DNA from: a virus
Length of the DNA stretch: 23,802 bases
Strand: one strand, 5' to 3'
Virus record (IMG/VR): IMGVR_UViG_3300032293_000889
Location: 1-23,802 of that record
A program made the translations under genes and the position numbers. Under the pieces are notes generated by a model. It was given only the letters and a program-made list of their open reading frames with translations, was not told the origin of the DNA and searched no databases. Below are positions 1-23,802 of the stretch, one piece after another; positions within the stretch are counted from its first letter, which is position 1, and the number at the start of each line of letters is the position of its first letter.

Positions 1-75
1 ATAAGTAGTTACAACAATGAATATGATACCGTTTCAGTTAATGATTCAACTTTTGTTGTAATGAGAATTGACTAA
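1..75 (+). CDS. C-terminal end of an unidentified protein (partial)
   Basis: An open frame runs from base 1 to a TAA at 73-75 and encodes 24 residues, ending FVVMRID. The 5' part lies outside the window. The tail is polar and carries no recognisable motif, so no function can be given. It is followed after 41 bases by the next gene on the same strand. Confidence 0.5.
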   Translation: MSSYNNEYDTVSVNDSTFVVMRID

Positions 76-83
76 TACCTTTA
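52..83 (+). promoter_or_regulatory. Possible promoter before the first operon
   Basis: TTTG at 52-55 and TACCTTTA at 76-83 are separated by 20 bases, matching the Bacteroidota -33/-7 layout (TTTG, 19-21 bases, TAnnTTTG) except for the final A. It overlaps the end of the preceding gene and lies 33 bases before the ATG at 117. Weak on its own; it is the only candidate seen for the 117-4775 operon. Confidence 0.3.
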
Positions 84-116
84 CAGAATACAATTATATT
101 ATTATGTTTATGGGTA

Positions 117-905
117 ATGGCAAGAAATAAAAAAATAGAATTTGTAATGGACACCGATTGGATGTTTGAAAAGCCAATTGATAGTGAACATAAGGAATAT
201 AAATTACTATCATATTTCCAACGCATGGGTGAAAAGTTAGATAACATGGAACTTTACCCTGGATTTATAGAATTATCATTACATTTAGCAAACATACAAA
301 CACTTATCAGGGATAAGAAAATCATATATACAAACAAAAAATTTAATTCAGTTGATGACGAACTTTTAGTGAAAGATCTTAAAATTAAAAGTGTTCCTGA
401 AATGTCAACTGATGAATATGAAGAATTCACAAAAATTTTACAATACACTGCACCAAGGATGACGGAATATTTCAATATTGCAAAATCTGTATGGACATTA
501 GTTTATGATAGTATTGAGGCAAAATACAGGAAGAATAAAAAAGAAATTTTATCTAACAAAGGTTTCTTCTTCCATTTGGATAAGAGAGACAATAAGTATT
601 ATGTTTGGGAGTATGAAGTATCTCCGGCAGCAAAAAAATCACCAGAAAATAAGACAAATGTTAAATTAATTTATTGTGATGATAAAAACAAATTGACAAT
701 ACCAAAGATAATAACTACATTTTCTGAGACCGAAAACAAAACAAAGTTACCGGTGTTAGAAATGATTAGTAAAGGTGATTTCCCAATTGAAGAAACATTA
801 TTACCATTATTTAAAAGAAAAACAATAATGTTAATTAATCAAACGAGAAATTACAATATTGAACAAGAGGACAAGAAAAAAGAAAAAGAATTTTTAGAAG
901 ATTAA
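117..905 (+). CDS. Unknown phage protein, 262 residues
   Basis: I do not recognise this protein. It is rich in Lys, Glu and aromatic residues, has no signal peptide or membrane segment, and looks like a soluble cytoplasmic protein. The N-terminal half (to about residue 150) reads as mostly helical. A probable beta-rich stretch around 148-170 (GFFFHLDKRDNKYYVWEYEV) follows. The C terminus is a highly charged tail (EQEDKKKEKEFLED). It is the first complete gene of a + strand operon reaching the methyltransferase at 4775, and the next gene starts two bases after its stop. The ATG at 117 is the first in frame. No strong Shine-Dalgarno is visible, which is usual for Bacteroidota. It is likely real because of its length and the tight junctions. 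Confidence 0.8.
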   Translation: MARNKKIEFVMDTDWMFEKPIDSEHKEYKLLSYFQRMGEKLDNMELYPGFIELSLHLANIQTLIRDKKIIYTNKKFNSVDDELLVKDLKIKSVPEMSTDEYEEFTKILQYTAPRMTEYFNIAKSVWTLVYDSIEAKYRKNKKEILSNKGFFFHLDKRDNKYYVWEYEVSPAAKKSPENKTNVKLIYCDDKNKLTIPKIITTFSETENKTKLPVLEMISKGDFPIEETLLPLFKRKTIMLINQTRNYNIEQEDKKKEKEFLED

Positions 906-907
906 AA

Positions 908-1090
908 ATGGGTTTTAACAAAAGATTTTTAAAGAAAGAGAACATCCTTAACCACCTTACAGATATTATGAATTATTTAGATGCCGACGCAGTATTGTGT
1001 ACGGATGAATTTTCACGCAATGTCTACAGGATGTTTAATGAGGGAAAAAATGAGGAAGAAATAATAAAATACATAAATAAAAATAAATGA
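908..1090 (+). CDS. Small unknown protein, 60 residues
   Basis: A 60-residue basic protein with no recognised family. It appears helical throughout and has no membrane segment. Near its middle is an acidic Cys-containing patch (DADAVLCTDEFSR), and its C terminus is Lys/Asn rich. It is held tightly between neighbours: it starts two bases after the previous stop, and its own TGA overlaps the ATG of the glutamine synthetase gene (ATGA, 1087-1090). This suggests translational coupling and supports it being a true gene. Whether it acts on the synthetase is unknown; only the coupling hints at it. Confidence 0.65.
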   Translation: MGFNKRFLKKENILNHLTDIMNYLDADAVLCTDEFSRNVYRMFNEGKNEEEIIKYINKNK

Positions 1091-2205
1091 AAGTTAAGTT
1101 AGAATATGTGTGGATTGACGGATATATACCGGAGCCAAACCTTAGAAGTAAGATTAAAATTGTGGACTATGAGCAAATTAAAAATTGTTTAGTTCTAAAT
1201 AATTTCCCTGAATGGAACTTTGATGGGTCATCAACATTACAAGCGGAAGGTAACAGTTCTGATTGTATTTTAATACCTGTTAGACATTATTTTTGTGATA
1301 ATACAAACACAATTTACGTGTTGTGTGAAGTAATGAATTCTGATGGTACACCACACGAAACTAACACAAGATCAAAACTAATTGGAGATCAAGAAGATTT
1401 GTGGTTTGGGTTTGAACAAGAATATTTTATCTACGATAGAAATAACAAATGTATTTTAGGGCACAATGAAAACAACTTGGAACCACAAGGTAAATATTAT
1501 TGTGGTGTTGGTGAATATGTTGCAGGAAGAGATTTTGTTGAGGAACATATGGATATGTGTTTAAAATACGGAATTGATATTACAGGGATCAACGCTGAGG
1601 TTGCATTAGGTCAATGGGAATACCAAGTATTTTCAAAAGGTAAATTAAAGGCGGGTGATGATTTGTGGATGACCAGGTACTTTTTATATAAAATCTCTGA
1701 AAAATATAATTATGGGATTGATCTACATCCAAAACCAATTCAAAAAGGGGAATGGAACGGGTCAGGACTTCATACAAATTTCTCAACAGATAAAATGAGA
1801 AATGATGGTAACGAAAAATATTTTATATCATTGTTTAATGCGTTTGAGGTAAGACATGAAGCACATATTAAAGCTTACGGGTCAGATAACAATCTTCGTT
1901 TAACTGGTAAATTTGAAACACAATCAATTGATAAATTTAGTTGGGGGGTTTCAGATCGTGGAGCATCAATTAGAATTCCAAGAGATACTGCAAAAAATTG
2001 GAAAGGTTATGTTGAGGATAGAAGACCTGGATCAAATGCTGACCCATACAAAATTATTAAAGAAATTGACATATCTTTAAATACTACCGATCAAATCTAC
2101 GATGTTAAAATAATGATGAGTAAGGATGTTGATATGGAAGGTCTTAATGAGAAATACGGAACAATTTCAAATGATGAATTATTAAAAGAATATAGAGAAG
2201 AATAA
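1087..2205 (+). CDS. Glutamine synthetase, type II (GSII)
   Basis: This is predicted to join ammonia and glutamate into glutamine using ATP (EC 6.3.1.2). The 372 residues carry the GSII signatures in order: WIDGY near the N terminus, PEWNFDGSST, QAEGNSSDCILIPV, the metal-binding FGFEQEYF, GINAEVALGQWEYQ, the NGSGLHTNFST ATP/ammonia region, RLTGKFET and SDRGASIRIPR (substrate-binding arginines), and EDRRPGSNADPY. The active-site Glu and Arg residues of these blocks look intact. The order and wording are those of the eukaryote-like GSII group, also found in flavobacteria, not the dodecameric GSI group with its adenylylated Tyr loop. It is slightly longer than the roughly 340-370 usual for GSII. 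It overlaps the preceding small gene by 4 nt and the DUF3310 gene by 1 nt. A host-derived auxiliary metabolic gene is the natural reading. Confidence 0.95.
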   Translation: MKVKLEYVWIDGYIPEPNLRSKIKIVDYEQIKNCLVLNNFPEWNFDGSSTLQAEGNSSDCILIPVRHYFCDNTNTIYVLCEVMNSDGTPHETNTRSKLIGDQEDLWFGFEQEYFIYDRNNKCILGHNENNLEPQGKYYCGVGEYVAGRDFVEEHMDMCLKYGIDITGINAEVALGQWEYQVFSKGKLKAGDDLWMTRYFLYKISEKYNYGIDLHPKPIQKGEWNGSGLHTNFSTDKMRNDGNEKYFISLFNAFEVRHEAHIKAYGSDNNLRLTGKFETQSIDKFSWGVSDRGASIRIPRDTAKNWKGYVEDRRPGSNADPYKIIKEIDISLNTTDQIYDVKIMMSKDVDMEGLNEKYGTISNDELLKEYREE

Positions 2206-2471
2206 TGGAAAAAGAATGTGTATGTGGTGGTTCAGGACTTTGTCAGTGTCCACCGATAAAAATAGAACAAGTTAATCATCCTAACCATTACGGAGGAGAG
2301 GATAATCCTTATGAGGCAATAAAAGTTATTGATGCTTGGGATTTAGGATTTAGTTTAGGAAATACGGTAAAGTATATTTCAAGAGCTGGAAAAAAAGATA
2401 AAGAGTTACAGGACCTTAAGAAAGCATTATGGTACTTGCAACATCATATAGAAACACTAGAGAAAAAATGA
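2205..2471 (+). CDS. DUF3310 family protein
   Basis: This 88-residue protein matches DUF3310, a small family common in phages and sometimes annotated as nucleotide kinase, although its biochemical role is not settled. Visible family features are NHPNHYGG (about 24-31), the IKVIDAWDLGFSLGNTVKYI block, SRAGKK and the LKKALWYLQHHIE helix at the C terminus. The first 16 residues hold four Cys in a CVCGGSGLCQCPP cluster that could bind a metal; this looks like an extra N-terminal element. The ATG shares its A with the synthetase stop (TAATG), and its TGA overlaps the start of the next gene, so translation is probably coupled on both sides. Confidence 0.88.
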   Translation: MEKECVCGGSGLCQCPPIKIEQVNHPNHYGGEDNPYEAIKVIDAWDLGFSLGNTVKYISRAGKKDKELQDLKKALWYLQHHIETLEKK

Positions 2472-3397
2472 AAATAGTAGTAACAGGAGGAGCGGGGTTT
2501 ATAGGATCCGCATTTATAAATCACCTATTAGATAACTTTGAATGTGATGTTCTTTGTGTTGATAAACTAACATATGCTGGTCGTAGAATGAATCTTAAAC
2601 ACAATGTTTCTTTTTTACAAAAAGACATTTGTGATGTAACGGCAGATGAACTTGGTGATTTTGATTACATGGTTCACTTTGCTGCTGAGTCTCACGTTGA
2701 TAATTCAATTAAGAATGGGTTACCATTTGTTAGAACTAATGTTGAAGGAACATTTAATTTATTGGAGATATCAAGAAAAAATAAGAACCTTAAAAAATTC
2801 ATACACATTTCAACCGATGAGGTTTATGGGGATATGGATGAACATTTTTCAATTAATCATACGGCAACTGAAGATGATAGTTTAAAGTCTAGCTCATATT
2901 ATTCCGCAACTAAAGCGGCATCTGATATGTTAGTTTTATCTGCCAATAGAACTTATGGGTTACCATATATTATCACAAGAACTTGTAATAATTTTGGTGA
3001 ACACCAATTTGAGGAAAAGTTTTTACCTACAATTGCTAGATCAATCAATGAAGGTAAACCAATTCCAGTTTATGGTGACGGGGAACAAGTTAGAGAATGG
3101 ATGTATGTTTATGATAATGTAAAAGTTATTTGTGATTTAATGTTTGACGATGAGATTGTAAATACCACTTATAATATTGGAACAACTTTCAGAGTGACAA
3201 ATTTGGACATTATTAAAAATATTTCTTATATTTTAAACAAAGAGGTTGATATTAAACACGTTGAAGACAGATTAGGTCATGATAGGAAATATGGACTTAA
3301 TTGTACAAAACTAAGAGAATATTATATAACTAAAAATGGTGAGATTCCTAAGTTTTTAAATTTATTTGATTACTTAGATAGACAATATGGAAATTAA
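2468..3397 (+). CDS. dTDP-glucose 4,6-dehydratase-like NAD-dependent epimerase/dehydratase
   Basis: An extended short-chain dehydrogenase of 309 residues that probably acts on a nucleotide sugar in the cytoplasm, closest in wording to RmlB/RfbB (dTDP-glucose to dTDP-4-keto-6-deoxyglucose). Visible are the NAD-binding GGAGFIGS (7-14), FAAESHVD (71-78), the catalytic TDE triad in STDEVYG (115-121), the Tyr-x3-Lys pair YSATK (145-149), and NNFGEHQFEEKFLP. I chose ATG 2468 because the protein then begins directly with the MKIVVTGGAGFIG strand and overlaps the previous stop as ATGA. A longer frame from 2429 adds 13 residues inside DUF3310. It is a little shorter than the roughly 350 residues of classical RmlB, and related epimerases cannot be excluded. 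No other sugar-pathway gene is in the window. Confidence 0.9.
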   Translation: MKIVVTGGAGFIGSAFINHLLDNFECDVLCVDKLTYAGRRMNLKHNVSFLQKDICDVTADELGDFDYMVHFAAESHVDNSIKNGLPFVRTNVEGTFNLLEISRKNKNLKKFIHISTDEVYGDMDEHFSINHTATEDDSLKSSSYYSATKAASDMLVLSANRTYGLPYIITRTCNNFGEHQFEEKFLPTIARSINEGKPIPVYGDGEQVREWMYVYDNVKVICDLMFDDEIVNTTYNIGTTFRVTNLDIIKNISYILNKEVDIKHVEDRLGHDRKYGLNCTKLREYYITKNGEIPKFLNLFDYLDRQYGN

Positions 3398-3707
3398 AAA
3401 TAAAAAGGGACTAAATAAAGAGATTGGGATATTAGATGCGATCACAACTCCTGGTGAGTTAATCCGTGAAACACTTATTAATTTTATGTGGGGATTTCTT
3501 GGAAATTCAATTGTAGTTTTTGTTACAAAAGAGTTGGACTTTTTGGTTTTAATCAACTACATTGCCTATTACATATTAATTTCTTATATTGTTAATAGGA
3601 AGAAATATGAAACTATGTTGGGTAAGTTTATTGTTTTACCGGGTTCGGCCGCAATAGGTGCCTTCACAGGATATAAACTAGCTCAAGCAATAACAAGTGT
3701 AATTTAA
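3387..3707 (+). CDS. Small multi-span membrane protein, 106 residues
   Basis: No family is recognised. After a charged cytoplasm-like N terminus (MEIKNKKGLNKE) the protein has hydrophobic stretches near residues 31-46, 50-70 and 83-103, consistent with two or three membrane helices separated by a basic loop (NRKKYETM). The last segment contains small residues (GSAAIGAFTGYKLAQA), as in helix-packing regions. It overlaps the preceding epimerase gene by 11 nt and belongs to the same operon. A role in the host inner membrane is likely; holin-like activity is conceivable but unsupported, since the lysis-type transglycosylase lies on the other strand more than 1 kb away. Confidence 0.7.
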   Translation: MEIKNKKGLNKEIGILDAITTPGELIRETLINFMWGFLGNSIVVFVTKELDFLVLINYIAYYILISYIVNRKKYETMLGKFIVLPGSAAIGAFTGYKLAQAITSVI

Positions 3708-3713
3708 ACAAAA

Positions 3714-3920
3714 ATGAAACTAACAGAAGAACAAAAAAATCATATCCTTAATCAATATGAAGGATTAAAAAACGATGAACAAACACTTGGTGAAGTACAC
3801 GAAATAATTGTGGATTTTTGTGTGGACGAATACATTGTTGACTTATCAGATGATGAGGATGGAGACCTTTACGAAGAGTTTTCAAATGAAGTATGGGATT
3901 ATTTAGAAAGTATTAAATAA
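3714..3920 (+). CDS. Small acidic protein, 68 residues
   Basis: A 68-residue, strongly acidic protein with a dense Asp/Glu run (DLSDDEDGDLYEEFSNE) and no membrane segment. It starts MKLTEEQKNHILNQYEG, which resembles the short helical leaders seen at 9134 and 16509, including an L-T-E triplet. It lies 6 nt after the membrane-protein gene and 6 nt before the methyltransferase gene. Acidic proteins of this size in phages are sometimes DNA mimics that block host DNA-binding proteins; nothing more specific than charge supports that here. Function unknown. Confidence 0.65.
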   Translation: MKLTEEQKNHILNQYEGLKNDEQTLGEVHEIIVDFCVDEYIVDLSDDEDGDLYEEFSNEVWDYLESIK

Positions 3921-3926
3921 AAAAAA

Positions 3927-4775
3927 ATGATAGAAACAGGAAAAATTATAAGTGGAGATTGTATTGAAGTAATGAAAACATTACCTGAAGGATCTGTGGA
4001 CTTAATTTGTACATCGCCTCCATATGGTGTCGGTATTGCTTATGATGTGCACGACGACGATGTTGAATTTGATGAGTATTTAGTATTTGCTAAGAACTGG
4101 TTAACTGAAGCGTATAACGTATTAAAAGATGATGGTCGTATTGCACTTAACATTCCTTATGAGATTAACAGACAAAAAAAAGGTGGGAGAATTTTCTTTG
4201 TTTCTGAGATGTATCAGTTAATGAAACAAATTGGATTTGGATTCTTTGGTATCGTTGATCTTGAAGAACAATCACCACATAGATCTAAGACAACGGCATG
4301 GGGTTCTTGGATGAGCCCATCAAGTCCATATATTTATAATCCAAAGGAGTGTGTGATATTAGCATACAAAAAACACCACATTAAAAAGGTTAAAGGAGAA
4401 CCTCAGTGGAAAGGGACACCTACTGACATTGAACAGGAAGATGGGTCATTAAAGAAAAAAATTGTATATGAGGAGAAGGATAAGAAAGAGTTTATGGAAC
4501 TTGTGTTTGGTCAGTGGAATTACTTTGCAGATACTAAATCACTCACCAAGGCGACTTTCTCAATGGACATACCGACCAAGGCAATTAAGATACTATCCTA
4601 CAAGAACGATGTAATATTAGATCCATTTGCTGGTTCAGGTACAACATTAGTAGCGGCTCAGATATTAGAACGTAGATGGTTAGGTATTGAGTTAAGTGAA
4701 AATTACAAACAAATTGCCGAAACAAGAATTAATTATTTCAAAGCTTTAGAACAAATAAAAGAACTCCCACTATAA
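3927..4775 (+). CDS. Beta-class DNA N4/N6 methyltransferase
   Basis: A 282-residue site-specific DNA methyltransferase that transfers a methyl group from S-adenosylmethionine to the exocyclic amino group of cytosine (N4) or adenine (N6). The catalytic motif IV TSPPYG is at residues 29-34 and the SAM-binding motif DPFAGSGTT is at 232-240, followed by LGIELSENY. Motif IV before motif I defines the beta order. SPPY is most common in N4-cytosine enzymes but is also seen in some adenine enzymes, so the base is uncertain. The intervening region includes a probable target-recognition part. No restriction endonuclease is adjacent, so this is an orphan enzyme, likely used to evade host restriction or to regulate phage DNA. 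Its stop codon sits in the loop of the terminator at 4762-4797. Confidence 0.92.
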   Translation: MIETGKIISGDCIEVMKTLPEGSVDLICTSPPYGVGIAYDVHDDDVEFDEYLVFAKNWLTEAYNVLKDDGRIALNIPYEINRQKKGGRIFFVSEMYQLMKQIGFGFFGIVDLEEQSPHRSKTTAWGSWMSPSSPYIYNPKECVILAYKKHHIKKVKGEPQWKGTPTDIEQEDGSLKKKIVYEEKDKKEFMELVFGQWNYFADTKSLTKATFSMDIPTKAIKILSYKNDVILDPFAGSGTTLVAAQILERRWLGIELSENYKQIAETRINYFKALEQIKELPL

Positions 4776-4797
4776 TCAGTGGGAGTTTTCCTTTTTA
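4762..4797 (+). terminator. Rho-independent terminator after the methyltransferase gene
   Basis: Ten perfect base pairs, AACTCCCACT (4762-4771) with AGTGGGAGTT (4778-4787), close a six-base loop and are followed by TTTTCCTTTTT. The gene's TAA (4773-4775) lies in the loop, so the 5' arm is coding sequence for the C-terminal ELPL. On the minus strand the hairpin is followed by a T-rich TTCTTTTATTT, so it may also stop minus-strand transcripts from the 4875-5750 genes. Confidence 0.9.
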
Positions 4798-4874
4798 CGT
4801 AGTATTTATAACAAATTGTTTAATATGGAAGATGAATATGACAACGTATGGGGTGATCACGTTATATGTCAATT

Positions 4875-5426
4875 TTAATTTATTGAAATCCATTTATTTT
4901 TAAAGTTATGATTACTTGAGCAATATCTTGCGTAATCATTAACCAATGGTCTTCCTGTGTTATAACATCCACATACGATAGTCCAGTCTTTGTATAACGT
5001 ATATAATCTATTAAGTAATTTCATACTTGTTTCAACATTCAACTCAATATCGTTGGTTAATCTTTTTTTGGTGTAATTAACTTTATTAATGTAGTCAGAT
5101 GTTGCTGGCATAATTTGCATTGGGCCAACCGCTCCGGCAAATGATTCTTGATACGGGTTATAATTCCAATGGAAAGGACCTAAGTATCTTGTCTCCATAT
5201 AGGCCACATTGTACGCAATATACTTTGGTATATGATACTGATCACTATACTTTTCAATCAGTTCGTACATTCTTATTGATGTTGGTGATTGAACATTTGA
5301 ATGATAGTTTGATTCTGTGAAGATAGAATCATTTGAGGTTTTCACATTTGACATTATTCCAAAAAATATGAATACCCCAAGACATAAACCAAGATAAGTT
5401 ATTTTTGTTAATTTAAGGATATTCAT
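4875..5426 (-). CDS. Membrane-anchored lytic transglycosylase (SLT domain)
   Basis: A 183-residue enzyme predicted to cleave the MurNAc-GlcNAc bond of peptidoglycan. Residues 8-25 (KITYLGLCLGVFIFFGIM) form a signal anchor or uncleaved signal peptide, placing the domain outside the inner membrane. The SLT/Goose-lysozyme-like core spans about 50-175. It has the catalytic glutamate E78 in METR, the GAVGPMQIMPATSDYI block (98-113), and the CGCYNTGRP segment (152-160) typical of family 1 transglycosylases. Extra Cys residues (152, 154 and one near the C terminus) could form a disulfide in the periplasm. It is on the opposite strand to its surroundings and follows another small membrane protein after 6 bases, so the two form a separate minus-strand unit. 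It could serve lysis or local wall opening. Confidence 0.88.
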   Translation of the reverse strand: MNILKLTKITYLGLCLGVFIFFGIMSNVKTSNDSIFTESNYHSNVQSPTSIRMYELIEKYSDQYHIPKYIAYNVAYMETRYLGPFHWNYNPYQESFAGAVGPMQIMPATSDYINKVNYTKKRLTNDIELNVETSMKLLNRLYTLYKDWTIVCGCYNTGRPLVNDYARYCSSNHNFKNKWISIN

Positions 5427-5432
5427 AGTTTT

Positions 5433-5750
5433 TTATTTTGATTTGTTAATATAAATGTTATTAGCGTAAAGTTTAAAGATTGATACACCAATTGAATCTT
5501 GGTAAACGGTATAATCACCTGTGGTTTTATCAATCACAATTAGATGATTATTTTCATCTATTGCTAAATTAACTTGAGACCTATTAACTTTAATCATTTG
5601 AATGGTTGGTTTCTTAGGACCGTATTGTTGGTTATATAAATAACCTACCGAAAATCCTCCCAGTAAGGATGCCACTACAAAAATTACAACACCCATAGAT
5701 TTAAATGTTGATTTCTTTGTTTCTAAAAAATTTGCGATTTTTTCTTTCAT
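5433..5750 (-). CDS. Single-span membrane protein, 105 residues
   Basis: A basic N terminus (MKEKIANFLETKKSTFK) is followed by a hydrophobic helix at about residues 19-39 (MGVVIFVVASLLGGFSVGYLY) and then a C-terminal region of about 65 residues with alternating beta-like pattern. This topology suggests an N-in, C-out inner-membrane protein. I do not recognise the family. It is the first gene of a two-gene minus-strand unit with the SLT transglycosylase 6 nt downstream, so it may assist lysis or envelope remodelling. A spanin-like or holin-like role would fit the position, but no diagnostic motif is present. The divergent gap to the + strand DHH gene is 85 bp. Confidence 0.75.
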   Translation of the reverse strand: MKEKIANFLETKKSTFKSMGVVIFVVASLLGGFSVGYLYNQQYGPKKPTIQMIKVNRSQVNLAIDENNHLIVIDKTTGDYTVYQDSIGVSIFKLYANNIYINKSK

Positions 5751-5798
5751 AATATATATTTTTAATTGGTTTAAGCTAATTTACATAAAAACATTGGA

Positions 5799-5830
5799 TT
5801 TGCAAACTTTTTTTTGTTGAAAACTATTTA
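5799..5830 (+). promoter_or_regulatory. Promoter of the DHH gene, leaderless layout
   Basis: TTTG at 5799-5802 and ACTATTTA at 5823-5830 are 20 bases apart; the second element ends 5 bases before the ATG at 5836. The -7 box lacks the leading TA of TAnnTTTA, so the match is partial, but the spacing to ATG agrees with the set at 12537 and 18146. Transcription would begin at or next to the start codon. Confidence 0.5.
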
Positions 5831-5835
5831 TAACT

Positions 5836-7392
5836 ATGAAGAAAAAGTTAATAACGGAATCGGGAATAAGAAACATCAGGGAATTATCTAAAAGATACCC
5901 TGAGGCTAAGATATATTTTCACCAAGATTTAGATGGTGTAACCACTGCTTTAGGTATGAAAAATTACTTAGAACAAAACGGAATAAAGGTGGTAGATGCT
6001 GAGATCATTCAATATGGTGATAAGGAATTTGCAATTAAGAAGTTGGATGCTGAGGGTGATGTTATGCCGGTGTTAGTTGACTTTGCTCATGGTAAACCAA
6101 TGTTTATTATACATACTGACCACCACGACACACAAGCGGGAGTTGAACAAGGTACCTCAACTAATTTTAAATCTTCAAGATCTAACGTTGAGACAATATC
6201 CCAAACCGTATCTCCAAGAGATATTTTTCCATCTGACGATATCACTTTGATATCTACGGTGGATTCAGCAAATTATGCTCAACATGATATTAGTCCTGAA
6301 CAAGTAATGAACTATTTGTTTAAGGTAGATAAAGATCAATCACTACAAAAAAACAAAATGATAATGGGTATGGTTGCTAATAAATTATTATTGGCATTTA
6401 AAAACAAACCAGGGTTCTTGGAAAATATTGTAATGAATGCAAATCCATCGTTATTAAGTATATTGTTAAACATCAGATCTCAGATCAAAGAAAAAAGTTA
6501 TGCTGATGTTGGAGATTTAGAAAAAAACAAAGAGAGTTATGTTCAAACAATGAAAACTCACAAAAATGTTAAAGTTGATGATAAAATTATAGTTCAGTAT
6601 GGTGGAGGTAGTATGATGAAACCAGGATCATATGATAGATACACACCATTCAGAAATAATCCTGATGCGGACTTCTTGGTGATTGCTTGGCCCTTAGGGT
6701 TGGTACAAGCGTCTTGTAATCCATTTAAGAAAGAAAGAGCACTTAAAGGTGTAAACTTAGGTGAGATCAAAGATGATGTCTTAAACAAGTGGAAATCACA
6801 ATTACAAGACAAGGATATTCCTTTATCTACAATAAAATGGATATCAGAATCAGGAAAAGGTTTTGGTGAACAATCAGTTGGTTTTACATTCAGAGATTTT
6901 AACGCCTTATATGGTAAAGAATTTAAACAAATGGCCGATGGTAAAGATATTCTTAATGATGTTGAAGAAGCAATGAAAAAACCATTCAGTAATTTAACAG
7001 ATAAAGAAATGAGAATGTTAGATTCAATTAGTGTAAACGCTTGGGATTTAATTCAATCTAATAGTGGGGGACATAAATGTATTACTAACATTTCTGGTTT
7101 AAGTTATTTAGGTAGATCTAAAAGACCACCTAAAGATAAATACAAATATAATGAAGAGTCAGATGATACACCTTATATTAAATTTACCAAGATGGTACAG
7201 AATGAATTTGTTAGAGTTTTGAAAGAAAAAATTAATGAAGATGGTGGTAATAGATATGAACCAAATTTTGAGGTTGAAATGACGGAACACGCAAGATCAT
7301 TAGGAAACGCTAGAAAACAAGGACAAGGATTAAGATTCTCAAAGTCTGCAGTAAAATCAAATCAAATGAGATTCAGACCAAATAATAGATAA
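5836..7392 (+). CDS. DHH-family phosphoesterase (RecJ-like)
   Basis: A 518-residue metal-dependent phosphoesterase of the DHH superfamily, which includes RecJ exonuclease, nanoRNases and c-di-nucleotide phosphodiesterases. Visible motifs are HQDLDG (29-34, the first Asp-containing motif), VDFAHG (81-86) and the name-giving DHH in HTDHHDT (93-99). Near residue 410 a SGGHKC stretch resembles the GGH loop of the C-terminal DHHA1 substrate-binding domain. The region between is long, with a basic, Arg-rich C terminus ending RFRPNNR that may contact nucleic acid. A nuclease acting on DNA ends or short oligonucleotides is likely; the exact substrate cannot be read. The N-terminal LITESGIRNIREL resembles the leaders at 9134 and 16509 but precedes a cytoplasmic-type enzyme. 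It ends 2 bases before the convergent DUF192 gene. Confidence 0.85.
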   Translation: MKKKLITESGIRNIRELSKRYPEAKIYFHQDLDGVTTALGMKNYLEQNGIKVVDAEIIQYGDKEFAIKKLDAEGDVMPVLVDFAHGKPMFIIHTDHHDTQAGVEQGTSTNFKSSRSNVETISQTVSPRDIFPSDDITLISTVDSANYAQHDISPEQVMNYLFKVDKDQSLQKNKMIMGMVANKLLLAFKNKPGFLENIVMNANPSLLSILLNIRSQIKEKSYADVGDLEKNKESYVQTMKTHKNVKVDDKIIVQYGGGSMMKPGSYDRYTPFRNNPDADFLVIAWPLGLVQASCNPFKKERALKGVNLGEIKDDVLNKWKSQLQDKDIPLSTIKWISESGKGFGEQSVGFTFRDFNALYGKEFKQMADGKDILNDVEEAMKKPFSNLTDKEMRMLDSISVNAWDLIQSNSGGHKCITNISGLSYLGRSKRPPKDKYKYNEESDDTPYIKFTKMVQNEFVRVLKEKINEDGGNRYEPNFEVEMTEHARSLGNARKQGQGLRFSKSAVKSNQMRFRPNNR

Positions 7393-7394
7393 TA

Positions 7395-7742
7395 TTAATC
7401 TTGTAGCATTATGGTATCACCTTCGGTAATATCATACTTTATACAAGTACCACCTTTGAGTTCTAATATCATATCACCATTACCAGTATAACGATCACAC
7501 TCAGGTGTATTACATGGTTTACAATTATTATGTATTTTGTTGATTTTATTATTTTTTATAAAAATTATATCTAAAGAGATGATACAGTCCTTCATCCAAA
7601 AGGAATGATTACTGTCCTTCATTATGAATAACATACCATCAAAACTTTTGTCAAATTTTTTACCCATCATACCTTTTTGTATGTCTTTAGTGGTTATTAC
7701 ACATTTGACATTGAATAAATTATTATTTACTATTAACTCCAT
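7395..7742 (-). CDS. DUF192 family protein
   Basis: A 115-residue protein matching the small, beta-barrel-like DUF192 family, whose function is not established. The family blocks are visible: TTKDIQKGMMGKKF near 18-31 (the 'GLM' segment), DGMLFIM (36-42), FWMKDCIISLDIIFIKNN (48-65), then a Cys-containing PCNTPECDRYTGNGDMILELKGGT block and a final ITEGDTIML. Cellular members usually have a signal peptide; this one starts directly with the domain, so it is probably cytoplasmic. Its start shares a 23-bp divergent region with the NUDIX gene and its stop lies 2 bases from the DHH stop. It is a lone minus-strand gene within a + strand region. Confidence 0.85.
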   Translation of the reverse strand: MELIVNNNLFNVKCVITTKDIQKGMMGKKFDKSFDGMLFIMKDSNHSFWMKDCIISLDIIFIKNNKINKIHNNCKPCNTPECDRYTGNGDMILELKGGTCIKYDITEGDTIMLQD

Positions 7743-7749
7743 ATAGTTA

Positions 7750-7757
7750 TAAATATA
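7750..7757 (-). promoter_or_regulatory. -7 element of the DUF192 gene (minus strand)
   Basis: On the minus strand this reads TATATTTA followed by 7 bases (TAACTAT) and the ATG. It fits the Bacteroidota TAnnTTTG/A box. It overlaps the + strand -7 element at 7754-7761 by four bases. Confidence 0.5.
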
Positions 7758-7761
7758 TTCT
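7754..7761 (+). promoter_or_regulatory. -7 element of the NUDIX gene (+ strand)
   Basis: TATATTCT, followed by TATT and then ATG at 7766. The 4-base gap and its sequence equal those of the clearer TATATTTG box at 11469-11476. The final two positions differ from TTTG, so support rests on spacing and on the very short 23-bp intergenic region, which must hold both promoters. Confidence 0.45.
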
Positions 7762-7765
7762 TATT

Positions 7766-8176
7766 ATGAAATCAAATAGAAGTTCAGGTGTAATATTAAA
7801 ATTTGGTGATAAAGTTTTGTTATGTAAACGTGCTGACCACGAAACTTATTCAGGGGAATGGTTTATTCCAACAGGTCATTTAGAAAAAAATGAAACACCA
7901 AAAGATTGTGCTTATCGTGAATTTTATGAGGAAACAAACATTAAGATTGATCAGGATATAAGTTTGGTTGGATTCATAACAAAGAAAAATAAAAAAGGAG
8001 AACCAAAGGGTTTAATTTATGTGTATTTATATGAATCTGATGAAAAAAAGATGCCAAACTTGGATAAGGCAGAAGATGGTCACGAACATTCAGATTGTGG
8101 GTTTTTTACGTTAGAAGACCTTCCTGTAGAAAAAAATGAGGAGTTATATAAGATTTTAACAAAAATTTTATCTTAA
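7766..8176 (+). CDS. NUDIX hydrolase
   Basis: A 136-residue NUDIX-fold pyrophosphohydrolase. The Nudix box runs from G37 to I59 as G-x5-E-x7-RE-xx-EE: G37, E43, R51, E52, E55 and E56 are present, supplying the metal-binding glutamates. The usual Gly after EE-x is Asn (EETNI), a mild departure. The box follows the typical GEWFIPTGHLE lead-in. The substrate (a nucleoside diphosphate derivative, damaged NTP, or an RNA 5' cap-like group) cannot be told. Such enzymes are common in large phages. It is transcribed divergently from DUF192, with the start codon 23 bases from that gene's start. The acidic C-terminal half contains LEDLPVEKNEE. Confidence 0.9.
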   Translation: MKSNRSSGVILKFGDKVLLCKRADHETYSGEWFIPTGHLEKNETPKDCAYREFYEETNIKIDQDISLVGFITKKNKKGEPKGLIYVYLYESDEKKMPNLDKAEDGHEHSDCGFFTLEDLPVEKNEELYKILTKILS

Positions 8177-8189
8177 AAGTAAAAATTCA

Positions 8190-8218
8190 TTGACTTTTAC
8201 TAAAGTATTGTATATTTA
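8190..8218 (+). promoter_or_regulatory. Possible promoter of a small RNA
   Basis: TTGAC begins at 8190 and TATATTTA lies at 8211-8218, 18 bases after the TTG. No gene starts within 130 bases downstream, yet a terminator does (8278-8316). The pairing of promoter and terminator with no ORF between suggests a short non-coding transcript. Confidence 0.35.
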
Positions 8219-8223
8219 TATTA

Positions 8224-8316
8224 CACAAAAACAACCAATACCCTTCCTTTCTATGAATTAATTGGTTTATCAATATTAATCCCATATTTTTTGAGAAAAA
8301 ACTATGGGATTTTTTG
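8224..8316 (+). ncRNA. Candidate small non-coding RNA (about 90 nt)
   Basis: Between the promoter-like pair at 8190-8218 and the hairpin terminator ending near 8316 there is no ORF beyond a 2-codon ATG-AAT-TAA. The 5' half is C-rich and unstructured (ACAACCAATACCCTTCC), which could serve as an antisense seed against G-rich ribosome-binding regions. Transcription start is placed 5-6 bases after the -7 element by analogy. It could equally be only a 3' untranslated region of the NUDIX gene. Confidence 0.25.
8278..8316 (+). terminator. Long hairpin terminator upstream of the gene at 8361
   Basis: AATCCCATA (8278-8286) pairs with TATGGGATT (8303-8311), and the inner TTTTTT/AAAAAA extends the stem over a GAG loop with one bulged C. 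A TTTTTTG tract follows. The hairpin also contains an in-frame ATG at 8304 that would extend the next gene by 19 residues; I reject that start. Confidence 0.8.
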
Positions 8317-8336
8317 TACGATGTCAATTTTATTTG

Positions 8337-8344
8337 TATATTTG
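8337..8344 (+). promoter_or_regulatory. -7 element of the gene at 8361
   Basis: TATATTTG, with a TTTTTTG tract ending at 8314 in the -33 region. The ATG lies 16 bases after the box, so this transcript would have a leader of about ten bases. Confidence 0.55.
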
Positions 8345-8360
8345 TATAAATAAAAAACAT

Positions 8361-8693
8361 ATGGGAACTTACATTAACACATTCAAGAAAAAATTTAACA
8401 AGAAAGCAACCCTTGATGAACAAGAAATAATTGTTGGTCAGGCAACATTTTTATGTAGACAAGATTGGTTAGGTAATTACTCACCATCTGAGAATAGAGA
8501 AATGACAAGAGCTTATGCTTTGACTAAAAATGACCAACCTGAATACATTACATTTGATGGTGAAATGGTTTATAAAAATAATAAAAAAGGTGTTTGGTCA
8601 GACGGATCTGGGTTTTGGGGAGGTATTGACCACAAAAATGATTTTGTTGGGACATTAAAAAAAGTTGGTAGAAAATTTGTTATTGTTAAATAA
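8361..8693 (+). CDS. Unknown protein, 110 residues
   Basis: A soluble, basic protein with no family I recognise. The N-terminal 20 residues are Lys-rich (MGTYINTFKKKFNKKATLDE), followed by an aromatic-rich body (CRQDWLGNYSPSENREMTRAYAL) and a Gly/Trp segment (GVWSDGSGFWGGIDH) suggestive of beta structure. I place the start at 8361 instead of 8304 because the upstream extension would be read from inside the terminator hairpin and the -7 element at 8337-8344. It has its own promoter and is followed by another separately promoted gene, so it is probably expressed as a single-gene unit. Confidence 0.7.
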   Translation: MGTYINTFKKKFNKKATLDEQEIIVGQATFLCRQDWLGNYSPSENREMTRAYALTKNDQPEYITFDGEMVYKNNKKGVWSDGSGFWGGIDHKNDFVGTLKKVGRKFVIVK

Positions 8694-8706
8694 TTTAGTA
8701 TCTTTG
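8676..8706 (+). promoter_or_regulatory. Consensus Bacteroidota promoter for the gene at 8711
   Basis: TTTG at 8676-8679, a 19-base spacer, and TATCTTTG at 8699-8706: a full match to the -33/-7 consensus. Only ATAT separates the box from the ATG at 8711, so the message would start at or beside the start codon. The promoter lies within the last codons of the preceding gene. Confidence 0.8.
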
Positions 8707-8710
8707 ATAT

Positions 8711-8986
8711 ATGAATAAGATGGGTTTTAATATAAAAGTAGTTAGTGATAAGTTTGGTGATTTAATTAACGAGACATTCATGGATCAGACGCAATTCAAA
8801 ATCTTTTTGAAGATGGTGCACGGAGCATTGGTATTAGAAGAAGACCTAAGTTTCTTCAATGGAGATACATTCTTGGTTCACATTCCAAGTAAAGTTTTGA
8901 AAGACTCTGTTATTTTCACAAACGTTAAACAAGTTTCCTTAACTGAACAAGTTAAAAGTAAAATTGAGGCGTTGGTAACAATATAA
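8711..8986 (+). CDS. Unknown protein, 91 residues
   Basis: A small soluble protein with mixed alpha/beta character and no recognised motif. Residues 5-11 (FNIKVVS) and 53-59 (TFLVHIP) read as beta strands, and DQTQFKIFLKMVHGALVLEED as a helix. No membrane segment or signal peptide is present. It is transcribed from a consensus promoter whose -7 box ends four bases before the ATG. Its stop is followed by about 65 bases that end in a UUCG-loop terminator, so it forms a single-gene unit. Function unknown. Confidence 0.75.
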   Translation: MNKMGFNIKVVSDKFGDLINETFMDQTQFKIFLKMVHGALVLEEDLSFFNGDTFLVHIPSKVLKDSVIFTNVKQVSLTEQVKSKIEALVTI

Positions 8987-9051
8987 TTGTTTCCTTGTTT
9001 AAAAAAATAAGGTGGTGGAGTCAGACAAATATTCAATGTCGGGCCTAAAAT

Positions 9052-9074
9052 GGGAACTTCGGTTCCCTTTTTTT
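9052..9074 (+). terminator. UUCG-tetraloop terminator
   Basis: GGGAAC (9052-9057), loop TTCG, GTTCCC (9062-9067), then seven T residues. The C(UUCG)G loop is among the most stable RNA tetraloops. The 65 bases between the previous stop (8986) and this hairpin are unusually GC-rich for this genome (GGTGGTGGAG, GTCGGGCC). Confidence 0.92.
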
Positions 9075-9095
9075 ATTTATTTTTTATTATATGGT

Positions 9096-9103
9096 TATAT
9101 TTA
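9096..9103 (+). promoter_or_regulatory. Possible -7 element before the gene at 9134
   Basis: TATATTTA lies just after the UUCG terminator and 30 bases before the ATG at 9134. The surrounding sequence is almost pure A/T, so chance matches are easy. It is the only candidate start site between the terminator and the gene. Confidence 0.3.
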
Positions 9104-9133
9104 TATAATAAATAAATTTAATAAGCAATATTT

Positions 9134-9346
9134 ATGTTACCTAAAATAAAATTAACGGAAAGTGAAATCAGAAACATTTTGAGTCAACATGGTGTAAAAA
9201 CAAATATTTTGGTTGAACAAAGTAATTATACAACTGCAGATATACAGAGTTGGTTAAACTCAAATAAAAGTGCAGGTTTAGATGTTGACGGTAAAATGGG
9301 TATTTTAACGCTTAGGGCCATAAAAAATGCTTTAAATATAGGATAA
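9134..9346 (+). CDS. Small peptidoglycan-binding-like protein with virion-type leader
   Basis: A 70-residue protein in two parts. Residues 1-29 form a helical leader, KIKLTESEIRNILSQHG, ending LVEQ; the L-V-E triplet is an (I/L)-x-E site of the kind cleaved by T4-type prohead proteases. Residues about 33-69 (DIQSWLNSNKSAGLDVDGKMGILTLRAIKNAL) resemble half of a PG_binding_1 domain, with the usual 'DGxxGxxTxxAIxxF' pattern written as DGKMGILTLRAIKNA. It may be a small capsid-packaged or virion-associated wall-binding protein. It is followed after 3 bases by the 685-residue gene, which has the same combination of leader and domain, so the two were probably related by function or duplication. Confidence 0.7.
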   Translation: MLPKIKLTESEIRNILSQHGVKTNILVEQSNYTTADIQSWLNSNKSAGLDVDGKMGILTLRAIKNALNIG

Positions 9347-9349
9347 GAT

Positions 9350-11407
9350 ATGAAAAGAATGATAGATAGTTTTATAAAAAATATTGTTAGACAAAGTCTA
9401 AACGAAAATTATGGTTTGTTAAATGAAGGTAGTGATGAAAAATGTCCTCCTAACGCTTTTTGTTTAAATGATGGTAGTTTATTGAAAGCAGAAAAATTAA
9501 ATAGAACATTATCTCCGGTGAATAATAGTACTGCGGCTTCACAACTTATTATTAAATTAAAATCAAACTGTAATAATTTAAATTATGGTCCAGCAAATGA
9601 GACTATTGCTAGTCGGGCGGTGGAAGGTATTGGGATTGAACATTCAAAAACAAGTACTGACGAAAATAAAGTTAAAAGACTAATTAATACTTTAGGTTTT
9701 CCAGAATGGTGTTTGGGAATAGAACTTGCTCAAGAAAAAGGTTATGCTGATGATGATAATTTTTGGGAGAAATTGTATGAGGGTGGTTCGTATGCATACA
9801 CTTATGTGGCAAATCCATCCCTTGAAGTATTTCGTAGAACAATTAAAAAAACAGGAACACTTAAAAAAGACTATGATGAAAAAAGATCAACAGATAAAAT
9901 AAAATGGGATGAAGGACTAAAAAAATCAGGTTGGGATACTCGTGATGAATGGGAGAAAGCAGGGTGGAAATCAAAACCGAAAGAGTATACAATTGGTGGA
10001 GGAGGAATAAATTTTACTAGTTATGAATGTATTTCACAACATCCCGCAGTAAATAAAACCGAAATCAAAATTCCAGCCACACAAAATGCTGGGCCAGGTA
10101 TTGGTTTTAAATTAGATATAAATAATCCTCAGATTAAAAAGTTTATTTATGGGGTGGTAAAAAGAAGCGAAGAGAGTGATTCTACAGATATGGGAGCACT
10201 TTATGACCCGGATAATAAAATAACTATAGAAATAGATTGTACTCATAAATTTTTACAACACTCACTATCAACTACTCCCTGGAATTATAATGCGGTTATT
10301 GATAATGACAGAAAAATTGCTCTAACCACAAATCCTAAATATAATAACAATATACAATTAGAATCAATTAAAGGTTTTAGACACAATTTATTAACTGAGC
10401 AAGAATATAAACTTGGTGATACAAAACCTGGAATTGCAACAATACAACAAAAATTAGGTATAACACCAAAAAATCCAGCTGTTTATGATCAAGATACAAA
10501 AGATGCGGTAATAAGATTCCAAAGAATTGTAGGGGGAAAATTAAAGCCACCAATACCAATTACTGGAATTGTGGATGACGTAACTTTAGCGGCAATTATG
10601 GGTCTAAAACCTACAGATAATTGGAGTTTAGTCGACCCATCTGCAACGAAATGGGTAAGAGACTTAACGATTGGAAGTACGGGTCCTGATGTTGAGGCAA
10701 TACAAACAAAATTAAAGGTTTCTACTAAAGGAGGGTATCAAAGTGGAACTGAAAAGAGGGTTAAAGAATTCCAAACAAAATATAATTTACCTGTAACGGG
10801 TATTGTTGATGAAACGACATTTAATAAAATAATATCTATGGATGCGTTTGGTACTGCTGATACGTATTCAGGTCAAAAACATAATTACAAAGAAGGTGAA
10901 TGGATTAGAATTACACCTAACGATAATGATGCCCAATTCAGTGCTAATAAAGGATATTTTAGAATAACCAAAATTGTAGATGAGTATACTGTTCAAATTG
11001 GTAGTATTGATTTCGTTCTTTCTGGAACTACAGGAGGATCAACACAAAGAGTGTTATTTGGTGAGGAGTCAAAAAATGGTACTCAAGAGGTTATTAAAGG
11101 AGATAGAAATAACTCAGGCACAAGAACTAAGGGAAGCACAAGAACTAAGGGAAGTACAAGTACAGGTAATGTGGAGACTAAAAAACGAAGAGATGTACGT
11201 AATTCAGAATATTGTGATAGCTTAAGAAAGATAAAAAAACATTTAAAATTAAAGGTAGATTGCAAAAAATATCAAAGCACATTAAATCAAATTATGTTGG
11301 CACTTACAGGTGGAGTTCAAATTAAACCAGTCACCCCAGTCACCCCAGTCACTCCAGTCACTCCAGTTGCCCCAATTACACCATCGGGAAATGTAACGAT
11401 ATATTAA
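9350..11407 (+). CDS. Large peptidoglycan-binding-like protein, probably virion-associated
   Basis: A 685-residue multidomain protein. Residues 1-27 are a helical leader (DSFIKNIVRQSLNENYGLLNEG) with two L-N-E sites suited to T4-type prohead-protease cleavage. About 78-165 contains AVEGIG...TSTDENKVKRLINTL, a weak echo of an annexin-like repeat with an insertion. Two PG_binding_1-like units follow at about 354-419 and 436-497, each with the 'TIQQKLG...TKDAVIRFQ...TGIVDDVTLAAI' pattern. About 508-565 reads as a beta-rich SH3-like module. A Ser/Thr/Gly/Lys linker (580-607) and a C-terminal PVT repeat (661-675) are probably flexible. No catalytic lysin motif is visible, so it likely binds cell wall. 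No signal peptide is present, which fits packaging in the virion. It ends at a terminator. Confidence 0.8.
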   Translation: MKRMIDSFIKNIVRQSLNENYGLLNEGSDEKCPPNAFCLNDGSLLKAEKLNRTLSPVNNSTAASQLIIKLKSNCNNLNYGPANETIASRAVEGIGIEHSKTSTDENKVKRLINTLGFPEWCLGIELAQEKGYADDDNFWEKLYEGGSYAYTYVANPSLEVFRRTIKKTGTLKKDYDEKRSTDKIKWDEGLKKSGWDTRDEWEKAGWKSKPKEYTIGGGGINFTSYECISQHPAVNKTEIKIPATQNAGPGIGFKLDINNPQIKKFIYGVVKRSEESDSTDMGALYDPDNKITIEIDCTHKFLQHSLSTTPWNYNAVIDNDRKIALTTNPKYNNNIQLESIKGFRHNLLTEQEYKLGDTKPGIATIQQKLGITPKNPAVYDQDTKDAVIRFQRIVGGKLKPPIPITGIVDDVTLAAIMGLKPTDNWSLVDPSATKWVRDLTIGSTGPDVEAIQTKLKVSTKGGYQSGTEKRVKEFQTKYNLPVTGIVDETTFNKIISMDAFGTADTYSGQKHNYKEGEWIRITPNDNDAQFSANKGYFRITKIVDEYTVQIGSIDFVLSGTTGGSTQRVLFGEESKNGTQEVIKGDRNNSGTRTKGSTRTKGSTSTGNVETKKRRDVRNSEYCDSLRKIKKHLKLKVDCKKYQSTLNQIMLALTGGVQIKPVTPVTPVTPVTPVAPITPSGNVTIY
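11118..11153 (+). repeat. Two perfect 18-bp tandem copies in the linker region
   Basis: Two identical 18-base units (GCACAAGAACTAAGGGAA at 11118-11135 and 11136-11153) encode a repeated Thr-Arg-Thr-Lys-Gly-Ser linker in the 685-residue protein. A third, shortened copy (GTACAAG) follows. Confidence 0.9.
11327..11371 (+). repeat. Five 9-bp tandem repeats encoding Pro-Val-Thr
   Basis: Five units of CCAGTCACC/T (the last CCAGTTGCC) encode PVTPVTPVTPVTPVA near the C terminus of the 685-residue protein. Near-identity of the units suggests recent slippage and possible copy-number variation between phage strains. Confidence 0.93.
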
Positions 11408-11427
11408 TAAAAAAAAATAAATTTATG

Positions 11428-11453
11428 AAGGGAGATCAATCTCCCTTTTTTTT
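11428..11453 (+). terminator. Terminator after the 685-residue protein
   Basis: AAGGGAGA with loop TCAA and TCTCCCTT forms an 8-bp stem followed by an uninterrupted T tract to 11453. It separates the peptidoglycan-binding-like genes from the kinase gene. Confidence 0.92.
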
Positions 11454-11468
11454 ATGCCGTTTTTTTTA

Positions 11469-11476
11469 TATATTTG
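11469..11476 (+). promoter_or_regulatory. -7 element of the kinase gene, leaderless layout
   Basis: TATATTTG followed by TATT and ATG at 11481. The upstream in-frame ATG at 11454 lies before this box and directly after a terminator, so the box supports the 11481 start. Confidence 0.65.
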
Positions 11477-11480
11477 TATT

Positions 11481-11870
11481 ATGGAAAAAATGATATATTT
11501 AGTTAGAGGAATACCGGGAAGTGGTAAGACAACTTTTGCAAAACAATTAACCCCAAATGTGTTTGAAGCGGATCATTATTTTTATGATAATGATGGGAAC
11601 TACAATTTTATTGCGTCTGAAATAAAAGAAGCTCATAAAGAGTGTCAACAATATGTTGGATATGCAATGGAGTCAAACACACCAAAAATTGCAGTCTCAA
11701 ACACATTCACACAAGAATGGGAACTTCAACCATATTATGAATTGGCAATTAAGTATGGTTATTATGTGACCTCTATTATTGTGGAAAATAGAAATGGTGG
11801 TGTAAATGTACACGATTGTCCTGAAGATAAAATAGAATTAATGCGTAACCGTTTTGAAATAAAATTATAA
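11481..11870 (+). CDS. P-loop kinase, polynucleotide-kinase-like (AAA_33/N4BP2 type)
   Basis: A 129-residue P-loop NTPase. Walker A is GIPGSGKTT at 10-18. EADHYF near 29-34 gives the acidic residue typical of the polynucleotide-kinase/AAA_33 group. The segment SNTFTQEWELQPYYELAIKYGYYVTSIIVEN matches the 'ANTF...WEM.PY...A...GY' pattern of the N4BP2 and phage PNK-like kinases. The likely role is phosphorylation of RNA or DNA 5'-OH ends. It starts a transcription unit in which a calcineurin-like phosphoesterase follows with a 1-nt overlap (TAATG), and an RNA ligase comes 2 kb later. That context favours RNA end repair. I chose ATG 11481 over 11454 because of the -7 box at 11469-11476. Substrate is inferred, not seen. 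Confidence 0.85.
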   Translation: MEKMIYLVRGIPGSGKTTFAKQLTPNVFEADHYFYDNDGNYNFIASEIKEAHKECQQYVGYAMESNTPKIAVSNTFTQEWELQPYYELAIKYGYYVTSIIVENRNGGVNVHDCPEDKIELMRNRFEIKL

Positions 11871-12523
11871 TGAAATTTGATAAAATATTAACAACAGGTA
11901 GAGTGTGGGTCACGTCTGATCCGCACTACAACCATACAAACATTTGTAGAGGAGTTACCGGTTGGAGAACACTTGATGGGAAAGTACCGAAAGATAATAC
12001 AAGAGATTTCCAAACGTTAGAACTAATGAATAACACATTGGTTGATAATATCAATTCAAAGGTTGGTCAAAACGACACATTAATTATGTTAGGTGACGTT
12101 TCATTTGGTGGGTTTGAATTTATTAAAATTTTCTTGGACAGACTGATATGTAAAAACATTCACTTGGTTCTTGGAAACCACGATCATCACATTAGAAACA
12201 ATAGAGATAACATTAAAGATATGTTCTTATCTGTTAGTGATTACTTACAGGTTAACATTGTTGGTGAGAACTTTGTAATGACTCACTATCCATTTGCAAG
12301 TTGGAATGGACTTAACAAAGGTGTTGTTCACCTTCACGGACACGTTCACTTACCTGCAAGTAAAAAATGGGGTAAAGGTAAAAGATTAGATGTTGGTATG
12401 GATGGTAACAACCTATACCCATATAGTTTAACTGAGATTGTACACATGATGGATAAACGAGACATTGTTTCTGAAATTGATAATGATCACCATCTAGATG
12501 ATATAGTTGGGGTTGTAGGTTAA
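11870..12523 (+). CDS. Calcineurin-like metallophosphoesterase
   Basis: A 217-residue dinuclear metal phosphoesterase. All core motifs are present in order: DPH (D17, H19), GD (75-76, in LGDVSFGG), GNHDHH (102-107), THYP (about 138-141) and GHVH (about 156-159). Family members hydrolyse phosphomonoesters or diesters, including 2',3'-cyclic phosphates on RNA, as in the central domain of bacterial Pnkp. The start shares one base with the kinase stop, so the pair is probably co-translated and may process 5' and 3' ends of broken RNA together. The C terminus is acidic (DIVSEIDNDHHLDDIV). The exact substrate is open; a general phage phosphoesterase is the alternative. Confidence 0.92.
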   Translation: MKFDKILTTGRVWVTSDPHYNHTNICRGVTGWRTLDGKVPKDNTRDFQTLELMNNTLVDNINSKVGQNDTLIMLGDVSFGGFEFIKIFLDRLICKNIHLVLGNHDHHIRNNRDNIKDMFLSVSDYLQVNIVGENFVMTHYPFASWNGLNKGVVHLHGHVHLPASKKWGKGKRLDVGMDGNNLYPYSLTEIVHMMDKRDIVSEIDNDHHLDDIVGVVG

Positions 12524-12536
12524 ATGACAACTCCAA

Positions 12537-12544
12537 TATATTTA
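12537..12544 (+). promoter_or_regulatory. -7 element of the metallopeptidase gene
   Basis: TATATTTA followed by TTACT and ATG at 12550, a 5-base gap as at 18146-18153. It would allow separate transcription of this gene within the RNA-repair region. Confidence 0.5.
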
Positions 12545-12549
12545 TTACT

Positions 12550-13035
12550 ATGAATGATACGTTTGCTTATGACTCACAATTTTTACCTGGAACACAAATT
12601 ACCGTTGTATTTAAGGAAAATCCAAATTATGGTCAATTAAATGAATTTTTTAATGATTATGGTTATGGGTTTTATGTTCCTGAATTTAAAACAATTTTTA
12701 TAGATGGTGAGGTTTTTTTAGGGGAAGATGGATTAACTATGGATGATTTACGTTTTATAGAGGCACACGAAATATCACATTTAATATTAAACCATGATGG
12801 CCCAAGATCTGAAAATGATGAGTTGGAAGCTGATTTAGGAGCATACATTCTTTTAAAGAATAAAAATTTACCCACTGATCGTCTTGTTGATGAGTTTGAA
12901 TATAGACACGGAATAGAATTCTCTGAAGATCTTATAAATAAGATTGGAAATAAATTCCCACATACATTAAGAGAGAATAGTATAATCAATTGGGAACTAC
13001 ATCAACAACTGATGAAAAATAAAAACCGAATTTAA
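12550..13035 (+). CDS. Zinc metallopeptidase, ImmA/IrrE-like
   Basis: A 161-residue protein with the zinc-peptidase motif HEISH at 73-77, followed by LILNH and, 14 residues after HEISH, ELEADLGAYIL, which supplies the third metal ligand and the EAD-A pattern of the ImmA/IrrE (DUF955) family. Family members cleave specific repressor or regulatory proteins, as in mobile-element induction or the DNA-damage response. The N-terminal 60 residues contain a beta-rich lead (TIFIDGEVFLGEDG). There is no helix-turn-helix domain and no adjacent repressor gene, so the target is unknown. It lies between the kinase/phosphoesterase pair and the RNA ligase and has its own candidate promoter. Confidence 0.82.
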   Translation: MNDTFAYDSQFLPGTQITVVFKENPNYGQLNEFFNDYGYGFYVPEFKTIFIDGEVFLGEDGLTMDDLRFIEAHEISHLILNHDGPRSENDELEADLGAYILLKNKNLPTDRLVDEFEYRHGIEFSEDLINKIGNKFPHTLRENSIINWELHQQLMKNKNRI

Positions 13036-13070
13036 ATTCAAAAAATAGTAGTTAGTTTAGATTATTTTAC

Positions 13071-13078
13071 TATCTTTG
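13071..13078 (+). promoter_or_regulatory. -7 element of the gene at 13086
   Basis: TATCTTTG, the Bacteroidota -7 consensus, 7 bases before the ATG. A TTAG at 13052-13055 sits in the -33 area with a shorter spacer than ideal (15 bases). Confidence 0.65.
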
Positions 13079-13085
13079 TTCTTAT

Positions 13086-13277
13086 ATGAAAACCCCATGT
13101 AAGGAATGTCCTCACGTTATTAAAAATCGTCATAATGATATGATTGTGGAGTTCGGTAAAAGAACAGGAAAGAAACATAATTGTCATATGACCGAAGGGG
13201 TGAAAGATTTGTGGAATATTAAAAACAAAAAATTAGAATGTTATGGATCAAAGAGAGATGATTTACGGAGTATGTGA
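13086..13277 (+). CDS. Small Cys/His protein, possible zinc-binding (DUF6283-like)
   Basis: A 63-residue basic protein beginning MKTPCKECPH. The C-x2-C-P motif at residues 5-9, followed by His residues, C33 and C52, suggests a small metal-binding domain. Short phage proteins starting with a CxxCP motif and sharing this outline have been placed in DUF6283; I consider that assignment plausible but not certain. The gene has a consensus -7 box seven bases before the ATG and is overlapped at its end by the next gene. Function unknown. Confidence 0.7.
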   Translation: MKTPCKECPHVIKNRHNDMIVEFGKRTGKKHNCHMTEGVKDLWNIKNKKLECYGSKRDDLRSM

Positions 13278-13464
13278 TAAGACAGGGAAATGTGATTCCT
13301 ATTTTGGGTTCTTCAAAAATGAGAAAGATGCGGAACACGAAGTTGAAATCCAATCCAACAGACTTAAGGAAGACTTGGGTATGATGGATATTGACATTCA
13401 AACAGACCGAGCATTATTCAATGGTAAATTAGTAATAGTAATTCATAGATACGTATTAAGATGA
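13258..13464 (+). CDS. Small unknown protein, 68 residues
   Basis: A charged alpha/beta protein starting MIYGVCDKTGKCDSYFGFF, with two Cys five residues apart and a helical acidic stretch (EKDAEHEVEIQSNRLKEDL). The last 20 residues read as a beta strand ending VIVIHRYVLR. I prefer the ATG at 13258, because the protein then begins with a hydrophobic strand; an in-frame ATG at 13243 adds MDQRE and increases the overlap with the preceding gene from 20 to 35 nt. Its TGA overlaps the next ATG (ATGA). Not recognised. Confidence 0.6.
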   Translation: MIYGVCDKTGKCDSYFGFFKNEKDAEHEVEIQSNRLKEDLGMMDIDIQTDRALFNGKLVIVIHRYVLR

Positions 13465-13823
13465 AAACAAGAGAAACTAAATTTGGAACATATATAGAAA
13501 TGGAAACAGAAACAAGCACAAAATTGACTGGTGATAAAATCACAGTATTTGTAGAAAGATTGAAAAAAATTGGAATTGAAGTTAAACTCGTTGGTAACTT
13601 TCCTTGGGTTTATATTGATGAAATCTGTGGTATCAGAGTGAAAGAGAAATTTGCGGGTAATCACGGGTTTACTTTAATATTTTTACCAGGTAGAAATGAT
13701 AGTCCACCATCTGATTTTACTGATATTGGAGAGACATTCAAACTAATAAGAAAATATAGTAGAGAGGCTCTTTTGGTAAAAATGATGAAGGATGATCAAG
13801 AACTTGGTTTATATGATAATTAA
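13461..13823 (+). CDS. Unknown protein, 120 residues
   Basis: A soluble protein with a predicted helix at about 23-37 (TGDKITVFVERLKKIGI) followed by beta-type segments (VKLVGNFPWVYIDEICGIRV and GFTLIFLPGR) and a C-terminal helix. The arrangement is a compact alpha/beta domain, but I do not recognise its family. It is translationally coupled to the preceding gene by a 4-nt overlap and lies 11 nt before the RNA ligase gene, so it is probably co-expressed with the ligase. A role in repair is only suggested by position. Confidence 0.72.
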   Translation: MKTRETKFGTYIEMETETSTKLTGDKITVFVERLKKIGIEVKLVGNFPWVYIDEICGIRVKEKFAGNHGFTLIFLPGRNDSPPSDFTDIGETFKLIRKYSREALLVKMMKDDQELGLYDN

Positions 13824-13834
13824 AAAATTATAAA

Positions 13835-14953
13835 ATGGAAAATAATAATAGTGTATGTTATGTTGGTTTGATCGGTGAGATTATACCAATAGAAGGTGCG
13901 GATAACATTGAACTTGCATTGGTTGGTGGTTGGCAAGCCATCACCAAGAAAGGTGAATACCAAGTTGGTGATATGGTTGTTGTTGCAACTACCGATGCGG
14001 TTATACCACAAAAACTTTCTGATGACTTAGGTGTTACAAGTTATCTTCGTAAAGGTCAGAGAGTAAGAACTATAAAACTTCGTAAGGTTTATTCTGAATG
14101 TTTAATAATACCAATAGGGTTTGTACCTGATAAATATAGATATGATGGTTCTGACTGCATGGAGTTACTTGAAGTGTTCAAATACGAACCACCAGTTAAG
14201 ATGGTTCAGTTAAGTGGGGGTAGAAAATTTAAATACCACCAAAATCCTAACTTCAAAGTATATTACAAATTTCCTAATCAAAAGAACGTACCTGATATGT
14301 TCAATAAGGAAGATGAGGTTGTTATAACTCGTAAGTTACATGGGACTAACGCTCGTTATGGGATAGTTAGAAAGAAAAAACTTTCTTTATTAGATCGTAT
14401 CAAAATGTTATTTGGAAACCAATGGGCGGCATTTGAATACGTTTATGGTTCTCATAATGTTGAAAAAGGATCTGACTCTCAAGGTTTCTACAATACCGAT
14501 GTATGGAAGACTGTTGCAAACCAATACGATATAAGAGGTAAATTATGGGATTACGTAAAAGACACATACGAACCAAATGAGTTAACTGAAGGTGTTGTAA
14601 TATATGGTGAGATATATGGTGGTGGAATACAAAAAAACTATGACTATGGTTTAACTGATGTTAAATTTGTTGGGTTTGACATAGAGGTTGATGGTGTTTA
14701 CCAACCATACCTTAATGAAACTGTACACTTTGATTGTTTACAATTACCTAAAGTTGAATTGTTGTATCAAGGTAATTGGGATAAAGAAGAACAAGACAAA
14801 TACGTCTTTAGTAACTTCATAGAAGGAACTAAAGTTCCTCACGAAGGTATAGTTGTTAAATCTGTCACTGGTGATCGTAGAAAGGTATCTAAAGTTATCA
14901 ATCCTGATTATAGTATATTTAGTGAAAAAAATAACGTAGGTGACTCCCATTAA
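13835..14953 (+). CDS. ATP-dependent RNA ligase, DraRnl/Rnl5-like with N-terminal OB domain
   Basis: A 372-residue nucleotidyltransferase that should join 5'-phosphate and 3'-OH RNA ends through an enzyme-AMP intermediate. The AMP-accepting lysine is K167 in motif I, RKLHGTN (166-172); YGSHN follows as motif Ia; VIYGEIYGGG is motif III; FVGFDIE is IIIa; HEGIVVKS is motif IV; and a Lys-rich RRKVSKVINPDYS is motif V. About 110 residues precede motif I with beta-barrel-like content (VGLIGEIIPI, EYQVGDMVVV), matching the OB domain of the Deinococcus RNA ligase family, where the lysine falls at nearly the same position. The kinase and phosphoesterase genes upstream fit an end-healing and sealing pathway. 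The stop lies in the loop of a terminator. Confidence 0.92.
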   Translation: MENNNSVCYVGLIGEIIPIEGADNIELALVGGWQAITKKGEYQVGDMVVVATTDAVIPQKLSDDLGVTSYLRKGQRVRTIKLRKVYSECLIIPIGFVPDKYRYDGSDCMELLEVFKYEPPVKMVQLSGGRKFKYHQNPNFKVYYKFPNQKNVPDMFNKEDEVVITRKLHGTNARYGIVRKKKLSLLDRIKMLFGNQWAAFEYVYGSHNVEKGSDSQGFYNTDVWKTVANQYDIRGKLWDYVKDTYEPNELTEGVVIYGEIYGGGIQKNYDYGLTDVKFVGFDIEVDGVYQPYLNETVHFDCLQLPKVELLYQGNWDKEEQDKYVFSNFIEGTKVPHEGIVVKSVTGDRRKVSKVINPDYSIFSEKNNVGDSH

Positions 14954-14975
14954 CTTGATGGGGTCACTTTTTTTT
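14940..14975 (+). terminator. Terminator overlapping the end of the RNA ligase gene
   Basis: GTGAC-T-CCCAT (14940-14950) pairs with ATGGG-GTCAC (14958-14967) as ten base pairs with one bulged T, followed by eight T residues. The ligase TAA (14951-14953) is the first triplet of the loop, so the 5' arm encodes the final residues GDSH. This closes the unit begun at 11481 or its internal promoters. Confidence 0.9.
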
Positions 14976-14991
14976 ATTATTATTAAATAAC

Positions 14992-15201
14992 ATGGAACAA
15001 AAATTAAATGTATTTTCATTCCTATCAAAGAATCTTTTATTCTACGCAATTATTTTATTGATAGAGAATGATTACAATCCACTTAATTGGTGGATATTGA
15101 GCGGGTTCTTTCAGATTGTAATAACAATAGTTTTTGAGTTATATATACTTGGAACATCATTAGAAGAAAAAAATATAGAAAATGGGTATAAAGAAAATTA
15201 A
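14992..15201 (+). CDS. Small two-span membrane protein, 69 residues
   Basis: Two hydrophobic segments, about residues 10-24 (FLSKNLLFYAIILLI) and 33-54 (WWILSGFFQIVITIVFELYIL), are joined by a short acidic loop (ENDYNPLN), with a charged C-terminal tail (EEKNIENGYKEN). This topology suits a small inner-membrane hairpin, with both ends probably in the cytoplasm. No family is recognised. It overlaps the next gene by 20 nt and starts just after a terminator, so a promoter must lie in the 16-base A/T stretch before it or transcription reads through. A holin-like role is possible by size and topology but unsupported. Confidence 0.65.
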   Translation: MEQKLNVFSFLSKNLLFYAIILLIENDYNPLNWWILSGFFQIVITIVFELYILGTSLEEKNIENGYKEN

Positions 15202-16120
15202 AAAAGAAAACAATTCAATTAACATTAGTTTAGTTGATTTAATGGGTAAATTAGATAATAGTGAGACTAAAAAGTATACACAATTTTTAGTTAAAATACT
15301 TAAAAAAAACTTTGATAATGAACAGGATTTCTTGGCAACAGATTCTTCACATAGGGAAAGAAAGATTGATCAAGTTTTAAATAACAGTACGTTTGATGGT
15401 TGGATTACAAAAAAAATACTTACTTTTTTATATGGTTGGGATGAAGTTGATTCATTTATTCATTTTTGTGAATTTATGGAAAGAGGATTAACTAATGAAA
15501 AAGACATTAGTAAATATGATAGTTGGGAAATGGTTACAAGTGAGGTATTCCAAGCTAAAAATCGTAACTTATTTAAAATGGCCAAAAAAGAAGTTAAAGT
15601 TATTTACGAAGATGATCAATATTTGTGTATTAAACCATTAACTTATGCGGCATCTGTTTCATATGGTTATCAAACTAGATGGTGTACCGCTTCAGTTCAG
15701 GAACCTAGTTATTTCTACAATCACTCAAAAGACGGAGTACTTGTATATTTAATTGATAAAATCAATAATGTGAAATTTGGGTTTTACCATAATAGTTATC
15801 AAATTCAAATATACAATCAAAAAGACGATAGAGTAGATTCAATGGAGACAGGTATTCCGGTAGAATTATTACATAAATTGATTGGTGAAATGAAATCTGA
15901 GGCTAAAAATAAAAATTTTAACTATAAGTTATTTGGTGAAAGTGAATTGGAAAACATGAAAAAATATAGACATGGAGAGGAAATACCGGTGGATGATTTA
16001 TTGGATGATATGATAAATCCTGTGGAGGAAAGTGTGTCTGAAATGTTAAATAATTTACAAGAAAGAGTTCACAGATTAAGACCTACAAATCCACTTGAGA
16101 TTGGTGATGATTTACCATAA
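15182..16120 (+). CDS. Unknown protein with TRWCTA motif, 312 residues
   Basis: A soluble protein with three visible regions: an alpha-helical N-terminal half (1-135), a conserved-looking central block at about 138-200 with YLCIKPLTYAASVSYGYQ, TRWCTA (165-170), FYNHSKDGVLVYLI and FGFYHN, and an acidic helical tail (255-312). The 'G-x-x-T-R/K-W-C-T/I' followed by 'Y...G.L.Y.I' is a pattern I know from uncharacterised proteins in large phages. It also faintly recalls the C-containing domain of PcfJ-like proteins, but I cannot assign a function. The central Trp-Cys pair may form an active or binding site. It overlaps the upstream small membrane-protein gene by 20 nt. Confidence 0.75.
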   Translation: MGIKKIKKENNSINISLVDLMGKLDNSETKKYTQFLVKILKKNFDNEQDFLATDSSHRERKIDQVLNNSTFDGWITKKILTFLYGWDEVDSFIHFCEFMERGLTNEKDISKYDSWEMVTSEVFQAKNRNLFKMAKKEVKVIYEDDQYLCIKPLTYAASVSYGYQTRWCTASVQEPSYFYNHSKDGVLVYLIDKINNVKFGFYHNSYQIQIYNQKDDRVDSMETGIPVELLHKLIGEMKSEAKNKNFNYKLFGESELENMKKYRHGEEIPVDDLLDDMINPVEESVSEMLNNLQERVHRLRPTNPLEIGDDLP

Positions 16121-16137
16121 TTTTAAAAAATTATAAT

Positions 16138-16422
16138 ATGGATGATTTAAATAAAAACATTAAAAAAATGTATTTGAGAATAAATGGTGAAGTAAATGAC
16201 CATGAAATGATACCTACTCCACCAAAAAAAAATAAAACTTTTACTCTTGATGTGGATCAGGTTAAAAAATTGGAGGAGTGGCAAGAACACATCAAAGCAA
16301 TATACGGTAAGTACGGTGATTATGAATATAGGTTTACTTCAAATGGAATTGGTCAAATAGTTGAGGTCTATAGTGGATTAGCGGATGTAACTTTAGATCT
16401 TACAGATGTTGACAAATGGTAA
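16138..16422 (+). CDS. Unknown protein, 94 residues
   Basis: A small soluble protein with a Lys-rich N terminus (MDDLNKNIKKMYLRING), a linker with PTPPKKNK, and a C-terminal compact domain: helix DVDQVKKLEEWQEHIKAIYG followed by strands YEYRFTSNGIGQIVEVYS and VTLDLTDV. It is not recognised. It starts 17 nt after the previous gene and is followed by a weaker hairpin terminator at 16447-16476, so it probably ends the unit starting at 14992. Confidence 0.72.
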   Translation: MDDLNKNIKKMYLRINGEVNDHEMIPTPPKKNKTFTLDVDQVKKLEEWQEHIKAIYGKYGDYEYRFTSNGIGQIVEVYSGLADVTLDLTDVDKW

Positions 16423-16446
16423 AAACAAAATTTACAAATTATATGG

Positions 16447-16476
16447 AACCCTCAGTAGAAATATTGGAGGTTTTTT
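16447..16476 (+). terminator. Weak hairpin terminator
   Basis: AACCCTCA and TGGAGGTT form an 8-bp stem with one mismatch and one G-T pair around a ten-base loop, followed by TTTTTT. It is less stable than the other terminators in the window and may be leaky. Confidence 0.6.
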
Positions 16477-16485
16477 GTTTTATAA

Positions 16486-16493
16486 AGTATTTA
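16486..16493 (+). promoter_or_regulatory. Possible -7-like element before the gene at 16509
   Basis: AGTATTTA, 15 bases before the ATG at 16509. The same AGTATTTATA string occurs at 4801-4810 after another terminator. It lacks the leading TA of the standard box, so it may be a variant or a chance match. Confidence 0.3.
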
Positions 16494-16508
16494 TATTAAA
16501 AACCATTA

Positions 16509-17666
16509 ATGGAAAATAAAAAAATTATTACTGAAGAATTAAGTAGGATTAAAAATCTTATGGGTTATGATAGATCTAAAACATTAAATGAAAATATTAA
16601 TGAAGGTTGGTTTGATACTTTATATGACACTGCGGATGGTGAAATAGCGAGATATTTATTACCTTCAGGTGATATCATTACCGCAGATAAACTAAAAGGG
16701 GGACCACCTAAAGGGTCGGTACAGTTAAATAGTAAAGATGTAGAAACAGCGGTTGGAGTTGCCGGTGGGTTAAAAACCGCTTCCTCTCTTTTTGGTGGTG
16801 GAGGATCAACTGTGGCGGCAACAGGTGCTGCTAAGGCTGGAGCGGCTGCTGCTGCTGAGGCTGGAGCTGGAGCGGCTGCTGCTACTGCTGAGGTTGGAGC
16901 GGCAGCAACTACTGCGGCTGCGGCAGGTGGAGAAGCCGCTGCGGCGACTACGTTTTTAGGTTTAGGGCCTGTTGGTTGGACAATAATCGGAGTTGCCGGA
17001 ATTGCAGCACTTGGTATTTGGGCGGCAACAAAAGACGATAAAATGAGTATGATTAAAAATTTATTTGGAATTTGTAAGTCAAGTAAAGATAAGAACAAGT
17101 GGAAAAGATATATGAGTGATACTGAAGTTAGAAAAAATTCAGGTATATTATACCATGCTATGGAAGGTTTAGGAACAGATGAACCTAAAATTTATGATGT
17201 ATTTAGATTGTTTAAAAGTCCTGGTGATTTTTGTGCGGTAAGTGAAAAATATGAAAGTACATTTGACGAATCATTATTAGATGCTTTAGATGGAGACTTT
17301 GATTATGGTTGGGAACCAATTGCAAAATCTTTAGTTGATATGACTAAAAACTACGCTAAAACTGAGTCTGAAGAATATTGTAAAACTCACGTTCAGGAAT
17401 GTGCGGACAAATTAAGGTTGTATTGTGAACAAAATCCTAAAGATAATAAATGTAAAGTTTTAAAAACTAATGTTGTTGACTTTAAAAATTGTAATGGTGA
17501 ATACTATAAAGGATGTAAAGGACCAAAAATAGTACAAGTACAAAAATGTTTAGGTGTGAGCGTTGATGGTAAATTTGGTGAGGATACAGAAAAAAAATTA
17601 GAAGAAAAAATAAAAAGAAAAACTTTCAAAGACGAAGACATTAAAATAATATGTGATAAAAAATAA
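16509..17666 (+). CDS. Annexin-like repeat / peptidoglycan-binding-like protein, probably virion-associated
   Basis: A 385-residue mosaic. Residues 1-33 form a helical leader (ITEELSRIKNLMGYDRSK) ending with L-N-E (26-28), a T4-type prohead-protease site. About 96-147 is a Gly/Ala-rich stretch; 150-174 is a strongly hydrophobic, Gly-spaced segment (FLGLGPVGWTIIGVAGIAAL) that could insert in a membrane. About 212-280 reads like one annexin repeat: AMEGLGTDE (217-225), then SLLDALDGDFDYGWEPIAKSL, aligning without gaps to the second half of animal annexin repeats, with D262 at the place of the calcium-capping acidic residue. About 285-325 is Cys-rich. About 338-372 (PKIVQVQKCLGVSVDGKFGEDTEKKL) is a PG_binding_1-like unit. 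A protein delivered with the genome that acts on the host envelope would fit; no enzyme motif is visible. Confidence 0.8.
   Translation: MENKKIITEELSRIKNLMGYDRSKTLNENINEGWFDTLYDTADGEIARYLLPSGDIITADKLKGGPPKGSVQLNSKDVETAVGVAGGLKTASSLFGGGGSTVAATGAAKAGAAAAAEAGAGAAAATAEVGAAATTAAAAGGEAAAATTFLGLGPVGWTIIGVAGIAALGIWAATKDDKMSMIKNLFGICKSSKDKNKWKRYMSDTEVRKNSGILYHAMEGLGTDEPKIYDVFRLFKSPGDFCAVSEKYESTFDESLLDALDGDFDYGWEPIAKSLVDMTKNYAKTESEEYCKTHVQECADKLRLYCEQNPKDNKCKVLKTNVVDFKNCNGEYYKGCKGPKIVQVQKCLGVSVDGKFGEDTEKKLEEKIKRKTFKDEDIKIICDKK
16815..16949 (+). repeat. GC-rich Ala/Gly codon repeats
   Basis: Imperfect iterations of GCTGGAGCGGCTGCTGCT encode the Ala/Gly stretch (residues 103-147) of the 385-residue protein. 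The GC content is far above that of the surrounding DNA, and the reverse strand carries a spurious open frame as a result. Confidence 0.85.
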
Positions 17667-17684
17667 AATATTAACACATTTTTA

Positions 17685-17713
17685 AACCCCATTTCTAAAG
17701 AGTGGGGTTTTTT
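17685..17713 (+). terminator. Terminator after the annexin-like gene
   Basis: AACCCCATT (17685-17693) pairs with AGTGGGGTT (17701-17709) as nine base pairs with one G-T pair around TCTAAAG, then a T tract to 17713. Confidence 0.9.
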
Positions 17714-17730
17714 ATTTAAAATAAATTCAC

Positions 17731-17738
17731 TATCTTTG
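17731..17738 (+). promoter_or_regulatory. -7 element of the 35-residue gene, leaderless layout
   Basis: TATCTTTG, then TACT and ATG at 17743. It follows the terminator at 17685-17713 by 17 bases, so it opens a new unit. This box is the main reason for accepting the very short ORF downstream. Confidence 0.75.
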
Positions 17739-17742
17739 TACT

Positions 17743-17850
17743 ATGGTAGGTTTTATACTTTTTTTACTGATAATAATGGTCTTGTTTTTTGTTAGGAAAG
17801 TCAATAAATATAAGGATCACCCATTCAATAAATTTTTTAATGATAGGTAA
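17743..17850 (+). CDS. 35-residue single-span membrane protein
   Basis: A short ORF with MVGFILFLLIIMVLFFV as an almost fully hydrophobic N-terminal segment (residues 1-17), followed by a basic, hydrophilic tail (RKVNKYKDHPFNKFFNDR). That is the layout of a one-pass membrane micropeptide with its tail in the cytoplasm. A consensus -7 element ends four bases before the ATG, and its stop overlaps the start of the next gene (ATGATAGGTAA, 17840-17850). Both support real translation. No family is recognised; small proteins of this type in phages can modulate host membrane complexes or exclude superinfection, but here that is only a possibility. Confidence 0.65.
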   Translation: MVGFILFLLIIMVLFFVRKVNKYKDHPFNKFFNDR

Positions 17851-18115
17851 GAATAAGATATTAGTTATTTTAAATTTTTTGGACACACATTATGGTGACT
17901 TAGTGTGTAGCCCAAAAAATCTTTGTTATCATAAAGAGGGTGAGGTTTATTTTAGATTTAATATAAAGGAAGAGGTTATATATTTGGAATATAAAAATTT
18001 TGTTCAACCAATATGTAAAGCGTTAAATATTGATGATGAAATGTTAGATGACTTATATGAGATAATTGAAGAATGGATTGAATATGTTTTTAAAATTAAA
18101 GGATCAATAATGTAA
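17840..18115 (+). CDS. Unknown protein, 91 residues
   Basis: A small protein with an N-terminal beta/hydrophobic start (MIGKNKILVILNFLDTHYGD), a middle with two Cys (LVCSPKNLCYHKEGEVYFRFN) and an acidic helical C-terminal half (IDDEMLDDLYEIIEEWIEYVF). I prefer ATG 17840, which overlaps the preceding 35-residue gene by 11 nt. An in-frame ATG at 17789 would add 17 residues read from within that gene and leave a long overlap. Not recognised. Confidence 0.65.
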   Translation: MIGKNKILVILNFLDTHYGDLVCSPKNLCYHKEGEVYFRFNIKEEVIYLEYKNFVQPICKALNIDDEMLDDLYEIIEEWIEYVFKIKGSIM

Positions 18116-18117
18116 TT

Positions 18118-18156
18118 ATGAAAGTACTATTTTTAGACATACGCATATATTTATAA
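18118..18156 (+). pseudogene. Possible 5' remnant of a HAD-type gene
   Basis: ATG at 18118 opens MKVLFLDI and then RIYL before a stop at 18154-18156. MKVLFLD(I/N)DGV is the standard start of HAD-phosphatase proteins, and the intact HAD gene 3' of the HNH gene begins MRVLMLDNDGV. The remnant sits directly before the HNH gene and two bases after the preceding stop. It may be what is left of an original HAD gene start displaced by insertion of the HNH gene. With only eight informative residues this stays tentative. Confidence 0.3.
18146..18153 (+). promoter_or_regulatory. -7 element of the HNH gene
   Basis: TATATTTA, then TAAAT and ATG at 18159, the same 5-base gap as at 12537-12544. A promoter carried with the HNH gene would allow its independent expression. 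Confidence 0.5.
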
Positions 18157-18158
18157 AT

Positions 18159-18899
18159 ATGGAAACTAAAATATGTAAAACTAATAGAGATGGTATTATA
18201 CCATGTGGGGTAGAAAAAACTAAAGATGAATTCTATAAAGGATCTTCATTATGTAAAGTATGTAGTAAACAACTTAACAAATTAAATAGAGAATATCGTC
18301 TTAAATATTCAAAAGACAGATATGAAAAAAATAAAGATTACTACAAAGAAAAAGCTAAGGAATATAGAGAAACGAATAAAGATTATTTTATTAAATATAG
18401 AGGCGAAAATAGAGAATCTATAAATCAAAAAATAAAGGAACACTATTATAATAATTTAGAAAAAATTAACGAAAAAAATAAAAAATGGAGAGAAAATAAT
18501 ATAGATAAACATAGAGAGTATAATAGAATTTCTGCGGCGAAAAGTAGAAAAAATGAACCGGAAAAACATAGATGGAGATATATTTTAAAAGAAACTTTAA
18601 AAAAATTAAATAAAAATAAAATTGATAAAACGATAGTTTTATTAGGATATTCCCCAAAAGAATTAAAAGTATATTTAGAAAGTTTATCCCCAAATTGGTT
18701 TGATTATGAAATAGATCATAAAATACCTTTAACTTGGTTTATATCTGACACTCCCGTTAATTTAATAAATGATTTTAGAAACTTACAACTTTTAGATAAA
18801 AGTAAAAATAGTTCAAAAAGAAATTTTTATATGGATAATGTTGATCTTGACTATTTTGATGAAGTTAAACAATATATAAAAAAAGAAAAATTAAAGTAA
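18159..18899 (+). CDS. HNH endonuclease, probable homing-type mobile gene
   Basis: A 246-residue protein in three parts. Residues about 5-36 have a Cys-containing start with TKDEFYKGSSLCKVCSKQ, as in the N-terminal zinc-ribbon of phage HNH proteins. About 37-150 is an extremely Lys/Glu/Asn-rich helical region with repeated YxEKNKxxY units, probably DNA binding. The nuclease domain is at about 160-235: LGYSPKELKVYLESL, then EIDHKIPLTWF with the catalytic DH, NLINDFRNLQLLD and NSSKRN, giving the H-N-H metal and catalytic residues. It likely nicks or cuts DNA to spread its own gene. Codons are more A/T-rich than in the flanking genes, and it separates the remnant at 18118 from the HAD gene at 18901; both are signs of insertion. 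Confidence 0.88.
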   Translation: METKICKTNRDGIIPCGVEKTKDEFYKGSSLCKVCSKQLNKLNREYRLKYSKDRYEKNKDYYKEKAKEYRETNKDYFIKYRGENRESINQKIKEHYYNNLEKINEKNKKWRENNIDKHREYNRISAAKSRKNEPEKHRWRYILKETLKKLNKNKIDKTIVLLGYSPKELKVYLESLSPNWFDYEIDHKIPLTWFISDTPVNLINDFRNLQLLDKSKNSSKRNFYMDNVDLDYFDEVKQYIKKEKLK

Positions 18900-18900
18900 A

Positions 18901-19485
18901 ATGCGCGTCTTGATGTTAGATAACGATGGTGTAATTTGTCTCTCCAACAATTGGGGTGGACGAACAAAGAAATGGGCGAAATATCGTTCAGCAAATCCTG
19001 ATTCAAGTAAGGAACGTAAAGATGCTCCGGTATCTGTAAGATTTGATGACTTTGATAAGAAAGCGGTTAAAATCCTTAATGAGATCATTAAGGAAACGGG
19101 ATGTGAAATTGTTGTATCATCTGATTGGAAATTACACGCAACTCTTGAAGAACTTGGTGACTATTACGAGAGTCAGGGGATCATCAAACGACCAATTGCT
19201 TTGACTCCAAACATACAAAATTGTACGGTTCATGGTAATGTTTTTATATGGTCACGACAATGGGATTTAGAACAAGTCCGAACTATTGAAATTAGACAAT
19301 ATCTACACGATCATCCTGAGGTTACACATTGGGTTTCTGTTGATGATTTGAATATGGGTAAAATTGGTGAACCTTGGAAAGATGTTTGGGCAATTGACAA
19401 TTTTGTTTTAACTCCAAAATCAAATGAGGGGATTAAACAATTAAGTATTAAAGAAAAGATATTAAATTTTTTAAAAGATGACTAA
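18901..19485 (+). CDS. HAD-superfamily phosphatase of the RNA-repair (SAK) type
   Basis: A 194-residue haloacid-dehalogenase-fold enzyme. Motif I is LDNDGV with nucleophile D7 and acid D9; motif II is IVVSSDWK (S73/S74); motif IV is SVDDLN with D148 and D149. The combination of 'LDxDGV', 'CEIVVSSDWK', 'EIRQYL' and 'VSVDDL' matches the HAD domain found in 'Swiss Army Knife' RNA repair proteins, which removes phosphates from RNA ends, and also resembles the phosphatase half of phage polynucleotide kinases. The start is one base after the HNH stop. A role in healing 3'-phosphate or cyclic-phosphate ends together with the kinase and ligase genes upstream is a reasonable inference, though they are 4 kb away. 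Confidence 0.82.
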   Translation: MRVLMLDNDGVICLSNNWGGRTKKWAKYRSANPDSSKERKDAPVSVRFDDFDKKAVKILNEIIKETGCEIVVSSDWKLHATLEELGDYYESQGIIKRPIALTPNIQNCTVHGNVFIWSRQWDLEQVRTIEIRQYLHDHPEVTHWVSVDDLNMGKIGEPWKDVWAIDNFVLTPKSNEGIKQLSIKEKILNFLKDD

Positions 19486-19861
19486 AGAAGAAATGAATGA
19501 ATACCTTGAGTCCATAGGTGGACTTGAGAATGGATTCTATCCCGATAGAGATCCAATTAAAGACTCTAAGTTCTTTCAATGTGGGAATGGTTGGTTTCCA
19601 CTAATTAAGGATCTAATAACCGATCTAATAGAGTTAGGTTGGGACAAACAAACTTGTCAGGTCAAAGAAAAGTTTGGTGCGTTAAGATTTTACATCAATA
19701 CTGGATCTGATGAAATTTTTAAAAAAATACACTCATATGAAAATAAAAGTTATGAGATTTGTGAGACCTGTGGAGAAAAAGGGGAGTTAAGACTTGTAGG
19801 TTGGTATAAAACATTATGTAATAAACATCATGAAGAACGTAAACCAAATATTCAAGAATAA
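19478..19861 (+). CDS. Conserved phage protein with GWFPLIKDLI and LRFYI motifs
   Basis: A 127-residue protein. The block NGWFPLIKDLITDLIELGWDKQTCQVKEKFGALRFYI (about 38-74) is a pattern I recognise from small uncharacterised proteins of phages and bacterial genomes. The C-terminal part holds ICETCGEKGELRLVGWYKTLCNKHH, a likely C4/C3H zinc ribbon. Function is unknown; nucleic-acid binding through the ribbon is possible. It overlaps the HAD gene by 8 nt and is probably co-translated with it. Confidence 0.78.
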   Translation: MTKEEMNEYLESIGGLENGFYPDRDPIKDSKFFQCGNGWFPLIKDLITDLIELGWDKQTCQVKEKFGALRFYINTGSDEIFKKIHSYENKSYEICETCGEKGELRLVGWYKTLCNKHHEERKPNIQE

Positions 19862-19871
19862 TAAACATTTA

Positions 19872-20144
19872 ATGGATGAACCTGAAGTTATTGAACTTGT
19901 TGAATATACAAGAGAACTTGAGGAAATTGTACTCCAAAGAAAGATTGAGGATTCATATGATAAGGAACATATGTTAAGATCTATGTTATTGGATATATTA
20001 ACAAGTTGTCGTGATATGGAAGACACAAATCAATTGTCGGAAAGATATCCTAGTATGTATGAAAAAAGTGATGCCGAATCTTTAGTTAAAAATTTAAAAA
20101 CCTATATTTTAGATATGAATTATAAAAATAATTTAGGGATATGA
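19872..20144 (+). CDS. Unknown acidic helical protein, 90 residues
   Basis: A mostly alpha-helical protein starting MDEPEVIELVEYTRELEEIVLQRKIED, probably coiled-coil in its first 40 residues. No family is recognised. I prefer ATG 19872, ten bases after the previous stop. An ATG at 19830 would add 14 residues (MKNVNQIFKNNKHL) inside the zinc-ribbon gene with a 32-nt overlap. Its end overlaps the next gene by 4 nt (ATGA). Confidence 0.6.
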   Translation: MDEPEVIELVEYTRELEEIVLQRKIEDSYDKEHMLRSMLLDILTSCRDMEDTNQLSERYPSMYEKSDAESLVKNLKTYILDMNYKNNLGI

Positions 20145-20452
20145 ATAAGATTAGTTTAAGTGAAAATTGTTTTGGTGTTGACGTTGAAATAGATGACGAA
20201 TCACTATTTATTCATGAGTATGATAATAGGAGTCCTGAGATGATTAATGGTTTGCAGGATAAATTAATTGATAACCTAAGATTGATAAAAAATAAATTAA
20301 GTATGAATGAGTGGACAGAGATTGTTCAGATGATTATTAATCACGGAGATGAGTTTGAGTATGATGTTGAAAATTCAATGGATTATAAATCTTGTGATCA
20401 GTGTGGTAATTTAAATCATAATCATATATATAACAAAAAGAAAAATGACTAG
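20141..20452 (+). CDS. Unknown protein with C-terminal CxxC, 103 residues
   Basis: An acidic protein with a beta-like N terminus (NCFGVDVEIDDESLFIHEY), a helical middle (GLQDKLIDNLRLIKNKLSMNEWTEIVQMI) and a short Cys/His tail, CDQCGNLNHNH, that could bind zinc. It is coupled to its neighbours by 4-nt and 8-nt overlaps. Not recognised. Confidence 0.68.
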   Translation: MNKISLSENCFGVDVEIDDESLFIHEYDNRSPEMINGLQDKLIDNLRLIKNKLSMNEWTEIVQMIINHGDEFEYDVENSMDYKSCDQCGNLNHNHIYNKKKND

Positions 20453-20747
20453 AGTAAAATTATTTGTAATTGATGAGAAACCATATCTTGGATCTACTGA
20501 GGAAATATTTATCGGTGATGATGCTATTGTAACCGTGAATGGTCAATACCCAATGATTGTTAAATGTGAAAACGAAATTGTATTAAATTTAATAAAGAAT
20601 CCTAAATTAAGTTTAACCCGAAGTTTTAAGATTCACGCTAAACCTGAGAAATTAAATTTAACACCAGAAGACATTGATAGAATATTATCTATTGATGAAG
20701 GATTATGTGAGGTTGAAAATTTTGAAGGTAAGATTAGGTTTATTTAA
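20445..20747 (+). CDS. Unknown protein, 100 residues
   Basis: A small soluble protein with a beta-rich N-terminal half (TRVKLFVIDEKPYLGSTEEI, DAIVTVNGQYPMIVKC) and a helical segment LTPEDIDRILSIDEG. It overlaps the previous gene by 8 nt and closes the run starting at 18901; a new promoter follows at 20758. Not recognised. Confidence 0.68.
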   Translation: MTRVKLFVIDEKPYLGSTEEIFIGDDAIVTVNGQYPMIVKCENEIVLNLIKNPKLSLTRSFKIHAKPEKLNLTPEDIDRILSIDEGLCEVENFEGKIRFI

Positions 20748-20757
20748 AAATAATATA

Positions 20758-20765
20758 TATCTTTG
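20758..20765 (+). promoter_or_regulatory. -7 element of the gene at 20779
   Basis: TATCTTTG, 13 bases before the ATG, with TTAG at 20734-20737 and a 20-base spacer. The same TTAG/20-base layout is seen upstream of 23062. Confidence 0.65.
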
Positions 20766-20778
20766 ATAAAAATAAGAT

Positions 20779-21012
20779 ATGGTTAAAAAAGTTGAAATAT
20801 TAAGTCAAGAGTTCAAGGTCACGTTTGCACAAGATGCTGACTGTCAAACAACTGAAGATCAGTTCTTAACAATCAAAACTGATAATGGTGGTGGTGGTGA
20901 CTTTTTTGTTATTGAAACAGAAAGATGGGCATTTGATTCCGTTAATGAGTTGATTGAGATATTCAATAAGTTCAAAGAGAAACACGAAAAAATCAAAGAA
21001 GAAAAATTATGA
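20779..21012 (+). CDS. Unknown protein, 77 residues
   Basis: A small protein with alternating strand-like N-terminal segments (KVEILSQEFKVTFAQDAD and DQFLTIKTDNGGGGDFFVIET) and a Lys/Glu-rich C-terminal helix. The Gly4 turn between strands is notable. The TGA overlaps the ATG of the lipoprotein gene (ATGA), so the two are coupled. Not recognised. Confidence 0.7.
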   Translation: MVKKVEILSQEFKVTFAQDADCQTTEDQFLTIKTDNGGGGDFFVIETERWAFDSVNELIEIFNKFKEKHEKIKEEKL

Positions 21013-21251
21013 AAAAATTAATGTTTATTATGTTGCTGGGATTAACTTCCTGTGTTGAGAAAGAATATAGGTATGAGATTCGTGGTAAGGTTTATGTACC
21101 TACTTCAGGTCTAAACCCAATGCACGACGCTATATGGTACACAGATACTATTAGTTTTGATGGAGATACCGCATATTACTTTAATAGTGATGGGTCTGAA
21201 GTAAGAATTTATCCACCATATGTTTTAAAAGATAATTCATTAAATAAGTAA
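21009..21251 (+). CDS. Small lipoprotein, 80 residues
   Basis: The N terminus MKKLMFIMLLGLTSC is a compact lipoprotein signal: two Lys, a hydrophobic stretch and a lipobox LTSC with the lipidated Cys at residue 15. After cleavage the mature protein has 66 residues, is acidic and contains beta-like segments (YRYEIRGKVYVP, DTISFDGDTAYYF). The CVEKEY start of the mature protein has acidic and basic residues after the Cys, as in many Bacteroidota lipoproteins. It would be anchored in the host membrane. Phage lipoproteins are known to cause superinfection immunity or act as outer-membrane spanins; neither can be chosen here. Confidence 0.8.
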   Translation: MKKLMFIMLLGLTSCVEKEYRYEIRGKVYVPTSGLNPMHDAIWYTDTISFDGDTAYYFNSDGSEVRIYPPYVLKDNSLNK

Positions 21252-21253
21252 TA

Positions 21254-21475
21254 ATGGAAAATAGAAGTAAACATTACGGAGACGTAGAGAAATGGGTAAA
21301 AAAAGTAATTGATTCCTGTGAGACATATCAACAAACTTTTGGGGCAAAAAGTTTAATTAAAAATTTTGAGGATCAAATGAAAAGAAATAAAGTTGATAGT
21401 AGTTTAATTTGGTCTGTTAGTTCTTCCTTATATTTTGAATTAAGTTTAAAAAAAGATGAGATAATAAATGATTAA
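21254..21475 (+). CDS. Unknown helical protein, 73 residues
   Basis: A small, largely helical, basic protein (DVEKWVKKVIDSCETYQQTF, SLIKNFEDQMKR) with one Cys and no membrane segment. It starts 2 bases after the lipoprotein stop and overlaps the repeat-protein gene by 8 nt, so it is probably part of the same message. Not recognised. Confidence 0.65.
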   Translation: MENRSKHYGDVEKWVKKVIDSCETYQQTFGAKSLIKNFEDQMKRNKVDSSLIWSVSSSLYFELSLKKDEIIND

Positions 21476-22382
21476 TAATTATAAAGAATTAAAAAGAAAA
21501 GAATTTTTATTTGAGATTATTAATGATGTCATCAATGTTATGGATGTGTATAATCATAATGGATCTCTTTGGTTAATTAAAACTGAAGAATCAAAATGGG
21601 CAATTGAATTTACTAAAGATAAAACATTGTGGTATAACTACAATTTATTTAAAAATTTATTTAAGGCAATTTCTTTAGATATTTCGGAAAATCAAAAATA
21701 TGTGACCGAATGGTTTGAATCAAGATTTCTTAAACCTGAGGTGGTTGAAGATACCATTCAAAATGGGGTGAGACACACCGTCCCGATACCATTTTCGGAG
21801 TTTCATTCAGTTGAATACACAATTCAAAATGGGGTGAGACACACCGGATATGCGGGCGTTCGTATTCCATCAAAAGTTAAAGATGCTATTCAAAATGGGG
21901 TGAAACACACCCATGCGCAACGGTTCCATGAGTTCGTTGGAGTTGAAGATACCATTGAAAATGGGGTGAAAAAAACCAAAAGTATGTGTGGGAAACGTAA
22001 TGGTAGAGTTGATAATATAGTTCAAAATGGTGTTAAACATACTGAAGATGGTGATTGGTTAGATGGTGATGAAAGAATAGGAGATATTATTCAAGAAGGT
22101 GTAAAGGAGACTATTCCCACACTACGACGTACTCTTCTTGGGGTTGATGATATTGTTCAAAATGGTGTAAAAGAAACTCATGAAGATGTGTATCACCATA
22201 GACATAGAATCTTTGGTGTGATTAAAAATGGGGTTAAAGAAGTTCAACCACTACCGGCACAAGATGGGAATATGGATTGGGGTAATTATTATAACGGAAA
22301 AGAAGATAGAACAAAAACTTTTAATTCTTATCTTAATGACACAATTACATACGGTAAAAAAATTATAAAAAATGATAAATAA
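21468..22382 (+). CDS. Protein with eight 22-residue IQNGVKHT repeats
   Basis: A 304-residue protein. Residues 1-92 form an alpha/beta N-terminal region (GSLWLIKTEESKWAIEFTKD...LWYNYNLFKNLF, KYVTEWFESRF). Residues 93-269 consist of eight units of 22 residues, with one extra residue after unit five, each carrying the core (V/I)xD-T/I-I-Q-N-G-V-K-x-T followed by a variable, hydrophilic 10-residue segment. The last 35 residues are charged. The repeats might form a solenoid or a series of hairpin modules that present the variable segments, but no known repeat family is recognised. It sits in a run of small genes without structural context, so it could be a host-interaction or decoy protein. There is no signal peptide. 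Confidence 0.8.
   Translation: MINNYKELKRKEFLFEIINDVINVMDVYNHNGSLWLIKTEESKWAIEFTKDKTLWYNYNLFKNLFKAISLDISENQKYVTEWFESRFLKPEVVEDTIQNGVRHTVPIPFSEFHSVEYTIQNGVRHTGYAGVRIPSKVKDAIQNGVKHTHAQRFHEFVGVEDTIENGVKKTKSMCGKRNGRVDNIVQNGVKHTEDGDWLDGDERIGDIIQEGVKETIPTLRRTLLGVDDIVQNGVKETHEDVYHHRHRIFGVIKNGVKEVQPLPAQDGNMDWGNYYNGKEDRTKTFNSYLNDTITYGKKIIKNDK
21744..22274 (+). repeat. Eight direct repeats of about 66 bp within the gene at 21468
   Basis: Each unit contains a core like ATTCAAAATGGGGTGA and a variable 40-base part. The first two cores are identical over 25 bases (through ACACACCG), the third differs by few bases, and units 4-8 diverge progressively in wobble positions. The period of 66 bp keeps the frame throughout except for one added codon after unit five. 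Confidence 0.93.
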
Positions 22383-22383
22383 A

Positions 22384-22503
22384 ATGTTTTATCGGTTTAA
22401 CAAATGGTTTGAAATAAACTTAGGTTGGTTCTTTGTTAATGGTAGGAAACAAGAAGTTTGGCGTGAATACTTAAAAAAAAAATATAAAAATGGAGATAGA
22501 TAA
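22384..22503 (+). CDS. Small unknown protein, 39 residues
   Basis: A short ORF beginning one base after the preceding stop and ending 14 nt inside the next gene. It encodes MFYRFNKWFEINLGWFFVNG followed by RKQEVWREYLKKKYKNGDR: aromatic and amphipathic at first, then strongly basic. The Trp/Phe-rich, non-random composition and the way it fills the gap between two genes support it as coding. It may lie at the membrane surface. Not recognised. Confidence 0.55.
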   Translation: MFYRFNKWFEINLGWFFVNGRKQEVWREYLKKKYKNGDR

Positions 22504-22750
22504 ATTTGAACAGGCAAAAAAAGTTAAAGAAGATATTGATAAATTGGAAAGACAGAAGTATAAATTAGAATCTGTACTTAAATCCTGTAGTTTAGGTGTT
22601 ACAATTGGGTTTACTCATTCAGGAGCATTTAATAGAAAAGATGAGGTAAGTGTTTATAATGGAATCCTTATCAAAGAAATGGTAACTAAAGAACTTGAAA
22701 GATTGGAAGAAGAAATTAAGTTAGTCAAAAAAGAATTTGAATTAATATAA
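22490..22750 (+). CDS. Coiled-coil protein, 86 residues
   Basis: Two charged heptad-like helices (FEQAKKVKEDIDKLERQKYKLESVL at 6-30 and KEMVTKELERLEEEIKLVKKEFELI at 62-86) flank a short polar segment (GVTIGFTHSGAFNRKDEVSVYN). An antiparallel helical hairpin or dimeric coiled coil is likely. It overlaps the 39-residue gene by 14 nt and shares one base with the next gene (TAATG). No family is recognised. Confidence 0.7.
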   Translation: MEIDKFEQAKKVKEDIDKLERQKYKLESVLKSCSLGVTIGFTHSGAFNRKDEVSVYNGILIKEMVTKELERLEEEIKLVKKEFELI

Positions 22751-23058
22751 TGGAAATAGATAAACTACATCAATTATGTAAGTATGTTTACGATTCTTCT
22801 GTTATGAGTTATAATGGTAAAACTAATCCTACCAAACAGATCAATAAAATTAAAGAAATGATCAGAACTTACATTAGGAATGAAGTAACACCTTGTGAAC
22901 TAACGGATCAGGAAAAAATGTCATATATATTGGATAATGAAATGATTATTACTTCTGCGGTTATGAAAGGACATCAAGCTAGTGATGGTGATGAATTTCA
23001 GGATACAAGAGTTAAAATAAAACAATACAGAATAGAATTAGGTATAATAAAAAAATAA
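22750..23058 (+). CDS. Unknown protein, 102 residues
   Basis: A helical, charged protein that begins MEIDKLHQLCKYVY; its first five residues (MEIDK) equal those of the preceding gene. Basic helices (QINKIKEMIRTYIRNEV) precede an acidic segment (SDGDEFQDT) and a basic C terminus. No motif is recognised. Start and stop are coupled to the upstream gene by TAATG; a new promoter follows at 23062. Confidence 0.68.
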   Translation: MEIDKLHQLCKYVYDSSVMSYNGKTNPTKQINKIKEMIRTYIRNEVTPCELTDQEKMSYILDNEMIITSAVMKGHQASDGDEFQDTRVKIKQYRIELGIIKK

Positions 23059-23061
23059 TAC

Positions 23062-23069
23062 TATATTTG
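23062..23069 (+). promoter_or_regulatory. -7 element of the cREC gene, leaderless layout
   Basis: TATATTTG, then CAAT and ATG at 23074. TTAG at 23038-23041 lies 20 bases upstream, inside the preceding gene. Confidence 0.7.
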
Positions 23070-23073
23070 CAAT

Positions 23074-23484
23074 ATGACAAAAGTTAGAATTTATTTAGAT
23101 GATGTTCGTACACCAGTAGATCCAAGTTGGGTCGTTGTTCGTTCTTACGATGAGTTTGTTCAAAAGATAAACTCAATTGGGATGGAGAACATTGAATTGA
23201 TATCGTTAGATCACGACTTAGGTGATACTGCAATGAGAGAATGGCATTATGGTGTTGTAAAAAACTATACAATCAATTACGATAACATCACAGAAAAAAC
23301 TGGTATGGATTGTACCAAATGGTTGGTTAACCAATGGTTGGATGGTAAACCTGTTGTGGAAGTTGTGGTTCACTCTGCAAATGCCGTTGGTAGTGGTAAT
23401 ATGATGGGTTACATCAACAATTACAGACACTTAAGTAGATTGCCTCAGAATTGTGTAAGAGTACAAATAGAACATACAGTATAA
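23074..23484 (+). CDS. Cyclic-phosphate-processing receiver-like protein (cREC)
   Basis: A 136-residue protein with a receiver-like alpha/beta fold. LDDVRTP (8-14) gives the paired Asp of the receiver fold, ISLDHDLG (43-50) the central motif, and VHSANAVGSGNM (99-110) the conserved His-Ser-Ala-Asn loop. These are the marks of the cREC family, which has been linked by genome context to RNA repair and is proposed to process 2',3'-cyclic phosphates. It has its own consensus-type promoter with the ATG four bases after the -7 box. With the kinase, phosphoesterase, ligase and HAD genes in the window it supports an RNA-repair theme. The enzymatic role of cREC proteins is a prediction from comparative work, so the exact reaction remains uncertain. 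Confidence 0.82.
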   Translation: MTKVRIYLDDVRTPVDPSWVVVRSYDEFVQKINSIGMENIELISLDHDLGDTAMREWHYGVVKNYTINYDNITEKTGMDCTKWLVNQWLDGKPVVEVVVHSANAVGSGNMMGYINNYRHLSRLPQNCVRVQIEHTV

Positions 23485-23512
23485 ATTAAAATTTGAAAGA
23501 AGAAGAAGAACA

Positions 23513-23683
23513 ATGAAAGGACAATATGTGATCATAAGTCTTATAGATATGGACTTTATGAAAAACAAAGAAGGCAAGATCAATTACTATGATACATTAC
23601 AAGAAGCTGCTGATATTTGTGGTATGTATGAGTTTGAAAATGCTTGGGTAATGCAATTAATTTATAATCATATAGAACAATGA
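23513..23683 (+). CDS. Small unknown protein, 56 residues
   Basis: ATG at 23513 follows a purine-rich tract (GAAAGAAGAAGAAGAACA), one of the few Shine-Dalgarno-like A/G runs in the window, though without a GGAGG core. The product (MKGQYVIISLIDMDFMKNKE, then a helical acidic half ending WVMQLIYNHIEQ) has a beta-strand start and a helical end. Its TGA overlaps the ATG of the next gene (ATGA). Not recognised. Confidence 0.65.
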   Translation: MKGQYVIISLIDMDFMKNKEGKINYYDTLQEAADICGMYEFENAWVMQLIYNHIEQ

Positions 23684-23802
23684 AACAAACAGCAGTAGAA
23701 TGGTATAACTTGAAAGTAATTGAGTTAATGACACAAAGAGAACAAGAAAATATTGATGTACTTGAATTTAGAAATCAACTTGATTTATTATTAACACAAG
23801 CC
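23680..23802 (+). CDS. Small helical protein, partial at window end
   Basis: An open frame from ATG 23680 to the window edge encodes 41 residues starting MKQTAVEWYNLKVIELMTQ and continuing as a charged helix. Very short proteins opening MKQTAVEWL/Y are common in flavobacterial phage and prophage genomes as I remember them, without known function. The 3' end is outside the window. The start is coupled to the preceding gene by a 4-nt overlap. Confidence 0.65.
   Translation, partial: MKQTAVEWYNLKVIELMTQREQENIDVLEFRNQLDLLLTQA

Follow-up and report, generated by a model that had tools for sequence, protein, structure and literature searches.

A translated repeat array in huge T4-like phages that appears to grow like a CRISPR array

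Known repeat arrays and the phage array

Huge phages carry CRISPR arrays directed against host transcription and translation genes, some of which lack integration genes and may depend on Cas proteins of the host (PMC7162821). A type II-C array of Campylobacter, with repeats of 36 bp and spacers of 30 bp, gains host-derived spacers in the presence of phages carrying a Cas4-like protein (PMC4804229). CRISPR look-alikes are also known in repeat proteins, where they lack spacer diversity and captured foreign sequence (PMC5294841). Further, diversity-generating retroelements provide many variants of a phage protein segment. In the open-access literature, we found no description of host DNA being captured into a translated array, and to our knowledge there is no earlier known case of captured outside DNA becoming protein.

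Here, we describe an array gene in a 23.8-kb IMG/VR virus record with a GC content of 31%, the whole of which is referred to as the window. The gene encodes an N-domain of ~92 aa and, downstream of it, units consisting of a 36-nt constant core and a variable insert of ~30 nt (Table 1). With type II-C CRISPR arrays it shares the 36-nt repeat, the 30-nt spacer, unrelated spacers captured from genomes in either orientation, and younger repeats that are more alike at one end. Unlike these arrays, it is translated in one frame throughout with every insert in frame, its units are shuffled, it has neither a leader nor significant repeat similarity, no cas1 was found, and its spacers are solely bacterial-chromosomal as far as tested. 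Among the features that define CRISPR arrays, direct repeats of 21-50 nt, unrelated spacers of near-constant length and capture from other genomes are present, whereas a non-coding array and a leader are absent (455 of 455 inserts are in frame, and pN/pS is below 1). Being coding and leaderless, the locus does not qualify as a CRISPR array, but its growth appears to resemble that of one.

The other systems differ in similar detail. The arrays reported from huge phages likewise have spacers against host genes and sometimes lack cas integration genes, but they are described as CRISPR loci (PMC7162821), whereas the present array belongs to a conserved protein-coding gene family. The Campylobacter array has the same 36/30 geometry and takes up host DNA with phages present, yet it is chromosomal and a phage Cas4-like helper has been proposed (PMC4804229), while the present array is carried as a phage gene and Cas4 was not found. 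False CRISPRs have the same repeat-spacer appearance inside a coding gene (PMC5294841), and the phage array differs from them in its diverse captured inserts. In contrast to diversity-generating retroelements, whole inserts are replaced and differ at all positions, adenine-directed mutation is absent, and no reverse transcriptase was found in 12 incomplete phage contigs.

Table 1. Features of the array gene in the window (residues are given for inserts)
Feature	Position	Strand	Description
Array gene	21468..22382	+	304 aa; N-domain and translated repeat array; open frame; relatives in 46 loci
N-domain	21468..21743	+	helix, four strands, two helices (AlphaFold2 pLDDT ~95)
Core 1 VEDTIQNGVRHT	21744..21779	+	
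Insert 1 VPIPFSEFHS	21780..21809	+	bacterial leuS piece, 28/30, sense, frame +2 (locus L269)
Core 2 VEYTIQNGVRHT	21810..21845	+	
Insert 2 GYAGVRIPSK	21846..21875	+	no source found; single 20-nt chance-like match in a GC-rich phage
Core 3 VKDAIQNGVKHT	21876..21911	+	
Insert 3 HAQRFHEFVG	21912..21941	+	piece of a cytochrome-c-peroxidase-like bacterial gene, 29/30, sense, frame +1 (L254)
Core 4 VEDTIENGVKKT	21942..21977	+	
Insert 4 KSMCGKRNGR	21978..22007	+	old; common to 8 arrays
Core 5 VDNIVQNGVKHT	22008..22043	+	wobble-degenerate
Insert 5 EDGDWLDGDER	22044..22076	+	33 nt; old; also in distant arrays
Core 6 IGDIIQEGVKET	22077..22112	+	
Insert 6 IPTLRRTLLG	22113..22142	+	old; shared
Core 7 VDDIVQNGVKET	22143..22178	+	
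Insert 7 HEDVYHHRHR	22179..22208	+	old; shared
Core 8 IFGVIKNGVKEV	22209..22244	+	
Insert 8 QPLPAQDGNMDWGNYY...	22245..22331	+	long (29 aa); conserved; common to many arrays
Core 9 LNDTITYGKKII	22332..22367	+	degenerate; after the 29-aa insert 8

The array gene family

An earlier note on this DNA had described a constant core at 66-bp spacing with variable inserts. Eight cores indeed follow one another in ORF 21468-22382 without a stop codon, the first at 21744, at spacings of 22, 22, 22, 22, 23, 22 and 22 residues; of the array span it gave, 21744-22274, the eight cores stand and the end does not, as a degenerate ninth core lies beyond it. Its observations that the first three cores are nearly identical with later ones divergent at wobble positions, and that the inserts are more GC-rich, also hold: cores 1-3 are a few nt apart from one another before wobble drift sets in, and GC is 37-53% in the inserts compared with 25-44% in the cores. 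Tandem Repeats Finder did not report the window array because its inserts differ.

Across all arrays, 455 distinct inserts were collected, every one with a length that is a multiple of 3 and 354 of them exactly 30 nt long. The boundary between core and insert is sharp, at nt 36/37. On one side, the 36-nt core is kept at most silent positions (ACC, ATT, CAA, AAT, GGG), which is unusual at 31% GC; on the other, insert positions are near random at all three codon positions. Insert GC averages 39% across arrays, and the amino-acid composition is nearer to that of translated random DNA than to that of phage proteins. Most of the inserts are unrelated to one another, in agreement with the great diversity noted earlier from the window. 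Pairwise distances between them are either near-identical or random, with almost none intermediate, and the inserts therefore arrive whole. The stability of the core hairpin is not unusual (z -0.25 and -0.97), and old cores have lost the DNA hairpin while keeping the protein motif.

A protein scan of viral contigs recovered the array architecture in 46 further loci, and IMG/VR phage contigs contain the exact 19-nt core ACCATTCAAAATGGGGTNA in at least 119 stretches, two findings that together exclude chance for the array. Those phage matches that were read are all in frame and in the array gene family, whereas 85,000 bacterial and archaeal genomes gave 14 single matches in scattered, unrelated places. 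Altogether, 106 distinct array proteins were gathered, 96 of which have the N-domain motif. The longest of these proteins have ~25 units. Several large contigs encode a T4-type gp23 capsid protein, and for another window gene the closest annotated relatives are in uncultured phages of 634-642 kb; the array gene family belongs to huge T4-like phages. Cultured phages yielded no convincing relative of the array gene and no protospacers.

No Pfam, PHROGs, NCBIfam or PDB family matches the array protein above the curated cut-off, consistent with the earlier statement that the repeat has no named family. The structure model matches uncharacterised UniProt proteins of uncultured Caudovirales phages (A0A6J5L6U7, A0A6J5L9L5 and A0A6J5L9N2), and judging from this model, family members may already have been deposited there; the records give neither function nor capture mechanism. 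One array protein (L127:14081-14860) matches tape-measure proteins (E ~1e-6) via an I.NG[IV]K repeat, and such distant matches perhaps reflect repeat convergence.

Conserved neighbours of the array gene include a thymidylate synthase, a PcfJ-like protein, a GIY-YIG endonuclease and a kinase-like protein, with no integrase among them. In 32 loci, the thymidylate synthase gene is ~1 kb away from the array; in one of these (L059:9958-11334), the N-terminus of the enzyme, DILDNGVKKETRNGG, resembles the array core DIIQNGVKET and is a possible source of the core motif or a case of convergence. A cyclic-phosphate processing receiver domain protein (window 23074-23484) is conserved near the array in 19 loci. 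Elsewhere, the window carries a phage-borne glutamine synthetase gene (1087-2205), a sugar epimerase/dehydratase (2429-3397), a DNA methylase (3927-4775), an RNA ligase (13835-14953) and a protein (16509-17666) that has KKIITEE at its start, contains an alanine-rich stretch of repeats and gives a weak annexin-like match.

Protein-level selection is evident throughout the gene, with pN/pS values of 0.24 in an N-domain block, 0.41 in the cores and 0.42 in shared inserts (bootstrap 0.31-0.58). Therefore, the array protein is made and matters, and retained inserts come under constraint; purifying selection on the protein core, as proposed earlier, is thus borne out. Retained inserts had been expected to be neutral, but mild purifying selection was found. 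Structure prediction, to which the earlier note had looked, gave a confident N-domain and, in two predictions, low confidence for the array part; no solved structure resembles the predicted model. Profile comparison links the N-domain weakly (E 6e-6, probability 85) to a paralogous phage family of small proteins with an MKYIITES start and a WFE..FGLPVK.I end, several of which occur per larger contig (L188, L057, L111 and others). Divergent N-domain copies without an array (L184, L185, L186 and L187) lie beside array genes on the same contigs.

Source and turnover of the inserts

In a first search of 395 genomes of Bacteroidota (the phylum of Epilithonimonas) with the L045 arrays, an antisense gatA match ended exactly at the insert boundary. 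When 80 young inserts were concatenated and searched against 150 genomes of one Bacteroidota order, 53 genomes gave a match (best E 3.6e-8), whereas the same inserts reversed matched only 2 of the same 150 (E ~0.007-0.01, best 0.0065). A second set, from which already-matched inserts were left out, matched 12 of 60 genomes of one family. The match ends fall within 3 nt of the 30-nt insert boundary in 18 of 21 cases (P 4e-5) and within 1 nt in 16 of 21 (P 2e-8). Against 100 kb of matched loci, 18 inserts reach 23-29 of 30 nt and no reversed insert exceeds 22; these loci were fetched because they matched, and the reversed-insert search of 150 genomes is the fairer control.

Seventeen insert families match chromosomal genes at 24-29 of 30 nt, including leuS, a cytochrome-c peroxidase, rpoB (two places), gatA, pepP, pbp1A, a TonB receptor, an rplL-like gene and others, with gene names read from translated sequence. 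Across species, it is conserved genes that are found most easily. Ten families are in sense orientation (4, 3 and 3 by frame) and seven antisense (3, 2 and 2). Because all six frames relative to host genes occur, at random, the inserts do not mimic host peptides, and this idea was rejected. No PAM or flanking motif is visible around the 17 protospacers. The source genomes are those of related species rather than of the true hosts, which explains matches of 24-29 instead of 30 of 30, and we infer that they are relatives of the phage host.

A phage origin was also considered. All inserts were compared on both strands with 2.2 Mb of related phage DNA, of which 1.4 Mb came from flanks and 0.78 Mb from four larger phage contigs, and matches remained at about the level of shuffled inserts. 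In IMG/VR, scans with three window inserts led to other arrays, gave no match or gave a single chance-like match of 20 nt. These observations make it almost certain that bacterial-chromosome DNA has been captured into the translated array, and very probable that its source is the phage's own host and not another bacterium.

Identical cores lie next to each other 35 times, against 16.8 expected and a maximum of 23 in 500 shuffles. Such pairs are commonest near the 5' end, falling from 10% to 1% toward the 3' end, and core mismatches to the consensus increase in the same direction from 3.7 to 6.7, in line with the recent 5' duplication suggested earlier from the window. In L127, eight identical cores carry eight different inserts. 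Clustering of identical cores and 5'-to-3' divergence are what insertion duplicating a repeat predicts, and new units probably originate in this way. Acquisition is not strictly polar, because the variant found in the first core does not always recur further downstream, and the 5'-end trend for the newest units is present but blurred by shuffling. About half of the inserts are common to more than one array, and where copies of one insert were compared in pairs, 293 of 429 pairs had no neighbour in common. Insert 3 of the window, for example, is also present in L095, L100 and L107, although the N-domain of L095 is only distantly related to that of the window. Units are thus swapped between phages. 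Plain unit duplication also occurs, because L147 (3507-3902) holds one whole unit (DYFEYTNNTL) twice in tandem. Around the second array gene of L060 and L061, part of an array insert is found out of frame and 5' of a start codon and is apparently a decayed array remnant.

For the inserting enzyme, Cas1-Cas2 is a tentative candidate. Cas1, Cas4 and reverse transcriptase were absent from the 12 phage contigs searched, which are fragments, and control searches worked. In the best-matching host family, cas1 occurs in 32 of 150 genomes, often beside 36/30 or 47/30 arrays, which would be type II-C as read from their geometry. The core starts with GTTG, as host-family repeats do. Its best identity to those CRISPR repeats is 17/36, which is equalled by 22 of 200 shuffled cores and not significant, and a host CRISPR repeat was accordingly rejected as the source of the core. 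No conserved leader was found upstream of the first core, where the DNA is not conserved. The use of borrowed host Cas1-Cas2 thus remains a lead rather than a result.

Explanations and their meaning

The best overall explanation, with a probability of roughly 0.6, is a translated CRISPR-like array that grows by capture of host DNA. Each new unit would comprise a copy of the 36-bp repeat and a piece of exactly 30 bp of host chromosome, in either orientation and any frame, and only units that keep the reading frame open would survive. Recombination at repeats would then exchange units among phages, and aged repeats would drift silently while the protein motif persists. The inserter could be a Cas1-Cas2-type integrase, perhaps from a host type II-C CRISPR system with 30-bp spacers. 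The phage would benefit from a protein in which a conserved N-domain is followed by a series of 12-residue scaffolds bearing ever-new 10-residue segments. From the sequences, protein diversification fed by host DNA may be the function; this is a cautious proposal, favoured over a guide array and over a decoy for host CRISPR adaptation. That the gene is a dedicated diversity generator, in which CRISPR-like capture into an open reading frame writes sequence memory directly into protein, has slightly less than an even chance. The earlier interpretation of the array had diversity, 5' growth and selection right, and missed the bacterial-chromosome origin and the CRISPR-like geometry of 36 + 30.

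The array might instead supply guides, with host Cas proteins processing its RNA to bind or cut host genes and translation being incidental. Spacer-like inserts in both orientations, including pieces of transcription and translation genes (leuS, rpoB and gatA), would suit this purpose, and the possibly host Cas-served arrays of huge phages offer a precedent (PMC7162821). However, the ease of detecting conserved source genes would produce the same bias, guides need neither a frame kept in 455 of 455 inserts nor protein-level selection, and it is the DNA hairpin, not the protein motif, that has gone from old cores; we regard guides as unlikely. It is also improbable that the array is a trap or by-product, in which host Cas1-Cas2 inserts spacers off-target into a repeat-like phage gene that either keeps phage spacers out of the host array or is tolerated. 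The 36/30 geometry is that of host-family arrays of period 66, the GTTG start is shared with them, and the Campylobacter type II-C 36/30 array takes only host-derived spacers with phages carrying a Cas4-like protein (PMC4804229). Yet core-repeat similarity is not significant and a leader is missing, and phage DNA, which should abound during infection, has left no insert matching the 2.2 Mb of related phage sequence. Nor is the array a mere scar, because nearly all family members keep one whose old units show conservation at the protein level. An ordinary hypervariable repeat protein, with inserts arising by mutation, duplication and recombination among phages, would account for the shared and shuffled units and for the tandem unit of L147, but it is contradicted by chromosomal matches at exact insert boundaries that are absent from reversed controls, and by the near absence of intermediate insert distances, and is hardly tenable.

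Capture of host DNA into a translated array raises the question of whether the enzymes of host CRISPR adaptation insert sequence into genes of phages. If the explanation is true, it would add a third route, beside CRISPR memory and retroelement diversification, to diversifying a gene or array by pieces of fixed length, and the origin of new protein segments from random DNA would become testable. The array would also be a heritable record of the bacteria that a huge phage has infected.
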